In this document: positions 1-64,000 of the stretch, one piece after another | Numbering within the stretch: position 1 is the stretch's first letter | How the letters are laid out: every line of letters begins with the position of its first letter | Source of the DNA: Clostridia bacterium | Lineage (GTDB): Bacteria; Bacillota; Clostridia; Christensenellales; Aristaeellaceae | Length of the DNA: 64,000 bases | Direction: 5' to 3' | Assembly: GCA_017522345.1 (NCBI GenBank) | Contig: JAFWZN010000079.1 | Location: 62,001 to 126,000, forward strand | Made by a program: the position numbers and the translations under genes | The notes under the pieces: generated by a model | Told to the model about the DNA's origin: nothing | Seen by the model: the letters and a program-made list of their open reading frames with translations, nothing else | The model's database searches: none

Positions 1-1086
1 ACCGACGCCGGGTGCGCCGACCAAGCACAGAATAGGACCCTTGGAATCCTTTTTGATGCTTCTGACCGCCAGATATTCGACGATGCGCTTTTTCACGTCT
101 TCAAGCGCGTAGTGATCGGCTTCAAGAACGCTGCGGGCGCGTTTGATATTAATGTCGTCCGCGTCAAATTTTCCCCACGGAAGCTCCAGCATGTATTCCA
201 CATAGCTCTGAATGACATTGCTTTCGGGGGTATTGGTGCCCATTCGCGCAAGGCGCTTCAGCTCTTTTTCGCACCTTTGCCTGGCTTCGCCCGCGATTTT
301 GCTCTCGGCGAGCTGCTTTTCATACGCCGCGATATCGTCGTCCGATTCGCCCAGCTCGTCTTCGATCACGTGCATCTGCTCGCGCAGATAGTATTCGCGG
401 TTGTTTTTTTCGATGCGCTCGTGAACGCGCTTTTGAAGCTTGGCTTCCAGCTGAACGACGTCCAGCTCCTGCGCCATGAAATCGACAAGCAGGTCAAGGC
501 GCATATAAGCGTCCGCGCATTCAAGCGCCTTTTGCATATCGTGTATGTCGTTTAAGATATTGGTAGACAGAATATCGGCAAGCTGACCGGGCGTGCGCGC
601 GCCGGACGCCGCCTGTTTCATTTCGGGGCTCAAATCTTTTCGGGTTTGAGAGAGCCTGTCAAACTGCTTTTTGGCGACGCGCATGAGCGCAAGCGCCTGC
701 GTTGTGCGTTCGTTTCCTTTTTCCTCAACGACGCAGACTTCGGCATGCTGCATATTTCCCGCGTCGAAAATTCCCATGAGCACGGCGCGGCTTTCGCCCG
801 CGACCAGCAGACGGAAAATACCGTCGGGCATGCGCACAACCTGCTTGATACGCACAATCGTGCCCACCATATATACGTCCTGAATGCCGGGCTCGTCCTT
901 CATGGCGTTTTTCTGCGTAACGACAAAAAGACGGCTGTCGCCCTCAAGCGCGGTATTCATCGCCTGAACGGATTTCTCGCGTCCGGCGTCAAAATGCACA
1001 ACCGTTTCGGGAAAAATTACCGTTCCGCGCAGCGGAATCATCGGCAGCTTCAATTCCTTCTGTGTGCCGGTTTGGTTTACGTTCAA
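1..1086 (-). CDS. lon: Lon ATP-dependent protease, N-terminal part (runs off window)
   Basis: Cytoplasmic AAA+ serine protease that degrades misfolded and regulatory proteins. The 362 visible codons cover the Lon substrate-binding N domain (PMIPLRGTVIFPETVVHF near the start), the helical linker around residues 200-330 (NNREYYLREQMHVIEDELGE), and the start of the ATPase domain. The window edge cuts exactly in the Walker A loop (LCLVGAPGVG, then K-T expected). No ATG lies between the in-frame stop and the conserved region. A TTG at 1086 has GGGGGA about 9 bases upstream and is the best start. The catalytic Ser-Lys domain lies outside the window. Identification is secure; only the start is inferred. 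Confidence 0.93.
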   Translation of the reverse strand, partial: MNVNQTGTQKELKLPMIPLRGTVIFPETVVHFDAGREKSVQAMNTALEGDSRLFVVTQKNAMKDEPGIQDVYMVGTIVRIKQVVRMPDGIFRLLVAGESRAVLMGIFDAGNMQHAEVCVVEEKGNERTTQALALMRVAKKQFDRLSQTRKDLSPEMKQAASGARTPGQLADILSTNILNDIHDMQKALECADAYMRLDLLVDFMAQELDVVQLEAKLQKRVHERIEKNNREYYLREQMHVIEDELGESDDDIAAYEKQLAESKIAGEARQRCEKELKRLARMGTNTPESNVIQSYVEYMLELPWGKFDADDINIKRARSVLEADHYALEDVKKRIVEYLAVRSIKKDSKGPILCLVGAPGVG

Positions 1087-1205
1087 ATCTATATATCCCC
1101 CATATCACTATAAAGCTAACTGTGATTATACCTTTCATTTGAAAACGTGTCAAGCATAAAGCCCGCCATCGGCTTTAATTGGCAGAGCCAAAATATGTAC
1201 ATAAC

Positions 1206-1242
1206 AAAAGCGAAGGCTTTCTAAAATACGGCCTTCGCTTTT
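1206..1242. terminator. Bidirectional intrinsic terminator
   Basis: Perfect 12-bp stem (AAAAGCGAAGGC with GCCTTCGCTTTT, 13-base loop), with A and T tracts at its two ends. It lies just past the stop of the minus-strand secreted protein gene, between that gene and lon, and most likely ends the former's transcript. Confidence 0.8.
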
Positions 1243-1266
1243 TAAGAAAGAATGCGGATACGGAGT

Positions 1267-1749
1267 TTACCAGTCCGTCACGATTACGTAGTCGGGCGTG
1301 TAGGCGAGGTTCCAGATCGCCTGTTCGGCGTATTCATAAGCCAAAACCACGTCGCCCCAGCGCAGGAACTGGATCTCGGTAAACGCGCCGTCCGTAATCA
1401 CGAAAACGAGCGCGCCAACGGCCTCGTCCTCGGGCGCTTCGAAGGGAACGGCAATTTTCCATATCGCCTCTTCCGGCCATGCGACCGAAACCTCGGTCTG
1501 AACGCTGCCCATATAGATTTCCTTGCATGTAAGATCGATAAACTTCTTAAGCGCTGCGCCGTCGTAAACCTTATCCAGCATCAGATGCTTAAGCGCCATA
1601 TCGTACTCGCCGTAGGAAATCAGGCTGACGCTTTCCTTTGCGCATGTAAACATCATTTCATCCGGAACGTATTCCTTCTCCGCATGCGCAAATACGGATG
1701 CGGCCAGCATGAGGATGATAGCGCATACTGCTAAAACTGTCTTTTTCAT
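1267..1749 (-). CDS. Small secreted protein of unknown function
   Basis: 160 residues. Residues 1-22 form a typical signal peptide (MKKTVLAVCAIILMLAASVF, cleavage probably after AHA). The rest is a soluble, acidic domain with no motif I recognise. The pattern of Trp and acidic residues (AWPEEAIWKIAVPF, FLRWGDVVLAYEY) suggests a compact beta-rich fold. The ATG at 1749 is chosen over one 30 bases upstream because GGAGG sits 8 bases before it and it starts the signal peptide. It is 90 bases downstream of holA and could be a distal member of that operon. Function unknown. Confidence 0.7.
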   Translation of the reverse strand: MKKTVLAVCAIILMLAASVFAHAEKEYVPDEMMFTCAKESVSLISYGEYDMALKHLMLDKVYDGAALKKFIDLTCKEIYMGSVQTEVSVAWPEEAIWKIAVPFEAPEDEAVGALVFVITDGAFTEIQFLRWGDVVLAYEYAEQAIWNLAYTPDYVIVTDW

Positions 1750-1839
1750 ACCCTTAGCCTCCATAAAGGCAAATTTCATATCTTCCGGTACGTTTTTGAC
1801 GAAACGGGCGATGGTTTGGTTGCATTTTTCTTTGTAAAG

Positions 1840-2859
1840 TTAATGTGAAATCTCAAACAGCGCGAGCATCATTTGATCCAGCGCGGCGCGATCGCGGATT
1901 TTACCGCTTTTTACGTCAAAATCCATCTGAACGCCCGCGCGGTAGCTTTTTTCAAGCTGTTGGGCGCTCAGTTTCTCGACCTGTCCGTATACCTTCTGGG
2001 CGACAAAGCGGGTGAGCTTTGCCTGCCTTTCGATTTCGGGCAGGGACAATTTTTCATCTCTTAAAAGCCGGACGTGCGTCATCAGCCGCAACTGCCTTAT
2101 AAACATGGCGATCAGCCCGACCGCCCCTTCGCCCGCGTCCAGCATGGCGTTTAGAATCTCATACGCCTGCTTGCTTTTTCCGGCGATGATGGAATCGATC
2201 ATCAAAAACACATTGCTTTCCGCGCTCGGCGTGACGGCGGCCTTTACATCCGTATCCTCAATGGCGGGCTTATCGCCCACAAACGCCGCAAGCTTGTCCA
2301 CCTCGCCCTGAAGGCGCGTAAGATCCCGTCCCGCATAGAAAAGAAGCGTATGGATTGCTTCCGGGCGCATGGTTTTCTTTTTGGGCTTCAGACGCGACTG
2401 AATCCATTTTCCGATTTCGGGATCGGTCAGATGCTGGAAGGAGACGACGTTAGCGTGCTTTTCAATAATTTTGTAAAGCTTTTTGCGCTTGTCGGCTTCG
2501 CCGCGCGTATAGAAAATGGTTACGGATGTATCGGGCGCGCCTGAGACGAGCCATTTTTCAATTTTTTCGCATTCTTCCTGTTCGTCTTTTGCCTTTGCGC
2601 TGGTCAAAAGCGGCGTGTCCTTTATGAGCACGAGCCTTTTTTCCGACATGACCGGCAGCGTTTCCGCGCCTTCGATGATTTGTCTTGCGCCGGGCGCGTC
2701 CATGACGGATTCATTTAGAATTTCAAGACCGGCGGGGAGAACGGCCTCGCGGATTTTTTCAAGAGCGCTTTTTTTTATGAATTCCTCCGGGCCGTGAAAC
2801 AGGTAAACGCCGCCCCGAATCCCGGTTTTGATTTCGTTAAAAAGCTCCTGCCATGTCAT
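1840..2859 (-). CDS. holA: DNA polymerase III delta subunit
   Basis: Clamp-loader subunit that opens the beta sliding clamp as part of the tau/delta/delta-prime complex on DNA. 339 residues, the usual length. The N-terminus carries the family signature YLFHGPEEF at about residues 19-27. The middle has the AAA-like region without a working Walker A, as expected for delta (EKRLVLIKDTPLL, AGRDLTRLQGEVDKL). The C-terminal helical collar follows (GLIAMFIRQLRLMTHVRLLRD). It starts 3 bases after the comEC stop, so the two are co-transcribed, a pairing common in Firmicutes. Confidence 0.92.
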   Translation of the reverse strand: MTWQELFNEIKTGIRGGVYLFHGPEEFIKKSALEKIREAVLPAGLEILNESVMDAPGARQIIEGAETLPVMSEKRLVLIKDTPLLTSAKAKDEQEECEKIEKWLVSGAPDTSVTIFYTRGEADKRKKLYKIIEKHANVVSFQHLTDPEIGKWIQSRLKPKKKTMRPEAIHTLLFYAGRDLTRLQGEVDKLAAFVGDKPAIEDTDVKAAVTPSAESNVFLMIDSIIAGKSKQAYEILNAMLDAGEGAVGLIAMFIRQLRLMTHVRLLRDEKLSLPEIERQAKLTRFVAQKVYGQVEKLSAQQLEKSYRAGVQMDFDVKSGKIRDRAALDQMMLALFEISH

Positions 2860-2862
2860 GGT

Positions 2863-5256
2863 TTATCCTCCCGCCTGAAGTTCCGTTTTGATGTTATAGG
2901 TTCCGTCCTTATGCATGGTGATTGTGATTGCGCCGCATTCATCCGTGCGGTATACGTCGCAGTTTATATCCTTGAGTCTTGAAAGCACTTCCGGTGTCGG
3001 ATGCCCGTGACCGTTGGAAGAAACCGAAATGACGGCGATTTCGGGCGTGGCTGCGGACAGAAACGCTTCGCTCGTTGCTTTCTTTGAGCCGTGGTGCGAA
3101 ATTTTCAGAATGTCGGTATCGCAAAGCGCGTATTTGTCCACGCGCTCGGTGATATCGCCCGTAAAAAGCGCGGATGCTTCTGCGTATACGATGTTTAAAA
3201 CAAGCGAGCCGTCGTTGTCCTCCTTGGGGGTAAAGTCCGCTTCGGGCCAGACGACATGCGCTGATGCGCCGCCCGAGAGCGTTACGACGTCGCCGGCTTT
3301 CAGATAATGAAGCTTTCTATGGGAAAGCGCGCTTTGAACCAGTTCGCCCACATCCATTCTCTCCCAGCATTCGCTGACATAGACTTCGGCTTTTGGATAG
3401 CGCTTCAGAATTTCACGTATACCGCCTGCGTGATCGATATCCGGGTGCGATATGAAAATGCCTTTGACGTTTGCGCCTATGCTTGTCAGGTAATCGGCGG
3501 TAATCTCGTTGTCTTTTCCGCAATCCACGATGTATGCGTCGTTTTCCGCCAGAATAACGCAGCTGTCCGCGTAGCCTGCGTCCAGATATACGATGTCAAG
3601 GCCCTTGTGAACGGGCGCAGGCCAGAGAATAACGACGACGGCCAGCAGGGCCGTGAGAGACGTAAGCGTTTTGGAAAGGCGCTTGTTTTCCGTGATAAAG
3701 GGCGAGGCAAGCGCCATCAGCGAAAAATATGCGATCACGCAGGCGGCGCTCCATGCGCGGATATTCAGCATTGCGAAGGAGAGGCCGGATACCCAATCGG
3801 TTATGAAAAGAATAGCCGTCCAAACAAAATCCGCTGCATGTCCCAAAAGCTTTGCCGCATCCATCGAGGCAAACGACAATATGAGCGAGGACGCGCCGAT
3901 ATACACGGTGAGAAGTCCGAGCGGCACGACAAACAGATTCACGGGCACGGACAGAACGGGCGCGGAGTGGAACAGCTTTGCCATGGAGGGGAGCGTTCCT
4001 AACTGTATTGCGGCGGAGGAGGAGATGGCGTCAGCGGTATTGTTGTAAAGAACAAGCGGAATGCTTTGGATATCTTTGCGCTTTCCCTTGAAACAGGGCA
4101 GAAGCGAACGGATCGGCCGCGTCATCAGCGCAAGCGACAATACGGACAGATACGATAACTGCATGCCCGTATCCTGAATCGTCAGGGGATTGATGATAAG
4201 CTGAATCAGAAATGCAAACGAAAGCCTTGTCATCAGATCGGACGGATCGCCCGAAAGGCGGCCGATAACGAGAAGCGCATACATCATAGCCGCGCGCATG
4301 AGCGACGCGCTGGCGCCGGTCATGACGGTATAGAGAAAAATGAGCCCGGAAGTGATGATCCAGCGAGGCTTTGCGGGAACGAGGAAAAGCAGAAGCAGCG
4401 TTTCAAAAAACATTGCAACGCAGGATACGTGCAGGCCGCTGAGCGCTACCAAATGCGCAACGCCCGCCTCCTGAAAGCTTTCATACGTTTCGTCGCTGAG
4501 GCCCGACCGATCGCCCAATAAAAGCGCGCGCATTACGCCGGCGTTTTTCGGAAACAGATCGTCAAAGCGCTCGGAAAGATAGGCGGATAAGCGGTACAGT
4601 CCGCGTGTGAGGTTCGCCTTTTCGGAGACGATTTCTATTTTGGAAATCGAGGAGGAAGCGCACAGAGCCACTGACTTTCTCCAAAGATACGCGCGGAAAT
4701 CAAAGCCGTCCGGGTTGGTTCGCCCGTCGGGGAGCCAGAGGCTTGCTTCGGGCAGATGAAGCGTGTCTCCGTATTCGTAAAGGCGCCCTTCGTTGTTTCC
4801 GTAAACATATACGTACGCTTTATAGTCAAAAGGCTTATCGTCGATTGAAACGCCGTCAAGATACAGAATCGTTCGGTTCTTGTCCGGCTGATAGACGGGA
4901 TTGTTGGAGACAACGCCCGTCACGTTTCCCTTCTTGTTTACGAAAAGAGAGGGCAATTGACTGCGGTTTTCCGTATAGAATGAAAAAAGAAGCATGATTG
5001 CAATCAGCAAAAGGAATACAGACAGACGTTTCTTCCTTTTGCGCAATAGCGCGCTAAGCGCCGCGGCGATTGCGCCCAAGCCGATAAAGACAGAGACGCT
5101 TAAGTGCGTTTTCAGCGCAAGCAAACAGCCTGCCAGCGCAAAAAGCGCGCAGGCGGACAGCTTTCTCAGGCGCGCAAAGCGAATGAGCGGATTAAATGCT
5201 GATTCGAATGCCGGCGCGCGCCACCATGGCTTCCGGGTAGTCGATAATCGCTTCAT
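2863..5256 (-). CDS. comEC: ComEC/Rec2 DNA-uptake channel protein
   Basis: Membrane channel that carries transforming single-stranded DNA into the cytoplasm. 797 residues. Order: two or three N-terminal membrane helices, an OB-like region (about 100-220), the Competence domain of many helices (about 230-500, entered by GVAHLVALSGLHVSCVAMF), and a C-terminal metallo-beta-lactamase domain (FISHPDIDHAGGI, FTGDITERVDKYAL, KISHHGSKKATSE). The ATG at 5256 lies inside the upstream hydrolase gene, overlapping it by 65 bases. It is preferred over an ATG at 5331 because GGAGG sits 9 bases before it. No other competence genes are in view, so natural transformation is possible but unproven. Confidence 0.9.
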   Translation of the reverse strand: MKRLSTTRKPWWRAPAFESAFNPLIRFARLRKLSACALFALAGCLLALKTHLSVSVFIGLGAIAAALSALLRKRKKRLSVFLLLIAIMLLFSFYTENRSQLPSLFVNKKGNVTGVVSNNPVYQPDKNRTILYLDGVSIDDKPFDYKAYVYVYGNNEGRLYEYGDTLHLPEASLWLPDGRTNPDGFDFRAYLWRKSVALCASSSISKIEIVSEKANLTRGLYRLSAYLSERFDDLFPKNAGVMRALLLGDRSGLSDETYESFQEAGVAHLVALSGLHVSCVAMFFETLLLLFLVPAKPRWIITSGLIFLYTVMTGASASLMRAAMMYALLVIGRLSGDPSDLMTRLSFAFLIQLIINPLTIQDTGMQLSYLSVLSLALMTRPIRSLLPCFKGKRKDIQSIPLVLYNNTADAISSSAAIQLGTLPSMAKLFHSAPVLSVPVNLFVVPLGLLTVYIGASSLILSFASMDAAKLLGHAADFVWTAILFITDWVSGLSFAMLNIRAWSAACVIAYFSLMALASPFITENKRLSKTLTSLTALLAVVVILWPAPVHKGLDIVYLDAGYADSCVILAENDAYIVDCGKDNEITADYLTSIGANVKGIFISHPDIDHAGGIREILKRYPKAEVYVSECWERMDVGELVQSALSHRKLHYLKAGDVVTLSGGASAHVVWPEADFTPKEDNDGSLVLNIVYAEASALFTGDITERVDKYALCDTDILKISHHGSKKATSEAFLSAATPEIAVISVSSNGHGHPTPEVLSRLKDINCDVYRTDECGAITITMHKDGTYNIKTELQAGG

Positions 5257-5902
5257 CCAGCACTGCCTCCGCGTTGTAAGAAGGATTGATGTGCGTGAGC
5301 ACAAGCATCTTCGCCCCCGCATCCCGCGCAAGGCGCGCGCACATGCCGCTCGTCATGTGCGCACTTTTGCTCGTCCAGTCGTCTCTTAAAAGTCCGGCGT
5401 CGGCAAGCAGAAGATCGGCTTCGCCGCAAAAGAGCGTAAGCGCGTCGCATTCGTTGGTATCCCCGGTATAGACAAATGTCTTCCCGTCGCAATGCACGCG
5501 AACGGCGTAGGTTTCCACCGGATGCGAAACCCTCAAAAATTCGATTTTCATTTCGCCGATCGTCAGATCCTGCGTGGGGTACAGATCGAGTGCGCCGCCT
5601 TCCAAAATACGTCTCACCTTTTCAGGCGTTTGGGGACAGATGACTTTAAGGCTCTCTACGCCCGCCGCATTCAGAAGATAATTCATCGGCAGCATATCGC
5701 TCATATGGTCGAAATGAAGGTGGGAAAGCACGACCGCGTTTAAATCGCGCACCGTGCATTCGTTCAGAAGGCGACCGAGCACGCCGCTTCCGCAATCGAT
5801 CAGAATTTTCGTGCGCCCGCTGTCGGAGGTGAGAAGGTATCCCGAGCATGCGCCCTTAATGGAAGGATAGGGGCCGTTTACCCCCAGCATGGTGAGAATC
5901 AT
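5192..5902 (-). CDS. Metallo-beta-lactamase-fold hydrolase (RNase Z-like/phosphodiesterase type)
   Basis: 236 residues. The zinc-binding motif is complete (LSHLHFDHMSD, about residues 60-70), followed by a second ligand region (SHPVETYAV), the bridging aspartate (VYTGDTNECD) and a late histidine (LVLTHINPS). This matches the single-domain RNase Z/ElaC-like group, which includes tRNase Z and cyclic-nucleotide phosphodiesterases. The insert that holds tRNA in true RNase Z is not obvious, so the substrate is open. The gene heads the comEC-holA run, with a 65-base overlap and probable translational coupling. Confidence 0.82.
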   Translation of the reverse strand: MILTMLGVNGPYPSIKGACSGYLLTSDSGRTKILIDCGSGVLGRLLNECTVRDLNAVVLSHLHFDHMSDMLPMNYLLNAAGVESLKVICPQTPEKVRRILEGGALDLYPTQDLTIGEMKIEFLRVSHPVETYAVRVHCDGKTFVYTGDTNECDALTLFCGEADLLLADAGLLRDDWTSKSAHMTSGMCARLARDAGAKMLVLTHINPSYNAEAVLDEAIIDYPEAMVARAGIRISI

Positions 5903-6012
5903 GGTGTTTTCACCTTCTTTGATGCTTTTTTATTCAGTATATCGGCTTGCGTTTTGAAAGTCAATTATTTCTTTGAAAGCTTTTGCCTTCCTTTCTTTTT
6001 GTACAAAACGAC

Positions 6013-6046
6013 CAGACGACGTTTGAACCATTCAAACGCCGCCTGA
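6013..6046 (-). terminator. Intrinsic terminator-like hairpin after the D,D-carboxypeptidase
   Basis: 15-bp stem with a 3-base loop. Read on the minus strand it is fully paired with two G-U pairs. On the plus strand the same positions are A-C mismatches, so it acts in the minus-strand RNA. A weak T-rich stretch follows. It lies 7 bases past the stop of the gene at 6053. Confidence 0.65.
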
Positions 6047-6052
6047 ATTTAC

Positions 6053-7633
6053 TTATTTTCTTACCCTTCGGATAGGAGCTGCGTCCGTTTTGGGTGCGGG
6101 ACGCCGGACGTTTGCCGTTTGCGTCCGGGCGGGAACACTGCCTTCGCGCTTTTCACGCTTCATTTGCGCGGCCCTTTGCATGGCAATTTTCTTTTTGCGG
6201 AGCATCTCGCGGCGGATCTTTTCCATTCTTTCACGTTCGCGGCGGCGCTTTACGCGCACGCGCCATACGATTAAAACGATCAGACCGGCGGCGATGAGCC
6301 AGTAGAAAATACGCACGGACGGATTGTGGCGCGGCATAAGCTTGAACATCCACGGCGCGGACGAGCTGATCCATTCATCCAGCACCTCGTCCATCGTGGG
6401 CTCCTTCATCTCCACACTGCGGCTTGCGACCAGAGAGCCGGTCAGGATGTCGCCGTAGACGGTTTCAAACGCAACGGTTCCCAGCACGTCGCCCTTGGAG
6501 ATCGGGGCGGTCAAGGGGCCGTTAAAGCTTACGCTGATTCTGCCGGAAAAATCCTTGGCGAGATTGGCGATAAACTGAGGATCCTCCAGATCCGTTTTCA
6601 TGAAGGATTCAAAGTAGGTTTCGGGGATGTCGGCGACGCTCATTCTGAGATAGCCGCCGTTCGGATCGTTAAGCGCGGCTTTGTCCACTTTAAAGGAGGT
6701 CATTGCGTCGTCCAGCAGCTGATACATCTCGGAAAACGTCAGATTGGTATATTGCAGAAATCCGTATTTCAAAAGGCGGATGGTGTCCGTGTACGCCTGA
6801 ATATATAAATCGTCCTCGGGGTTCGTGCCCAGCGTTACCGAAATCAGCGTATGTCCGCCCATCTCGCCCGCGCCGACAAAGCAGCGGCCCGCCGCATTGG
6901 TATAGCCCGTTTTGACGCCGATGCACGGCTCGTAATATAAGGCTTTTTCTTCGATCAGAAGGTCGTATTTGGTGGTCAGGGTGCGGCCGTTGGGATGGAA
7001 ATTGGTGGGCTGCATGTCGTATGTTACGGTGGAAACGATATCCCGGAAGGTTTCGTTCGCCATGGCATAGCGGGTGATGATGGCAAGATCGTGCGCTGTG
7101 GTGTAGTGGTTTACGGTGTGAAGGCCGTGGGAATTGGCAAAATGCGTGCCGGACAGACCCAGCTCCCTGACCTTTTGGTTCATCAGCTGAACAAACGCAT
7201 TTTCCGTTCCGCTGGTCAGAATTGCAACCGCGAGGGACGCGTCGTTTCCGGAAGCAATCATCATGCCGTAAAGAAGGTCCTCAAAGGGCATGATTTCGCC
7301 GGGCGTGATGCCGAGCTTGGAGGAACCGCTGCCGGGTTCAACGCCGCCGGGAATCGTGACCAATTCGCCTACGGGGCCGTTTTCAAGGGCGACGATGCAT
7401 GTCATAATCTTTGTTGTGCTGGCGGGATATCTGCGCTCGTCGGCATTCTTTTCAAGCAGAACGCGGCCGTTTGAGGCGTCCATCACGATACAGCTTGTGC
7501 CGTACAGATGGCCTGTCTCCAGGTTTTCGGGCGTTTTTACGTTGTAATCCTCGGGAATTGCGGCATAAGATACCGATGAAAATAACAAAAGCGCGCAGAG
7601 AAGCGCGGCAAGAAAGGGCTTTAAGATGCGCAT
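6053..7633 (-). CDS. D-alanyl-D-alanine carboxypeptidase (S11, DacF/PBP5-like) with C-terminal anchor
   Basis: Low-molecular-weight penicillin-binding protein that trims the terminal D-Ala of peptidoglycan stem peptides outside the membrane. 526 residues. A signal peptide is at 1-25. The active-site triad is complete: S-x-x-K in ASTTKIM, S-x-N in ASGNDAS, and K-T-G in VKTGYTNAAG. A PBP5-like beta domain follows (about 300-410). One transmembrane helix lies near 455-475 (IFYWLIAAGLIVLIVW), and a very basic cytoplasmic tail of about 60 residues follows. A transmembrane anchor plus basic tail is longer than the amphipathic helix of classical DacA. The start at 7633 has GGAGG 6 bases before it. 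Confidence 0.93.
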   Translation of the reverse strand: MRILKPFLAALLCALLLFSSVSYAAIPEDYNVKTPENLETGHLYGTSCIVMDASNGRVLLEKNADERRYPASTTKIMTCIVALENGPVGELVTIPGGVEPGSGSSKLGITPGEIMPFEDLLYGMMIASGNDASLAVAILTSGTENAFVQLMNQKVRELGLSGTHFANSHGLHTVNHYTTAHDLAIITRYAMANETFRDIVSTVTYDMQPTNFHPNGRTLTTKYDLLIEEKALYYEPCIGVKTGYTNAAGRCFVGAGEMGGHTLISVTLGTNPEDDLYIQAYTDTIRLLKYGFLQYTNLTFSEMYQLLDDAMTSFKVDKAALNDPNGGYLRMSVADIPETYFESFMKTDLEDPQFIANLAKDFSGRISVSFNGPLTAPISKGDVLGTVAFETVYGDILTGSLVASRSVEMKEPTMDEVLDEWISSSAPWMFKLMPRHNPSVRIFYWLIAAGLIVLIVWRVRVKRRRERERMEKIRREMLRKKKIAMQRAAQMKREKREGSVPARTQTANVRRPAPKTDAAPIRRVRK

Positions 7634-7695
7634 GACTTCCTCCAAGTAAAGCTTTGTCCCTTCATTTTACCACGAAAGAATGATGTTGTATAGAA

Positions 7696-7721
7696 TTATC
7701 CTGTGAAATTTCACAGGATAA
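7696..7721. repeat. Perfect 26-bp palindrome between two carboxypeptidase genes
   Basis: The two 13-base halves (TTATCCTGTGAAA and its exact complement) meet with no spacer. The site is 9 bases past the stop of the gene at 7730 and 63 bases before the start of the gene at 7633. It may be a weak terminator for the first or an operator for the second. The lack of a strong T tract and the exact dyad make an operator role plausible. Confidence 0.6.
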
Positions 7722-7729
7722 GTTCATAT

Positions 7730-8584
7730 TTATTGCCTGCTTTCAAGAAGCTCGAAGCCGTATTGATACAGCTTCTTGGCTTCCGGCCATTTGGCAAATT
7801 TCTCCCAGCCGCATCTTAACATAACAACGACGATTTCCCTGCCGTCCTTAATCGCCGCGCCCACATAGCATTGGCCCGCCGCAGCGGTGTAGCCGGTTTT
7901 AACGCCTCTGGAATACTGATAATAATACATGGAATCGTAATCGTTGATTGCATAATTGTGATAAATGGTGAGCGCCGGGCGCAGGGATGTGGGCTGCATG
8001 GTATATACGTCGCCAAAGGTGATTTCGCGGAAAAGATCGTTGCTTAAGCAGTACAAAGCGAGCTTGGACATGTCCCGCGCGGTGGTGTAGTGCCCCGTCT
8101 GGGTATAGCCGTGCGGGTTCATAAATTGTGTGTTCGTCATGCCGATTGAAAGCGCCTTGTCGTTCATCATTTTGACAAAGGCTTCGACGCTACCCGCCTC
8201 ATGATGGGCGATGGCGTTTGCGGCGTCGTTTCCGCTTTTAAAAATCAGGCCGTACCAAAGATCCTGAAGCGGCATGACCTCGCCGTAATACACGGGAACG
8301 CGCGTGGAGTTTAAGCCGATGTCCTCAACGCACTGGGGCACGGTGACAATTTCATCGGGCGAGCTCATTTCTATGGATAATATCAGCGTCATAATTTTTG
8401 TGGTGCTGGCCATGGAAAGCCGCTCGTCCGGGTTTTTGGAAAACAGGATCTCGCCCGTTTTCGCGTCCACAAGCATGACCGCATGACTGAGAAGCTCGTC
8501 CTGCGTAAGGGCGCAGGCGCTCGGCGCAAAAAGGGGCGCTGAAAGCAGAATAAAAGCAAGAAAAATAAGGCTGATTCTTTTCAT
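7730..8584 (-). CDS. D-alanyl-D-alanine carboxypeptidase (S11)
   Basis: Second S11 carboxypeptidase, 284 residues, with the catalytic domain only. A signal peptide is at 1-24. The triad is complete: S-x-x-K in ASTTKIM, S-x-N in SGNDAA and K-T-G in VKTGYTAAAG. It lacks the C-terminal beta domain and membrane anchor of its downstream paralogue, so it is probably released or held by other contacts. The ATG at 8584 is chosen because GAGGTG lies 9 bases upstream and it begins the signal peptide. Spacing of about 100 bases and the palindrome between the two dac genes suggest separate control or a partly terminated operon. Confidence 0.92.
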   Translation of the reverse strand: MKRISLIFLAFILLSAPLFAPSACALTQDELLSHAVMLVDAKTGEILFSKNPDERLSMASTTKIMTLILSIEMSSPDEIVTVPQCVEDIGLNSTRVPVYYGEVMPLQDLWYGLIFKSGNDAANAIAHHEAGSVEAFVKMMNDKALSIGMTNTQFMNPHGYTQTGHYTTARDMSKLALYCLSNDLFREITFGDVYTMQPTSLRPALTIYHNYAINDYDSMYYYQYSRGVKTGYTAAAGQCYVGAAIKDGREIVVVMLRCGWEKFAKWPEAKKLYQYGFELLESRQ

Positions 8585-8673
8585 CTCGATTACCACCTCA
8601 ACCGAATAGACGCATTCAAACGCGCTTCGGTTCACGCAACTGATTATATTTTAAGCGGAAAAAATTCGTATAT

Positions 8674-8702
8674 ATCATAGCATATTTTTCCGTTTTTGTA
8701 TA
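8674..8702 (-). promoter_or_regulatory. Possible sigma-A promoter for the minus-strand carboxypeptidase
   Basis: On the minus strand, TATACA and TATGAT are separated by 17 bases, about 90 bases upstream of the start at 8584. The -35 box matches consensus at only four of six positions. Confidence 0.4.
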
Positions 8703-8738
8703 GTTATATTAAAATTTACGTTGTGCGCAAACTTTTCC

Positions 8739-8767
8739 TTGAAATAAAACGGAAAATGGTCTATAAT
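8739..8767 (+). promoter_or_regulatory. Sigma-A promoter of the two-component operon
   Basis: TTGAAA, a 17-base spacer, then TATAAT, 75 bases upstream of the response regulator start. This is close to consensus and should be well expressed. The 258-base divergent region also serves the carboxypeptidase gene on the other strand. Confidence 0.8.
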
Positions 8768-8842
8768 GAATATGACATACTTTGAAATAGTGCAGCTATG
8801 CCCTTTGCGAATACTTTTTACTATAATTACGGAGGTTTTCCG

Positions 8843-9535
8843 ATGGCACGCAAGATTCTGATCGTTGACGACGAGCCCCTGATTGTCAAGGGCCTGAAAT
8901 ATTCTTTGGAGCAGGACGGCTATGAGACCGATTCCGCCGCCGACGGCGAAGAAGCGCTTGCAAAATTCTTTGCCGGCCGGTATGACCTTGTCCTCCTGGA
9001 CGTAATGCTGCCCAAGCTTGACGGCATTGACGTGTGCCTGCGCATCCGGGAAAAGTCCAGCGTGCCGATTATCATGCTGACTGCCAAGGGCGAGGATATG
9101 GATAAGATTCTGGGTCTTGAATACGGCGCGGACGATTATATGACCAAGCCCTTCAATATCCTTGAGGTCAAGGCGCGCATCAAGACCATCTTCCGCAGAA
9201 CCACTATGACTCAGAAGGAAAACACGCAGTCCGTTCTCACGGTTCGCGATATGCGCATCAACCTAAACAACCGCTCGGTCAACATCGGCTCCAAGGAGAT
9301 CAACCTAACTGCCAAGGAGTTTGATCTTCTTCAGCTGTTTGTTTCCAACCGCGGCAAGGTTTTCAGCCGTGAAAACCTGCTTGAGACCATCTGGAAGTAC
9401 GACTATCTGGGCGATCTTCGCACGGTGGACGTTCATATTCGCCGCCTGCGCGAAAAAATCGAAAAGAATCCCGCTCAGCCCGAATTCATATTCACCAAAT
9501 GGGGTGTAGGCTATTATTTCACTGACAAGGATTAA
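8843..9535 (+). CDS. Response regulator, OmpR/PhoB family
   Basis: DNA-binding response regulator, 230 residues. The receiver domain (about 1-115) has the acidic pair in LIVDDEPLI, the phospho-acceptor Asp in LVLLDVMLP, and the conserved Thr and Lys (MLTAKGE, YMTKPFN). The winged-helix output domain (about 130-228) carries the family hallmark LTAKEFDLLQLFVSNRGKVF and TVDVHIRRLREKIE. The ATG at 8843 follows GGAGG by 8 bases. An in-frame ATG 45 bases upstream would add a tail unlike the family. It overlaps or abuts the kinase gene and is its likely partner. Confidence 0.95.
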   Translation: MARKILIVDDEPLIVKGLKYSLEQDGYETDSAADGEEALAKFFAGRYDLVLLDVMLPKLDGIDVCLRIREKSSVPIIMLTAKGEDMDKILGLEYGADDYMTKPFNILEVKARIKTIFRRTTMTQKENTQSVLTVRDMRINLNNRSVNIGSKEINLTAKEFDLLQLFVSNRGKVFSRENLLETIWKYDYLGDLRTVDVHIRRLREKIEKNPAQPEFIFTKWGVGYYFTDKD

Positions 9536-9593
9536 AGGCCTGTTTCATTCTCTTCGGTGGAAATTTGTAATCGCCTATCTGCTGGTTATCATC

Positions 9594-10997
9594 GTGGCGT
9601 TCGCAATCGTGACCGTCTCCGTGATTCAGCTGGTAGGCGAATATCTGTTTAATCAGCGTGTTCGCGAGGAGGAGCGCGTGACGGAAGAGCTTTCCGGGCA
9701 TATCGCGCCGCTTCTTGGCGATTACCAATTAGACGAAATGTATGCGCTTATGCGCTTAACCGACGAGGAATACGACGCGCGCATATTGGTATTGAATGCC
9801 TATGGCGTGGTGCAGGCGGACTCAAAAAGCATATTAAACGGTCATATCCTCCCCTTGGAGGAGGTCAGAAACGTACTTGGCGGGGCGATGAGCGACTACG
9901 GCTATTATCAGGCGTCGCCATCTGATTTGTTTTTGATGGAGAAAAACGCCCACACGGGCGCGATGACCGGCATTTACGCGCGCAGCATCGAGCTTGGTGG
10001 TGCGCCGATCGGCGTTTTGGTCTACGCGTCCACGGAGCATGACATTTACGTGGGGCTTATGCAGGTCACGCGCCAGATTGCCTATGTAATGCTTGCGGTT
10101 TCCGCTTTTGTGTGTATTTTGTCCATTTTCATCGTTCGGCTGTTCATGCGCCCGGTCAACGATCTTCAAAGCGGTATCGCGCAGATTTCCAAGGGCGACT
10201 TCACTTATCGCGTGCGCGTTTCGGGAAAGGACGAGTTTTCCGATCTGGCCCGCGCCTTCAATACGATGTCCACCCGCATGGAGGCGCTGGACAGGTCGAG
10301 AAACCAGTTTGTTTCAAACGCCAGCCACGAGCTGAAAACGCCGCTTTCCACGATGAAGATTCTGCTTCAAACGGTGCTTTTTCAGGATTCCTACGATACC
10401 GGCATGACGCGCGAGTTCTTAGGCGATATCGATAAGGAGATCGACCGACTGAGCTTTGTTGTAAGCGACCTATTAACGCTTGTATCGATTGACAGCGGTA
10501 AAATGCGCCTGAATACTGCGCCCTTGTTCATCCGCGATCTTGTTCAGGAAAACGTCAAGCGCTTATCACCCCTTGCGCGCGAACGCGGCATCGAGCTGGA
10601 ATTTGCGGGCCGTGAAAACGCCGAGGTCATGGGCGACAGCATGAAGCTCAGTCAGGTGTTCTACAATCTGATTGATAACGCCATTAAGTATACGCCGCGC
10701 GGCGGAAACGTCCGCGTGGAGCTGACCCGTCAGGGCAAAACGATATTCACCCGCATTTCGGACAACGGAATCGGCATTCCGCAGGAGGATGTTCTGCATA
10801 TTTTTGATCGCTTCTACCGCGTGGATAAAGCCAGATCCCGCGAAACGGGCGGAACAGGTTTGGGCCTTTCCATCGTAAAGCAGATCGTGCTTCTGCATTC
10901 GGGCGATATTTCCGTGGAATCCGTTGAAAACGAGGGAACGACCTTTATCGTAGAATTGCCTGTCTATATCAAACCGAGCGGAGGGAAAAACGCATGA
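9594..10997 (+). CDS. Sensor histidine kinase (HAMP, HisKA, HATPase)
   Basis: Membrane sensor kinase, at least 467 residues. Order: first transmembrane helix, an extracellular sensor domain of about 140 residues, a second helix (about 165-190, YVMLAVSAFVCILSIFIVRL), HAMP (RPVNDLQSGIAQISKGDF), HisKA with phospho-accepting His in NASHELKTPLS, then HATPase with N box NLIDNAIKYTP, G1 box DNGIGIP and G2 box GGTGLGLSIV. The GTG at 9594 is the first usual start, yet the in-frame codons before it (from 9510) read as a typical kinase N-terminus (GLFHSLRWKFVIAYLLVI). True translation may begin at a non-AUG codon near 9522-9540. Confidence 0.93.
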   Translation: MAFAIVTVSVIQLVGEYLFNQRVREEERVTEELSGHIAPLLGDYQLDEMYALMRLTDEEYDARILVLNAYGVVQADSKSILNGHILPLEEVRNVLGGAMSDYGYYQASPSDLFLMEKNAHTGAMTGIYARSIELGGAPIGVLVYASTEHDIYVGLMQVTRQIAYVMLAVSAFVCILSIFIVRLFMRPVNDLQSGIAQISKGDFTYRVRVSGKDEFSDLARAFNTMSTRMEALDRSRNQFVSNASHELKTPLSTMKILLQTVLFQDSYDTGMTREFLGDIDKEIDRLSFVVSDLLTLVSIDSGKMRLNTAPLFIRDLVQENVKRLSPLARERGIELEFAGRENAEVMGDSMKLSQVFYNLIDNAIKYTPRGGNVRVELTRQGKTIFTRISDNGIGIPQEDVLHIFDRFYRVDKARSRETGGTGLGLSIVKQIVLLHSGDISVESVENEGTTFIVELPVYIKPSGGKNA

Positions 10998-12502
10998 TGA
11001 ATATGAGGCGCATTCTTTCCGCCGCGCTTGCAGTAATGCTTTCGCTTTCTTTATCCGCCTGTTCCGCGAAAAAAACGCCCCGGATCGCATCCAACGGAGA
11101 AGAGAAAATAACGCTTCCGATCCGTGAGGCCAACGCGCCCCCGGCGCCCTACGGCGATAAAAAGGACAGCGAGGTTTACCGCGCAAGCATTTATTACGCG
11201 TCCGCCGACGGATCGGTTTCCGTTCCTTCGACGCGCGTTTTGTGGCTCAATTCCCAATCGAGCGTCGAGCGCCGAATCGCCGAGGAGCTTATGAAGGTTC
11301 CGGGCGGCGACGCGCTGGCTGTTGTGCCCCGAGGCTCCCGCATAGCGTCGGTGGAGGCGGCGGGGGAGATTGTTTCGGTCAATGTGCTGCCTACGGCGGT
11401 CATGAGCGATATGGAGGTCAAAACGCTGGCAGAAGCCATGAGCAGGACGCTTTTTGAATTAAGCGGCGTTGAATATGTAAATCTGTTTCTTTACGGAAGA
11501 GCCGCGTCGTTTAACGGTCTTCCGGTCGGCCTCATTGGAAAGACGACGGATGTTTCCGCGCTTTTGGATGAATCGATTCATTTTGCCGAAACCGAAAACG
11601 CGTCCGTCAGCAGGCGCGCAGCCGTTTATTTTCCGAGCGTGGATGAAACGTGCGTGATTCCTATGGAGACTACGCTGTCCTACGCGCCCGACGACCCGGC
11701 GGAAGCCGTTCTGCGCGCGCTTGGAAACGAGCCGCATGCGCGCGGCGTGCTCTCGGGCGTTCCGGCCTGCGAGAACATGTTTGAAAGGAAAAGCCATTAC
11801 GAGGTTATGCCAAGCGGCGACAGAATTCTGAATATCCATCTGACGAACGACGCGTTTGACGCGCTTGAGGCGTCCGGGCATGATCGGCACATGTATCTGG
11901 CTTCCATTGTCTTGTCGCTTACGTCGTTTCTGAGCGATACCGACGGCGTTTTGATTACCATCGGCGGAAAAACCATCACGGAGGTTCCGCTTTCCGGCGG
12001 AACCATGCGCGCTTTCTCCGCCGGAATCATGAAAAGGGACGATTTTGCCGCGTATATCGGCGAAAATGTTCCCCTGTATTTCTCAGGCGAAGACGATATG
12101 CTTCACCGTGAATTCCGCGCGCTCCCGATCAGCGCGTCCGATTCCGCCCGCGCCCGAATTCTTTCGCTCATGAGCGGCCCGATGGACGACGAAAACCGAG
12201 CCGTCTTCCCGGACGGCGTAAGGGCTTCGGATATTCTGGGCGTGCAAATTTCCGGAAGCGTTTTAAGCGTGAATCTTTCCTCCAATGTCTACCGCCTCGC
12301 GCAGGGCTTTACGCAAAGCGAGGAAGAGCTTTTCGTATACGGCCTTGTCAATACGCTTTCAGATCTTCGCGGCGTTTCGGGCGTCCGGCTGTATTTTGAG
12401 GGCGCGACCGGCTCGGTGCTCACGCAAAAGGTGTATCTGGAGGGCGTAATTCTCAAAAATCCGGGAAGGGTTTATCAAATTGTCAATTCCGCTTCGAACT
12501 GA
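10994..12502 (+). CDS. Lipoprotein with GerMN-type domains, partner of the two-component system
   Basis: Predicted lipoprotein of 502 residues. The lipobox LSAC is at about residue 20. Three similar blocks follow (roughly 60-190, 205-330 and 350-495). Each has the GerMN pattern: a strand, a run reading like SSVERRIAEELMKVP or DPAEAVLRALGN, then a strand such as GEIVSVNVLP or GSVLSVNLSS. The third block is the clearest. The start overlaps the kinase stop by ATGA, so the two are translationally coupled. A response regulator-kinase-GerMN lipoprotein operon resembles actinobacterial mtrA-mtrB-lpqB, where LpqB modulates the kinase. A similar role here is inferred. Confidence 0.8.
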   Translation: MMNMRRILSAALAVMLSLSLSACSAKKTPRIASNGEEKITLPIREANAPPAPYGDKKDSEVYRASIYYASADGSVSVPSTRVLWLNSQSSVERRIAEELMKVPGGDALAVVPRGSRIASVEAAGEIVSVNVLPTAVMSDMEVKTLAEAMSRTLFELSGVEYVNLFLYGRAASFNGLPVGLIGKTTDVSALLDESIHFAETENASVSRRAAVYFPSVDETCVIPMETTLSYAPDDPAEAVLRALGNEPHARGVLSGVPACENMFERKSHYEVMPSGDRILNIHLTNDAFDALEASGHDRHMYLASIVLSLTSFLSDTDGVLITIGGKTITEVPLSGGTMRAFSAGIMKRDDFAAYIGENVPLYFSGEDDMLHREFRALPISASDSARARILSLMSGPMDDENRAVFPDGVRASDILGVQISGSVLSVNLSSNVYRLAQGFTQSEEELFVYGLVNTLSDLRGVSGVRLYFEGATGSVLTQKVYLEGVILKNPGRVYQIVNSASN

Positions 12503-13965
12503 TACAGGAAGGAATTGATTTGAATGAGCCGCGCAAGCCCAGGCGTATCGGCGTGCTCCGATTCAAGCTCGCGCTTGATCGCTTTGGGATCAACGGCTTC
12601 AAAAATCGGCTGATCCTCCGATTCGGAAAGCTCCGTTGCTTCCTCCACGATGTTCAATACGCATTCCTCGGAAAGCTTTTCTTCCGGGGCGTGCGTATTT
12701 TCTATATCCGGAAGATTTCCGATCATGGATGACAGAAATCTCTCATCCATCAAGGGCGTTTGGATTTCGCCGCCGGCTGCGCCCGCCAAAAGCCGCATCC
12801 TCGACGCGTATCTTTGCGCGGCTGCGGACGACAGCAGGATTCTCTTGGCCCGCGCTTCGCTTTCCTCGTCGTCAAAAGAAAGATGATGCTGATCGGTTAG
12901 ATCGTTATAGCGGTCGCGAAGATAGCCCTGCGCGTCGATTTTCAAAAAAACGTCCTTTTTCAAAAATCGCAGAAGATTGCCTGTTGAGATATTTTCCTGT
13001 AAAAATGCGCCCATGCCGCCTGTAAGCGCCTTGGGAAACAGGCGGAACGCCTCCTTCATCATCGGAAAAAGGAGCGCCTCCGTTATGCCCGCGCCCGGGA
13101 AGCCCGCGTGCGTTACGATTTCCTTGAGGGCGTCCGCAAAGCTTTCCGCGCGCGGGCTTTCAAGCTCTATGGGCGCATTCATATCCTCCGCCAAGGCAAG
13201 AAACGCGCTTGACTCGTCTTTGCTTCCTTTTACATGGTAAAGATACGCGCTGCCTTTTTCCTTGATTTCATGCGCCATTTTCTTTGAAAGGCCGCTTGAT
13301 AAAAACAGCGCATACTCCGCCTGCGGAAGCGTTTGGAGATAATCGGAAATGCCGAAGGCAGCCTTTTCCGGCTTGAGCGATTCGCTTATCAGGGAATAAT
13401 ACCGCTTTACGCGCATGCCGCGCGAATCCGCGATGAGAACGCAGCCGCCCTCCAGCATTCGGATATCCTGAAAAGAGGTTTTTCCGGGCGTAAAGAAGCC
13501 GCTTGTTGCAAACAGCTCGCATATGCCCTCCCGCGCGATTTTCCGCCCCGCCGCGCCCATTTTCAAAAGCAGCTCCGGGTGAGAAGCAAACGCCGCGCTG
13601 CGCCCGCGCCACGCGTAATACACGCCGATTGCGCCCGCGCGGTCGGATGAAAGAATCATCCTGTCCTCGGTTCGGTCGATGACCGCCGTTACCACGTTTC
13701 CTTCGATGTGCCTCGGGTAATCCGCGCCCCACATGCGATAGGCGCGGGTTATGATCAGGCTCATGGAAGCATCATAGGTAAGCTTGAGCGCGCGCGCAAG
13801 AGTGTTTCTGTTGCGCATTTCGCCTTCCGCCATAACAATCAGTCCGCCCTGCGCAAATACGTCGTGCGCGCTCACTGCGCTTTGCCCCAGGGAGACAAAC
13901 ATCTCCTTTGTCAGTCCCTGCGCATGAGAAGTGCGCACATGGCGAAACATGCCAAGAAATTGCAT
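12475..13965 (-). CDS. Asparagine synthetase-fold protein, apparently catalytically dead
   Basis: 496 residues, about AsnB length, with both AsnB domains recognisable. N-terminal half: MQFLGMF where AsnB has MCGIAGF, plus DRAGAIGVYYAW and GGCVLIAD like the end of the glutaminase domain. C-terminal half: FLSSGLSKKMAHE where AsnB has the SGGLDSS ATP loop (about residue 223), GSKDESSAFLA like the DES region, TGGMGAFLQE where AsnB has GEGADE (about 312), and TPLMDERFLSSM like the PFLD motif. So the nucleophilic Cys2, the PP-loop and the acidic catalytic pair are all replaced. The ATG at 13965 follows AGGAGG by 9 bases. Its 3' end overlaps the convergent lipoprotein gene by 28 bases. Confidence 0.75.
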   Translation of the reverse strand: MQFLGMFRHVRTSHAQGLTKEMFVSLGQSAVSAHDVFAQGGLIVMAEGEMRNRNTLARALKLTYDASMSLIITRAYRMWGADYPRHIEGNVVTAVIDRTEDRMILSSDRAGAIGVYYAWRGRSAAFASHPELLLKMGAAGRKIAREGICELFATSGFFTPGKTSFQDIRMLEGGCVLIADSRGMRVKRYYSLISESLKPEKAAFGISDYLQTLPQAEYALFLSSGLSKKMAHEIKEKGSAYLYHVKGSKDESSAFLALAEDMNAPIELESPRAESFADALKEIVTHAGFPGAGITEALLFPMMKEAFRLFPKALTGGMGAFLQENISTGNLLRFLKKDVFLKIDAQGYLRDRYNDLTDQHHLSFDDEESEARAKRILLSSAAAQRYASRMRLLAGAAGGEIQTPLMDERFLSSMIGNLPDIENTHAPEEKLSEECVLNIVEEATELSESEDQPIFEAVDPKAIKRELESEHADTPGLARLIQINSFLYQFEAELTI

Positions 13966-14073
13966 TGTCCAACGCCTCCTGCATCCGTTTATCAGAAAAA
14001 GATATGCGTCAGAGGCGGCGTTTATGCATAATTTGATATGTGTCATTCATTTTGTTAACTTTGTTATTTCCTA

Positions 14074-14102
14074 TTGCGCATGCGTATTATACATGATACA
14101 AT
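14074..14102 (+). promoter_or_regulatory. Sigma-A promoter of the lysine riboswitch-dapAB transcript
   Basis: TTGCGC, a 17-base spacer, then TACAAT. The expected RNA start is near 14109, about 13 bases before the aptamer. The rest of 13966-14073 shows nothing further that I can support. Confidence 0.65.
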
Positions 14103-14121
14103 GAACGAAATTGAATAAAAC

Positions 14122-14281
14122 GATAGAGGCGCGGAATATAAGGATTTGTCGCGAGCCGGCGGGCGTTTGAGCGGCAGTGAGGGCATTTCCGCCGAATTGC
14201 GGGTCGGGGCGTCGGTCTGCAATGGTATTGGAAATAAGATTTCCAATACTGTCTGTGCTTTCATGGCGCAGGAGGGCTATC
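14122..14281 (+). ncRNA. Lysine riboswitch (L-box)
   Basis: Lysine-sensing leader of dapA-dapB. The P1 stem pairs GATAG (14122) with CTATC (14277-14281). Conserved core pieces are present: GATAGAGGCGCG at the 5' side, CGCCGAA in the middle, a long hairpin of GTATTGGAAA with TTTCCAATAC, and GGAGGGCTATC closing the aptamer. The order and spacing match the lysC leader of Bacilli. A strong terminator follows directly. Bound lysine should favour termination and shut down the diaminopimelate/lysine genes. The five-way junction was matched by eye, not by a covariance model. Confidence 0.87.
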
Positions 14282-14299
14282 AACCGGGAACGATGTTGC

Positions 14300-14335
14300 C
14301 GGCCTGTGTGCTTATCCGCGCATAGGCCGTTTTTT
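14300..14335 (+). terminator. Riboswitch-controlled terminator
   Basis: A 12-bp stem (CGGCCTGTGTGC with its partner, including G-U pairs) and a small loop, followed by six T's, ending 24 bases before the dapA start. It is the expression platform of the lysine riboswitch. Confidence 0.85.
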
Positions 14336-14359
14336 CATGACAAAGGAGGATTTTTTCAT

Positions 14360-15241
14360 ATGTTTACTTTCAAGGGAAGCTATGTTGCGCTTGTCACTCC
14401 GTTTCACGAGGATGGAAGCGTGAATTTTAAAAAGCTCGAGGAACTTTGCGAGTTTCAGATTCAAAACGGCTCCGACGGAATCGTCGTTTTAGGCACGACC
14501 GGCGAATCCAGCACCATGAGCCATGAGGAGGATGAAGACGTCGTCCGCTGCGCCATGAGCGCCGTTGCGGGCCGCATTCCCGTCGTCGCGGGCTCGGGCT
14601 CCAACTCCACGGAAACCGCGCTTATGAAATCTGTCGCTTACGACAAGCTCGGCGTAGACGCGCTGCTTCTGATTACGCCCTACTACAACAAGGCAAACCA
14701 GACGGGCATGGTTCGTCACTTTACGGATGTCGCCGACCGCACAAGCTGCCCCATCATCGCCTACAACGTGCCCGGCAGAACCGGCTGCGCGCTGTCCGTC
14801 AAATCCGTTGAAGCGCTTTCACGTCACGAGAACATTGTGGGCATCAAGGAAGCGTCGGGCGACATGAGCTTTGTGATGGATATTTCGCACCTTGCAGGCG
14901 AGAAATTCGCCATCATTTCGGGAAACGACGACATCACCCTTCCCATGATGGCGGCGGGCGGCACGGGCGTGATTTCCGTCCTTGCCAACATCTGCCCCCG
15001 CGAGACAAGCGATCTTGTTCATACGTTCCTTGACGGAAACCTCGCCGCCTCCCGCGAAATCCAGCTGAAATACCTAAAGCTCATTCATGCGCTTTTCTCG
15101 GACGTCAACCCCATTCCCGTAAAGGAAGCCATGAACATGATGGGTATGAACGTCGGCGGCTTCCGCATGCCGCTTTGCGAAATGGAAGATATCAAGCGGG
15201 ATGCGCTTAAAAATACCCTTCGCGAATACAACCTCATTTGA
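14360..15241 (+). CDS. dapA: 4-hydroxy-tetrahydrodipicolinate synthase
   Basis: First committed enzyme of lysine/diaminopimelate synthesis. It condenses pyruvate with aspartate semialdehyde in the cytoplasm. 293 residues, the usual size for this TIM-barrel tetramer. The Schiff-base lysine is in GIKEASGD (about 163), the catalytic Tyr in IAYNVPGRT, and the substrate threonines in LGTTGESST. The ATG at 14360 follows AGGAGG by 10 bases. It is followed after 14 bases by dapB, and both lie under the lysine riboswitch. Confidence 0.97.
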   Translation: MFTFKGSYVALVTPFHEDGSVNFKKLEELCEFQIQNGSDGIVVLGTTGESSTMSHEEDEDVVRCAMSAVAGRIPVVAGSGSNSTETALMKSVAYDKLGVDALLLITPYYNKANQTGMVRHFTDVADRTSCPIIAYNVPGRTGCALSVKSVEALSRHENIVGIKEASGDMSFVMDISHLAGEKFAIISGNDDITLPMMAAGGTGVISVLANICPRETSDLVHTFLDGNLAASREIQLKYLKLIHALFSDVNPIPVKEAMNMMGMNVGGFRMPLCEMEDIKRDALKNTLREYNLI

Positions 15242-15255
15242 CGGGAGATACGAAA

Positions 15256-15972
15256 ATGAATGCAGCCATTGTTGGATACGGAAGAATGGGCAAAATGATC
15301 GAGGAAATCCTCGTTAACAGTGGTTCAGGCGTTATCGGAAAGGTGGATTTTGATTATTATAAATCCCTTTCCGACATTCCCGATGCGTTTGACGTGGTGA
15401 TCGATTTTTCTCATCCCGATAACCTTGAAAATACGCTTTCCTTTTCCCAAAGCACGCGCATTCCTTGCGTCATCGGAACGACCAATCTGACGGACGATCA
15501 GAAAGCCCTCATGACGGAGTGCGCAAAGTACGCGCCGATTCTGTATTCCGCCAATTACTCGTTGGGCGTTTCAGTGATCAAAAAGGCAGCAAAAATGCTG
15601 TATGACGCGCTGGGAGAGGATTTCGACGTTGAAATCATCGAAACCCACCACAATAAAAAGGCCGACGCGCCCAGCGGCACAGCCAAAGCCATTTTAGACG
15701 CAATCGACCCCGAAAATCGGATTCCGTGCGTATACGGACGCGAGGGCGCGCCGGGCGCGAGAGGAAAGGAAATCGGCGTCCACGCCGTTCGCGGCGGAAC
15801 GGTCGCGGGCGAACACAAAGTGATGTTCTTTGGCGAGGACGAAATCCTCGAAATTCGCCACGAAGCCATCTCCCGAAGAATCTTCGCCAAGGGCGCCTGC
15901 CGCGCGGCAGAATGGCTGATCGGCAAGGAAAACGGCCTTTACACCATGGAAGACGTGCTTTGGGGAGAATAA
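15256..15972 (+). CDS. dapB: 4-hydroxy-tetrahydrodipicolinate reductase
   Basis: NAD(P)H-dependent reductase that makes tetrahydrodipicolinate, the second step after DapA. 238 residues. The Rossmann fingerprint is VGYGRMGKMI at the N-terminus. The family signature with the catalytic His and Lys is ETHHNKKADAPSGTA (about residues 132-146). The ATG at 15256 has GGGAG 8 bases upstream. An in-frame TTG at 15238 overlapping the dapA stop is a less likely start. Confidence 0.97.
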   Translation: MNAAIVGYGRMGKMIEEILVNSGSGVIGKVDFDYYKSLSDIPDAFDVVIDFSHPDNLENTLSFSQSTRIPCVIGTTNLTDDQKALMTECAKYAPILYSANYSLGVSVIKKAAKMLYDALGEDFDVEIIETHHNKKADAPSGTAKAILDAIDPENRIPCVYGREGAPGARGKEIGVHAVRGGTVAGEHKVMFFGEDEILEIRHEAISRRIFAKGACRAAEWLIGKENGLYTMEDVLWGE

Positions 15973-15994
15973 AATACGTGATTTTTACAGGCTA

Positions 15995-16028
15995 AAAAGG
16001 AGCTGTCTCGTTTGAGACGGCTCCTTTT
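15995..16028. terminator. Bidirectional terminator between dapB and the anti-sigma gene
   Basis: A 15-bp stem (AAAAGGAGCTGTCTC with its partner, one G-U pair) and GTTT loop, with A and T tracts on the two sides. It serves dapB and the convergent gene ending at 16055. Confidence 0.85.
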
Positions 16029-16054
16029 GATATTTGGCTGATAAAAGGGGGCGG

Positions 16055-17266
16055 TTACTTTACGCGGGTCAGAGAAATGCTTTCGCCCGTAAATTCGCCC
16101 TTTTTGATGAGGTTCAGTACAATTTCCTCCGGGAAGGCTTCCTGTGCGGAGAAAATGTAGGTCTTCTTAAAGCCGTTTTCGCTTTCGGTTTCGTGGCCGC
16201 CGAAGAAGAAGGGGAGGGCGGTGTCGTTTATCGAGAAATCGAGCTGACCGCCGGTGGTGGTATCCTCGATGGCCTCGAGGGCGCCGCCCGCACAGACGGG
16301 GCAAAGATAGTCTTTATTCATGGCGGCTGCTTCTGCAAAGGTTAATTTAAGCGCGTTCTGCATGCCGGAGCAGTTGGGGTCGGTATGGAGGAATGCGCCG
16401 GATGCGGTGGCGTAATAGGTGGTTTCGGGTAAAAGCGTCATGGCAGGACCGGTGCGCGTATAGGCGTAATCGATTTCAAGGTAGGAAGCGAAGGGTGTTT
16501 GAGTGAGGGAGACGCTTTTGACGGTTGCATCCGAAAGCGGCGTATCGGTGTTCAGATAGATCGCCTTGGCGCTTTCGGTTTTCTGCAGGGTAAAAGCGGC
16601 TTTTGCGCGTTCTTCGGATTCATCATAAAGCCAGAGCCTGAGTTCATCCGGCGCTTTTTCCGTGTCCCGCAGGGCAATCGGGCAGAAAACGTACATCCTG
16701 TATTCGCCCTCATCTGTCAGTTGAATGCCCTGAACGCTTGTCCGGTCGATATCCACGTTCTGACCGTCGCCGGCAGGTTCAAGCATCGGAAAGCCGACGG
16801 GGATCAGAATTTTGCCTTCCTGATCGGTTTTTACCCGCAATATAAGGTCATCTTCAAAAAGATCGCTTAAAGGGAAGGAAAGCGCAAATTCCACGGAATT
16901 TGCCGGAACCACCGACACCAGTGCGCGAATGCATTCGCCATCATACACCGCCTGCTCCACTTTCCATGTGGACGCCTCTTCCTCACAGAGCAAAAGGTCG
17001 GTCTGTATGCTGCTTTCGGCATTTTCAAGCGGAAGAACGCCGGATTCGTCATTTTTAAGAAAATCCATAAGGCCGAATTTGGAGCCTGCCGCAAAAGCTG
17101 TGCCTACAAACAGAACAAGCGCGGCGGCAATCATCCAAAATTTTGTGATTTTGCTATGCTTCATTTTGTGTTCCTTTCCGATCAGAGAAAGCGTATCCTC
17201 AACCCGCGCGTGAAACATATCGCTTACGGGTTCATACGCTTTTTCAAATTCCAGCTGTTTTTTCAT
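16055..17266 (-). CDS. Putative membrane anti-sigma factor with Cys/His-rich C-terminal module
   Basis: 403 residues. The cytoplasmic N-terminus (about 1-40) has the look of a short anti-sigma region. One transmembrane helix follows at about 43-60 (FWMIAAALVLFVGTAFAA), then an extracellular domain of about 340 residues. Near residues 280-325 is the pattern H-x3-C-x-G with a later C-x2-C (LHTDPNCSGM, YLCPVCAGG). This is seen in metal-binding modules of many Firmicute proteins and could bind zinc. The start overlaps the sigma factor stop by ATGA, a typical sigma/anti-sigma arrangement. No sequence motif proves sigma binding, so the role rests on context. Confidence 0.65.
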   Translation of the reverse strand: MKKQLEFEKAYEPVSDMFHARVEDTLSLIGKEHKMKHSKITKFWMIAAALVLFVGTAFAAGSKFGLMDFLKNDESGVLPLENAESSIQTDLLLCEEEASTWKVEQAVYDGECIRALVSVVPANSVEFALSFPLSDLFEDDLILRVKTDQEGKILIPVGFPMLEPAGDGQNVDIDRTSVQGIQLTDEGEYRMYVFCPIALRDTEKAPDELRLWLYDESEERAKAAFTLQKTESAKAIYLNTDTPLSDATVKSVSLTQTPFASYLEIDYAYTRTGPAMTLLPETTYYATASGAFLHTDPNCSGMQNALKLTFAEAAAMNKDYLCPVCAGGALEAIEDTTTGGQLDFSINDTALPFFFGGHETESENGFKKTYIFSAQEAFPEEIVLNLIKKGEFTGESISLTRVK

Positions 17267-17733
17267 ATTTCCACCTCCGATTCCAGAAGCGCTTTCAGTT
17301 TCGTCCTGCCGCGGGAAAGTCTGGTCTTGATTGTACCGGCGGGGACGTTCAGGATGCGTGCGGTTTCCTCAACGCTGTAGCCGTTTATGTGGTATAAAAC
17401 GAGGGGGACACGATATTTTTCCTCAATTGCATTAAGGGCTGATTCAATGTCGTTTTCCGCTCCTTCGGGCGCGGGAAGGGAATCGGTCAGCACGTCTTCC
17501 CGTTTATTATGTTTTATACGGATCAGCAATTTGCACTCGTTTATAAGAATTCTCGTAAGCCATGTATCAAAATACGCCTCGTTTTTGAGTTTATTCAGAC
17601 TTTTCCACGCTTTCAGGAGCGCTTCCTGCACCGCGTCGCAGGCGTCCGCTTCATTTTTCAGAATGCATATCGCGGTTTTATATAGCCTTCTTTCGAGCGC
17701 GCGCACCCGAAAGGAAAATTCATGAAGCTGCAT
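17263..17733 (-). CDS. ECF-type RNA polymerase sigma factor
   Basis: 156 residues, normal for the ECF group. Region 2 is at about 15-80 (KTAICILKNEADACDAVQEA, then SLNKLKNEAYFDTWLTRILI). Region 4 is at about 100-152 and has the helix-turn-helix pattern (EEKYRVPLVLYHINGYSVEE, GTIKTRLSRGRTKLKALL). It is coupled to the anti-sigma gene by a 4-base overlap. The ATG at 17733 follows GGGAGG by about 9 bases. A frame extending 69 bases upstream is open but does not resemble a sigma N-terminus. The regulon cannot be read from the window. Confidence 0.92.
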   Translation of the reverse strand: MQLHEFSFRVRALERRLYKTAICILKNEADACDAVQEALLKAWKSLNKLKNEAYFDTWLTRILINECKLLIRIKHNKREDVLTDSLPAPEGAENDIESALNAIEEKYRVPLVLYHINGYSVEETARILNVPAGTIKTRLSRGRTKLKALLESEVEI

Positions 17734-17828
17734 ATTTTTTTTCCTCCCTTCGTTTTTCTGCCGGCGCATATTAGATGCAGGCAGGAGGGATATTGGTTTC
17801 ATGACACAAAAAAATTTTTAGAAAAAGC

Positions 17829-17896
17829 GGAACGGAAAACCCGTCCCCTACGAGATCAACGTTTGTTTTGACTGTAGGGGACGGGTCTCCCGTCCC
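17829..17896. repeat. 68-bp palindromic repeat element
   Basis: Two 23-base arms (17829-17851 and 17874-17896) are inverted copies matching at 20 of 23 positions, with a perfect 13-bp inner core (ACCCGTCCCCTAC). The right arm is itself a perfect 8-bp hairpin (GGGACGGG, TCT, CCCGTCCC). The structure looks like a mobile or REP-type intergenic repeat rather than a terminator, since no T tract follows. Confidence 0.65.
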
Positions 17897-17920
17897 GAAT
17901 CTATGACGTTTTTTGGGGAT

Positions 17921-18580
17921 TTACTTCAGATACTCTTCCAAAGTGATATTGTTTTTATGGATATATTCGGCCGCCGCGACGCCTACGTAGCGATAATGCC
18001 ACGGTTCGTGCGAAATGCCGGTGATGTGCGATTTGTTGGCGGGATAACGCTGGATGAAGCCGTATTTGTATGCGTTTTGGCGAAGCCACGCATATTGTTC
18101 CGTGTTTTCAAAGCCATCCCCGCTGTTCATGGCGGTCACGTCGAAGCAGAGCCCCGTCTGGTGCTCGCTCGCGCCGGGCTTTTGGGCGTAGCCGGGCTTG
18201 CTTTCTGCATAAATTTCCTGCTGGCGCTCATAGGAGCGGTAGCCGCTGGTGATAATAAAGCCGTTTACGTTATCGTGTTCCGCCGCCAGAAACATTTCCT
18301 GCATGGGTTCGTACGCTACGCGGGTCATGTAGATTTCCGCATTGGCAAGGCGGAAGGCGTGGCGCATCTCGTAAAGGTTCACCAGATCCTCCGGCACGTA
18401 ATCGGGCGGGAGGAGATTGTCTTCGTTTACAAGCAGAATGTTTCTGTTTCTGGATGCGGAGTCTGCGCCCTTGTCGTAGCCCGTTTTATAGCCGAATGCA
18501 AAGGAAGCGGCGATCAGAGCGACAAAGAACAGAGAAAGGATCAGTATTCTGCTAATGTTGTTTTTCTTGGGTTTCGGCAT
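17921..18580 (-). CDS. D-alanyl-D-alanine carboxypeptidase, M15/VanY family
   Basis: Zinc peptidase that removes terminal D-Ala from muropeptides. 219 residues. One N-terminal membrane helix (about 7-28, ISRILILSLFFVALIAASFA) anchors it with the enzyme outside. Zinc ligands are visible: His and Asp in SEHQTGLCFDV and His in EPWHYRYVG. The substrate motif SGYRSYERQQEIY is present. It starts 22 bases after the aldolase gene, so it may share that operon. With two S11 enzymes and a VanW protein it makes four peptidoglycan-related genes in this segment. Confidence 0.93.
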   Translation of the reverse strand: MPKPKKNNISRILILSLFFVALIAASFAFGYKTGYDKGADSASRNRNILLVNEDNLLPPDYVPEDLVNLYEMRHAFRLANAEIYMTRVAYEPMQEMFLAAEHDNVNGFIITSGYRSYERQQEIYAESKPGYAQKPGASEHQTGLCFDVTAMNSGDGFENTEQYAWLRQNAYKYGFIQRYPANKSHITGISHEPWHYRYVGVAAAEYIHKNNITLEEYLK

Positions 18581-18602
18581 TTGAAATCTCCTTGGGAGAA
18601 GG

Positions 18603-19559
18603 TTATTTCTTCAGAAGATGCACGGCAAAGCCCGCGATTTCTTCCTTCAGATAAATTGCTGCGATTTTTCCGTCCTTGACGATCGCGCTTTCTTCGTCGA
18701 ATGCAAAGCCGCGCATTTCAAGATGCCACTTGGCGCGGGCAACGTCGTTCACGCCCAGCGCGATGTGACCGTTTGCGCCGCGGAAGGGCTTTTTCATGAA
18801 TTCGAATTCGGCGCCTGCAAAAACGGAAGAATTTCCGTCTTTTAAGGAAAGGCCGGTCAGAAGGGCAAACATTTCCGCGTCCTTCATGGCTTTTTCGGGA
18901 GAGGAGCTGTTGATTCCGATGTGCATAAGCTCAAGCCCCAGTATGAGCTTTACGGCTTGCTTTGTATAAGATGTGATTCTGGCCCAGTCCTTGTTTTTGA
19001 CCGCGTCTGCGGGAACCATCCAGCTGCCGCCGGCTGCGCGAACCTTGGGGAAGGACAGGTAATCCATCAGATTCTTTTCGCTGACGCCGCCGGTGGGAAC
19101 GAATTTCATATTTCCGTAGGGCGCTGAGACGGCTTTGATGTAGCCGATGCCGCCCGCCGCTTCCGCCGGAAAAAATTTCACCGTGTCAAGCCCGAAGGAC
19201 AGCGCCGTTTCAATGTCGCTGGGGCTGGAGCAGCCGGGCAGAATCGGAATATTGTTTTTGACGCAATAGCTGACCACGGCGGGATTCAGGCCGGGCGAAA
19301 CGATATAGGCTGCGCCCGCTGAAACGGCGCGCTTGACCTGTTCGACCGTAAGCACCGTACCGGCGCCCAGCAATACGTCCGGAAGGGCTGCATGCACATT
19401 TTTGATGGCTTCTTCGGCGGCTTCGGTTCGGAAGGTGATTTCAGCCACGGGCAAGCCGCCGTCTTTTAAGGCTTTGCACAACGGCGCCGCGTCCGCCGCG
19501 TCCTCCACCTTGATGACAGGAATAAGGCCTGCTAAGGAAAGCTTGTCCATGATATCCAC
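18603..19559 (-). CDS. KDPG/KHG aldolase fused to a VOC (glyoxalase-like) domain
   Basis: 318 residues in two parts. Residues 1-205 are a class I aldolase of the Entner-Doudoroff type, with Glu in EITFRTEAAEEAI, the Schiff-base Lys in DTVKFFPAEAAGG, and phosphate-binding FVPTGGVSEKNL and GGSWMVP. Residues 210-318 form a single VOC-type domain (LELMHIGINS, GHIALGVNDVARAKWHLEMR). The GTG at 19559 has GAGGTG 7 bases upstream and is preferred to the ATG 9 bases on. The aldolase cleaves 2-keto-3-deoxy-6-phosphogluconate to pyruvate and glyceraldehyde 3-phosphate. The role of the VOC part is unknown. Its neighbours include a sugar-phosphate isomerase-like protein. Confidence 0.9.
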   Translation of the reverse strand: MDIMDKLSLAGLIPVIKVEDAADAAPLCKALKDGGLPVAEITFRTEAAEEAIKNVHAALPDVLLGAGTVLTVEQVKRAVSAGAAYIVSPGLNPAVVSYCVKNNIPILPGCSSPSDIETALSFGLDTVKFFPAEAAGGIGYIKAVSAPYGNMKFVPTGGVSEKNLMDYLSFPKVRAAGGSWMVPADAVKNKDWARITSYTKQAVKLILGLELMHIGINSSSPEKAMKDAEMFALLTGLSLKDGNSSVFAGAEFEFMKKPFRGANGHIALGVNDVARAKWHLEMRGFAFDEESAIVKDGKIAAIYLKEEIAGFAVHLLKK

Positions 19560-19574
19560 TTGAAAACACCTCGC

Positions 19575-20258
19575 TCAATTTGTTTTATTGATTTCAAACA
19601 CGGTAAGGCAAGCGCCTTCTACGGTAAAACGCACGTCGTACCCGGCATAAGCAAAGCCGTACGCGCGCTTAGGGTCGTCGTGATAGGCCGGGCGCGGGTC
19701 GAGGGAGAGCGTTTTTGTAAGCGCTTCGCGTTTTTCCTCGGAAAAAACGGACAGAAGGTTTTTGGGATCGTTTACCGTAAGGCGATAGCCTTTTTTCTCC
19801 TCGGCAAAGCCGCCTGCTGCATCCGGGCGCATATCGGCGTAGGGAATATAGGGCTTGATGTCGAAAATTTCGGTTCCATCCATCATGTCAAAGCCGGACA
19901 CGGTCAGAACCGGGCCGAGACTTGGATTGATTTCGACCTTTTCAAGCTTGACCACGGTAAGCCCCAAGGGGTTCGGACGGAAGGGCGAGCGCGTGGCAAA
20001 TACGCCTACGCGCTCGTTTCCGCCCAGCCTCGGCGGGCGCACGGTTGCCGAATATCCCTCCCGCTCGGGAACGTCAAAGCCCCAGATCAGCCAAAGGTGG
20101 GAAAAGCTTTCGATGCCCCGCACCGCATCGGGATTTCGGTATTCGCGTTCGAAGATGATTTGCCCCGTCAGGCTTTCGTTTAAGCCGCTTTGCCTCGGAA
20201 GCCCGAATTTTGTGGGAAAATCGCACTTTAAACGCGCAATCCGTTTGAGATTATGCAT
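19575..20258 (-). CDS. trmO: tRNA (N6-threonylcarbamoyladenosine-N6)-methyltransferase TrmO
   Basis: 227 residues. SAM-dependent enzyme of the unusual TrmO beta-barrel type, which methylates t6A37 in tRNAs for Thr. The diagnostic motif is GVFATRSPFRPNPLGLT, with FSHLWLIWGFDV upstream and the family C-terminal lobe downstream (DPRPAYHDDPKRAYGF). It begins 8 bases inside the end of the upstream isomerase gene, and the aldolase gene follows after 15 bases. The functional link to sugar genes is probably only positional. Confidence 0.9.
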   Translation of the reverse strand: MHNLKRIARLKCDFPTKFGLPRQSGLNESLTGQIIFEREYRNPDAVRGIESFSHLWLIWGFDVPEREGYSATVRPPRLGGNERVGVFATRSPFRPNPLGLTVVKLEKVEINPSLGPVLTVSGFDMMDGTEIFDIKPYIPYADMRPDAAGGFAEEKKGYRLTVNDPKNLLSVFSEEKREALTKTLSLDPRPAYHDDPKRAYGFAYAGYDVRFTVEGACLTVFEINKTN

Positions 20259-21108
20259 CCTTCAGCATATCCTTCAAATTATCAAGACCGGCCTTGATGC
20301 CCATCAGGCAATCCTCGATGCCTTCAAACTCGAGGGCGAGCCAGTTGTCGTATCCGGCTTCCTTGAGAATGGAAAGACACTTTTTGACGTTTACAACGCC
20401 GTGGCCGATGATGGTTCCGCGAAGGGCGTTGCCGCCTCTGGTTCCAAACCAGCCCTGAAGAGGAATATATTCGCCCTTTTCCTTCAGGAAGAAATCCTTT
20501 GCGTGGGCGTGAACTGCCATGGGGGCGGCGATTTTGACGGATTCAGCGGATACTTCGTCGACGCACATGAAGTTGCCCATGTCGACCAGCCAGCCGAAGT
20601 TCGGATGATTTACGGTTTCGACAAGCTTCTTTACGCGCTTTGCATCCTGGAAGAAGTAGCCATGGTTTTCAATCATGGTATGAATGCCGAGGCCTGCGGC
20701 GAACTCGGTCACCTGACGATAGCCTTCCGTTACGATGGGAAGCGCCTCTTCGACGGTGTATTCTTTGCCGGAAGCGTCCTTTCCCTGCGTGGAGTCGTGG
20801 CGCAGACGGGGCGCGCCCATTAAGGCGGCGATTTCGACTTCTTCCTTAAGATCGGCGACCTGCTTTTCAAGGCCGTTTAAGAGGAAATCCGCGCCCGCCA
20901 TGTAGGAGATGATTTCAATGCCGTATGCCTCGGCCTGAGCCTTGAGCTTGGGCGCGAGAACCTTAAGCTCTTCAATTGTCTGACCCCAACGGACAAACTC
21001 AATGCCTTCAAAGCCCATTTCCTTTGCTTTGGGGATTACGTCCATAATGGTCATGCGGCCGTCGTTAAATGCCTGAGTGAAGCTGTAGGAGCTGACTGCG
21101 ATCTTCAT
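20251..21108 (-). CDS. Sugar phosphate isomerase/epimerase family protein (AP endonuclease 2-type TIM barrel)
   Basis: 285 residues, with the xylose-isomerase-like TIM barrel. Metal-ligand positions can be seen in TMIENHGYF, GWLVDMGNFM, VHAHAKDFF and WLALEFEG. These belong to the IolE/IolI/hydroxypyruvate isomerase superfamily, whose members act on inositol derivatives, ketoses or 3-keto sugars. The exact substrate cannot be told. The ATG at 21108 follows GGAGG by 10 bases. It heads the run trmO, KDPG aldolase, M15 peptidase. Confidence 0.82.
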   Translation of the reverse strand: MKIAVSSYSFTQAFNDGRMTIMDVIPKAKEMGFEGIEFVRWGQTIEELKVLAPKLKAQAEAYGIEIISYMAGADFLLNGLEKQVADLKEEVEIAALMGAPRLRHDSTQGKDASGKEYTVEEALPIVTEGYRQVTEFAAGLGIHTMIENHGYFFQDAKRVKKLVETVNHPNFGWLVDMGNFMCVDEVSAESVKIAAPMAVHAHAKDFFLKEKGEYIPLQGWFGTRGGNALRGTIIGHGVVNVKKCLSILKEAGYDNWLALEFEGIEDCLMGIKAGLDNLKDMLKDA

Positions 21109-21208
21109 ATATAATTGTCCTCCATTATTCAAGATACGTCTATTTTATCACGAATCGGCATGCGAATCAATAAACGAAACGAGAAATCTTATAGAAATCA
21201 CACGGAAT

Positions 21209-21252
21209 TTGACACAACCATGACGGAAAACTTTACGCGCGTGTGGTATTGT
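21209..21252 (+). promoter_or_regulatory. Possible promoter for the PRPP-synthetase-like gene
   Basis: A perfect -35 box TTGACA is at 21209, but the box at 17-base spacing is only TTTACG. A better TATTGT at 21247 is too far away. The region is divergent with the isomerase gene, so a promoter is expected here, but its exact position is uncertain. Confidence 0.3.
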
Positions 21253-21284
21253 AATCACGCAATAATGAAATGGAGTTGGTTCAT

Positions 21285-22481
21285 GTGAGCGAAATCCTGT
21301 CCGGCGCCGGCTGGAAGCCCTTTGAGACACGCCCCATTGCCCCTTTGGGTCTGATCGCAATGCCCGGCTGCGAAGCCTTGGGCGAAAGAATGAACAAATA
21401 TCTGAAGGATTGGCGCGAAGGCATCGGCGACCATGCCGAGGACCTTTATACCTTCCCGGGTTATAACCTTGACACCTTCCTGCTTTCCATCAAGTGCCCC
21501 CGTTTCGGCACCGGCGAAGGCAAGGGACTTCTCAATCAGTCCGTTCGCGGCTACGACATTTACATCATCTCCGATGTAACGGCGCACCAGATTCGCTACA
21601 AGATGTACGGCGAGTCCGTTCCGATGTCGCCCGACGATCATTATGCAGATTTAAAGCGCGTTATTGCAGCCATCGGCGGAAAAGCGCGCCGCATCACCGT
21701 TATCATGCCCTTTTTGTACGAAAGCCGCCAGCACAGAAGGTCCAGCCGTGAATCCATGGACTGCGCGCTGATGCTGCAGGAGCTTTCCGGCATGGGCGTT
21801 GAAAACATCATCACCTTCGACGCGCACGATCCGCGCGTGCAGAACGCCATCCCGCTGACCGGCTTTGAAAATTTCGTGCCCACGTATCAGATGATGAAGA
21901 GTCTCTGCCGCAGGGTGAAGGATCTTGAAATCGACAAGCAGCACATGATGATCGTTTCCCCCGACGAAGGCGCGATCACCAGAAACATTTATTATTCCAC
22001 CGTACTCGGCCTTGATCTTGGCATGTTCTATAAGAGGCGCGATTATTCCAAGGTCGTTGACGGCAGAAATAAGATCATTGCCCACGAATACATGGGCGAT
22101 TCCGTGGAGGGCAAGGACATCATTGTTGCCGATGACATCATCTCTACCGGCGACAGCGTTTTGGATCTTTTAAGAGAGCTGAAGCGCAGAAACGCCCGCC
22201 GCATCTACGTCGCCGCAACCTTCTGCTTCTTCACCAACGGCACCGCCGCCTTCGACGAGGCATATGCCTCCGGCGATCTGGCCGGCGTTTTGGGAACCAA
22301 CCTCAATTACCTGAACCCCGAAGTCAAAAACGCGCCGTGGTTCATCGAAGTAGACATGTCCAAGTACATGGCCTACATCGTCGCTACCTTAAACCACGAC
22401 CATTCTCTTGATTCTCTGATCAGCCCGCTCAACAGAATCAAGAATTTGATCGAGAAATACAAAAACGGCGAAAAAATCTAA
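21285..22481 (+). CDS. Ribose-phosphate pyrophosphokinase-like protein (long form)
   Basis: 398 residues, longer than the usual 310-320 of PrsA. The PRPP-binding loop is clear (IIVADDIISTGDSVLDLL, about residues 280-297). The N-terminal half has the synthetase-like VIMPFLYESRQHRRS region and FDAHDPRVQNAI. Classical PRPP synthetase makes PRPP from ribose 5-phosphate and ATP. This divergent long type is common in Clostridia and is usually called PRPP synthetase, but a related phosphoribosyl function cannot be excluded. The GTG at 21285 has TGGAG 9 bases before it and is preferred over an ATG at 21270 with no ribosome site. Confidence 0.82.
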   Translation: MSEILSGAGWKPFETRPIAPLGLIAMPGCEALGERMNKYLKDWREGIGDHAEDLYTFPGYNLDTFLLSIKCPRFGTGEGKGLLNQSVRGYDIYIISDVTAHQIRYKMYGESVPMSPDDHYADLKRVIAAIGGKARRITVIMPFLYESRQHRRSSRESMDCALMLQELSGMGVENIITFDAHDPRVQNAIPLTGFENFVPTYQMMKSLCRRVKDLEIDKQHMMIVSPDEGAITRNIYYSTVLGLDLGMFYKRRDYSKVVDGRNKIIAHEYMGDSVEGKDIIVADDIISTGDSVLDLLRELKRRNARRIYVAATFCFFTNGTAAFDEAYASGDLAGVLGTNLNYLNPEVKNAPWFIEVDMSKYMAYIVATLNHDHSLDSLISPLNRIKNLIEKYKNGEKI

Positions 22482-22495
22482 TATACAATAAAAAG

Positions 22496-22536
22496 CGAGC
22501 CTGCCGGATGATTTACGGCAGGCTCGTTTCTTTTTG
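22496..22536. terminator. Bidirectional terminator
   Basis: Perfect 11-bp stem (CGAGCCTGCCG) with a 9-base loop, flanked by A's on the left and T's on the right. It overlaps the last codons of the convergent minus-strand gene (stop at 22513), so it serves both genes. Confidence 0.85.
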
Positions 22537-23595
22537 GATATGTATCCGATAATCGGCTTTCTGTTTGACGTCAAATGCTTCAAAATAGCGGTTTTCCATG
22601 GGGATCCACTCGTTTTTGAATCTTTCAAGCATTCTGTCGCCGTTGCGTGCGCGGATTCTTTCCAATTGAAGCTCGGGATCAATAGAGAGAAAGATTTTTA
22701 GATCGTAATCGCTTTCAAGCGTCGGATGGCAGGCATACGAGCCCTCGACGATGGATAGAGGGGCAGATTGCGACAATATCGGTTCGCCAAAATCCATTTT
22801 TGAACAGTCAAACGGCTGAAATGAGAACGGCTTTTTTAAAAGAAGGGGATTGAGCACATCTTTTTTGAAGCGCTCGTAATCCACGTTTCCGCCAACTTCG
22901 GAAAGTCTTTCCTTCGTGCGCTTGACGGGCGGCAGGAAAAAGTCGTCCATGTGATAAACGGGCGCGTCCAGAATGTCGCCCAAAAGCTTTGAAAGCGTGG
23001 TCTTGCCGCTTGCGCACATGCCGTCGATGGAGACAATTGCGCCGGTTTTGGTTCTTTTCAGTTCATCCAGCTTTGAAATCAGGGAAATATGACGCGCATA
23101 TTCGGCCTTGACGACGCGATAGGCCGGATGATATGCCGCGCGATAGACCTCCGTGTGGCTGACGGGCGCGAAATTGTTATCTTGGACGGAGTGGATTTTC
23201 TCTTTCATTTCCGCCTCAGTCGGCGCGATTTTACGCTCGCGCGAAAGGTCGGTCAGCGTTTTGAGAAAGGCGAAGAATGCTTCTTTGGATTCTTCCGCCG
23301 CCGCTTCAGCGCTTAAAATGAACATGCGGGCGGCGGTTTCGCTCGACAGGGGATATTCGCCGCCGGTCAGATAGAGGCGCGCATATCCGTTTCCGATGTC
23401 CTCGACGCGCGCGCTGCATCCGTCGCCTGCGCATTCCGAGCGGACGCGGACGAGCGCATTTTCGAAGCCTGACGCCATGTGTCCGCATCCGAACGCCGCC
23501 TGATAGGCGAGTTTGACATAATCCTGCGCCTGCATTATGGGATATTTTTCGGCGTGGGCTAAAACGATCTGCTCAAAATTCATCGTATTCATCAT
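22513..23595 (-). CDS. Uridine kinase-like P-loop protein with an N-terminal extra domain
   Basis: 360 residues in two parts. Residues about 1-170 form a helical domain I do not recognise (AQDYVKLAYQAAFGCGHMAS). Residues 180-355 are a P-loop kinase resembling uridine kinase/phosphoribulokinase: Walker A SIDGMCASGKTTLS, the motif VYHMDDFFLP, and lid region RIRARNGDRMLERF. It likely phosphorylates a nucleoside or small sugar with ATP. The start overlaps the VanW gene stop by ATGA, implying translational coupling, though no functional link is known. The N-terminal domain may confer substrate choice. Confidence 0.72.
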   Translation of the reverse strand: MMNTMNFEQIVLAHAEKYPIMQAQDYVKLAYQAAFGCGHMASGFENALVRVRSECAGDGCSARVEDIGNGYARLYLTGGEYPLSSETAARMFILSAEAAAEESKEAFFAFLKTLTDLSRERKIAPTEAEMKEKIHSVQDNNFAPVSHTEVYRAAYHPAYRVVKAEYARHISLISKLDELKRTKTGAIVSIDGMCASGKTTLSKLLGDILDAPVYHMDDFFLPPVKRTKERLSEVGGNVDYERFKKDVLNPLLLKKPFSFQPFDCSKMDFGEPILSQSAPLSIVEGSYACHPTLESDYDLKIFLSIDPELQLERIRARNGDRMLERFKNEWIPMENRYFEAFDVKQKADYRIHIQKETSLP

Positions 23596-25115
23596 CCGTA
23601 TTCAACCGTTCCGCGCTTGGCCCTGTAATAGGCTTCAACCAGAAGGTCGCGCTTGATTTCGGTGCCGTCGGCGTTCCAGTATACGCGGTAGGCTTTCGCA
23701 CGGTAGCCGGTGCGGGGCCCGGAGATCGTGACCGTTTCGCCCGGGGAGAGAAGGGGATTATACACGTATTCCGGCTCGCCCGGATCGATGCGCTGGGTGG
23801 TTTTGGCTTCGATGGTGATATACTTTCCGTCCGGGAACAGCTCGCCGTAGATTTCGCAGTACACGCGCTTGTTTTCCGTTATATAGGCGATGATGTACAT
23901 GGGATAGGACGAGGTGTTTTTGAATTTCATGTCCTGAGTGCCCCAGCTTACGGTCGCGTCCTTGCCGCGATCGACATAGCTTACGGGGCGTGAATGCTCG
24001 TGCCACTCGACGATTTCGCAATTGGCCTTCATGGCGGCGTTCCACAGCGTCGTGGACACCTGACAGATGCCGCCGCCCAGATCCTCCGCGATTTCGCCGG
24101 ACTGATAGACGGTGGCTATCTTATAGCCGCGCTTGGAGGTTCTTTGTCCGACAACCTCGTTAAAAGAGAAGGTTGCGCCCGGCTCTACGCAGTAGCCGTT
24201 GATGGCGGCGCAGGCAAGGCGGAGATTGGTGAGGCGATTTGAATTGGAGGAGGAGGCATTGGTTACGGCGGAGGTAATCATGCCGAATTTGCTTTTAAAA
24301 TCCTGTTCCTTTACGGCAGGATCGACGGTCTCTACGTTTACCGCGACGGTTCCGCCGCCGTTTTGAAGGACGGACAGGGCTTCTTTGTAGAGCGCGTCCT
24401 TGTCAACGGACGTGCCTGCGGAGGAGGAAGAAAGGGTGAAGGTTTTGGTATTCAAGTCAAAGCCGGTAACGGAAGCGTTTTTGCTGGACGTAGAAAGGGA
24501 AGAGGCGATTTCGTCCGTCCAATTTTTAAGAAGCTTATTGTCAAACATCCTGCGCTTAACTTCAAAGCGCGCGTTGACAGAGGTGAGAGAGGTAATTGAG
24601 CGGTATCGCTCCTCCAGCGTTCCGTCGCGGCCGATGGCCCAAGCATGATTCAAAACCTCTTCGTAGTCGCTTGTATAGCCCAGATCCCGCGCCGTTTTTG
24701 TCCAGGTTTTGCCCGCGTAGGAGAGAGAAATCGTGCGGTTTTCATTGGGCGATTCGATACTGTCCCGCCAGAACTCGTATGCGTGTTCTCTGGTTACGCC
24801 GGCCAATGAATAGCCGTCCACCACGATTCCGGTGTAGTAGCCGCCGGATTCAACCGCGCTTCGCATAACCTGAAAGCGTCGGTATTCGCCCACTTCGTGA
24901 ATGACGAATATTGCGGAAATCAGAAGCGTTACCAGCATGAGGCATGCGACGGGAAGCGCCCACCAGCAATGCGTCCGGCGTTTTCTGCTTTTCTGCGTTC
25001 CCTTGCCGGCGGCGCTTTTCTTATGAATACGCGCTTTTCCCGGCGCTGTTTTCAGCTGCTTTTTTGCGCCCGCATGCTTTATGCCTTTGCGCTTATTGGT
25101 TTTTGTTTTGGTCAT
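23592..25115 (-). CDS. VanW family envelope protein
   Basis: 507 residues. A strongly basic Lys-rich cytoplasmic tail (1-45) precedes one membrane helix (about 50-72). The extracellular part has a putative peptidoglycan-binding domain (about 90-270) and the VanW domain (about 290-430, GATFSFNEVVGQRTSKRGY, AEDLGGGICQVSTTLWNAA). A G5-like end follows (TQRIDPGEPEYVYNPLLSPG). VanW proteins occur near vancomycin-resistance and cell-wall genes; their biochemical role is unknown. Here no other van genes are adjacent. The start lies 23 bases inside the end of rarA. Confidence 0.9.
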   Translation of the reverse strand: MTKTKTNKRKGIKHAGAKKQLKTAPGKARIHKKSAAGKGTQKSRKRRTHCWWALPVACLMLVTLLISAIFVIHEVGEYRRFQVMRSAVESGGYYTGIVVDGYSLAGVTREHAYEFWRDSIESPNENRTISLSYAGKTWTKTARDLGYTSDYEEVLNHAWAIGRDGTLEERYRSITSLTSVNARFEVKRRMFDNKLLKNWTDEIASSLSTSSKNASVTGFDLNTKTFTLSSSSAGTSVDKDALYKEALSVLQNGGGTVAVNVETVDPAVKEQDFKSKFGMITSAVTNASSSNSNRLTNLRLACAAINGYCVEPGATFSFNEVVGQRTSKRGYKIATVYQSGEIAEDLGGGICQVSTTLWNAAMKANCEIVEWHEHSRPVSYVDRGKDATVSWGTQDMKFKNTSSYPMYIIAYITENKRVYCEIYGELFPDGKYITIEAKTTQRIDPGEPEYVYNPLLSPGETVTISGPRTGYRAKAYRVYWNADGTEIKRDLLVEAYYRAKRGTVEYG

Positions 25116-26463
25116 GGTTTGCTCCCTTGTTTGTCAGAAGGATTTGATCGTTTATGAATGCGTGTTCTTCGCGAACAAAACGAAGCGCGCGGATGTCTTT
25201 TTCATAGCCCTGATCGCTGGGCTCATAATAGGGCAGCCCCTTCGCCTCGCTGGGCATATATTCCTGATGAATGTAATGCCCCGAAAAATCGTGCGGATAC
25301 AGATACCCCTCTCCGCTTCCGAGCTTGTCCGCGCCCTTATAGTGGGTGTCTCTTAAATGCACGGGCACGTTTTCGTATTCGCCCTTTTCCGCGTCCGCCC
25401 ATGCGCGTTCAATTGCCATGACGACGGAATTGGATTTCGGGCTTTCGCAAACGGTGATAATCGCCTGGGCAATCGGAAGGCGCGCCTCCGGCATGCCGAT
25501 GGCGTTTAAGGACTGCCACGCGGCGGCGGCGGTCAGCATGGCGTTGGGATTGGCCATGCCTACGTCCTCGCTGGCGTGCGCAATAATGCGGCGGACGATG
25601 ATTCGGGGGTCCACCCCCGCGTGATCAAGACGGGCAAACCACGCAAGGGCCGCGTCGGAATCCGAGCCGCGAAGGGATTTGCAGAAAGCGGACAGCATGT
25701 CGTAAAACAGGCTTTCATCCATTCGCAGGGCGGGCGTTTGGATGGAGTCGTCCGCGATTTCGCCCGTTATGTGAATCTCGCCCTTGCGATTGACGGGCGT
25801 TGATAATACGGCGATTTCAAGCGCGTTTAAGGCGCTTCTAACGTCGCCGCTGGCCGCCTGCGCGATGCGCTTTGCTGCATCGTCGTCAATGATAACATAC
25901 TGAAGGCCGAAGCCGCGCTCCTCATCCTTTACGGCGCGGTGAATCGCTTCGATTACATCTTCTTCCGAAAGCGGTTCAAAGCGGAAAAGCCGGCATCGGC
26001 TGACGATCGCGGGGGTCATGGCGATCATCGGGTTTTCGGTGGTGGAGCCGATAAAGCGGATCACGCCTTTTTCGATGGCGGGCAAAATGGAGTCGGACTG
26101 CGCCTTATTCCAGCGGTGACATTCGTCAAGCAAAAGATACGTCGTTTGCCCGTGGAGCTTTAAGCGGTTTTCGGCGCGGGCAAGCACCTCGCGAACGTCG
26201 GATACGCCGCTTGTAACTGCGTTCATTTTTTCAAAGGCGGCGTTTGTGGTTTCAGCGACGATGGACGCAAGCGTGGTTTTGCCGGTTCCGGGCGGGCCCC
26301 AGAAGATGGAGCTTGTCAGTCTGTCGGCTTCAATGGCGCGTCTTAAAAGCTTGCCCTCGCCGACAATCTGCTTTTGTCCCATAAACTCGTTCAAGGTTCT
26401 CGGGCGCATGCGGTCGGCAAGCGGCGCAAGCTTTTTTGCGCCCATAGAGAAAAGGTCTTCCAT
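25093..26463 (-). CDS. rarA: Replication-associated recombination protein RarA (MgsA)
   Basis: 456 residues. AAA+ ATPase of the clamp-loader clade that acts at stalled replication forks. Walker A is FWGPPGTGKTTLAS, Walker B YLLLDECHRWNKAQ, sensor 1 GSTTENP, and the arginine-containing stretch AIVSRCRLFRFEPL. The C-terminal tetramerisation part includes GVDPRIIVRRIIAHASEDVG and DTHYKGADKLGSGEGYLYPH, typical of the family. The ATG at 26463 is preceded by GGAGG. The DMT transporter gene ends 25 bases upstream. Confidence 0.94.
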   Translation of the reverse strand: MEDLFSMGAKKLAPLADRMRPRTLNEFMGQKQIVGEGKLLRRAIEADRLTSSIFWGPPGTGKTTLASIVAETTNAAFEKMNAVTSGVSDVREVLARAENRLKLHGQTTYLLLDECHRWNKAQSDSILPAIEKGVIRFIGSTTENPMIAMTPAIVSRCRLFRFEPLSEEDVIEAIHRAVKDEERGFGLQYVIIDDDAAKRIAQAASGDVRSALNALEIAVLSTPVNRKGEIHITGEIADDSIQTPALRMDESLFYDMLSAFCKSLRGSDSDAALAWFARLDHAGVDPRIIVRRIIAHASEDVGMANPNAMLTAAAAWQSLNAIGMPEARLPIAQAIITVCESPKSNSVVMAIERAWADAEKGEYENVPVHLRDTHYKGADKLGSGEGYLYPHDFSGHYIHQEYMPSEAKGLPYYEPSDQGYEKDIRALRFVREEHAFINDQILLTNKGANHDQNKNQ

Positions 26464-26488
26464 TTAAAACCTCCGAAAATACGCGCGT

Positions 26489-27364
26489 TTATTTTATCCT
26501 GCGGGGGATGATTGAATGCATGGTGACGGTTGCAAGCACAATCAGCGAGCCGACGATTCCATACACGCCGGGAAACACGCCCAGAAAAACAAACACCCAG
26601 ACCGGATTTAATACCGGCTCTAAATTGGTGATAATCGCGGCGCTGACGTCGGAAGTGCGCTTGATTCCCATGGAAAAAAACAAATATCCGAGCCCAAGCG
26701 ACACGCCCAGAAGAATCGCCTTTGCGAAATCGCCCGCGATCATGATAGAAGTATAGCTTTGGGTGGCTGTAAAATGCACGTTGGGATCGAAAAAGAGCAT
26801 AACGGCCATCGGAATGGAAAAGACATTGCCCAGATACGAATACGAAATCGGATCGCACCCGGGAAGGCGCGAGGCAAAAAACACAACGGCGAAGGTAAGC
26901 CCGCTTAAAAGCGCCAGCGCGTTTCCGAGCATTGATTTTCCGCCGCCCGTCAACCCTTCCACGCAGCAGAGCACAACGCCCAGCATGACGAAGACAACCG
27001 TAACGACGTCGCGGCGCAGCGGCTTTTGACGGAAGATCACGGCGTTTAACAGGATGACGTAAATCGGCATCGAATACTGAAGCACAATGGCGTTTGAGGC
27101 CGAGGTATAAAGCGTCGCCGACATATATAAAAGGCTCGTAAGCGCAACGCCCAGCGCGCCCAGCACAAGGCCGAAGGTAATTTTCACCTTGAACGTTTTT
27201 CGAAATGCGGCGAAAACCAGCGAGGCGACAATGCCTCTGACGCCGGCCTTGGTAAAGCCGTTCCACAAAAGTCCCTGCGAAAGGACGCCTGAAAAGCTCC
27301 AAACAGCGGCGCCCAGCGCAACCAGCAAGGGCCCAAACCACGCGGAGGACTGAATCTTTCTCAT
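26489..27364 (-). CDS. DMT superfamily (EamA) transporter
   Basis: 291 residues with about ten hydrophobic helices in two EamA repeats (ALGAAVWSFSGVLSQGLLW near the N-terminus; VSAAIITNLEPVLNPVWVFV late in repeat two). The late segment has the family's typical T-N-L-E-P pattern. Such proteins export or exchange small metabolites, often amino acids or bases; the substrate is not readable. AGGAG precedes the start. It lies 15 bases after the hydroxyacid dehydrogenase gene and 25 bases before rarA. Confidence 0.9.
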   Translation of the reverse strand: MRKIQSSAWFGPLLVALGAAVWSFSGVLSQGLLWNGFTKAGVRGIVASLVFAAFRKTFKVKITFGLVLGALGVALTSLLYMSATLYTSASNAIVLQYSMPIYVILLNAVIFRQKPLRRDVVTVVFVMLGVVLCCVEGLTGGGKSMLGNALALLSGLTFAVVFFASRLPGCDPISYSYLGNVFSIPMAVMLFFDPNVHFTATQSYTSIMIAGDFAKAILLGVSLGLGYLFFSMGIKRTSDVSAAIITNLEPVLNPVWVFVFLGVFPGVYGIVGSLIVLATVTMHSIIPRRIK

Positions 27365-27379
27365 AATCCGCTCCTATTT

Positions 27380-28315
27380 TTAGACGTTCACACAGTTGAC
27401 GATTGTTCCGGCTATAAAGCTTTTCAGGTTCTCAGCCGCAATTTTAATCAGTCTCTTTCTGGCTTCCAAAGGCGCCCACGCGATGTGCGGGGTCAAAATG
27501 ACGTTGGGCGCGGTGAGGAGGGGATTGTCATGCTTAATGGGCTCGACCGATACGACGTCTGCGGCAAAACCTCCGATTTGGCCCGAAATGAGCGCGTCCT
27601 TCACGTCCTGTTCGTTTACAAGGCCGCCTCGCGCGGTGTTTACAATCCAAACGCCCTTTTTCATCCTTGATATGGAGGAGGATGAGATCATTTCCTTATT
27701 ATCTTCCTTGAGCGGGCAGTTTAAGGAAATAATATCTGCCTCCTGATAGATTTTTTCAAGCGTTTCGGGCGCATTTTTGGACGGGGAATAGGAAATCACG
27801 TTCATGCCGAAGGCGCTTGCGATGCGGCCTGCCGCCTGTCCGATTGCGCCGTTTCCGATGATTCCCAGCGTTTTTCCGTATAGTTCGGTCAGGGGATGAT
27901 CCCAGAAGCAGAAATCCTTGCTCGTTTCCCATGCGCCGGATAAGCATCTTTGGCTGTGCACGCCCACATGGCTCGCCATTTCAAGGATCAGGGCAAACAC
28001 ATGCTGGGCGACGGAAGCGGTTGAATAGGCGGGGATGTTGGTGACGACAATCCCGGCTTCCTTTGCGTATGCCGTGTCCACCACGTTGTAGCCGGTCGCC
28101 AGAACGCCGATGTATTTGAGATTGCCAAGCTGCATCATGGTTTGCTTTTTCATGGGACATTTGTTTAAAAGAATTGCGTCCGCATCCTTCGCACGGGCAA
28201 CGATATCCTTTGCATCCGTCCGATCGTATACGGTTGTTTCGCCCAAGCGATAGATTTCGTCCCAGCTGAGGTCGCCGGGGTTGGCGGTAAAGCCGTCTAA
28301 AACCACAATACGCAT
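27380..28315 (-). CDS. D-2-hydroxyacid dehydrogenase (glycerate dehydrogenase/hydroxypyruvate reductase type)
   Basis: 311 residues. NAD(P)-dependent reduction of a 2-keto acid. The Rossmann motif is IIGNGAIGQAAGRIASAF (about 148-165). Catalytic residues are Arg in VNTARGGLVNEQ, Glu in SVEPIKHDNPLL and His in LTPHIAWAPLEAR. The resemblance is closest to hydroxypyruvate/glyoxylate reductases, but substrate cannot be fixed by sequence reading. The ATG at 28315 follows GGAG and begins the family-typical MRIVVLDG. The longer open frame upstream has no such fit. First gene of a minus-strand run with the DMT transporter. Confidence 0.9.
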   Translation of the reverse strand: MRIVVLDGFTANPGDLSWDEIYRLGETTVYDRTDAKDIVARAKDADAILLNKCPMKKQTMMQLGNLKYIGVLATGYNVVDTAYAKEAGIVVTNIPAYSTASVAQHVFALILEMASHVGVHSQRCLSGAWETSKDFCFWDHPLTELYGKTLGIIGNGAIGQAAGRIASAFGMNVISYSPSKNAPETLEKIYQEADIISLNCPLKEDNKEMISSSSISRMKKGVWIVNTARGGLVNEQDVKDALISGQIGGFAADVVSVEPIKHDNPLLTAPNVILTPHIAWAPLEARKRLIKIAAENLKSFIAGTIVNCVNV

Positions 28316-28498
28316 GCTTTTTTCTCCTTTGCACACATTTCCAATATAATCATATGACAAACAATGTAATAAATCAAGCCAAACCAGATTATGAAATGCA
28401 CACATCGGCGAAATTAACGTGTTTGCCATTCGTTTGTCGTGCAGATAAGCGAATTTGCGCTTGCTACGTTAAATAATTTATAAATTCCTGTATTCCGC

Positions 28499-28527
28499 TT
28501 GCAACCTTAAAATTCACCATGTAATAT
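28499..28527 (+). promoter_or_regulatory. Sigma-A promoter of the Crh/HPr-like gene
   Basis: TTGCAA, 17 bases, then TAATAT, 53 bases before the start codon. The rest of the 264-base divergent region is AT-rich with no clear operator. Confidence 0.7.
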
Positions 28528-28579
28528 AGATAACGGAATTAATGCGCTGCGTGCGCGAATCAGTAAGGGAGACAAAACA

Positions 28580-28810
28580 ATGAGAGCCGTTAATATAAAG
28601 CTCAGCCTGGCTGAGAATGTAAAGCAGTTTGTAAACATCGCCAGCCGTCACCCCTATGATATCGACCTGCGCGTCGGTCGTCATGTTGTGGATGGCAAGT
28701 CCATTCTGGGAATCTTTTCCCTCGACCTTTCCAAGCCCATCACGCTGGAAGTGTACGACGACAATTGCGACGATCTGATGGAAGAGATCAAGCCCTTCAT
28801 CATCGGCTGA
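28580..28810 (+). CDS. HPr-fold protein lacking the active-site His (Crh-like)
   Basis: 76 residues. HPr fold with the regulatory-serine region preserved: DGKSILGIFSLDL (Ser41, matching Ser46 of HPr). The N-terminal catalytic stretch of HPr (GIHARP) is absent; the position matching His15 is about Leu10. It therefore cannot pass phosphate in the PTS but could be phosphorylated on Ser by HPr kinase, as Crh is in Bacillus for carbon catabolite control. That regulatory role is inferred. The gene is alone between its own promoter and a hairpin. Confidence 0.8.
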   Translation: MRAVNIKLSLAENVKQFVNIASRHPYDIDLRVGRHVVDGKSILGIFSLDLSKPITLEVYDDNCDDLMEEIKPFIIG

Positions 28811-28825
28811 TTACCAAAGAAGTTA

Positions 28826-28858
28826 GGCAGAGCGCGTGGAAAACGCGCTCTGCCTTTC
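28826..28858 (+). terminator. Intrinsic terminator after the HPr-like gene
   Basis: Perfect 12-bp stem (GGCAGAGCGCGT) with a 5-base loop, but only three T's follow. Some read-through into the aminotransferase gene 23 bases later is likely. Confidence 0.7.
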
Positions 28859-28880
28859 ATACGTAAAGGGGAAAAGAATA

Positions 28881-30050
28881 ATGGATATGAATTTATACAT
28901 GCAGTTTCATGAGCCGGTCAATCGCGTAAACACTGAATGCATCAAGTGGGACAACCGCGCCGCCTTCGGAAACGCGCAGGCGCTTCCCATGTGGGTTGCC
29001 GACATGGATTTCAAAACGGCGGACGGCATTATCGACGCGCTCGTCAAGCGCGCCCAGCACGGCGTTTTCGGCTATGCACAGGAGAATCCGCGCGACAAGC
29101 AGGCGGTTGTCAATTGGATGAAAAATCGCCACAATACCCATGTCGAGCCCGAATGGGTGCTTTACAGCCCCGGCGTCGTGGACAGCATCTATCATGTTCT
29201 GAACGCAAACTTTGACAAATCCGCGCGCGTCGTCATTCAGCCCCCTGTATACGGCCCGTTCTCCGGCATGACCAATAAGGCCGGCATGACCCTTATCGAA
29301 AACCGCCTGATCGAGCGCGAAACCGGCTGGGAGATGGATTTAAACGGCCTTGAGGAGATTTTTAAAGCCGGCGCGGAGGCTATGATTCTCTGCTCGCCCC
29401 ACAATCCCATCGGCCGCGTATGGAAAAGGGAGGAGCTTGAAAGCGTCGTAAAGCTTTGTTCCCAGTACGGCGTTCTCTTAATCGCCGACGAAATCCACGC
29501 AGATTTTGAGCTTCGCGGCGCGACCCATCATTCCATTTTGAGCATTCCCGGCGGAGAAAATGCGGTTGTGTTCATTTCCGCAACCAAGACCTTCAACCTC
29601 GCCGCCATCCGTCACTCCACCATTCTGTGCGCCAATGAGGAATTAAGAAAGAAGATTACCGACTCTCTCAGCGCTTCCATGGCGGAAGTCAACCTCTTTG
29701 GCCGCCTCGCCACCCGCGCCGCCTACGAAACCGGCTGGGATTGGCTGGATGCGCTCAACGAATATCTCTCCGATAGCCGAGACATCCTGATGCAGGGCAT
29801 TGAAAAGATCGACGGTATCCGCGCCCACGCGCCGGAGGGCACGTATCTGATGTGGCTTGATTGCCGCGAGCTTGGCATGACCGACGACGAGCTTAAGGAC
29901 TTCTTCATCCAGAAGTGCGGCATCATTCCCACAAACGGCGCCTTCTTCGGAACCGGCGGCGAAGGCCACATGCGTCTCAATTTCGCAACCACCCACAAAA
30001 ACATTCTGACCGCGATTGAGCGCATTGAAAAGGCGGTTCGCGAAAGGTGA
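28881..30050 (+). CDS. PLP-dependent aminotransferase, MalY/PatB (cystathionine beta-lyase) type
   Basis: 389 residues, fold type I. The PLP lysine is in SATKTFNLAAIR (about 238). The aspartate/Tyr region is ADEIHADFELRG and the substrate loop is CSPHNPIGRVWKREEL. The N-terminal LPMWVADMDFKTADGIIDAL is diagnostic of the MalY/PatB family, which cleaves cystathionine to homocysteine, pyruvate and ammonia or acts as an aminotransferase. The ATG at 28881 follows GGGGA. The next gene overlaps its stop by GTGA. Confidence 0.92.
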   Translation: MDMNLYMQFHEPVNRVNTECIKWDNRAAFGNAQALPMWVADMDFKTADGIIDALVKRAQHGVFGYAQENPRDKQAVVNWMKNRHNTHVEPEWVLYSPGVVDSIYHVLNANFDKSARVVIQPPVYGPFSGMTNKAGMTLIENRLIERETGWEMDLNGLEEIFKAGAEAMILCSPHNPIGRVWKREELESVVKLCSQYGVLLIADEIHADFELRGATHHSILSIPGGENAVVFISATKTFNLAAIRHSTILCANEELRKKITDSLSASMAEVNLFGRLATRAAYETGWDWLDALNEYLSDSRDILMQGIEKIDGIRAHAPEGTYLMWLDCRELGMTDDELKDFFIQKCGIIPTNGAFFGTGGEGHMRLNFATTHKNILTAIERIEKAVRER

Positions 30051-30631
30051 AAATCATCGTCTTTGACACGGAAACTACATCCTTAAAGCCCGGTCAGATC
30101 TGTCAGCTTGCCTATTTAATGGTAGAAAACGGCGAAATTCGCGCAAAAAACATGTTTTTCACCGTAGACGACATGGACGAGCGCAGTCAGGGCGTGCATG
30201 GCTTCAGCATGGAAATGCTTGAAAGTTTGTCCGAAGGCAAAACTTTTTCGGACAGGGCCGAGGAAATTCATTCGGATTTTTCAAAGGCGGAAATGATTGT
30301 CGGCCACAATGTCGCTTTTGACATCCGCTTTCTGAAAGCGGAATTTGAAAGGTGCGCGCTTGATTTTCCGAAAGTCAAGCCTTTCTGCACGATGAACTAC
30401 TTTACGGGCAATATGATGATGAAGCGCAAGTTTCAAACCTATCGCCCGAAACCGCCCAAGCTCGTCGAGCTTAAGGAATATTTCTCCATCGACGATAATC
30501 TCGTCGAAGAAAAGAGCAACGCTTGGTTCGGCGGCGGAGGCAATCAGCACGACGCCAGATTTGACGCCGCCATGACCTATCTGTGCCTGAAAGCCGGTGC
30601 GGATATGGGCATGGTTAAGGGGATTTTATAG
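30047..30631 (+). CDS. DnaQ-like 3'-5' exonuclease
   Basis: 194 residues. The DEDD motifs are in order: Exo I VFDTETTSL (residues 5-13), Exo II GHNVAFDIRFL (about 86-96), and Exo III HDARFDA with the His of the DEDDh type (about 168-174). It is a stand-alone exonuclease related to the Pol III epsilon proofreading domain and to RNase T. The GTG start overlaps the aminotransferase stop. Substrate (DNA or RNA) is not determinable. Confidence 0.9.
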   Translation: MKIIVFDTETTSLKPGQICQLAYLMVENGEIRAKNMFFTVDDMDERSQGVHGFSMEMLESLSEGKTFSDRAEEIHSDFSKAEMIVGHNVAFDIRFLKAEFERCALDFPKVKPFCTMNYFTGNMMMKRKFQTYRPKPPKLVELKEYFSIDDNLVEEKSNAWFGGGGNQHDARFDAAMTYLCLKAGADMGMVKGIL

Positions 30632-30717
30632 AAGAAAGCTTCGGAACGACCCATGCGCCGATTCCGATACCTACCGCCCGGGATATCGTCTCTCCCGCCG
30701 ATTTTACAATCCGCGCC

Positions 30718-30746
30718 TTGACACAGTGTGTTTTCAGGCGTATAAT
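30718..30746 (+). promoter_or_regulatory. Consensus sigma-A promoter of thrS
   Basis: TTGACA, 17-base spacer, TATAAT: a perfect match. The region 30632-30717 before it shows no gene or obvious signal. Confidence 0.9.
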
Positions 30747-30752
30747 CGCCTT

Positions 30753-30990
30753 AATCCAACGGAATGACGGAGAAATGCCTTTTCAAAAGGAGCGAAAGAG
30801 AGCGTGCGTCATGGGCTGAAAGCGCGCGCCGCACACCTTGATTCGGGCGCACCGCCTCCTGACCGAGGGCGTTTTAAAGGCACGATACAGCCTTTCAAAG
30901 CGGCGTAATTATGTTTACGTCAGTTGGGTGGAACCACGGGCATACCGCTCGTCCCTTCGCATGAGGGACGGGCGTTTTTTATTTCTGAAA
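30753..30990 (+). ncRNA. T-box leader of thrS
   Basis: tRNA-sensing leader. Stem I contains GAAAGAGAGCG. The T-box itself reads TGGGTGGAACCACGGG (30925-30940), which pairs with the NCCA end of uncharged tRNA. It is followed by an intrinsic terminator that competes with it. An ACC codon at 30835-30837 is a candidate threonine specifier, but its place in the specifier loop was not verified. Expected effect: read-through into thrS when tRNA-Thr is uncharged. Confidence 0.85.
30946..30980 (+). terminator. T-box-controlled terminator
   Basis: A stem of CGCTCGTCCCT with AGGGACGGGCG (one G-U pair) and a 7-base loop, followed by six T's, 26 bases before the thrS start. Confidence 0.87.
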
Positions 30991-31006
30991 CGGAGGAAAG
31001 ACAAGC

Positions 31007-32941
31007 ATGAAAATCATGGTAAATCAAAATGCATACGAGTTTGAAAACGGCAAAAACGCCCTCGACATCGCGGGCGAAATTGATAAGGAGCTCAAAAAGA
31101 GCGCGCTGGCAGCAAAGGTGAACGGCGTTGTCTGTGATCTGGCCGCCGCCATCAATGAGGACGCGGAGGTTGAATTCCTGACCGCCGCCGACCCGGAGGG
31201 TCTCAGAGTTCTTCGCCACACCGCCAGCCATGTGCTCGCGCAGGCCGTCAAGAATCTTCGCCCCGAGGCGAAGCTCGCCATCGGCCCCGCCATCGACAAC
31301 GGCTTCTACTACGATTTTGATGTGGACGAGCCCTTCACCAACGAATTCATCGCCGCCGTTGAAAAGGAAATGGCGAAGATCGTTAAAAAGAATTCCCGCG
31401 TTGAGCGGTTTGAGCTGCCCCGCGAAGAGGCGCTTGAGCTCATGAAGGACGAGCCCTACAAGGTAGAGCTTATTAACGACCTGCCCGAAGGCGAAAAAAT
31501 CTCCTTCTATAAGCAGGAAGGCTTCACCGATCTTTGCGCGGGCCCGCACCTGCCCTCCACCGGCAAGGTCAAGGCCGTAAAGATCATGTCCGTCGCCGGC
31601 GCATACTGGCGCGGAAGCGAGAAAAACAAAATGCTTCAGCGCATCTACGCCACCGCTTTCGCCACCAAGGAAGAGCTGGACGCATACGTAGCCGCCCGTG
31701 AGGACGCCTTAAAGCGCGACCACAACAAGCTCGGCCGAGAGCTCGAATACTTCACCACCGTCGATTCCATCGGTCAGGGTCTTCCGATCCTGCTTCCCAA
31801 GGGCGCGCGCACCATTCAGCTTCTCCAGCGCTGGGTGGAAGACACCGAGCAGAAGGCCGGATACCTTCTCACCAAGACTCCCCTCATGGCCAAGCGCGAC
31901 CTGTATCGCATCTCCGGCCACTGGGATCATTATCTGGACGGCATGTTCATTCTGGGCGATCCCTATGATGAGACCAAGGAATGCTTCGCGCTGCGTCCGA
32001 TGACCTGCCCCTTCCAGTATCAGGTTTACCTCAACCGCCAGAGAAGCTACAGAGAGCTTCCCATGCGTCTGGGCGAGACTTCGACTCTTTTCAGAAATGA
32101 AGATTCCGGCGAAATGCACGGCCTCATCCGCGTGCGCCAGTTTACCATTTCCGAAGGTCACTTAGTTCTTCGTCCCGATCAGCTGGAAGAGGAATTCAAG
32201 GGCTGTCTGGAGCTTGCCAAGTACATGCTCGGCACCGTCGGCATGCTCGACAAATGCACCTTCCGCTTCTCCCAGTGGGATCCCGCCAACCCCAAGAACA
32301 AGTACGAAGGCACCCGCGAGCAGTGGGAGACCGCGCAGGCCGTCATGAAGCAGATTCTGGACGATCTCGACGTCAACTACGAAATCGGCATCGACGAAGC
32401 CGCCTTCTACGGCCCGAAGCTGGACATCCAGTTCCACAACGTATTCGGAAAAGAAGACACCATCGTCACCATCCAGATCGACATGCTGCTGGCTGAAAGA
32501 TTCGGCATGTACTACATCGACGAAAACGGCGAGAAGAAGCTGCCCTACATCATCCATAGAACCAGCCTCGGCTGCTACGAGCGCACGCTGGCTTACCTCA
32601 TTGAGACCTACGCCGGCGCGCTGCCCACCTGGATGGCGCCTGAGCAGGTTCGCATCCTCTCCGTCACCGACCGCGCCGCCGACTACGCCATCGATCTTAA
32701 GAACAAGCTTTCCGCCCTCGGCTTCCGCGCCGAAGCGGACGTAACCGGCAACAAGATCGGAAAGAAGATCAGAGACGCGCAGCTTGAAAAGATCCCCTAC
32801 ATGCTGATCGTGGGCGACCGCGACATGGCCGACGGCACCGTATCCGTCCGCCACCGCGCGGAGGGAGATCTCGGCGCAATGAGCTTTGACGCGTTTGCGC
32901 AGCTTCTTAAGGAAGTTGTCGATAATAAGGAAAAGAAATAA
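31007..32941 (+). CDS. thrS: Threonyl-tRNA synthetase
   Basis: Charges tRNA-Thr. 644 residues, the usual length. Order: TGS domain (1-60), editing domain with zinc-type H-x3-H (RHTASHVLAQ, about 71-80) and DLCAGPHLPSTG, class II core (about 240-535), and anticodon-binding domain (about 540-640). Core zinc ligands are in PMTCPFQYQV, GEMHGLIRVRQF and IIHRTSLGCYER. Motif 3 reads LGCYERTLAYL, where LGSIER is more usual. It is regulated by the T-box leader. Confidence 0.97.
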   Translation: MKIMVNQNAYEFENGKNALDIAGEIDKELKKSALAAKVNGVVCDLAAAINEDAEVEFLTAADPEGLRVLRHTASHVLAQAVKNLRPEAKLAIGPAIDNGFYYDFDVDEPFTNEFIAAVEKEMAKIVKKNSRVERFELPREEALELMKDEPYKVELINDLPEGEKISFYKQEGFTDLCAGPHLPSTGKVKAVKIMSVAGAYWRGSEKNKMLQRIYATAFATKEELDAYVAAREDALKRDHNKLGRELEYFTTVDSIGQGLPILLPKGARTIQLLQRWVEDTEQKAGYLLTKTPLMAKRDLYRISGHWDHYLDGMFILGDPYDETKECFALRPMTCPFQYQVYLNRQRSYRELPMRLGETSTLFRNEDSGEMHGLIRVRQFTISEGHLVLRPDQLEEEFKGCLELAKYMLGTVGMLDKCTFRFSQWDPANPKNKYEGTREQWETAQAVMKQILDDLDVNYEIGIDEAAFYGPKLDIQFHNVFGKEDTIVTIQIDMLLAERFGMYYIDENGEKKLPYIIHRTSLGCYERTLAYLIETYAGALPTWMAPEQVRILSVTDRAADYAIDLKNKLSALGFRAEADVTGNKIGKKIRDAQLEKIPYMLIVGDRDMADGTVSVRHRAEGDLGAMSFDAFAQLLKEVVDNKEKK

Positions 32942-32958
32942 TCTAAGCTTGATTCCTG

Positions 32959-32996
32959 CCTCCGCTCCCTGCCAAACAGGAAGCGGAGGTTTTTTT
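32959..32996 (+). terminator. Terminator between thrS and the pseudouridine synthase
   Basis: CCTCCGCT with AGCGGAGG (8 bp) and a loop that is partly self-paired, followed by seven T's. Confidence 0.85.
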
Positions 32997-33023
32997 AGGA
33001 CAGGTCAAAGGAGAAAAACCTTC

Positions 33024-33911
33024 ATGCGTACGCTTTCCTACACCGTTCTTCCCGAAGACGACAACCGCCTTATAAAACGCGTCGCGCGCTCGAAAATCGG
33101 CATATCCAGCCATCAGCTGGCGCGGGCGAAGGCGCTGAACACGCTTTGCTTAAACGGCGAAAGCGTTCACGCGGATCATGTGGTGCATGCGGGAGACGTG
33201 ATTTATGTAAGCCTCATTGACGATGAAAACGATTTTGTCATCACGCCCGAAAACGTGCCCGTGAATGTGCTTTTTGAGGACGACGACATCATTGTTCTTG
33301 ATAAGGAAGCGCCCCTTGCCACGCAGTCCTCGCCCAAGCAGCCGGACAACACGCTTGAAAACCGCATGGTTTACAGGTACAGAGATGTGGAAAATTATGT
33401 TTTCCGCCCGGTCAACCGGCTCGATAAGGGCACAAGCGGCTTGATGTGCGTGGCAAAGCACGCGCATGCGCAGATGAAAATGAGCGCTCAATTGCACACG
33501 CCCGCATTCGTGCGCGAATATCTGGCGATCGCTGAAGGAGCTCCGAATCCGCCTTCCGGCACGATCGACGCGCCGATTGGAAAAGCAGACGGCGCAACGG
33601 TCAAGCGCGAGGTAAAAGAAGGCGGAAAGGAATCCGTCACGCACTACGAAACGATCAAAACAAACGGAAATCTTTCGCTTATTCACCTTCGCCTCGAAAC
33701 CGGCAGAACCCATCAGATTCGCGTGCATTTAAAGCACATCGGCTGCCCAGTGTTCGGCGATTTTCTCTATGGCGAGGAAAGATCTGATTTGCTTGCGGGA
33801 CGCTTTGCGCTGCACTCGGCTTATGTGCGCTTTACGCATCCGATTACCGGCGAAGTCATGGAATTTTCATCGCCGCTTCCCGAAGCGCTTTCGCGCCTTA
33901 TGGAAGAATAA
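33024..33911 (+). CDS. RluA-family pseudouridine synthase
   Basis: 295 residues. Converts uridines in rRNA or tRNA to pseudouridine. An S4-like N-terminal part (about 15-75) precedes the catalytic domain. The catalytic Asp is in PVNRLDKGTSGLM (about 132-144), and the later motif is LETGRTHQIRVHL with HIGCPVFGDFLYG. The family includes RluC, RluD and YtzG-like enzymes; the target site is not clear. ATG at 33024 after GGAG. Confidence 0.93.
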   Translation: MRTLSYTVLPEDDNRLIKRVARSKIGISSHQLARAKALNTLCLNGESVHADHVVHAGDVIYVSLIDDENDFVITPENVPVNVLFEDDDIIVLDKEAPLATQSSPKQPDNTLENRMVYRYRDVENYVFRPVNRLDKGTSGLMCVAKHAHAQMKMSAQLHTPAFVREYLAIAEGAPNPPSGTIDAPIGKADGATVKREVKEGGKESVTHYETIKTNGNLSLIHLRLETGRTHQIRVHLKHIGCPVFGDFLYGEERSDLLAGRFALHSAYVRFTHPITGEVMEFSSPLPEALSRLMEE

Positions 33912-33979
33912 AAGCTCATTTTGATTTCCGTTTGCGCAGGCGGTCATGCAGGCTGTCTGCGCCATCTTTTTCCATTAAA

Positions 33980-34008
33980 TTGACTTTTTGCGCTTTTTCG
34001 TGTATAGT
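33980..34008 (+). promoter_or_regulatory. Sigma-A promoter of the secreted multidomain gene
   Basis: TTGACT, 17 bases, then TATAGT, 63 bases before the start codon at 34072. Confidence 0.75.
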
Positions 34009-34071
34009 GTAGATGTGTAAATAGGTTTATTTGATGCATGTATACGCTCACAGCCGAAAGGAAACACGTAC

Positions 34072-36057
34072 ATGAAGCGCATATTGGCTTTTTTTATGCT
34101 CTTTGCCATCATCGTGGGGCAAATGCCCTCGACCGCCTATGCGGAGGTGGACCGGGAAGCAAACAAACAGATTATCTTTGATTACATAGTCGACGTATTG
34201 GAACTCACGCCTGCGGCTGCGTGCGGCATTTTAGCCAATATCAGGGCAGAATCGAACTTCAATCCTGAGGCTGTCGGGGACGGCGGCGACGCCTACGGCA
34301 TATGCCAATGGAATTCCCGGCGCGACAGCATGGTCAAATTCTGCGAGACAAACGGCTATGGAGAATGGACGAATATTTACGGTCAGCTGGCCTATCTCGC
34401 ATACGAGCTTGAAAACAACAAAAAAAGCGTCGGCGAGTTTCTGAAGGATGTGCCGAACACCGCGCAGGGCGCATACGATGCGGCGTATCATTTCTGCTAT
34501 TATTACGAGATTCCGTCCAACCGCGTTACCAAGGGCAAGCAGAGAGGCACAAGCGCCGTAAATACCTTCTGGCGCGACTATTACGGCGGCGAGACGGCGG
34601 TATATACGATTTTATACGATGCAAACGGCGGAACGAACGCGCCCAAATCGCAGACAAAAACAGAGGGCGTTCCCACGCTGATCACGTCCGGCGAGCCTGT
34701 GCGGGATGGATATGCCTTGGTCGGTTGGGCGCTTAAGCCGGATGCGGTTTCGGTTGATTATCGGGCCGGAGACGAATTTACAGGCAATCGGGATGCGACG
34801 CTTTACGCCGTGTGGGAGCGCGTGATTTCGGATGAAACGCCGGCGGAGGCGACTGAAGAATTCAACGGACACACGTATGAATTGTATAAAGGCGCTTATA
34901 CGTGGACGTACGCAAGCGCTTTTGCGGAAAAAAAGGGCGGATATCTGTTAACGGTTGATAGCGAGGCGGAATACAGCGCCGTCAGCGCGCTTGCCTCGGA
35001 ATTGGATGGCGACTTCTGGCTGGGCGCGGAGCTTGCAGGCGGCAATTGGCAGTGGGTAACGGGCGAGGCGTTCAAGGATACATTTGCGTCCTCAAAGTGG
35101 GCGCAGGGCGAACCTTCTGCGCTTTACGGGCCGACGGAGCGCGGTAAGCTTGCGCAGCGTCAGGATGGAAAATGGATCGATCTGAATGCTTCCTCGCTTT
35201 TGACGACAGGCTTCATCGTAGAATACGGAAGCTGGACGCAGGAAGCGTTTCCGATGTATGAAATCAGGGTTTCTTCGTCTTTGAATCTGCGCGAGGGGCC
35301 CGGCACAAGCTATGATTCTTTGGATGTTCTATATAACGGAGAGATCATCACGATTGTTGATACCGTACCCGGCACAAGCTATGATTGGGGATGGGGTTAT
35401 ACTGCGAGCGGCAAAACCGGCTGGTGCGCAATGAAAATCCCCGACTATATGGCGGCTGTCAATGGTATCGACGAGGAAACCATGCTCGTTTATACGCTCT
35501 ACGAAGAAGGCTGCGCCGTCGCAGGCTATCGGGGCGCGGAAAACAATCTGGTCGTCCCTGCGCATATCCAGAGCCTTCCTGTGCTTGCCGTTTTTGAAGG
35601 CGCGTTTTCCTCGTCTGACGCGCCTGATACGATTCGGCTGCCTGCTTCCGTTCGCATGGTTCAGCCGGATTCCTTAAAAAGCGGCGCGAAATACATTGTG
35701 CCGCTTGGAAGCGACGCGCATTTGGCGGCTGCTAAAGCCGATGCGCTATACGAATGCGTTTATCCGGAGCATACGCTCTGCCCGCCGGACGCGCTTTCGG
35801 AAATTCTGGAGGACGCGTTTTCGGGCGCGGCGAACATTGAATGCGTGAATCTTTCGGGCACGCGCGTTCGCTATATTGCCTCCGGCGCGTTTGTGCGAAT
35901 GGAGAAGCTCAAGTACGTGCATCTGCCTGAAACGGATCTGACGATTGAAGAGAACGCGTTTGATCTGACGGCAGGCGTCGTGTTTATCGTTAAAGCCGGA
36001 TCGGCGGCTGAAAAATGGGTGCAAGCATCCGGCGCGGATTATATATGCGTTCCATAG
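34072..36057 (+). CDS. Secreted multidomain protein: lysozyme-like, InlB-type repeat, C-type lectin, SH3, leucine-rich
   Basis: 661 residues. Signal peptide 1-24. Residues 25-175 match the phage-tail lysozyme domain (AACGILANIRAESNFNPEAV, AYGICQWNSRRDSMVKF), which probably cuts peptidoglycan; the Glu in RAESNF is the candidate acid. Residues about 180-255 are an InlB B-type repeat (YDANGGTNAPKSQTKTEG, DATLYAVWE). Residues 262-385 look like a C-type lectin domain (GHTYELYKGAYTWTYASAFA, GDFWLGAELAGGNWQWVTGE). Residues about 400-465 form a bacterial SH3 domain (SSLNLREGPGTSYDSLDVL). Residues 475-661 are BspA-type leucine-rich segments (AFSSSDAPDTIRLPASVRMV). No sorting signal is seen. It likely remodels or binds cell walls or host glycans. 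Confidence 0.82.
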   Translation: MKRILAFFMLFAIIVGQMPSTAYAEVDREANKQIIFDYIVDVLELTPAAACGILANIRAESNFNPEAVGDGGDAYGICQWNSRRDSMVKFCETNGYGEWTNIYGQLAYLAYELENNKKSVGEFLKDVPNTAQGAYDAAYHFCYYYEIPSNRVTKGKQRGTSAVNTFWRDYYGGETAVYTILYDANGGTNAPKSQTKTEGVPTLITSGEPVRDGYALVGWALKPDAVSVDYRAGDEFTGNRDATLYAVWERVISDETPAEATEEFNGHTYELYKGAYTWTYASAFAEKKGGYLLTVDSEAEYSAVSALASELDGDFWLGAELAGGNWQWVTGEAFKDTFASSKWAQGEPSALYGPTERGKLAQRQDGKWIDLNASSLLTTGFIVEYGSWTQEAFPMYEIRVSSSLNLREGPGTSYDSLDVLYNGEIITIVDTVPGTSYDWGWGYTASGKTGWCAMKIPDYMAAVNGIDEETMLVYTLYEEGCAVAGYRGAENNLVVPAHIQSLPVLAVFEGAFSSSDAPDTIRLPASVRMVQPDSLKSGAKYIVPLGSDAHLAAAKADALYECVYPEHTLCPPDALSEILEDAFSGAANIECVNLSGTRVRYIASGAFVRMEKLKYVHLPETDLTIEENAFDLTAGVVFIVKAGSAAEKWVQASGADYICVP

Positions 36058-36107
36058 CAAAGCGACATAATTAACGAAATGGCAGTAGAAACTCCGGGCT
36101 GTTGTGG

Positions 36108-36113
36108 TATAAT
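36108..36113 (+). promoter_or_regulatory. Extended -10 promoter of the CotH operon
   Basis: TGGTATAAT, 68 bases before the TTG start at 36181. The -35 box is poor (GTAGAA), as is usual with an extended -10. Confidence 0.6.
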
Positions 36114-36180
36114 GAATACGTGTAATTTTGTCTACGAATAGGATGCGCATTTTTGAAGCGCAGATATATGGAGGTTCACC

Positions 36181-39100
36181 TTGCAGAACAAGAAACCGAC
36201 CGCAAATCCCGCCCGCCGCCCGCAGACGACGAATCAGTCCGGCGCGAGGATGGCGCAGCCTTCCAAAAAGCCCGATCAGGCGCGTCCCGCGCCAAGAGCG
36301 CAGGCGAAAGCAGCGCCTGCATCCGGCCGCCCAAAAAATGTCAGCGGAAAGCTTGTTGTTTTAGCCGTTATCGCTTTTATCATCGTAAGCTTTATTCTGC
36401 AGGCTAAATTCCCCAATGGCATCGGCGGAAACACGCAAAGAGCCGTGCCCGCCATCGACGTTGCGCTTTCCATCCGCATCACCGAGGTCATGAGCTCCAA
36501 CGGCTCGGCGGTTCAGGATGAAAACGGAGAATTTGCCGACTGGTTTGAGGTTGCAAACGTATCGGAGCAGGCGATCAATCTTCACGGCTATAAAATCGCG
36601 CAGGACGCTACGCATGTTCTTCAGTATTTTGAGTTCCCGGATCACACCCTGGCGCCCGGCGAGCGCACGATTGTTTTTGCGACCAATACCTCCAAAAACA
36701 ATTTCGGCTATGCTTATCACGCGCCCTTCAAGATTTCTTCCGCGGGCGACACGCTGATTTTGTTTAACCCCTACGACCATGCGATTCAAACCTTGAACGT
36801 GCCCAACCTTTCCTCCAACCAGTCCTACGCCGAGGTAAACGGCGAATGGGTGGTTACGAGCGAATACACGCCCCGCATGGAAAACACCTCCGAAAACTAC
36901 ATCCTCGCAAGGGGCGAGAGGACGCTGACGGAAAGCCAGATCAGGATCACCGAATTCATGGCGAAAAACGTCAGCTACACGCCCGATGAAAACGGCGAGT
37001 ATGTGGATTGGATTGAAATTCACAATACCTCCGATTACGCGGTCAGTCTGAACGGCTACGCGCTGTCGGATTCTGAGGAAAACCTGCAGAAGTGGCGCTT
37101 CCCGAATGTGTCCATCGGCGCGGGCGAATACATGATCATCTACGCATCCGGCTACGACCGTGCAAACGCCGGAAGCAGCCTCCACACCAATTTCCGTCTG
37201 TCAACGGAAAGGGAATGCCTGATTCTGACCAATGCCTCGGGAAGCATGATCGACTATGTCGCATACGACCTGCTGAAGGCGGATCAGTCCTATTCCCGTC
37301 AGGCGGATGATTCGTGGACCACGATGCTTCCTCCCACTCCGGGAAAATCCAACAGCTATGAGAGCGCCGCGCTGATCGATGGTCAGTTCGCGGCGCAAAA
37401 TGCAACAGGCCTTTATATAAACGAGGTCATGGCTTCGACCACGCAGGTCAATTCCTCCGGCGCTTCCTACGATTGGGTCGAGCTTTACAATCGTTCCGGT
37501 CAGATGATCGATCTGAGCGGCTGGGGGATTTCGGACGAGCCGGATAAGCCCCGAAAATGGCAGTTTCCGGAAGGCAGCAGCGTGGCTTCCGGCCAGTATC
37601 TGGGCGTTCTGATGTCGGGCCTTGATAAAAAGGAAGGCTCGTATTACCACGCAGGCTTTAAGCTTTCGTCTACGGAGGGCGGAACCTTGGTGCTTTCGAT
37701 GCCGGATGGCACGATTGTTGACCGAGCGCCGCTCACAAATCAGTATGCCAATATCTCCTACGGACGCATAAACGGCAAAAGCGGCTTCTATTACATGACG
37801 GCGACCACGCCGCTGACCGCAAACGCGCAGAACGGCTATTTGAGCCGTCTTCTCGAGCCGCAGTTCAGCGTGCAGGGGGGAGTATTTGAATCCATCGCCC
37901 CATTCACAGTCACCCTGACCGCGGAGCCCGGCGCCACGATCTACTACACGCTGGATTCTTCAACGCCGGATCCGACCAATCTGAACGGCACAACCTATAA
38001 GCCGGATCCGAAAATCGCGTCCTATGTATCCTCGAAATATCAAACATATGTGTATTCCGAGCCGATTGTCGTTCCGGCGACAACCATTGTTCGTGCAATC
38101 GCCGTAAAGGACGGAGCTCTTTCGTCGCTTGTCAATACGCAAAGCTATCTTATGGGCGTAAAGCACACAATGCAGATATTCTCATTGATAATGGATCCCG
38201 TCGATCTTTGGGATTACAACAACGGCCTTTATGTTTACGGCCCCAACGCCTATACGGAATATCCTTACGGAGCGCTGAATCAGGGCGCGAATTTCTGGAT
38301 GACGTGGGAAAAGGACGCTAATATTGAGCTTTTCTCGCTGGAGGGCGAAACCGTTCTTTCGCAGGGCTGCGGCGTGAGACTTCACGGTCAGTACAGCCGC
38401 GCGGAGGATCAGAAGCCCTTTAAGGTGATCGCCCGAAGCAAATACGGAAACAATCGATTTAATGCCCAATTGTTCAGCAATCGCGATTACACCGAATATC
38501 AGTCCTTCGTCCTTCGAAATTCCGGACAGGACAACGAAAAAACGCGCATGCGCGATTCGATTCTGACTTCGCTCACCGAGGGGTCCTCGGTCATGTATCA
38601 GGAAACGGAGCTCGCGATTGTATATCTGAACGGCGTTTATTGGGGACATTATAACCTGCGCGAGCGCATCAACACCTTCTCCATTTGCCAGTGGGAGGGC
38701 TGGGATGAGAGCGTCAAGGATTCGATGGATCTGATTAAGGCCAACACCAAGGTCATGCAGGGTTCCGTGGACGACTGGCTCGCGATTAAAGACTGGTATG
38801 CGAAAAACGGCATTGAAACGGCGGAAGAGCTTGAGTATGTCAAGCAGCATATCGATGTTGATAACTATCTTGAGTATATCGCCGTGCAGATGTATACCGG
38901 AAACACCGATTTGCTCAACGTAAAGAAATACAAGAGCGATGAAGTCGATGGAAAATGGCGCTGGGTTTTGTTTGACATGGACTGGGCGTACGTTACCGAC
39001 ACCAACTCCGTCGGCAGGTGGCTCACCCCCGGCGGCATGGGATCGGGCAATAAAACGGACAACTCGCTTTTCATTGCCCTGATGAAAAACCCCGTGTGCA

Positions 39101-39393
39101 AGGATCAGTTCCTGACCTATTTTGCCGAGCATCTGCGCACAAACTGGACGAGCGAGAACGTATTAAGGCTGATTGACGAACGCTACGAACTCCTTGCGCC
39201 GGAACTGGATCAGCATCTTGAACGCTGGAATGTTTCCCGTTCTACCTTTGATTCGGAAATGCGCGAATTCAAGAGATATGCTCAGAATCGTCCGGGACGA
39301 TTGTTGTATTTCTTCTCACAGGTGTTGTCCGAATCTGAAATGCAGCATTATTTCGGCGATATTCTTGAGTCGGTTGAAATGCTTTCAAAATAA
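36181..39393 (+). CDS. CotH-kinase family protein with three lamin-tail domains
   Basis: 1070 residues. A Pro/Ala/Lys-rich basic cytoplasmic head (1-56) is followed by one membrane helix (about 58-76, VVLAVIAFIIVSFILQA), so the rest is outside. Three lamin-tail (LTD) domains follow (about 98-190, 255-345, 410-510; SIRITEVMSSNGS, QIRITEFMAKNVS, GLYINEVMAS). A chitobiase-type beta domain is at about 570-655 (EPGATIYYTLDSSTPDPTN). The CotH fold is at about 700-1010, with NGVYWGHYNLRERIN and the metal-site-like VLFDMDWAYV. CotH in Bacillus phosphorylates spore coat proteins. TTG start with GGAGG. It is followed by VTC and DUF4956 genes. Confidence 0.88.
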   Translation: MQNKKPTANPARRPQTTNQSGARMAQPSKKPDQARPAPRAQAKAAPASGRPKNVSGKLVVLAVIAFIIVSFILQAKFPNGIGGNTQRAVPAIDVALSIRITEVMSSNGSAVQDENGEFADWFEVANVSEQAINLHGYKIAQDATHVLQYFEFPDHTLAPGERTIVFATNTSKNNFGYAYHAPFKISSAGDTLILFNPYDHAIQTLNVPNLSSNQSYAEVNGEWVVTSEYTPRMENTSENYILARGERTLTESQIRITEFMAKNVSYTPDENGEYVDWIEIHNTSDYAVSLNGYALSDSEENLQKWRFPNVSIGAGEYMIIYASGYDRANAGSSLHTNFRLSTERECLILTNASGSMIDYVAYDLLKADQSYSRQADDSWTTMLPPTPGKSNSYESAALIDGQFAAQNATGLYINEVMASTTQVNSSGASYDWVELYNRSGQMIDLSGWGISDEPDKPRKWQFPEGSSVASGQYLGVLMSGLDKKEGSYYHAGFKLSSTEGGTLVLSMPDGTIVDRAPLTNQYANISYGRINGKSGFYYMTATTPLTANAQNGYLSRLLEPQFSVQGGVFESIAPFTVTLTAEPGATIYYTLDSSTPDPTNLNGTTYKPDPKIASYVSSKYQTYVYSEPIVVPATTIVRAIAVKDGALSSLVNTQSYLMGVKHTMQIFSLIMDPVDLWDYNNGLYVYGPNAYTEYPYGALNQGANFWMTWEKDANIELFSLEGETVLSQGCGVRLHGQYSRAEDQKPFKVIARSKYGNNRFNAQLFSNRDYTEYQSFVLRNSGQDNEKTRMRDSILTSLTEGSSVMYQETELAIVYLNGVYWGHYNLRERINTFSICQWEGWDESVKDSMDLIKANTKVMQGSVDDWLAIKDWYAKNGIETAEELEYVKQHIDVDNYLEYIAVQMYTGNTDLLNVKKYKSDEVDGKWRWVLFDMDWAYVTDTNSVGRWLTPGGMGSGNKTDNSLFIALMKNPVCKDQFLTYFAEHLRTNWTSENVLRLIDERYELLAPELDQHLERWNVSRSTFDSEMREFKRYAQNRPGRLLYFFSQVLSESEMQHYFGDILESVEMLSK

Positions 39394-39415
39394 CGAACGC
39401 AGGAGGGAGTTTCAT

Positions 39416-40126
39416 TTGCGAAACGAAGGACACGCTTCCTTTCCTGAGCGGCATGAGCTGAAGTATTTTATCAACAAGGGCGACATGATCGCTCTGGGTC
39501 ACAAGCTGGGCGGCTTTATGAACGCCGATTCCCATGCCGATGAAAAAGGCGAATATTTCATCCGCTCCCTGTATTTTGACGACGCGTACAACACCGCCTA
39601 CTACGATAAAGTGAGCGGCGTGATGGGGCGAGACAAGTACAGAATCAGAATCTATAATCTGTCCGACGATGTGATTTATCTGGAAAGAAAACGCAAGATC
39701 GGCGATTATATCCAAAAATCCTCCGCCCGCATTTCCAGAAAGCTGACGGAGCAGCTGATGGCCGGAAACCCAAAGGGGCTTTTAAAGGCGGAGCATCCTC
39801 TGCTTGACGATATGTACCGCGAAATGCGCACCAAGCTTTTAAGGCCCGTCGTCATCGTGGATTACACGAGAGAGACTTTCGTGCTTCCGATTGAGAACGT
39901 TCGCGTTACATTTGATAAGCACCTTAGAACCGCCGTCCGTGCAACCAATCTGTTTGACAAAAACCTTTTGACCGTGAGCCCTTTGGACGACGGGCGCGAG
40001 ATTTTAGAAGTCAAATACGACCATTTCCTGCCGGATACGGTTTCCGCCCTTCTGAGAGATACGCCCGCTGTGCGCAGCGCCATATCGAAATATGTCATCT
40101 GCCGCAGATTCGAGCCGCTTGCCTGA
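39416..40126 (+). CDS. VTC-domain protein (polyphosphate polymerase-like)
   Basis: 236 residues, made of a single VTC tunnel-fold domain. In yeast, Vtc4 makes polyphosphate from ATP. Basic and acidic tunnel positions are visible: ERHELKYFI, IRSLYFDDAYN, YRIRIYN, YLERKRKIGDYIQKSS, VIVDYTRETFV and LEVKYDHFLPD. The last two include the metal-binding acidic residue seen in the family. No ATG suits; TTG at 39416 has AGGAGGG 7 bases before it. It lies 22 bases after the CotH gene. The substrate and whether it makes polyphosphate are not established. Confidence 0.88.
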   Translation: MRNEGHASFPERHELKYFINKGDMIALGHKLGGFMNADSHADEKGEYFIRSLYFDDAYNTAYYDKVSGVMGRDKYRIRIYNLSDDVIYLERKRKIGDYIQKSSARISRKLTEQLMAGNPKGLLKAEHPLLDDMYREMRTKLLRPVVIVDYTRETFVLPIENVRVTFDKHLRTAVRATNLFDKNLLTVSPLDDGREILEVKYDHFLPDTVSALLRDTPAVRSAISKYVICRRFEPLA

Positions 40127-40190
40127 TCAAAACGCATTTTCGCCCGAAGGGCGATTTGATAAAACCAAAGATTGAAAGGGGATATTCCTC

Positions 40191-40850
40191 GTGAAGAACA
40201 TCATTGCTGACATCTTCCAAGCCAACACCGTAAGCTCCACCTCCTGGATCAACGTTCTTTTCATGGTCGCCGTCGCTTTCGGCGTAGGTCTTTTCGTATA
40301 CTGGGTGTATAAGAACAATTTCCGCGGCGTTATGTTCTCTTCAAATTTCGGCCTCACGCTCGTTCTTATGACCACCGTTACCGCGCCCGTCGTTATGTGT
40401 ATCAAGGACTCCCTCCAGCTCTCCATGGGTATGGTCGGCGCGCTGTCCATCGTTCGTTTCAGAACCGCCGTTAAAGATCCCCTCGATACCGCCTACATGT
40501 TCTGGGCGCTCACCATGGGTATCTTAATCGGCGCGGGTCAGTACATTCTGGCCGCCATCACTGTTGCCGCTATCGGCGCGCTCATCTTCCTGCTTCGCCG
40601 CATCACCTCCAAGGGTGCGGACAGCTATCTGCTCGTTATGCGTCTTTCCCAGAATGCCGAATCCAGCGCCTCGCAGCTTATGAGACAGCTTAAGTACATG
40701 AAGCTCAAGAGCAAGACCATCACCGGAAACGGCGTTGAAGTTACCTATGAAATCCGCGTTGAAAAGACGGAAGCCTTCTTAAACAAGCTCCTCTCCATCA
40801 ACGGCGTACACGAAGCCAGCCTCATCGCCTATCAGAGCGAAACCGTCTGA
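40191..40850 (+). CDS. DUF4956 membrane protein
   Basis: 219 residues. About four membrane helices lie in the first 140 residues (WINVLFMVAVAFGVGLFVYW, FGLTLVLMTTVTAPVVM, YMFWALTMGILIGAGQYILA). The conserved cytoplasmic motif is GALSIVRFRTAVKDPLDTAY. A soluble C-terminal ferredoxin-like domain (about 150-219) follows. GTG start after AAAGGGG. The family typically sits beside VTC and CotH genes, as here. It probably forms the membrane part of that module; its role is unknown. Confidence 0.88.
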   Translation: MKNIIADIFQANTVSSTSWINVLFMVAVAFGVGLFVYWVYKNNFRGVMFSSNFGLTLVLMTTVTAPVVMCIKDSLQLSMGMVGALSIVRFRTAVKDPLDTAYMFWALTMGILIGAGQYILAAITVAAIGALIFLLRRITSKGADSYLLVMRLSQNAESSASQLMRQLKYMKLKSKTITGNGVEVTYEIRVEKTEAFLNKLLSINGVHEASLIAYQSETV

Positions 40851-40858
40851 TGAATAAC

Positions 40859-40910
40859 AAAAAATACCCGTTCGAAGCGCGTCATCGGCGCATCGAACGG
40901 GTATTTTTTT
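40859..40910. terminator. Bidirectional terminator after the CotH operon
   Basis: A stem of at least 15 bp (AAATACCCGTTCGA with its complement) with a 17-base loop, ending in seven T's; A's lie on the other side. It serves the plus operon and the convergent gene at 40931. Confidence 0.87.
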
Positions 40911-40930
40911 GCCTTGGAAACGTGTAATTT

Positions 40931-43615
40931 TCAGGAAGCGGACAGGTTTCTTCCATTGTTATAGGTCAATGTGTCCCATGTCCAGTTGCTGCTCCACATC
41001 CTTGAATACAGGTCGGCGTTGATTTCAGGGGCATAATCAAACTGGTAGGTCACGTCGTTGACCGGCATGGCGCCCCGCGCGGAGAAGCCGTTGTCGTATC
41101 GGATATCCATATCGACGCCCCTTGCGTTGCCGATTGCATAGGCGACCTCGGAGACCTGCGCTTCGGTCAGCGGGAATGCGCCGGATTCGACGATGGCGAC
41201 TGCGCATTCACGGAACAATTCCTTGTCCTTCTCATAGACGGGATACTTGACGCGAATGCTCAGCATATACTTAAGAATCGGATCGCCCAAGCCGGAGGTA
41301 TGGTATGAAAAGCTTCCGTATACATCAAAACCGGCGGCCTTCAGCCTTTGAACCATATCATCGCCCATGTGCTTAATAACCTTCAGCATAATCGCCCTGT
41401 CAGGCATATCGGAGAGAAGGTCAAAGTTAAAATGCTGGAGGCTTCCTGCTTCAAAATTCAGGTTGGAAATGGTTTCGGTCATATAGCCGTTCGCGCCGGC
41501 GGAAATCGAATAGATTCCGGCGGGCAGCTTATCGAAGCGGAAGCGACCGTTTGAATCTGTGAGGGCGGTTTTAACGCTTCCATCAGGCAATGTAAGACTT
41601 ATGCTTGCATCCGAGACGAATGATTTTGTATTTTCGTCCGTTACCACACCCTCGACAGTAACCAATTTTTCCTGAATAAGGATCACAAGGCTTTGATTAG
41701 ACACCTCAAACGCTTCGGATGCATCGCCCGATTCGAAAGAAGCGGCTGCGAGGTACGCGCCCGGATACAGGTATGTCGTCAGAGGACTTGACGAATGAAC
41801 CATTTTGTCCTCGCCGATCAGCTTGCTGCCGGAAAGAGCGAGGGGGACGTCCGAAACAGGCGTGCCGTTCATATCCAGCGTATTGATGCTTGTTCTATAC
41901 AGATTGTTCGGACACACGCCGAAGCCGAATTTTGTCTTTCCTTCATGAACGCTGTTTACATCGTTGGCAATGGAATAATACAGATCGCCCAGCTTTACGC
42001 GGACAAGCGTGATGTTTACATCAGCGGGTGTGCCGGAAAGGGTCTCAGAGAGGTCGTATTTAATCGCGCCGCGCGCATTGATATCGAAGAAATAATCCAT
42101 ATCAATGCACCTGTAGCAGGCGTGGTACTGGTTAGCGGAGCCATCCTGCGCGTCAAGGCTTCCGCTGAAGAAGGGCGATTCCGCCTTTCCTTCCAGCAGA
42201 ATACCGGCCTGTCCGCTCAAGCGGCCTTCAACGGCTTTGAACAGATTCAGATTGAGCGAAATCTCGGGGCCGAATTTCAGGGAGAACTTGCCGTCAATCT
42301 CGGCTGTGGAGGAGCATGAGCGGCCTGTGACGGTTGTCCACCCCGAAAGCGGATTATAATGATACCCGTAATTATAGGTCATATCGACCGTGGCCTTTCC
42401 GCCAACCTCGGCGTTTATATTCAGCGGCAGAGAAACCTTCAGATATGCCGGCGCATCAATAAAAGGAATCGAGATGTCGGAATTGTACAAAACAATCTCC
42501 GGAGACTTGTTGTCGATCCATGTGTCGATTTCTTCGCCTAAAAACGCGTTCAGAAGTCCGCTCAGTATGACGTTTGCATCCGCCTCAAAATATCCGCGCT
42601 GTTTGTCATATTTGAAATTGGCGCGAACGTCGACCTTTATATCATAGCCTACCGTAACCGTTTCATAGGAAATGCTTCCCTTGATGGGAGGAAGCCCGCC
42701 GGTGTCTTCGCCCGGATTTCCACCTCTGCCGCCGTAGACGCCGCCTACCTTGATCAGATCGTACATGTCGGAAAGGTGCACGTTTTCATCTTCGACAATC
42801 GTCACTGTGCCGTCGGCGTTTTCCCGAACGGAGGCGATTTTGACGGGCGTTTGCACGCCGTTTTTATTCAGCAGAACCTTATCGCCTGCATTCAGCGCCT
42901 GCGGCGTTTCAAAGGTATAGCTATTTCCGCTGGCTGTTGCGGAGGCGTTTAAGGGGATGACGTCGCTGCTCAAAACGGCAAAGCCCGAGGGACCGTAATT
43001 CAGCACGGTTCTGGAAGCAAAATCCTCCGGCTTCTGGTTTAAAAATGCTTCGTAATCCGAGGTGTAGTGGTAGTTTATGCGAATTTCACACAGCTCGCAG
43101 CCGCTGAAGTCCTCAAGCGCCGCGCGAAGCGTAAAATACCTCGGAAGCGTTATGGACGGAGGAATGTCCAATGTCAGATTGCTTACCGGACCTTGAACCT
43201 CTGCTTTTTCCGTACTTAATACAGTTTTGCCTTCGTCATCCAAAATGTCTGCGCGGAGTATGCATCTTTCGGATGCCGTAACGATACAGCTGATGACTTT
43301 TTCCCCGGCTTCGTTTTCGCAGATCTCAATAGAAAGCACCTGCGCTTCGACGGAAGGGATGGACTCATCCAGGATTACGTATTTAACGCCTTGCTTTATG
43401 CACCAATGATGCGCATAGCTGTTCATCCATACGCCGAATGTCGCGTTTTCAACGCCCTCAAACGCATCTAATTCGATTTGCGTTAGACTCGGCGAAAGCT
43501 CGATGATGGATTCTTCGCCTTCGGCGTATGCATTTGTTTCGGCATTTGCTGCAGGCGCCGGCAGAATGCTTAAAACCATCAGCGCCGCGAATAAGAGAGA
43601 GAAAAACTTTTTCAT
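40931..43615 (-). CDS. Large secreted protein with a carboxypeptidase-regulatory-like domain
   Basis: 894 residues. Signal peptide 1-25 (LSILPAPAANA, cleavage near 25). The long middle part (about 40-640) is beta-rich and unrecognised. Residues about 650-735 form a carboxypeptidase-regulatory-like beta sandwich (VEGVVTDENTKSF, LTDSNGRFRFDKLPAGIYSI). A further unknown domain ends the protein. No anchor motif or membrane helix is seen. AGGAG precedes the ATG. It is convergent to the CotH operon. The domain usually aids adhesion or extracellular stability, so a surface or matrix role is guessed. Confidence 0.75.
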   Translation of the reverse strand: MKKFFSLLFAALMVLSILPAPAANAETNAYAEGEESIIELSPSLTQIELDAFEGVENATFGVWMNSYAHHWCIKQGVKYVILDESIPSVEAQVLSIEICENEAGEKVISCIVTASERCILRADILDDEGKTVLSTEKAEVQGPVSNLTLDIPPSITLPRYFTLRAALEDFSGCELCEIRINYHYTSDYEAFLNQKPEDFASRTVLNYGPSGFAVLSSDVIPLNASATASGNSYTFETPQALNAGDKVLLNKNGVQTPVKIASVRENADGTVTIVEDENVHLSDMYDLIKVGGVYGGRGGNPGEDTGGLPPIKGSISYETVTVGYDIKVDVRANFKYDKQRGYFEADANVILSGLLNAFLGEEIDTWIDNKSPEIVLYNSDISIPFIDAPAYLKVSLPLNINAEVGGKATVDMTYNYGYHYNPLSGWTTVTGRSCSSTAEIDGKFSLKFGPEISLNLNLFKAVEGRLSGQAGILLEGKAESPFFSGSLDAQDGSANQYHACYRCIDMDYFFDINARGAIKYDLSETLSGTPADVNITLVRVKLGDLYYSIANDVNSVHEGKTKFGFGVCPNNLYRTSINTLDMNGTPVSDVPLALSGSKLIGEDKMVHSSSPLTTYLYPGAYLAAASFESGDASEAFEVSNQSLVILIQEKLVTVEGVVTDENTKSFVSDASISLTLPDGSVKTALTDSNGRFRFDKLPAGIYSISAGANGYMTETISNLNFEAGSLQHFNFDLLSDMPDRAIMLKVIKHMGDDMVQRLKAAGFDVYGSFSYHTSGLGDPILKYMLSIRVKYPVYEKDKELFRECAVAIVESGAFPLTEAQVSEVAYAIGNARGVDMDIRYDNGFSARGAMPVNDVTYQFDYAPEINADLYSRMWSSNWTWDTLTYNNGRNLSAS

Positions 43616-43716
43616 GACGCAGTCTCCTATGGAAAAATTGGTATATTGGCATTTTACACAACGCCGGATACGGATTCAACGGTCAAAAGGTAAAAACTGA
43701 AGCGTGCACAGCTTAA

Positions 43717-43766
43717 AAACAGCGCCGCCTCCGATGGCTGCGATAGCCATGAAAACGGCGCTGTTT
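43717..43766 (-). terminator. Terminator of the galE operon
   Basis: 11-bp outer stem (AAACAGCGCCG with its complement) enclosing a second hairpin (ATGGCT with AGCCAT). On the minus strand five T's follow. It lies 34 bases past the galE stop. Confidence 0.8.
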
Positions 43767-43800
43767 CATTTGAAAAGCGATTCAAAAGGGACGGTCGTCC

Positions 43801-44814
43801 TTATTTTTTGAATCCGTTGGGGTTGTTCTTCTGCCAGGTCCAGATGTCGCGGCACATATCGATCAAGTTGCGTCTGGCTTTCCAGCCCAGAACCCTTTCG
43901 GCTTTCTCGGGATTGGAATAGACCATCGCAAGATCGCCGGGACGGCGCGGACCGATTTTGTAGGGAACCTTGACGCCGTTGGCCTCTTCAAACGCCTTGA
44001 CCATGTCAAGAACGCTGTAGCCGACGCCGGTACCTAAGTTGATCGCATCGCAGCCGGTGAACCTCTGGGCGTATTCCACGGCGGCTACGTGGCCTTCAGC
44101 AAGATCCATTACGTGGATGTAATCGCGCACGCCGGTTCCGTCGGGCGTGTCGTAATCATCCCCGAACACCGTTAAAAACTCTCTGCGGCCTACTGCCGTC
44201 TGGGAGACATAGGGCATTAGGTTGTTGGGAATGCCGCTGGGATCCTCGCCGATTTTACCGCTTTCGTGCGCGCCGACGGGATTAAAGTATCTTAAAAGAA
44301 CGATGGACCAATCGGAATGGGCAACGGATACATCGCGCAGGATTTGCTCGTTCATGTACTTCGTCCATCCGTAGGGATTGGTGCAGCCGAGCCTGCCGCC
44401 TTCGGTGAGCGGAACCTCGTTATCAGCGGAATACACGGTGGCGGAGGAGGAGAAGATCAGCTTTTTGACGCCGGTCTTCACCATGGCTTCGGCCAGATGA
44501 AGGGTGGAAACGAGGTTGTTCTCGTAATATTCCAGCGGCATTCGGACGGATTCGCCCACGGCCTTTAGGCCTGCAAAATGGATCACACTGTCCACATTGT
44601 GCGCTTTGATAATCTCAATAACCTTTTCGGTGTCGCACACATCCGCCTCATAGAAGGGGATTTCGCGCCCGGTGATCTCGGTTACGCGAACGAGGGATTC
44701 CTTTGAGGAATTGTCGAGGTTATCGACAACGACGATGTCATAGCCTTTGTTTAAAAGGCAAAGGCAGGTGTGGGAGCCGATGTAGCCGGCGCCTCCGGTG
44801 ATCAAAATGCTCAT
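43801..44814 (-). CDS. galE: UDP-glucose 4-epimerase
   Basis: 337 residues. Interconverts UDP-Glc and UDP-Gal, and in many Firmicutes also the N-acetyl forms. The NAD motif is ITGGAGYIGSHTC at the N-terminus. The catalytic pair is Ser/Thr in FSSSATVYSADNE and Tyr-x3-Lys in YGWTKYMNE (about 148-152). The ATG at 44814 overlaps the kinase stop by ATGA and follows GGAGG by 10 bases. It is the last gene of the nucleotidyltransferase-kinase-galE operon. Confidence 0.96.
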   Translation of the reverse strand: MSILITGGAGYIGSHTCLCLLNKGYDIVVVDNLDNSSKESLVRVTEITGREIPFYEADVCDTEKVIEIIKAHNVDSVIHFAGLKAVGESVRMPLEYYENNLVSTLHLAEAMVKTGVKKLIFSSSATVYSADNEVPLTEGGRLGCTNPYGWTKYMNEQILRDVSVAHSDWSIVLLRYFNPVGAHESGKIGEDPSGIPNNLMPYVSQTAVGRREFLTVFGDDYDTPDGTGVRDYIHVMDLAEGHVAAVEYAQRFTGCDAINLGTGVGYSVLDMVKAFEEANGVKVPYKIGPRRPGDLAMVYSNPEKAERVLGWKARRNLIDMCRDIWTWQKNNPNGFKK

Positions 44815-45878
44815 AATCTGGCAGCCTCCTCCTTGATGATCTTCGCCATCTCGTCCCATTTCTGTTCCATGTCGTACACGAGCTTGAGCTGCGTGCGGCA
44901 ACGGTCCAGATTATGCTTTTCCCTGTGAATTCTGAAGTAGACGTCGCCCTCAAGATAGTCGGTCAAAAAGCGGATGCCGCATTCATAGGTCATCATCTTG
45001 GCGCCCATGGGCAGGGTTTCGATTTCCTTTTCGGTCAGCTTCTTTCCGCAGGCGGAAAGGAAGCCGCGGGTGTAGGCGCGGAACATGTCAAGGGACATGG
45101 ATACCTTATCAAGATCCAGCTCGTCTTCAGTCGCGGTGGAAGCGCCGAAGCGGATGGAATCGCCGAAATCGTTGGCTGCGAGGCCGGGCATGATGGTGTC
45201 AAGGTCGATAACGCAGATGGGCTTTCGGGTGGCTTCGTCGAAAAGAACATTGTTGAGCTTGGTGTCGTTGTGAGTCACGCGCAGCTTAAGTTCGCCCTTT
45301 TCAAGAAGCCCCTTCATGTATTTTGCTTCCTCGGCGCGTGCAAGCGCGAATTCGACTTCCGCCTCGACCTCGCTGAGTCGGCCCATTTTATCTTTTTCGA
45401 TGGCGTTTAGAAGGTTCTTTACGCGGTTTTCGGTGTCGTGGAACATGGGAATGGTTTCGGAAAGCTTCGATGCGTCAAATTCGGAAAGCAGGTTCTGGAA
45501 ATTGCCGAATGCTTCGGCGCTCATTCTGAACTCGTCCTCGTTCTCCGCTCTTTCAAGGCAGACGCTGTCGTCCACGAAGTGATACATGCGGTAGTAGCCG
45601 GTGTCGTCGTGATAGAAGCTGTTTCCGTCCTTCGTTTTGACCAGCTCCAGCGAATGTCTCGGATTGGGATCCTTTTCGCGCAGCATCTCCGTGACCAGAC
45701 GGATATTCTCCATGAGAGAGGGAATGTCCTTAAAAATCACGTCGTTAATGCGCTGGAAGGTGTATTTGTTTCCGAGCTTGTCGGTTACGAGATAGGTGCG
45801 GTTAATGTGGCCGTTGCCCATCGGTTCGATGGTTGCGGGCAGGGCTTTTGTGTCAAAATTCATTGCAGCGTTCAGCAT
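44811..45878 (-). CDS. Anomeric sugar kinase of the phosphotransferase (APH/NahK-like) family
   Basis: 355 residues with the aminoglycoside/choline-kinase fold. The catalytic loop is VTHNDTKLNNVLFD (about 206-219) and the metal Asp is in CVIDLDTIMPG. An ATP-binding N-lobe (EPMGNGHINRTYLVTDKLGN) precedes it. This pattern matches N-acetylhexosamine 1-kinase (NahK/LnpB) of Bifidobacterium, which makes GlcNAc-1-P or GalNAc-1-P. A galactose or other hexose substrate is also possible. Context with a nucleotidyltransferase and GalE supports formation of a sugar 1-phosphate. It follows the nucleotidyltransferase gene after 15 bases. Confidence 0.82.
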   Translation of the reverse strand: MLNAAMNFDTKALPATIEPMGNGHINRTYLVTDKLGNKYTFQRINDVIFKDIPSLMENIRLVTEMLREKDPNPRHSLELVKTKDGNSFYHDDTGYYRMYHFVDDSVCLERAENEDEFRMSAEAFGNFQNLLSEFDASKLSETIPMFHDTENRVKNLLNAIEKDKMGRLSEVEAEVEFALARAEEAKYMKGLLEKGELKLRVTHNDTKLNNVLFDEATRKPICVIDLDTIMPGLAANDFGDSIRFGASTATEDELDLDKVSMSLDMFRAYTRGFLSACGKKLTEKEIETLPMGAKMMTYECGIRFLTDYLEGDVYFRIHREKHNLDRCRTQLKLVYDMEQKWDEMAKIIKEEAARL

Positions 45879-45893
45879 TTTCGTGTTTCTCCT

Positions 45894-46814
45894 TTACCAG
45901 AGGTTTTCGGGATATTCGCCGTTTTCCTTCATCTTGGCGATGTTCGCTTTGGTGTTGGGCAGATCCTCAAGATACGTCATTCCGAACCAGCGCGCCTTGG
46001 TGGGAAGCACCTTGAACACGGCCTTTTTCTCGCTTAAAAGCTGGTTGGAGACGGAGGGGAGGTAGTATTCTTTCTTTAAGGGATTTGCGGAAAGCTCGTC
46101 TTTCAGGAAGGAAGCGAACCGCGCCTGCATTTCGTCGAAAATGTTGTTTTTGAATACCCAGAGGTTCAGAGAAACAGTGGTATCGCCGGAGATTTCCGTC
46201 CAGGTTTCGCCGTCCTCGGTAAACGCGGCGTCTTCTCCGCGCGCTTCGATCTTGGTGCGCTCGACAACGCTTACGAGGTTTCCGTTTTCATTTACCGTGC
46301 ATACGCCGCGCGCGACGGAGCCGAAGGGGGTCATGGTGTTTCGAAGGTTATAGCCGACCATGGCGTGCTCAGCTTCATTTGCGCTTTCGTCGATGAAGCG
46401 GGAAGCGGCTTCGTAGGCGTCGCGTCCGTAGAAGTCGTCAGCGTTGATGACGACAAACGCGCCGGGAACTTCGTCCCTTGCGCAAAGCGCGGCATGACCC
46501 GTGCCCCACGGCTTTTCACGACCTTCGGGAATGGCGAAGCCCTCAGGCAAATATTTGTCAAGCGTCTGATAGGCGTAAGCGACTTCGATGTGTTTTTCCA
46601 CGCGGCTTCCGATAACCTGATGGAACATCTCGCGGCTTTCGGGCTTGATGACAAATACAACCTTCTCAAAGCCCGCGCGAATTGCGTCATAAATGGAATA
46701 ATCAATAATCAGATGGCCGGCGTCGTCCACAGGAGTTACCTGCTTTTTGCCCGCGCCTGCGCCGAAACGGCTGCCAAGTCCCGCCGCCATGATTACAAGA
46801 GTTTTTTTCTCCAA
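45894..46814 (-). CDS. Sugar-1-phosphate nucleotidyltransferase
   Basis: 306 residues. It makes an NDP-sugar from a sugar 1-phosphate and an NTP. The signature loop is LVIMAAGLGSRFGAGAGKKQ, with acidic metal site VVINADDFYG and substrate region MVGYNLRNTMTPFGS. A TTG at 46814 is chosen as start because GGGAG lies 9 bases before it and the product starts MEKKTLVIMAAG; the ATG 9 bases upstream has its ribosome site too close. It opens the operon with the kinase and GalE. By context it would use UTP with the kinase's product, but base and sugar specificity are not proven. Confidence 0.85.
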   Translation of the reverse strand: MEKKTLVIMAAGLGSRFGAGAGKKQVTPVDDAGHLIIDYSIYDAIRAGFEKVVFVIKPESREMFHQVIGSRVEKHIEVAYAYQTLDKYLPEGFAIPEGREKPWGTGHAALCARDEVPGAFVVINADDFYGRDAYEAASRFIDESANEAEHAMVGYNLRNTMTPFGSVARGVCTVNENGNLVSVVERTKIEARGEDAAFTEDGETWTEISGDTTVSLNLWVFKNNIFDEMQARFASFLKDELSANPLKKEYYLPSVSNQLLSEKKAVFKVLPTKARWFGMTYLEDLPNTKANIAKMKENGEYPENLW

Positions 46815-46931
46815 GATTGTCATCTCCCGATTATCAGCTGCAAGATCAAGCAGCTGTATTCTTTTTATCATACACCAAACATTTTACCATAAATCGCCGA
46901 AAAATACATCCCCCATATTGTAAAATCATGC

Positions 46932-46960
46932 TTTTCATTGAGAGAAACTCATGATATAAT
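46932..46960 (+). promoter_or_regulatory. Promoter of the URO-D family gene
   Basis: TTTTCA, 17 bases, then TATAAT preceded by TG (extended -10), 46 bases before the start at 47007. The -35 box matches consensus at four of six positions. Confidence 0.7.
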
Positions 46961-47006
46961 ACAATTGATCGTGAAAAAATCGTGAAAAAACGGGAGGAAA
47001 GACGAT

Positions 47007-48110
47007 ATGAGCGATTTGAACCTTGCTGCATTTTGGCGGGATGACGAACTTGCCCATAAGGATAATTGTTTTTATAAAGCGCCGCAGGTCGCGCTCGGTA
47101 TTCGTATGAGCGACGAATGCGTGTTTTCCGAGCTTGGGGAAGAAGGAAATCCCTGGGGCTACACGCCCTTAAAGCGCCGGATTGAGCTTAACAAGCGCTA
47201 CAACGACAAAGCGGAAAAGATTGTCGGAAAGCGCCTTTTAAGAGAAGAATTCCTGCCGGAGGACGCGAATCTTCCATATGTGAAGCGCATCGGCGAAGTA
47301 TTCGGCGGCGAATATATCATGCACAATGAAACCGAATGGCTGAAGGAGTCCATCGAGGACGCGGAGGCGCTTGAAAAGGTGCTGGATCGCGTGGATAAAA
47401 TGGACCTGCGTGCGTTTATGCTGCCCAAAAACTGGGAGCAGGAGAAAAAGCGCGTTTTCGAAACCTACGGCGTGCGCCCGTCCCCCGTTCACCATATCAG
47501 AGGCCCGGTAACGCTGGCCTGCTCGCTCATGGGTACGACCGAGTTTTTGTACTTCATGCTGGATGAAGACGAGCTTGCGGAAAGATTTTCAAATACCATC
47601 GCAGACGTCATCATCAAAATGGCAGACATCATGGATGATGAAGCGGAGCTTCCCGAAAAGGATCGCCGCGGCTTCTCCTTTGCCGACGACAACTGCTGCC
47701 TGCTTTCGCCCGCCTTGTATGAGAAATTCGGCTATCCCGTTTTAAAGAAGGTTTTTGATCGTTTCAGCCCCAATCCCGAGGATAAGCGCTATCAGCACTC
47801 CGACAGCGCCATGGGGCATCTTCTGCCCATTTTAGGCCGCCTCAATTTAAACGGTGTAAACTTTGGCCCGACGGTGCTTGTTCCCGAAATCAGACAGCAT
47901 CTTCCAAACGCCCGAATCGACGGCTGCATCGCGCCCTTCTCGTTTATGAGAAACGACAGAGAAGCGCTGATTCAGGAAACGCTTAGGGACATCAAGGACG
48001 GCTTTGCCTACGGCGGCGTGAACATTTCAACGGCAGGATCAATCAACGACGGATCATCCCTTGAAAGCATGCGGCTGATTATGGAGATTATTCAAGAAAA
48101 CAGAAGATAA
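47007..48110 (+). CDS. Uroporphyrinogen decarboxylase-family protein (not HemE)
   Basis: 367 residues with the URO-D TIM barrel (HHIRGPVTLACSLMGTTEFL, FSFADDNCCLLSPALYEKFG, YGGVNISTAGSINDGSSLES). The conserved N-terminal porphyrin-carboxylate arginines of HemE are not obvious. The His/Cys-containing segments fit the corrinoid-methyltransferase branch or an unnamed branch often found next to sugar genes. A Cys-Cys (DDNCCLL) may bind metal. The gene has its own promoter and a terminator, and lies between the two sugar operons. Function is not known. Confidence 0.72.
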   Translation: MSDLNLAAFWRDDELAHKDNCFYKAPQVALGIRMSDECVFSELGEEGNPWGYTPLKRRIELNKRYNDKAEKIVGKRLLREEFLPEDANLPYVKRIGEVFGGEYIMHNETEWLKESIEDAEALEKVLDRVDKMDLRAFMLPKNWEQEKKRVFETYGVRPSPVHHIRGPVTLACSLMGTTEFLYFMLDEDELAERFSNTIADVIIKMADIMDDEAELPEKDRRGFSFADDNCCLLSPALYEKFGYPVLKKVFDRFSPNPEDKRYQHSDSAMGHLLPILGRLNLNGVNFGPTVLVPEIRQHLPNARIDGCIAPFSFMRNDREALIQETLRDIKDGFAYGGVNISTAGSINDGSSLESMRLIMEIIQENRR

Positions 48111-48120
48111 GCTAATAAAA

Positions 48121-48164
48121 AACAATGCCCGTCCGGGAAGAACCCGGGCGGGCGTTGTTTTTCT
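48121..48164. terminator. Bidirectional terminator
   Basis: 17-bp stem (AACAATGCCCGTCCGGG with its complement, two G-U pairs), 5-base loop and T's on the right. It serves the URO-D gene and the convergent ABC operon. Confidence 0.87.
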
Positions 48165-49288
48165 TAATAGATCAGATTTTCGTTTGAATCTTTTCCGAAG
48201 AAATGCATGACCTTGCCGGAGAAGGTGATGTACATCTTCTTTCCGTAGACGAGGCTGTCACGCGTTTCGTGGGAAAGGTTGATGGTGGGAATGCGGACGA
48301 TTAAGCGGGTTCCGTCCTCGGTGTAGACGTGCAGGTGAAGCTCCGAGCCCATCATTTCGTTGACCTCTAAGGTGCAGGGGATGGCGGCGGGGGAGTTTTC
48401 ATCCGCTAAAGTGATATGCTCGGGGCGGACGCCTAAGAAGATTTCCTGCGGCTGAACGCCCTTAGCGGTCAGCTCTTCGCCCTTTTTGCCGTCCACTTCG
48501 ATCTTCGCGCCGAAGGGGGTGACGTAATACTTGCCGTTTTCCTTGATGAGCTTTGTGGAAAGCATGTTCATCTTGGGCGCGCCGATGAATTCGGCGACAA
48601 AGATGTTGTGCGGCATTTCGAAAACCTCGGTGGGGGTGCCGACCTGCTCGATAATGCCGTCGCGCATGATGACGATGCGGTCGCCCAGCGTCATGGCCTC
48701 GGTCTGGTCATGAGTGACGTAGACGAAGGTGGTGTCCAGCTTCTGGCGAAGCAGGATGATTTCGGCGCGCATCTGGTTGCGGAGCTTTGCATCCAAGTTT
48801 GAAAGCGGCTCGTCCATCAGAAATACCTTGGAATTTCTGACCATAGCGCGGCCGATGGCGACTCTCTGGCGCTGGCCGCCGGACAGCGCGCGGGGCTTTC
48901 TCATGAGGTATTCGGTGATGCCAAGGATTTCAGCGGCAGAAGTTACCTTCTGGTAGATTTCATCCTCCGCCATTTTCTGAAGACGCAGGGAGAAGGCGAT
49001 GTTGTCATAAACGGTCATGTGCGGATAGAGCGCATAGTTCTGGAAAACCATGGCGATGTCTCTGTCCTTGGGCTGAAGGTCGTTTACAACGACGCCGTCG
49101 ATCTCGATTGTGCCGCCGGAAATGTCCTCAAGACCCGCGATCATGCGAAGCGTGGTGGATTTTCCGCAGCCGGAGGGGCCGACGAATACTACGAATTCCT
49201 TGTCCTTGATTTCAAGATTGAAATCGTGAACGGCAGTAACATTATTATCGTAAACCTTTTTGACGTCAGTCAGTTTTACGCATGCCAT
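48164..49288 (-). CDS. Carbohydrate ABC transporter ATPase (MsmX/UgpC/MalK type)
   Basis: 374 residues. Walker A is GPSGCGKSTTLR (about 36-47), signature LSGGQRQRVAIGRAM, Walker B VFLMDEPLSNLDAKLR, and the switch His in YVTHDQTEAMT. The C-terminal OB-like domain (about 240-370, LGVRPEHITL) is that of the MalK/UgpC/MsmX type. It powers sugar uptake with the two permeases upstream. AGGAG precedes the start; 37 bases separate it from the malG-like gene. Confidence 0.95.
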   Translation of the reverse strand: MACVKLTDVKKVYDNNVTAVHDFNLEIKDKEFVVFVGPSGCGKSTTLRMIAGLEDISGGTIEIDGVVVNDLQPKDRDIAMVFQNYALYPHMTVYDNIAFSLRLQKMAEDEIYQKVTSAAEILGITEYLMRKPRALSGGQRQRVAIGRAMVRNSKVFLMDEPLSNLDAKLRNQMRAEIILLRQKLDTTFVYVTHDQTEAMTLGDRIVIMRDGIIEQVGTPTEVFEMPHNIFVAEFIGAPKMNMLSTKLIKENGKYYVTPFGAKIEVDGKKGEELTAKGVQPQEIFLGVRPEHITLADENSPAAIPCTLEVNEMMGSELHLHVYTEDGTRLIVRIPTINLSHETRDSLVYGKKMYITFSGKVMHFFGKDSNENLIY

Positions 49289-49325
49289 ATTGAGTTTCTC
49301 CTTTTTCTTCGTTTGCTCGCGACCG

Positions 49326-50210
49326 TTATCCCTTAACGGCGCCGCCGGTTACGCCTTCTACGTAATACTTCTGAAGGCACATGAACAGGATCGTTACGGG
49401 AAGCGCTACCAGTACGCCGCCGGCGCAGAACATGGTGTAGCACTTGTCGATCTGATCGTGGTTGAGCCAGTCGTAAAGACCTACGGCGACGTTTTTGCCG
49501 CTGGACGTTCCGAAGGAGATGTAGCGGGCAAATACGTAGTCGCCCCACGGAGCCATGAAGGCGGTCAGGATGGTGTAGATGACGATGGGCTTTGCGAGGG
49601 GCAGAATGATTTTCATCAGCACCTGAAAGCGCGTTGCGCCGTCCACGCGGGCAGCCTCGTCCAGGGATTTCGGAATTGTATCGAAAAAGCCCTTGGAAAC
49701 ATAGTAGCCCATGCCGGAGGAAGCGATATAAACGAGAATGAGACCGGGTACGGAGTTGGCCTGCGTAAGGCCCAGATCCTTAAGTACATTGTACAGAATG
49801 ATCATGGTGAGCATGCCGGGGAACATGCCCAAGATGAGCATCATACGCATCAAGGGCTTTCTGAGCTTAAAGCGGAAGCGGGAAAGCGTATAGCTCATGC
49901 AAAGAACGATGATGGTCTGGAAAACCGCGGTCGCCATAGCGGCAATGAAGGTGTTTAAATACCACTTGGGGAAGTCGGTGCTTAAAAGGTTTTTGTAATT
50001 GTTAAGACCCCATACGCGGGGGATAACGTAGCCGACCTGAATGGTGGATTCAACTCTGAAGGACTGAAGCAGAATGCACACAAACGGAATCAGCCAGATG
50101 ATGGAAATCGCAACAAGCAGAATGTAGATTGCGGTGTTGGAGAGGTTGCGGGAGGCCTTTAAGCCCATGTGACGCTTTTCGATTTTGGAGGAAGAAACAT
50201 TTACGCTCAT
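49326..50210 (-). CDS. Sugar ABC transporter permease (MalG/GanQ type)
   Basis: 294 residues, six membrane helices (first at about 28-48, YILLVAISIIWLIPFVCILL). The EAA loop that contacts the ATPase reads DEAARVDGATRFQVLMKIIL (about 188-207). MalG/GanQ-type inner permease. Its start overlaps the stop of the MalF-type gene by one base (TAATG), so they are coupled. Likely substrate is galacto-oligosaccharides, inferred from the neighbouring GH53 gene. Confidence 0.93.
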   Translation of the reverse strand: MSVNVSSSKIEKRHMGLKASRNLSNTAIYILLVAISIIWLIPFVCILLQSFRVESTIQVGYVIPRVWGLNNYKNLLSTDFPKWYLNTFIAAMATAVFQTIIVLCMSYTLSRFRFKLRKPLMRMMLILGMFPGMLTMIILYNVLKDLGLTQANSVPGLILVYIASSGMGYYVSKGFFDTIPKSLDEAARVDGATRFQVLMKIILPLAKPIVIYTILTAFMAPWGDYVFARYISFGTSSGKNVAVGLYDWLNHDQIDKCYTMFCAGGVLVALPVTILFMCLQKYYVEGVTGGAVKG

Positions 50211-51751
50211 TACTGGAAGTCCTCCTCATTCTTGATGGACGGAAGCAGGTTGTATACAACAAGCGAGATGACCGCAACGGCGACGAAAACCAGAATACCG
50301 ATGACGGAGGCGATGTTGTAGGCTGCTTCTGCGCCTGTCGTGATTTTGAAAAGCCATGTGACGAGAAGGTCCGTATAGCCGACGCTTCCGGCTGCCGAAG
50401 ACGCTGCGGGATTGGTGGGCGCGCCGCCGGTTAAGAGGAATATGACGTTGAAGTTGTTCATATTGCCGGTAAACGAAGTCAGAAGATACGGGCCCGTTAC
50501 AAACAGCATGTAGGGAAGGGTGATCTTTCTATACTGCTGCCACGCGTTTGCGCCGTCGATTCGGGCGGACTCATAAAGATCCTGCGGGATGTTCATGAGA
50601 ATACCGGTAGTGATCAGCATAAGGTAGGGAATACCGATCCAGATGTTGATGAGGATTACGGTAACGCGCGCCCAGTTGGCCTTCTCCCAGAAGGGCAGCG
50701 CCGTTTCTATCCAGCCCATGTTCATGAGGAAGCCGTTGATGATGCCGTTTTTGGCGAACATCTTGCCGACATACAGAAGCGATATGAACTGGGGAATGGC
50801 GATGGTCAGAACCAGAATCGTGCGCCAGAGCTTCTTTAGGTTGATGCCCTTTTTGTTGATCGCCATGGCGACGAACATGCCTAAGAAGTAGTTGGTGAAG
50901 GTGGCAAAGAACGCCCAGATCAGCGTCCAGGTGAGCACCTCGCCGAACGTTGCGGAGTAGGACTGCACGCCGCCCTGGGTATTGGCTGTCCAGGAGAGCA
51001 TGGTGTTGAAGTTATCAAGGCCTACCCATGTAAAGAGGCTGTTGGTGAAACCGTTATGGCTGCCGTCATAGTTTGTGAAGGCAACTAAAATCATGAAGAA
51101 GATGGGAAGAACGGTGAAAATGATGATGCCGGTCAAGGGAAGCGCGAGGAGCGTTTTGTGGAACTGGTCGTCCACCATGCTTCTAAGGTCGTCCTTCGAG
51201 CTTTTAAGCTTCTTGCCGGAGGCAAGGATTTTCTGAGCGATCTTGTTCTGCTTGATATTCACGCGCCAGGTGAAGATGAAGGCGATGATGAAGAACACGG
51301 TCAGAACGCTGTAAAGCAGGATTTTAAAGGAGTTGTCGTTGTAGACGGGGGTGTATACGTCCAGAATTGGATCGTAGGTAGTGGAGGGGCCCTTTTTGCC
51401 GAGCGTGGTAATCAAACTCAGCCAATGGCCGCCGGCTAAAATCATGTATAGGATAAACACGATTTCAAAAAGAAGGAACAAAGCGCCGCGCAGAATCTGT
51501 CCGCGGGCGATGGAGCCAAAGCCCATAACGACGTAGGACAGCCTTGTTTTCCAGTCTCCGTTTATGAACGTCACGAGAATATCGGCGGCTTCGTTATAGA
51601 TGGCAAGCAAGAGATTCTTAATCAGAATCAGAAGCTTTTTGACGAGAGCAAAAATTCTGGCGGGAATGAGGTTTAAGAAAACCGCGATTTTCAGGCAGAA
51701 TCTGTCCCATTTTGAGAGCTTCAGATAATCCAAAGTGTTGAATTTTATCAT
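50210..51751 (-). CDS. Sugar ABC transporter permease (MalF/GanP type)
   Basis: 513 residues, long for the family. An N-terminal part with extra hydrophobic helices (about 20-200) precedes the usual six-helix MalF core. The EAA loop is YESARIDGANAWQQYRKITL. The first stretch of 100-200 residues may be the large periplasm-facing or regulatory segment known in MalF. The ATG at 51751 has AGGAG about 10 bases upstream. It pairs with the MalG-type protein and the binding protein. Confidence 0.92.
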   Translation of the reverse strand: MIKFNTLDYLKLSKWDRFCLKIAVFLNLIPARIFALVKKLLILIKNLLLAIYNEAADILVTFINGDWKTRLSYVVMGFGSIARGQILRGALFLLFEIVFILYMILAGGHWLSLITTLGKKGPSTTYDPILDVYTPVYNDNSFKILLYSVLTVFFIIAFIFTWRVNIKQNKIAQKILASGKKLKSSKDDLRSMVDDQFHKTLLALPLTGIIIFTVLPIFFMILVAFTNYDGSHNGFTNSLFTWVGLDNFNTMLSWTANTQGGVQSYSATFGEVLTWTLIWAFFATFTNYFLGMFVAMAINKKGINLKKLWRTILVLTIAIPQFISLLYVGKMFAKNGIINGFLMNMGWIETALPFWEKANWARVTVILINIWIGIPYLMLITTGILMNIPQDLYESARIDGANAWQQYRKITLPYMLFVTGPYLLTSFTGNMNNFNVIFLLTGGAPTNPAASSAAGSVGYTDLLVTWLFKITTGAEAAYNIASVIGILVFVAVAVISLVVYNLLPSIKNEEDFQ

Positions 51752-51858
51752 ACGGCGCCTATCTCCTTTATGGAAAACAGCCGGAGCCAATTTTTTATGA
51801 TCGGCTCCGGCTATCCGGTTTACCAATTGCCGAAATTATTAATCGGCAATCAAGCAAA

Positions 51859-53346
51859 TTATTCAGCGGCTACGAGGGAAACGGTGCCGGTGGCTTCGTC
51901 GAACTGGACGTAGTAGGTGCCGGCGGTTTCAACCTTGAAGTTCTCTGCCGGGAAGTTGTCGTCCCAGCTGAGGCCCTTGCGAACCTTGAATTCTACGCCG
52001 GCTTCCATGGCGAAAGCTTCGGTAGACTGCCAGATCGCGTTGGTCTTGACCATGGGGAAGTCAGTGTCCCAGTTGGTGCCGTTTACGGTGCCGATAACGG
52101 TCCAGCCGTTCTTAACTTCGTCGGAGAGGGTGAACAGAGCCGCGATCTTGTTCTGATAGTTGTCAAGAGCAGCCTGCAGGCCCGCTTCGTCCTGGGCGGC
52201 CTTTACGTCATCGCCGATAACCTTGGCGATATCCCACCAAGAGCCGTGGATCTGGCCCTGGGGTACGGAGTAGGGAGACTGAGCGAGGAGAGCGGAGAGG
52301 CCGGGGTTGGCCTGAACAGCCTCGGAAGCCTGAGCAACATTGTTGGAGGGACCCCAAGCATGATTCTCAAATCTTTCCATCTGGCAGGCTTCGCCGGTCA
52401 GGTACTGAGCGAGCTTGTGGAGAGCGGCGGCCTTGTAGGCGTCAACCTGGGGCTTAACACCCATGAGCTTGCAGCCGTTGAAGGAGCCGATGTGGTAGGA
52501 CTGGCCGTCAACTTCGAAGGAGGGAAGATCCGCAACGCCCATGTTCTCGCCGAGGATGCCTTCTACGGTCTTGTAATCCCAGGTTCCGGTTACGACTACG
52601 GCAGCGCCGGACTCGAACTCAGCACCGGAGGAAGAGGAAAGGTGGAAGGGGGAGTCAACGAGCTTCTTCATACCCTTGACGGCGATAAGACCGGCGGGGC
52701 TGTTGAAGGTATCGGTTACGTCGATGAACTCGCCGTCAGCGTCGGTGTGCCACTCGGATACACAGCCGGTGCCGAAGAAGAAGGAAGCGAGGTACCAAGC
52801 GGAGGTCTGCATTTCGAAGGCAAAGTACTTCTGGGCGGCTTCGCAGTCGGCGATAACGGCCTCGAGGGACTCGATGCTGTCTTCGGAAACAACGCGCTTG
52901 TCATAGTACATGAAGTAGCCGTTGTCAGCGGTCAGGGGGTAGGCATAGATGGCGTCGCCGGACTGAGCTGCGGCAACAACGCCAGCGGCGTTGTTGGTCA
53001 CAACGTATTCCTGAGCGGCTACACCCAGCTTGGCCAGAGCGCCGGCCTGTACGAGGCGGGCAAACTGGTCCTGAGCAAAGCAGTACAGATCGCCGCCGGC
53101 TTCAACGTCGGTGATCATGAGGGTGGCGGCGTCGGCTTCGGAAACGGCCTCGATGGTCGCGTTGAACTTGATGCCGTCGGTATTGGTCTGGTTGAAAGCT
53201 TCAACCTGAGCCTTGGTGGTCTCAACGATTTCCTGAGCAACCCAGATGGTTACGTCATATTCGCCGGCCAGGCTGGAAGCGCTGGCGAAGGAGAACATGG
53301 AAAGAGCCATCATGGCGGTCAGAAGGAGAGCTAAGAACTTCTTCAT
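51859..53346 (-). CDS. Sugar-binding protein of the ABC system, with C-terminal add-on domain
   Basis: 495 residues. Signal peptide 1-24 ends FASASSLAGEY and contains no cysteine, so the usual Gram-positive lipobox is missing. The MalE-type solute-binding domain runs to about 395 (GDLYCFAQDQFARLVQAGAL, GSFNGCKLMGVKPQVDAYKA). Residues about 405-495 form a small beta domain (GWTVIGTVNGTNWDTDFPM, GTYYVQFDEATGTVSL) similar to SusE/SusF- or starch-binding-like modules. It probably captures galacto-oligosaccharides for the permeases. GGAGG-type site (GGAAAGAA) precedes the ATG. A strong promoter lies upstream. Confidence 0.9.
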   Translation of the reverse strand: MKKFLALLLTAMMALSMFSFASASSLAGEYDVTIWVAQEIVETTKAQVEAFNQTNTDGIKFNATIEAVSEADAATLMITDVEAGGDLYCFAQDQFARLVQAGALAKLGVAAQEYVVTNNAAGVVAAAQSGDAIYAYPLTADNGYFMYYDKRVVSEDSIESLEAVIADCEAAQKYFAFEMQTSAWYLASFFFGTGCVSEWHTDADGEFIDVTDTFNSPAGLIAVKGMKKLVDSPFHLSSSSGAEFESGAAVVVTGTWDYKTVEGILGENMGVADLPSFEVDGQSYHIGSFNGCKLMGVKPQVDAYKAAALHKLAQYLTGEACQMERFENHAWGPSNNVAQASEAVQANPGLSALLAQSPYSVPQGQIHGSWWDIAKVIGDDVKAAQDEAGLQAALDNYQNKIAALFTLSDEVKNGWTVIGTVNGTNWDTDFPMVKTNAIWQSTEAFAMEAGVEFKVRKGLSWDDNFPAENFKVETAGTYYVQFDEATGTVSLVAAE

Positions 53347-53412
53347 GATGATATTCTTCCTTTCGATATTTTTGATTTTTCAAGGGTTCCTGAAAAATCC
53401 TCACAGGTGTAT

Positions 53413-53441
53413 ATTTTATAGTAGGTATGTAAAGTTGTCAA
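53413..53441 (-). promoter_or_regulatory. Sigma-A promoter of the sugar-binding protein/ABC operon
   Basis: On the minus strand: TTGACA, 17-base spacer, TAAAAT, about 65 bases before the start at 53346. It separates the ABC genes from GH53 and allows independent control. Confidence 0.82.
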
Positions 53442-53480
53442 TATAATTGGAATAATTCTGGGCGGAATCGTGAGGTTTTA

Positions 53481-53505
53481 ACACAAAAACATTCTTTTTT
53501 TGTGT
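53481..53505. promoter_or_regulatory. Inverted repeat upstream of the ABC promoter
   Basis: ACACAAAAA and TTTTTGTGT, 9 bp each, 7-base spacer, about 40 bases upstream of the -35 box and just past the GH53 stop. It could be an operator or a weak hairpin; there is no T tract on the GH53-reading strand. Confidence 0.4.
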
Positions 53506-53533
53506 CAAAATACGTCCTTGAGGGGGATTAAAT

Positions 53534-55471
53534 TTATTTTACGCTGTTGAGCATCATGTCGTCGATTTTGCCCCACGCGCCGTTTCCCGCGCCCTCGCAT
53601 TTGACATACACGCCGACGGTTACGCTTTCGCCGCCTTCGTAGAGGAACGAATCCGTTTTAGCCGTGTCCCAATTGCCGTAGGAGGTGATGGACATGGGCG
53701 CGGCAGCGACGATGTCGCCGTCGATTTTCACATAGGCGTAGATTTCGGTTTTGCCGGCGTCGCCGCCCATGATGGAGGCGGTGAGGGCGTATTTGCCTGC
53801 GGTGAGGGTGTCAAGCGTCTGCTCCAGCGTGAATTCCACGCTGTTTTTCTGAGCCGACCAAAAATGCGCGTGCTTGGTTCCGGTCAGGGAGTCCGTCTTT
53901 TTATCTTCGATGTAGAGCTCGTCCGCATTCTTAAGATCGGTGAAAACCCAGCTCTTGCCGCCTTCTTCAAAGCTGTAGTCGGTCAGGTAGTTGTATTCAA
54001 TCATCGAAACATAGGCTTTAGCCGTCATGCCGCCCGCGATTCCATCGACAACATATTGATTGGGGCCTGCGGCGTGCATGGTTTTATCCATCTCGTCGGT
54101 GAGATTCCATGTGACGGGCAAGGCTTTTTTACTGTTGTCCGTCATGACTGCGTTTACGGTTTCGGGAAGCGAAAGCGGCGCGTTCAGATCGCATATGAGA
54201 TTTACGTCCTCAAGCGCGTCGGCGACGGGCGCGATTTTATTTCCTTCCCGCATGAGCTTAAAGACTTTAAGCGATTCAAGCGGACGCCCGTTTTCGTCGA
54301 ACATCGCCTGATTGTCCACAGCGTTTCCGCCGTAATATTTGCCCGCGTCGTTTGCGTCATAGGTTTTTGCATAGCTGGTCGCCCAGCCCGAGCCGTACGT
54401 TTCCCATTTTTCGTTATTTTCCTCCCAGCTGTTTGTGCCGACAGAAATCCACGTGCCCTCCCAGTAAACGACGCCGATGCCGGAGGGGGTATAGTTCACG
54501 ATGGTATTGGTGACGTCGACGATGTTGTTGGCCTGTCCCTGCACGGTGAAGGGATAGGATTTCACGATTGCGCCGCCGTCTGAAATGGTGTTTCCGTAAA
54601 AGTCGGTGTCATGAGCGGTATAGGCATAGGAGGTTTCCATGACCATGACCTTTTTTCCGTAGGTGTTTGCAACATCGGTTAAAACGTTTGAAAGGTTTTC
54701 AAGCGTTCCGTGCCAGAAGGGGTAGTAGGAGGTGGCGAATACGTCGTAATCCACCTTGTAGTAATCCATTTTCTTGGCGTAGGTTGCATAGGAGTCCGCC
54801 TTTTCGGGATTGGCGAAGTGCAGGGCGACCAGCGCGTCCGGGAAGATTTCGCGCGTCGCCCTTGCGCCCGCCTGCATGAGATACTGGATGTTGAACCACG
54901 TTTTCTCGCCGCACATTTTGCCGTTGGTTTCGTTTCCAACCTGCACCATGCCGACGTCCACGCCCGCATCCTTAAGCATCAGGAGGCATTCGCGGGTGTA
55001 ATTGTAGAGCGCCTCTGTTTTTTCCTCGATTTCCATGCCCGCCCAGGCGATGGGCACCATCTGCTTGCCCGGATCGGCCCAGAAGTCGGAATAGTGGAAA
55101 TTCGCAATCAGCTTCATGCCGTATTTTGTTGCGCGCCGACCGATTTTAACCGCCTTTTCGATGTCGTTGTTGCCGCCGCCGTAGCCCCGGCCCGCCATGT
55201 CGTAGGGATGATTCCAGATGCGAACGCGGATATGCGTTATGCCGTTATCCGCAAGAACCTTGAAAACGTCTTCTTCGTTTCCGTCAAAATCATAGTACTT
55301 TACGCCGCTGTCTTCAAGGGCGACGACGCAGGAGGCGTCCATGCCGAAGATGAAATCGTCCGGGAGGTTTTCGATTTTCCGAACGTAAAGGCTGCTTTCC
55401 TCCTCCGAAAACGCGGGGGAAAAGACGGATACAGAAAGCGCGATCAGAAGAATAAGGCAAAGAAATTTCAT
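53534..55471 (-). CDS. Secreted endo-beta-1,4-galactanase, GH53
   Basis: 645 residues. Signal peptide 1-22. GH53 TIM barrel at about 35-390: acid/base Glu in VQVGNETNGKM and nucleophile Glu in VMVMETSYAYT. The typical N-terminal GMDASCVVALEDSGVKYYD is present. A Big_4-like bacterial Ig domain (about 420-500) and a carbohydrate-binding-like beta domain (about 505-640, YSFEEGGKSW, KIDDMMLNSVK) follow. It cleaves beta-1,4-galactan or arabinogalactan outside the cell. It overlaps no gene; two membrane proteins precede it and the ABC system follows. Confidence 0.93.
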   Translation of the reverse strand: MKFLCLILLIALSVSVFSPAFSEEESSLYVRKIENLPDDFIFGMDASCVVALEDSGVKYYDFDGNEEDVFKVLADNGITHIRVRIWNHPYDMAGRGYGGGNNDIEKAVKIGRRATKYGMKLIANFHYSDFWADPGKQMVPIAWAGMEIEEKTEALYNYTRECLLMLKDAGVDVGMVQVGNETNGKMCGEKTWFNIQYLMQAGARATREIFPDALVALHFANPEKADSYATYAKKMDYYKVDYDVFATSYYPFWHGTLENLSNVLTDVANTYGKKVMVMETSYAYTAHDTDFYGNTISDGGAIVKSYPFTVQGQANNIVDVTNTIVNYTPSGIGVVYWEGTWISVGTNSWEENNEKWETYGSGWATSYAKTYDANDAGKYYGGNAVDNQAMFDENGRPLESLKVFKLMREGNKIAPVADALEDVNLICDLNAPLSLPETVNAVMTDNSKKALPVTWNLTDEMDKTMHAAGPNQYVVDGIAGGMTAKAYVSMIEYNYLTDYSFEEGGKSWVFTDLKNADELYIEDKKTDSLTGTKHAHFWSAQKNSVEFTLEQTLDTLTAGKYALTASIMGGDAGKTEIYAYVKIDGDIVAAAPMSITSYGNWDTAKTDSFLYEGGESVTVGVYVKCEGAGNGAWGKIDDMMLNSVK

Positions 55472-55488
55472 GAATGCTTCCTCCTTCA

Positions 55489-56043
55489 TCATTCGATTTC
55501 AAACAGATATCGGGCAAAATTGACCGCTTCGTCGCTCACGGCGTTTTCGTTGCCCATAAGGTGCAGGGATGATTTTCCGAACACAAGGTAGTGGTTTTCC
55601 GCCGGATAGTCGATTGATTTGGTTAATATGCCCGAGGCGGTTTCTTTGTCATACGCCTTGAAGCCGTAGGGAATGCCGTTAAACACAAATACCTCGCCCG
55701 GCGCCTGTGCGTTTTCGGGAAGCGGCGCGAACCATTCGAAATATTCGTGAAAGCCGGATTCCGACACGATGTAAAGATCGCTTTCCCGGATGGCGTCCGA
55801 CGACATCATGGAGTAGGAGAAGGGCTTGACCTGCGCCAAGCGAATAACGTCGGAAGGGAATTCTTCAAGCCTCGACGCGATGTACGTATTTTCAGGCACG
55901 TCGCATTCGACGAACAAAACGATTTTCTCCTTTCGCGGCGCGTCCGTCAGGAAGGTGAAAATCCAGCTCCAGAAAAACACGGTGATCATCAGCCAGAAAA
56001 GCAGAAGCGGCGTAAGGTGCATGATTTTTCTAAGCGTTTTCAT
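55489..56043 (-). CDS. Membrane-anchored protein of unknown function, upstream of GH53
   Basis: 184 residues. One membrane helix at about 12-32 (LLLFWLMITVFFWSWIF) with an extracellular domain of about 150 residues (LFVECDVPENTYIASRLEEF). The domain has the alternating strand-helix look of a small binding fold, but I recognise no family. It begins 4 bases inside the stop of the 160-residue membrane protein, and ends 18 bases before GH53, so the three form one operon. Probably linked to galactan use. Confidence 0.65.
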   Translation of the reverse strand: MKTLRKIMHLTPLLLFWLMITVFFWSWIFTFLTDAPRKEKIVLFVECDVPENTYIASRLEEFPSDVIRLAQVKPFSYSMMSSDAIRESDLYIVSESGFHEYFEWFAPLPENAQAPGEVFVFNGIPYGFKAYDKETASGILTKSIDYPAENHYLVFGKSSLHLMGNENAVSDEAVNFARYLFEIE

Positions 56044-56522
56044 CCGATCACCTCCGCCTGCGTGATGTAGCCTTTCGCGGTTTTTACGCGCACAACCTTT
56101 CCGTTTGCGGGCAGAAGGGAAGCGTATCTTGAATGTATGGAAAAGGTCTTTTCTTCTTCGTCGTTTTTAAGCGTCACTTTTTGAATTTCGATGCTCTTGG
56201 GAATGTTAAAAACAACGGGCGATACGGAGATTTGGCCCTCAAAGGAGGAAGTTTCTTCCTTTAATATGTGTTCCATGTGCTTGCTTTCGCGCAAAACGGG
56301 GAGGAAGGAAAGATTCAATACCAGAATCGAAATCCATCCAGACAGCGTCATATCGATAATGATTGCCAAAAGCAGTTTAGAGGCGTTCGATGTTTTCACA
56401 AACTGGCAGAGGATTATAGCCGCCGCGAGGGATGCAAGCGTCAGAAAAATCAGAAAAAGCCGGATCAGTCCCGCGCGTTTTTTTAGGATTGTCAGCCGCT
56501 CCCTTGGATAAAACTCGATCAT
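56040..56522 (-). CDS. Two-helix membrane protein of unknown function
   Basis: 160 residues. Two membrane helices (about 22-42 and 48-72; LFLIFLTLASLAAAIILCQF, IIIDMTLSGWISILVLNLSF) and a C-terminal cytoplasmic or extracellular beta domain (TFSIHSRYASLLPANGKVVR). No family recognised. The ATG at 56522 is 10 residues into a longer frame; the upstream ribosome site is weak (AAAGG). First gene of the GH53 operon. Confidence 0.6.
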   Translation of the reverse strand: MIEFYPRERLTILKKRAGLIRLFLIFLTLASLAAAIILCQFVKTSNASKLLLAIIIDMTLSGWISILVLNLSFLPVLRESKHMEHILKEETSSFEGQISVSPVVFNIPKSIEIQKVTLKNDEEEKTFSIHSRYASLLPANGKVVRVKTAKGYITQAEVIG

Positions 56523-56573
56523 AGCAAAAGTACCTTTCGTTTTTTCTTTCATTATATCATGTCCTGCATCCTC

Positions 56574-56602
56574 TTGACAAGCGAGCGTTTGTGTGAGATA
56601 GT
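56574..56602 (+). promoter_or_regulatory. Promoter of the GH13 amylase gene
   Basis: TTGACA, 17-base spacer, GATAGT, 31 bases before the start at 56634. The gene is divergent from the GH53 operon. Confidence 0.6.
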
Positions 56603-56633
56603 ATGCGTATTGAATGGATCGGGAGTGAAGAAT

Positions 56634-58259
56634 ATGAAACGCTTTTTTGCTTTTGTAATTGCGTGCATGATGATTTTATCCGCCGGCGCGGAGGAATATC
56701 TTCCCAAGCGCTATCCCTTAAACGAAAACGGAGAAGCCGTGATTGACGATGTTGTTTTCTATAACGAGGGCGCGGATATCGGCTTGAACCGCGTGTTTTA
56801 TGAGATCTTCGTGGGCTCGTTTTCCGATTCGAACGGCGACGGCGTGGGCGATCTTCGCGGAATCATCAACCGCATGGATTACTTAAACGACGGAAACCCC
56901 GCCTCCGGAACGAGCCTTGGCGTTGAGGGCGTCTGGCTTACGCCGATTTTCGCGTCGCCCTCCTATCACAAATACGACGTGACGGATTTTTTTAGAGTCG
57001 ATCCCGCGTTCGGCACGATGGAGGATTTGAAGGAGCTGATCGATCTTTGCCACGAAAGGGACGTAAAAATCATTCTCGACCTACCCATCAATCACACCTC
57101 AACCGAAAACAAATGGTTTATAAATTTTGTCAACAGCCATCTGCTTAATAACCCTGCCAACGCCTACTACGATTTCTATTCGTGGAAAACCGTCGACGCG
57201 GAAGCGCCCGCAGGACGCCATTTCGCGAGATGGCAAAACGGCAAGGTGATGTACGAGGGCAATTTTTCGGATCAGATGCCCGAGCCGGATTTCGACAATC
57301 CCATGGTGCGCGAGGCGTTTTTGGACGTTGCGCTTTACTATATTGATCTCGGCATCGACGGCTTCCGCTTTGACGCGGCCAAGTATATCTATATGGGCGA
57401 TAATCAAAAGTGCGTCGAATTCTGGGATTGGTATATCGGAGCGCTTAAGAAGGTCAAGCCGGATTTGTACACCGTTGCGGAGGTATGGGACGGCGACGGC
57501 GTGATCGACCAGTATATTCCCGTGACCAATTGCTTCAATTTCACAACCAGCCAGGTTTCGGGCCTCATTGCAGAAACCGCCAAAGCCGGAAACGTGAACC
57601 GCTTTACTGCCTATATGGACGGCTATCTTGACAGAATTGAGCGTTTAAATGACAATGCGATGAGCGTCCTGTTCGTGTCCAACCACGACATGGACAGAGC
57701 GGCAGGGTATCTGACCGCAGCCAGCGGTCACATGAAGATGGCGGCAAATCTCTACCTTCTGTCGCCCGGCTCTCCCTTCATCTATTACGGAGAGGAAATC
57801 GCCCTTCGCGGCTCGCGCGGCGGCGCAAACACCGACGCAAACCGCCGCCTTAAAATGCTCTGGGGCGACGGCGACACCGTGCAAAATCCCGAGGGCATGA
57901 CCTATGAGGACAAAAAGCAAACGCCCTATTCCGTAAAAGACCTCTATTCGATGTCCGACGGCATGTATAACTACTATAAGCGCCTTCTGATGATCCGAAA
58001 AGCCAATCCTGAAATCGCGGCGGGCGAATACACCGCTTTAACCCTTGAAAACACCAAAGCCGGCGGCTTTATCGCGGAGCTGAACGGACAAAAGGTCGCG
58101 GTTTTCCATAATACATCGTCAAGCCGCGCCGAAATCGATCTTTCTGCCGTTACGGATATCGAGTTTACCGCCATTGCCGCTTTCATCGGCATGGGTCAGG
58201 CGCAACTGAATGGAAGCATCCTGATTCTGGATCCCCAGACCAGCGCGGTTGTTCGATAA
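56634..58259 (+). CDS. Secreted alpha-amylase-family enzyme, GH13
   Basis: 541 residues. Signal peptide 1-18 (cleavage near AGA/EE). GH13 barrel: region I LPINHTS; nucleophile Asp in DGFRFDAAKY (about 245), acid/base Glu in TVAEVWDGDG, and transition-state Asp in VSNHDMDR. Region of LGVEGVWLTPIFASPSYHKY is typical. The C-terminal beta domain is short. Cleaves alpha-glucans or related alpha-glucosides outside the cell; specificity unclear. Own promoter, divergent from the GH53 operon. Confidence 0.93.
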   Translation: MKRFFAFVIACMMILSAGAEEYLPKRYPLNENGEAVIDDVVFYNEGADIGLNRVFYEIFVGSFSDSNGDGVGDLRGIINRMDYLNDGNPASGTSLGVEGVWLTPIFASPSYHKYDVTDFFRVDPAFGTMEDLKELIDLCHERDVKIILDLPINHTSTENKWFINFVNSHLLNNPANAYYDFYSWKTVDAEAPAGRHFARWQNGKVMYEGNFSDQMPEPDFDNPMVREAFLDVALYYIDLGIDGFRFDAAKYIYMGDNQKCVEFWDWYIGALKKVKPDLYTVAEVWDGDGVIDQYIPVTNCFNFTTSQVSGLIAETAKAGNVNRFTAYMDGYLDRIERLNDNAMSVLFVSNHDMDRAAGYLTAASGHMKMAANLYLLSPGSPFIYYGEEIALRGSRGGANTDANRRLKMLWGDGDTVQNPEGMTYEDKKQTPYSVKDLYSMSDGMYNYYKRLLMIRKANPEIAAGEYTALTLENTKAGGFIAELNGQKVAVFHNTSSSRAEIDLSAVTDIEFTAIAAFIGMGQAQLNGSILILDPQTSAVVR

Positions 58260-58348
58260 CGGATGCGGCCTAAAGGCTTCCCATCGAATAAATCAGCGTT
58301 TACTCAAGGGGAAGGCTTTTGGAAGAATGAATAAGGATAAAACTCTAT

Positions 58349-58389
58349 AAAAATTCTCCCCGCCGAAGTATTCGGCGGGGAGAATTTTT
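58349..58389. terminator. Bidirectional terminator
   Basis: Perfect 19-bp stem (AAAAATTCTCCCCGCCGAA) with a 3-base loop and T tracts on both outer sides. It serves the GH13 gene and the convergent oxidoreductase. Confidence 0.9.
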
Positions 58390-58396
58390 ACATTTC

Positions 58397-59461
58397 TTAG
58401 TCCAGCACGATTTCCTTGTGGGATTCGGAGGAATCGTAGATGGCCTGCATCATCTTGGCGGTGATGATAACGGTGTCGATGTGGCTGGGGAGCTTTTCGC
58501 GGGTCTCGATGCAATCGATGAACGCGTCGATTTCGTTCTGGAAGTGGTCGCGCATATTGAATTCGGGGGTGTATTCAACCAGCGCGCCGTTTTCGGCGGT
58601 GTATACCTTGAAGGTGGAGCCGTAGGTCAAGCGGATGCCGCCCTTATCGCCCATGAAGTCGATATAGGTTTCGTTTTCGCCGATGTTCTGGGCCCATGCG
58701 CCCTGGAAGGAGATGGTGGGGCCTTCGGTTCTGATGATGCCGACGACGGAATCGTCTACGTCATAGGTGCCGTTTACATTCTTGGTATCCTCGGCCCACA
58801 TGGATTTGTAGGCGTAATTCGGCATGTCTTTTCCGAGCTTGCAGAACGCTTCGCCGGAAACGGTCAGGGGCTTGGGATCGCCGGTGCAGTACATGACGAT
58901 ATCGAGGTAATGTACGCCCCAGTCGATCAGCGCGCCGCCGCCCGCGATGGCCTTGGTGGTGAAAGCGCCGCCGAGTCCGGGGATGGAGCGATGGGCGCGG
59001 AAGGAAGCGTATACGTGGAAGATTTCGCCGAGCTTGCCGCTAGCGATGTACTTTTTAATCATGTTTACGCTGTCGTTGAAGCGGTTTACAACGCCGATGT
59101 TCAGGATGCGGCCGGTTTCATGCTGAACCTTCTGCATCTCAAGGGCTTCTTTGTAAGTGCGGGCAGCGGGCTTCTCGGAAAGAACGTCCTTGCCGGCGCG
59201 CATTGCGTCGATTGCGATCTGCGGATGGGCGTAGTTAGGGGTGCAGACGGAAACGGCCTGAATCTCAGGGTCGTTGAGCGCTACATGATAATCTTCGATA
59301 GCGGTGCCGCAGCCGTACTTTTCAACGCAGGCTTCCGCCTTGTGAAGCAGGATATCGCAGAAATATTTGATTTCCGCCTTGGGGTTATTCAGATAGGAAG
59401 GAATGTGGGCGGCGTTTGCGATGGTGCCGCAGCCGATGATGGCAACCTTAATCTTGCTCAT
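58397..59461 (-). CDS. Gfo/Idh/MocA family oxidoreductase
   Basis: 354 residues. NAD(P)-dependent sugar or polyol dehydrogenase. The Rossmann motif is AIIGCGTIANAAHIPSYL at the N-terminus; the family catalytic Lys is in SEKPAARTYKEA (about 92-103); the substrate-side region is GGGALIDWGVHYLDIVMYCT. The substrate is not readable. The ATG at 59461 follows GAGAGG, preferred to a longer frame. A promoter with an inverted repeat lies upstream. Confidence 0.92.
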   Translation of the reverse strand: MSKIKVAIIGCGTIANAAHIPSYLNNPKAEIKYFCDILLHKAEACVEKYGCGTAIEDYHVALNDPEIQAVSVCTPNYAHPQIAIDAMRAGKDVLSEKPAARTYKEALEMQKVQHETGRILNIGVVNRFNDSVNMIKKYIASGKLGEIFHVYASFRAHRSIPGLGGAFTTKAIAGGGALIDWGVHYLDIVMYCTGDPKPLTVSGEAFCKLGKDMPNYAYKSMWAEDTKNVNGTYDVDDSVVGIIRTEGPTISFQGAWAQNIGENETYIDFMGDKGGIRLTYGSTFKVYTAENGALVEYTPEFNMRDHFQNEIDAFIDCIETREKLPSHIDTVIITAKMMQAIYDSSESHKEIVLD

Positions 59462-59500
59462 GGGAAAAATCCTCTCTTTCACATAAAAGTGGCTACCCAT

Positions 59501-59531
59501 ATGGTATCACTTGCATGTAAGTTTTGCAAGT
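59501..59531 (-). promoter_or_regulatory. Promoter and possible operator of the oxidoreductase gene
   Basis: On the minus strand TTGCAA, 17-base spacer and TACCAT form a promoter. An inverted repeat ACTTGCA-9-TGCAAGT (59509-59531) overlaps its -35 box and spacer, so a repressor bound here would block RNA polymerase. The region 59532-59661 also holds a stem AAATGTCCG/CGGACATTT at 59614-59651 with no T tract. Confidence 0.5.
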
Positions 59532-59661
59532 AATTTTGTCCTTAATTTTTCACGCGGGCGCACGCTTGCAATACGCCGGTAAGCGGTAATGGGCGTTTAT
59601 GAATATGACGCGCAAATGTCCGTTTTCGCTTTCCGAGAAAGGCGGACATTTACAGCGAAGG

Positions 59662-61335
59662 TTATTTCCCTTCGTACTTGAAATTGTGTCTTCCGTACGG
59701 AGCGGCGTCGCCGAACTCGTAGAAGTCCTCGATGTTTTCGTTATATCCCGTGTGGTCGGCCCATTTGAAGTTTAAAGTGAAGGGGCCGTCTTCAAGGCCC
59801 AAGCATTTTTTCGGGATGTAGACGGCGATCTCGTTTCCTTTAAGCTCGTAGGGAATACGGGTGTTTTTGCCCCAGCGGAAGCCGCCAAGGCATGTTTGAA
59901 GGAATGTCGCGCTTCTGTCCAGCACGATGTCGTTTACGAGATAGTGATAATTGTGCCAGTGCGGGGCGTAGGGCCGACCCTCAACGGAGATGAACAGCGT
60001 CATCCACTTGGTGAACATGTTAAATACGATGTCCTCCTTCGTTTTTGCGTAGAAGGCTACGTATTCGTCGTCGTGCATCACGCGGATTTCGGAAAATTCG
60101 TTTCTCCCGGTATCGTTTGTGTACCTTACGCTGCCCGCGCCCATTTCGTCGCGCGGGAGCGTGCCAAACGGCATGCAGGCGTAGGCAAGCGCGTTTTCAA
60201 ACTGCTTAAAGCCGCCTCTTGGCGCAATCTTTTGCTTTTCCTGCGCGGGCAGAGCCGCAGGAGAACCCTTGTAGCGCCTTATGTAGTCGCACAGCTGCAT
60301 ATAATAGTTGTCAAAGAAGCCGCCGCGCATGGGCTCGGCGTCTCTGGAATATTCCGCGTCCGCCTGATCGACCATGAGAACGGGTCTGTCGCCGTCGCCC
60401 TGAATTTTGCCCGCCGTCCACTCGTTCCAGCCGGTAAAGAACACCATTCTGGGATCCAATTCAATGGCGCGTTCCCACTGCTCGGCTACGTTGTAGCCGT
60501 AGGCAAGCGCTTCTGGCGTTTTGTCGTTTTTATAATCGCGGAACGCGCGGCCTCTGGGCGACGGATCGCCATACAGAGCGCCGTCTCCGAAGCTCAGGTT
60601 TGGGTGCTGAGAAACCGCGACCGGCACGATATCGTGAACGCCGTCCTTTTTCCAAACGCGCTGCGGGCGCACAAAGTCGATCCACGGACAGCCGCCCTCT
60701 TTGTAGTTTTCCGTCGGCCATTGGGAGAAGCGGAAGGTGAAGAAATTACGGATTTCTTCACTGCATTCGTCCGGCAGGCCCACGATGAACGGCTTTCCGT
60801 CCCAATAGAACCACAGATCCTTGTAAAGGCCGGGCTTGTAGATGTCGTTGTAGATTTCTTCCACAGTGTCGCCCGAGAGCGTGTTGGTGTAATAGGCGAT
60901 TTTGGGAACGTTCCAGCCCTCTTTTCGGAACTCTTCGAATACCTCCAGAATCGGAAGCACCTGCTCTTTAAACGTCACGCGGTTGGTGGTGTCAAAGATG
61001 ATAAAGTCCGCGCCCGCCATGGTGAGCATTTTACAGTGCCTGCGAAGCACCCACTTGTCCTTGAGATGATAATACCCGAACAGCGGCTCGCCCCAGTAAA
61101 GGCTTGACTTGCCCCATGCGGGATGGTTGAAATCGTGAATGGCCTCCGGGTGTTCCTTCAGGATACGGGTGACGTCGTTCGGTCCGTCGCCGTCTGGGTA
61201 TGCGCCGTGCGTCAGAAAATAGAATACGCCCACCACGCGGTCTTTCTTCAAAGGCCCTGTCTGCTGTTCGCCGGGCAAATATCGGTTCAAAGCGTCAATG
61301 GCGCTGAGCGCGCCGAAGGATAAATTTTTATCCAT
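59662..61335 (-). CDS. GH99/WbsX-like glycoside hydrolase-like protein with a C-terminal beta-sandwich
   Basis: 557 residues, no signal peptide, so cytoplasmic. A TIM-barrel-like part (about 30-360) has VVGVFYFLTHGAY, ADFIIFDTTNRVTF, and the hallmark FFTGWNEWTAGK (Glu near 307), close to the N-E-W of GH99/WbsX-type proteins. Residues about 380-557 are a beta-sandwich (RIPYELKGNEIAVYIPKKCL) like a carbohydrate-binding or DOMON-type fold. The exact family and substrate are uncertain. GGAGGTGA precedes the ATG. Confidence 0.68.
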   Translation of the reverse strand: MDKNLSFGALSAIDALNRYLPGEQQTGPLKKDRVVGVFYFLTHGAYPDGDGPNDVTRILKEHPEAIHDFNHPAWGKSSLYWGEPLFGYYHLKDKWVLRRHCKMLTMAGADFIIFDTTNRVTFKEQVLPILEVFEEFRKEGWNVPKIAYYTNTLSGDTVEEIYNDIYKPGLYKDLWFYWDGKPFIVGLPDECSEEIRNFFTFRFSQWPTENYKEGGCPWIDFVRPQRVWKKDGVHDIVPVAVSQHPNLSFGDGALYGDPSPRGRAFRDYKNDKTPEALAYGYNVAEQWERAIELDPRMVFFTGWNEWTAGKIQGDGDRPVLMVDQADAEYSRDAEPMRGGFFDNYYMQLCDYIRRYKGSPAALPAQEKQKIAPRGGFKQFENALAYACMPFGTLPRDEMGAGSVRYTNDTGRNEFSEIRVMHDDEYVAFYAKTKEDIVFNMFTKWMTLFISVEGRPYAPHWHNYHYLVNDIVLDRSATFLQTCLGGFRWGKNTRIPYELKGNEIAVYIPKKCLGLEDGPFTLNFKWADHTGYNENIEDFYEFGDAAPYGRHNFKYEGK

Positions 61336-61359
61336 CCCAAATCACCTCCGTGTAAATAA

Positions 61360-61388
61360 ATTATACCTTTATTTAACATAAGAGTCAA
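61360..61388 (-). promoter_or_regulatory. Sigma-A promoter of the GH99-like gene
   Basis: Minus strand TTGACT, 17-base spacer, TATAAT, 25 bases before the start at 61335. Confidence 0.85.
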
Positions 61389-61472
61389 TAAAGAAATGAA
61401 AACAAATGCGGGATAAGTTTGGGTTTGAATTCTTTCCTTGCGATTGAATGGGAAAATGGTTTGAATAAGAAC

Positions 61473-61498
61473 AGGCGCATCCGTTGAAAGATGCGCCT
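61473..61498 (-). terminator. Terminator of the CapA-esterase operon
   Basis: 9-bp stem (AGGCGCATC with its complement) and 8-base loop, followed on the minus strand by a moderately T-rich stretch. It lies 57 bases past the esterase stop. Confidence 0.6.
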
Positions 61499-61554
61499 CA
61501 GACCATCAACAAACCTTTAAAATTTTTCTCAATTATCCTATCCCATGTAATCTG

Positions 61555-62505
61555 CTAAAACCCGCATTTCTTCATCGCGTCGACGAGATTTCTGGCGTAC
61601 AGCTCCATGCCGAGGCAGTTCGGATGGAGATTGTCGATGAAATATTCCGAAAGGTGCGGAACCAGGGTAAAGCCGTCGACCACCTTTACATTCGGATATT
61701 GCCCGGCGATCTTTTTTACATTGTCGCAGAAACGGACAAACACATCGTAGGATTCGGGATGGTCGCCTCTCCAAAGCGGGCTTACGCAAAGAACGGGCGT
61801 ATCGCCGTATACGTTTTTGAGGCATTCGTAGTATTCTTCCACATCCTTCATTGTCTCAGAGCCGAACTGATTCGTGCCCATGGCGATAATGATCTTCTCC
61901 GGCTTATAGCCTTCCATGGGAACCATGGTGTTTTTGTCGTACACATAGCCGCCGATGCCCTGATTGAGGATATCGTAATTCAAAAGGCGGCCTGCGATGC
62001 TGACATAGGTGTGGGACGAGCGGAGCGGGCCGAAGCCCTGCGTAATGGAATCGCCGATCCAGAGAACCTTTTCGCCCTTTACCGCAGGAATGAAGTCCGC
62101 GTTGATTTCAAAATCCTTTATAAGAAGGGTCGCATCCGCCGGAAGATAAATGACGACCTGCTTTTCCCCTTCGGAAAGATCAAAGGAAATGATACCTTCG
62201 TCTTCCATATCCTTGACATATTGAATTGCCTCCGCCAGACCGTTTACATACAGCTCCACCGAATCCTCCGAACCCTTCCAGATCAGCTTATATCCGAAGG
62301 AGATTTTGGTTGCGCATGTTGTAAACTCAAACGTCTTTGCGGTTGACGCCGAGCAGCGGTCATACCAGAATGTAATGGGAGAATTTTTGAAATATTCCGT
62401 CTGGCTTTCGCTGTACTGAAACGCCTGAAGATAGCCGTCCGGGGTTTCTTCAAATCGAAGCGCGCCGAAATAAATAGACTTTAACTGTTCGCCTGATAAA
62501 CGCAT
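61555..62505 (-). CDS. Two-domain SGNH/GDSL esterase-like protein
   Basis: 316 residues, no signal peptide. An N-terminal beta domain (about 1-130) precedes the SGNH domain (about 140-316): block I WIGDSITQGFG, block II Gly in LNQGIGGYVY, block III Asn in AMGTNQFGS, block V Asp and His in DNLHPNCLG. A beta-sandwich plus SGNH arrangement is that of carbohydrate esterase families (CE2-like acetylxylan or glucomannan esterases), so it may deacetylate imported oligosaccharides. It follows the CapA-like gene after 100 bases. Confidence 0.85.
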   Translation of the reverse strand: MRLSGEQLKSIYFGALRFEETPDGYLQAFQYSESQTEYFKNSPITFWYDRCSASTAKTFEFTTCATKISFGYKLIWKGSEDSVELYVNGLAEAIQYVKDMEDEGIISFDLSEGEKQVVIYLPADATLLIKDFEINADFIPAVKGEKVLWIGDSITQGFGPLRSSHTYVSIAGRLLNYDILNQGIGGYVYDKNTMVPMEGYKPEKIIIAMGTNQFGSETMKDVEEYYECLKNVYGDTPVLCVSPLWRGDHPESYDVFVRFCDNVKKIAGQYPNVKVVDGFTLVPHLSEYFIDNLHPNCLGMELYARNLVDAMKKCGF

Positions 62506-62605
62506 ATGGCAATCCCCCTTGTGATTTTTACATAAACAGTGTATATCGGATTCCGTGAGAAAACGCAAGACGCGCGGTTGGTTGCGGGTTTTCGCAGGCG
62601 CGCGC

Positions 62606-63769
62606 TTAATCAAGCTGTCTCAAAATATAGTTTTTCACCTTTTCAAGCCTGCTCTTTTTCCATTCGCCTTTCTCCGCCAATCTGGAAAACGGAACAATAA
62701 TCGAAAAGTCCATGTGCGCGCCTTTAAAATACCCGTCCGGCTCTTCGGAGAAGAAATAGCCGTTCCACGTGTCCTCTGTGGCGTTCAAAAAGCGGTCCTT
62801 TTCAAGATAAATCATCTTGCGCTTGTCTTCCTCCACAAACGCCTTTGCAGACAGCGGCGCAAGCAGCTCGTATTCATCCGCAGGGATATTTTCAAAAATA
62901 TCCGGAAGCGGGCAAAGATCGATTCTTTCTTCGCCCCTTATGATTTTTGAGCCTCTGGCTTCAAACGTCATTTCATTTTCCGTGAAATTGAGCTTTAAGA
63001 GAACGCCCACGTCCGTATACAGATGCACTCTCTGATAATCCGTGTCGAAAATGAAATTGCCCAGCGAATAGAAAATGGCCTTTCCGCCCTCGAACAATTC
63101 ATAATTCTCCGGCACATGCGGATGATGCGCGACGACAACGTCCGCGCCCATTTCAAGATATTTCATATATCTTTCGCGCGTGTAGGGCGAGGGGAGGGAA
63201 GTAAACTCCTCGCCGCCGTGCGCAACGACGATGCACCAGCGGCACTTTTCCTTCACTTCGTCAATCCGCTTTTGAATCAGCTCCATGTCGTCCCAACGGA
63301 AAATTCCGGGCGCGGTCTCAGTCGCCGGAATGCACTCGTTCATATACGAAACGCCGAACATGCCGATACCGCCCGCCTCGTCAAAATAAACGGGCGCGCT
63401 CGCCTCATCCAAATTCCTGCCCGCGCCGAACGCAAGCGCGCCGGATTCCTCTGCAAGCTTCCTCGTGCTCAAAACGCCCTCAAGCCCCGCGTCCATACTG
63501 TGGTTGTTTCCGATGCTCCAGACGTCCGCGCCCATCTTTTTAAACACATCAACCGCCGCCGGGTTCATGCTGTGGAAAAATACGCCGCGCGACCCGTCGT
63601 CCTGAGCGTCAATCACCGCGCCCTCAACTTCCAGCACAACATGCTCAGCGGAATGAAAAAAGTCAATCAAATCCTTCGATAAAAGGCCTTCGTCCTCCCA
63701 CTTTTTATCCATATACCGGTCAAACCCGATGTCGCCGGTGAAGATGAAGGAGGTACTGCTTTTTTTCAT
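62606..63769 (-). CDS. CapA-family (poly-gamma-glutamate synthesis-type) metallophosphatase-like protein
   Basis: 387 residues, no clear signal peptide. The calcineurin-like PGA_cap domain (about 5-270) has FIFTGDIGFDRYMD, SIGNNHSMDAGLEG, CIVVAHGGEEF and VVAHHPHVPENYE, which match the metal-binding motifs of CapA. A C-terminal extension (about 290-387) is unrecognised. CapA proteins are linked to poly-gamma-glutamate capsules, but no pgsB/pgsC partner is here, so a sugar-linked or other role is just as likely. A weak ribosome site (GAGTG) precedes the ATG at 63769. Confidence 0.82.
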   Translation of the reverse strand: MKKSSTSFIFTGDIGFDRYMDKKWEDEGLLSKDLIDFFHSAEHVVLEVEGAVIDAQDDGSRGVFFHSMNPAAVDVFKKMGADVWSIGNNHSMDAGLEGVLSTRKLAEESGALAFGAGRNLDEASAPVYFDEAGGIGMFGVSYMNECIPATETAPGIFRWDDMELIQKRIDEVKEKCRWCIVVAHGGEEFTSLPSPYTRERYMKYLEMGADVVVAHHPHVPENYELFEGGKAIFYSLGNFIFDTDYQRVHLYTDVGVLLKLNFTENEMTFEARGSKIIRGEERIDLCPLPDIFENIPADEYELLAPLSAKAFVEEDKRKMIYLEKDRFLNATEDTWNGYFFSEEPDGYFKGAHMDFSIIVPFSRLAEKGEWKKSRLEKVKNYILRQLD

Positions 63770-63809
63770 TAAAGTCACTCTTTTCGTTTTTATATTTCCT
63801 GTTTGAATC

Positions 63810-63839
63810 ATATTATCATATGAAAGTGTATATATTCAA
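63810..63839 (-). promoter_or_regulatory. Promoter of the CapA-esterase operon
   Basis: Minus strand TTGAAT, 18-base spacer, TAATAT, 41 bases before the start at 63769. Confidence 0.6.
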
Positions 63840-63876
63840 TGGGAAATGAAAAATTTCTTGCATGAATGAGAGATCA

Positions 63877-64000
63877 TCACGGGTAATGGGCAAAGTGGTC
63901 GGCAATGTTGATAATTTTCAGTTCGCGATCTTTTGCGTATTTGACGGTATAGGCGGTGCCGCCTTCTGCTTTCTTTAAGTAGCAGAGACATAGGTTTGAA
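63877..64000 (-). CDS. C-terminal end of an unidentified gene (runs off window)
   Basis: The last 41 codons of a minus-strand gene that enters from beyond the window edge (ending IADHFAHYP). The piece AEGGTAYTVKYAKDRELKII has the look of a conserved beta-strand region of a cytoplasmic Rossmann-like nucleotide-binding protein (DprA/YspA-like), but this is a guess. Too short to assign. Confidence 0.5.
   Translation of the reverse strand, partial: SNLCLCYLKKAEGGTAYTVKYAKDRELKIINIADHFAHYP

Follow-up and report, generated by a model that had tools for sequence, protein, structure and literature searches.

A CotH–VTC–DUF4956 gene module with a predicted lamin-tail surface protein in a Clostridia bacterium

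CotH, polyphosphate polymerase and DUF4956 genes are known from Pel exopolysaccharide loci, where they have been described as accessory genes without an assigned function, arranged as cotH-PPP-DUF4956(-DUF4832) and comprising an extracellular CotH (PMC7112168; S. intermedius SIR_1594-1592, PMC12345266). Mutants of S. intermedius that lack the CotH or the DUF4956 gene have an altered amount of Pel and aggregate less, Pel being increased in the DUF4956 deletion and decreased, not abolished, in the CotH deletion, and deletion of the VTC gene has no reported phenotype (PMC12345266). VTC and CotH genes likewise lie side by side in NELoc-2 of C. perfringens (CP4_0460-0468, PMC2879425), where a small membrane protein, there called tubulin/FtsZ, occupies the position of DUF4956 and, according to our reading, may be its equivalent. 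In the searchable literature no enzyme activity is reported for these bacterial proteins.

The window, i.e. the whole stretch of 64,000 nucleotides analysed here, contains the same three families side by side (Table 1), and open reading frames and Pfam matches place all parts where a first-pass annotation of the sequence had put them. As the genes share the + strand and are separated by only 22 bp (CotH/VTC) and 64 bp (VTC/DUF4956), they probably form an operon that is read as a single transcript. A longer mechanical ORF for VTC, from 39173, overlaps cotH and is thus not a likely start. A promoter upstream of the CotH gene is only plausible, since promoter-like sites are no more common in the region than in shuffles (4 vs 4.7), and its -35 element is poor. 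The strong terminator that had been proposed to close the operon has a folding energy of -29.7 kcal/mol, compared to -12.1 kcal/mol for shuffles (z -7.0); a simple scanner failed to pick it up. Unlike the Pel accessory set, the CotH protein of the window carries three lamin-tail domains (LTDs) and an N-terminal anchor, and the three adjacent genes are not contiguous with pelDEADAFG. No pel genes are found nearby and no PelF in the host genome (93.8% complete), ruling out that the module is a Pel locus. In NELoc-2 further genes follow, among them those for a chitin-synthase-like GT2 and for a HEAT protein; the window locus has none of these.

Table 1. Features of the predicted CotH–VTC–DUF4956 operon (positions in the window)
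Feature	Position	Strand	Basis
Possible sigma-70 promoter	36086..36113	+	TAGAAA, 16 nt, TATAAT (36108-36113) with TGG extension; consensus 10/12
Putative operon	36181–40850	+	
CotH-family protein, 1070 aa	36181..39393	+	TTG start, GGAGG ribosome site, Pfam
Predicted CotH membrane anchor, residues 51-79	36331..36417	+	hydropathy peak 2.63; basic residues before
CotH kinase domain, residues 732-1038	38374..39294	+	Pfam E 5e-38
VTC-family triphosphate tunnel enzyme, putative polyphosphate polymerase, 236 aa	39416..40126	+	TTG start behind AGGAGGG
DUF4956 membrane protein, 219 aa	40191..40850	+	Pfam E 7e-9; five predicted TM helices and ACT-like C-terminal domain
Intrinsic terminator	about 40862..40910	+	14-bp plus 4-bp stem, then seven T

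The association of the three families is not confined to this locus. Among 196 genomes of the same class as the host, 118 of 128 VTC genes have a DUF4956 gene within 1 kb, on the same strand in all 118 cases. At the genome level, VTC and DUF4956 occur together in 98 genomes, VTC alone in three, DUF4956 alone in none (at the cut-off) and neither in 95 (Fisher 6e-53, not corrected for phylogeny). CotH co-occurs with VTC at an odds ratio of 41, and all three genes are found together in 46 genomes; the co-occurrence is far above chance, confirming the recurrence that had been claimed from the window. Since C-V-D, C-D-V, V-D-C and C-V-D-C are all represented, the genes stay close to each other although their order varies. 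Protein distances across loci correlate at 0.87 for V-D, 0.75 for D-C and 0.69 for V-C, and no VTC-DUF4956 gene fusion exists among the fetched loci. The host genome contains a second copy of the module. A match on a Hymenobacter plasmid was discarded as the adjoining 235-aa protein is not VTC.

PelF is missing in 38 of the 46 genomes with all three genes. The occurrence of the module is thus largely independent of Pel, counter to the published claim that no such synteny exists outside Pel. Contacts to exopolysaccharide genes are nevertheless recurrent: pelF/pelG adjoin 12 fetched modules, a GH-HEAT(-GT2) cassette adjoins seven, one plasmid-borne copy lies within a polysaccharide cluster, and in four Bacilli CotH is fused in one frame to the Pel exporter PelG. 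Next to 15 CotH-less VTC-DUF4956 pairs the place of CotH is taken by a Cthe_2159 carbohydrate-binding protein. The fusion, the cassette and the Cthe_2159 neighbourhood are, like the frequent absence of PelF, new observations. Due to this link to exopolysaccharide synthases, a role linked to polysaccharides is no less likely than one linked to proteins. Among the nearest relatives, 57 of 64 CotH-bearing loci, and the window module likewise, lack a recognised exopolysaccharide synthase up to five genes away, so that a matrix role at the window locus would be by analogy.

The sequences support a topology with CotH outside the cell, VTC in the cytosol and DUF4956 in the membrane. This part of the first-pass interpretation stands; the Pel-locus literature, the kinship to MgtC and the link to exopolysaccharide synthases were absent from it. 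We tentatively favour, while regarding it as somewhat short of an even chance, that polyphosphate is produced and delivered at the membrane by VTC and DUF4956, to serve a step that takes place on surface polymers outside the cell and involves CotH. The two proteins would be the core of a conserved cell-envelope module, in which cytosolic VTC may use ATP to synthesise polyphosphate or a short chain of phosphates. DUF4956, which has a basic cytoplasmic loop and an ACT-like domain, may dock VTC at the membrane and pass on or gate the product. The third part would be located outside and be exchangeable, i.e. an anchored CotH with LTDs here, and a lipoprotein form of CotH, a fusion of CotH to PelG or Cthe_2159 elsewhere. 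Their joint role might be the building or modification of the extracellular matrix, phosphate made by the core being transferred to a surface protein or glycan via CotH. The architecture of this module is well supported by its parts, their intact sites, the sequence-based topology, the linkage and the proximity or fusion to exopolysaccharide genes; polymerase activity, direct VTC-DUF4956 contact, product transport and an extracellular kinase activity of CotH, with its phosphoryl donor and its substrate, are steps that we infer.

DUF4956 exceeds the cut-off of its family profile (36.2 bits vs 30.6), in agreement with its original assignment to DUF4956. It shows weak similarity to MgtC/SapB/YhiD over most of its length, and its ACT-like C-terminal domain may resemble the one in MgtC. 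NCBIfam PRK09977 matches 52 of 72 DUF4956 relatives; the window protein, however, is far below the MgtC/SapB cut-offs (PRK09977, 20.9 bits vs 214; PF02308, 18.2 vs 31.4) and thus appears to be a distant relative at most, outside the curated family. It further differs from MgtC/SapB/YhiD by a conserved RFR loop and by being encoded nearly always with VTC. Among the top Foldseek matches of its model are the MgtC domains 2lqj and 7qa5 (E 2e-3 to 4e-3), which rank level with other ferredoxin-like folds, and all structural-aligner matches cover the C-terminal domain, leaving the membrane part unmatched and being uninformative on the membrane fold. A PDB sequence search with DUF4956 gave no relative, and no channel homology was found. 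Per sequence, the RFR loop contains 3.2 Lys and Arg residues and the stretch behind TM5 2.7, as compared to 0.2 and 0.05 for the outer loops. The loop type also varies with the CotH partner (K motif 29/35 against 3/20 in the class sample), which may be phylogeny.

The known roles of MgtC are regulatory and ACT-like domains are frequently ligand sensors. Hence the module might be regulatory, with DUF4956 as MgtC-like membrane regulator, VTC acting on it as a cytosolic effector of phosphate or ATP level and CotH sending or receiving the signal outside, and no phosphate polymer crossing the membrane. The S. intermedius deletions, which shift Pel up or down without abolishing it (PMC12345266), would agree with such a role. 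Nevertheless, the polymerase site that is intact in every aligned VTC and the near one-to-one pairing of VTC with the membrane protein exceed what a sensor needs, and the extracellular enzyme-like part would be left unexplained, so that we consider a purely regulatory module possible but rather unlikely.

The CotH protein consists of a basic N-terminus, a TM helix, three LTD stretches (E 9e-49), an Fn3_assoc/CHB_HEX_C region around residues 575-656 and the CotH kinase domain, in line with the membrane-anchored extracellular protein that had been described. The single strong hydrophobic helix behind the basic N-terminus fits a type II anchor and supports a location outside the cell; in other lineages CotH is anchored by a signal peptide plus C-terminal helix, as a lipoprotein or as a PelG fusion. 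Membership in the CotH kinase family is clear (131.7 bits vs a cut-off of 23.8). A single-sequence search of the PDB gave no relative, but a search with the CotH profile found the solved B. cereus CotH (5jd9), which has the kinase core residues G736, D784, G822, E828, N908, D910 and D932 in common with the window protein. Kinase fold and core residues are thus shared with the CotH spore-coat kinases, from which the window protein differs in its predicted anchoring outside the cell, its LTDs and being encoded together with VTC and DUF4956. CotH might, on the other hand, be no kinase at all and instead bind or scaffold an exported polymer, while VTC-DUF4956, though encoded in the same operon, would have a phosphate function of its own. 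ATP is not expected outside the cell, the LTD and Fn3-like domains suggest binding, and carbohydrate-binding Cthe_2159 proteins hold the same place in CotH-less pairs. Since each of G822, E828, N908, D910 and D932 is present in 85 to 88 of the 88 CotH domains, in agreement with the solved kinase, we regard a mere scaffold as unlikely. CotH may phosphorylate a substrate outside the cell.

VTC is the part on which polyphosphate synthesis, as assumed in our preferred reading, would depend. Its profile match (E 3e-38; 132.1 bits vs a cut-off of 23) corroborates the polyphosphate-polymerase-like identity that had been assigned. The AlphaFold2 model (pLDDT 94.6) has yeast Vtc4 as best fold match (3g3r: Z 19.4, rmsd 2.8, 221 aligned); tunnel enzymes that do not belong to the VTC family reach Z 16 or less. 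Residues K16, R76, R78, R163, E198, K200 and K225 are invariant among relatives. The first three align to Vtc4 K200, R264 and R266, and E198 and K225 are probably the equivalents of E426 and K458. The predicted model and the tunnel residues place the protein among Vtc4-type tunnel folds; the catalytic residues of VTC, like those of CotH, are intact, contrary to the loss named beforehand as an argument against the module. With the eukaryotic VTC complex (Vtc1/3/4) it shares the catalytic tunnel domain and possibly a coupling of synthesis to the membrane. Yet it comprises the tunnel domain only, without SPX domain, fused three-helix membrane domain or any TM helix, and its membrane partner would be a separate MgtC-like protein. 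As no PPK1 or PPK2 was recognised in the incomplete (93.8%) host genome, VTC is its only recognised polyphosphate route. Alternatively, VTC might be a tunnel enzyme of triphosphatase or nucleotidyl cyclase type, polyphosphate not being involved. The superfamily includes such activities, which the model matches at Z 12-16, and the VTC deletion in S. intermedius is without reported phenotype (PMC12345266). We find this quite improbable, as sequence and fold are nearest to Vtc4/Vtc2/Vtc3 by a clear margin and the residues aligned to Vtc4 are invariant. Finally, a spore coat kinase operon, to which family name and fold of CotH might point, is highly improbable, as the control genome of B. subtilis matches CotH but neither VTC nor DUF4956, streptococci, which do not sporulate, possess the module (PMC7112168, PMC12345266), all three families are also present in the controls Corynebacterium glutamicum and Methanosarcina acetivorans, and the window CotH is probably anchored outside.

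In its most specific form, delivery by VTC and DUF4956 would mean that VTC and the MgtC-like DUF4956 are a polyphosphate-export machine, the exported chain supplying the phosphoryl groups for CotH kinases outside the cell, where hardly any ATP, if any, is to be expected. We view this form as very doubtful; if true, it would represent, next to the eukaryotic VTC complex, a second way of coupling polyphosphate synthesis to translocation. The S. intermedius VTC deletion, lacking a reported effect unlike those of CotH and DUF4956, does not favour a simple donor pathway. Taken together, the near-obligate pair, its outward third part, the PelG fusion in some Bacilli and the largely Pel-independent occurrence turn a gene set known from publications without an assigned function into a testable question, namely whether bacteria may possess a dedicated route of phosphate or polyphosphate to the exterior for matrix modification, and what feeds an extracellular kinase.

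The genes cotH, vtc and duf4956 encode a CotH kinase-like protein, a putative polyphosphate polymerase of the triphosphate tunnel-enzyme kind (VTC) and a membrane protein, respectively. They lie on one strand with gaps of 22 bp (cotH-vtc) and 64 bp (vtc-duf4956), and a terminator follows (-29.7 kcal/mol, z -7.0), confirming the operon with strong terminator proposed in the first-pass annotation. Its description of CotH as membrane-anchored and carrying three lamin-tail domains (LTDs) also holds, i.e. a basic N-terminus precedes one TM helix (51-79), three LTDs, a Fn3_assoc/CHB_HEX_C stretch and the CotH kinase domain (732-1038). Among solved structures, a profile of 34 CotH domains gives strong support for B. 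cereus CotH (5jd9/5jda, E 2e-43) only. Across 88 full domains G822, E828 and D932 do not vary, N908 and D910 are nearly invariant and D784 occurs in 72; all are found in the window protein and are common to 5jd9, so that the catalytic residues are present by alignment. In two close relatives of the module a separate two-LTD surface protein is encoded after DUF4956; the window has no such gene. The operon is flanked by genes for a large protein with phage-tail-lysozyme, Listeria-Bacteroides repeat, SH3, C-type lectin and LRR_5 domains (directly upstream) and, convergently across the terminator, for an 894-aa protein with a carboxypeptidase-regulatory-like domain, both secreted. A nearby row of GalE-like epimerase, APH/choline-kinase-like and nucleotidyltransferase genes resembles a surface-sugar or phosphocholine pathway.

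Features of the window and of fetched module loci (L-numbers; L008 and L009 are from the window's own genome)
Feature	Location	Strand	Remark
Secreted protein	34072-36057	+	upstream of operon
cotH	36181-39393	+	first operon gene
vtc	39416-40126	+	second operon gene
duf4956	40191-40850	+	third operon gene
Secreted 894-aa protein	40931-43615	-	across terminator
Epimerase/kinase-like/nucleotidyltransferase row	43801-46871	-	
Second host module	L008 9529-12905		contig 19
Lone DUF4956	L009 9253-9861		contig 52
Two-LTD surface protein	L096 2948-4195		
Two-LTD surface protein	L098 10628-11662		
Split VTC gene	L105 10627-11330		
Cthe_2159 protein	L148 1618-3138		
DUF4956 + VTC	L152 9956-12164		Bathyarchaeota label
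PelG-CotH single ORF	L143 5980-9246		internal lipobox-like stretch
PelG-CotH single ORF	L129 6101-9211		internal lipobox-like stretch
PelG-CotH single ORF	L160 6122-9229		internal lipobox-like stretch
PelG-CotH single ORF	L151 6142-9231		internal lipobox-like stretch

VTC has neither TM helix nor signal. The structure nearest to its AlphaFold2 model (pLDDT 94.6) is Vtc4 (3g3r, Z 19.4, rmsd 2.8, 221 aligned, 22% identity), whereas tunnel enzymes from non-VTC families reach Z 16 or less. The catalytic residues are present here, too: R12, K16, K74, R76, R78, E90, K92, R163, D167, E198, K200 and K225 show no variation in two samples (35 and 63 sequences), and K16, R76 and R78 align with K200, R264 and R266 of Vtc4, which is inactivated by changing R264, R266 and E426 (PMC9911596). 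In one locus the VTC gene is split into two overlapping frames, probably by a frameshift or assembly error.

The DUF4956 model (pLDDT 83) contains helices 19-43, 51-71, 75-91, 97-114 and 118-142, followed by a beta-alpha-beta-beta-alpha-beta domain (143-217). In a Foldseek search the top rank goes to the C-terminal domain of M. tuberculosis MgtC and the tenth to P. aeruginosa MgtC, with modest E-values and ties with other ferredoxin-like folds. NCBIfam MgtC/SapB PRK09977 is matched by 52 of 72 relatives with E-values of 0.001 or below (best 1e-9), and by the window protein at E 2e-4 (residues 49-210) with a score far under the model's cut-off. We take DUF4956 to be distantly related to MgtC and not a member of the MgtC family. 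Charge counts put its RFR...D loop and C-terminal domain on the predicted cytosolic side. As the 72-sequence set was picked by the RFR motif, motif conservation therein is no evidence; in 43 sequences chosen without it R91 never varies and position 89 holds R or K.

Co-occurrence of the genes is conserved. The 196 genomes of the class include 101 with VTC, 100 with DUF4956 (98 above cut-off) and 80 with CotH. DUF4956 lies within 1 kb of 118 of the 128 VTC matches, always on the same strand, and several of the remaining matches are fragments or near contig ends. By genome, VTC and DUF4956 occur together in 98, VTC only in 3, DUF4956 only (at cut-off) in 0 and neither in 95 (Fisher 6e-53, a P that ignores relatedness); for CotH and VTC the corresponding numbers are 74 (both), 6 (CotH only), 27 (VTC only) and 89 (odds ratio 41, P likewise ignoring relatedness). 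CotH lies within 3.5 kb of at least 55 VTC genes, and at least 46 genomes carry all three genes together. The gene orders seen are CotH-VTC-DUF4956, CotH-DUF4956-VTC, VTC-DUF4956-CotH and CotH-VTC-DUF4956-CotH. Protein distances over 95 loci correlate (VTC-DUF4956 0.87, DUF4956-CotH 0.75, VTC-CotH 0.69; reached by 0/2000 permutations), which fits a module travelling as a unit, with a contribution of shared species history. The closest relatives of the window module are from Clostridia, many from rumen or gut and some named Christensenella-like. DUF4956 and VTC also occur, beside LTD-like and Cthe_2159-like neighbours, on a contig labelled Bathyarchaeota. The host genome (2.87 Mb, 129 contigs) contains a second module, VTC-DUF4956-CotH, in which CotH combines a signal-like N-terminus with a C-terminal TM helix and no LTD stretch was detected. 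A lone DUF4956 without VTC, near genes we read as LicD-like, flippase-like and ABC-2-like, is an exception to the pairing. PelF, PPK1 and PPK2 were not found in the 129 contigs.

In streptococci, clostridia and bifidobacteria, Gram-positive pel loci have accessory genes for CotH, DUF4956 and a polyphosphate polymerase (PMC7112168). In S. intermedius deletion of the CotH or the DUF4956 gene reduces aggregation, with less and more Pel, respectively, and no effect is reported for VTC deletion; the authors state that they found no synteny of these genes outside Pel (PMC12345266). PelF is absent from 38 of the 46 listed three-gene genomes, and therefore this statement fails beyond the set its authors examined. 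Among the fetched loci 12 modules adjoin pel genes and 7 a GH-like-HEAT cassette (6 of these with GT2), and 15 CotH-less pairs adjoin a Cthe_2159 carbohydrate-binding protein, which takes third place by VTC-DUF4956 (L148 and 14 other loci). A Planococcus plasmid is annotated polyphosphate polymerase-DUF4956-CotH-hypothetical-HEAT-glycosyltransferase, a Pseudobutyrivibrio plasmid has CotH-polymerase-DUF4956 amid glycosyl-, acyl- and pyruvyltransferase genes, and C. perfringens NELoc-2 (PMC2879425) appears to carry the same cassette. A single frame in Paenibacillus abyssi, Paenibacillus sp. PL91, P. caseinilyticus and Rummeliibacillus stabekisii comprises the exporter PelG, a hydrophobic stretch with lipobox-like end, and CotH. 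No internal start with ribosome site was seen in P. abyssi and Paenibacillus sp. PL91, and R. stabekisii has an internal ATG without clear ribosome site; in related loci CotH is a separate lipoprotein. The paper naming both proteins that was searched for such a fusion describes none. The fusion ties CotH to polysaccharide export and to a location outside.

The first-pass annotation suggested that VTC and DUF4956 make or export a phosphate polymer or donor and that CotH modifies surface proteins. This is partly supported. What the data show are the parts, the intact sites, the topology by sequence and the linkage; VTC activity, DUF4956 handling and the CotH step are what we infer. VTC would make polyphosphate, DUF4956 would anchor VTC and handle its product, and CotH would act outside the cell on a surface protein or glycan. 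An extracellular kinase would need a phosphoryl donor, and its steady companions, a cytosolic enzyme for phosphate polymers and a membrane protein, could offer one; the polymer as donor is attractive but unproven. Nearly equal weight goes to a regulatory module, which stays alive because VTC deletion in S. intermedius has no reported phenotype and DUF4956 is akin to MgtC. Our confidences in the rival explanations overlap, since some of these may be true at once. Pairing, kinship, distribution and fusion are the new evidence on this module, of which the window operon is a stand-alone, lamin-tail variant, the module itself having already been noticed at Pel loci.
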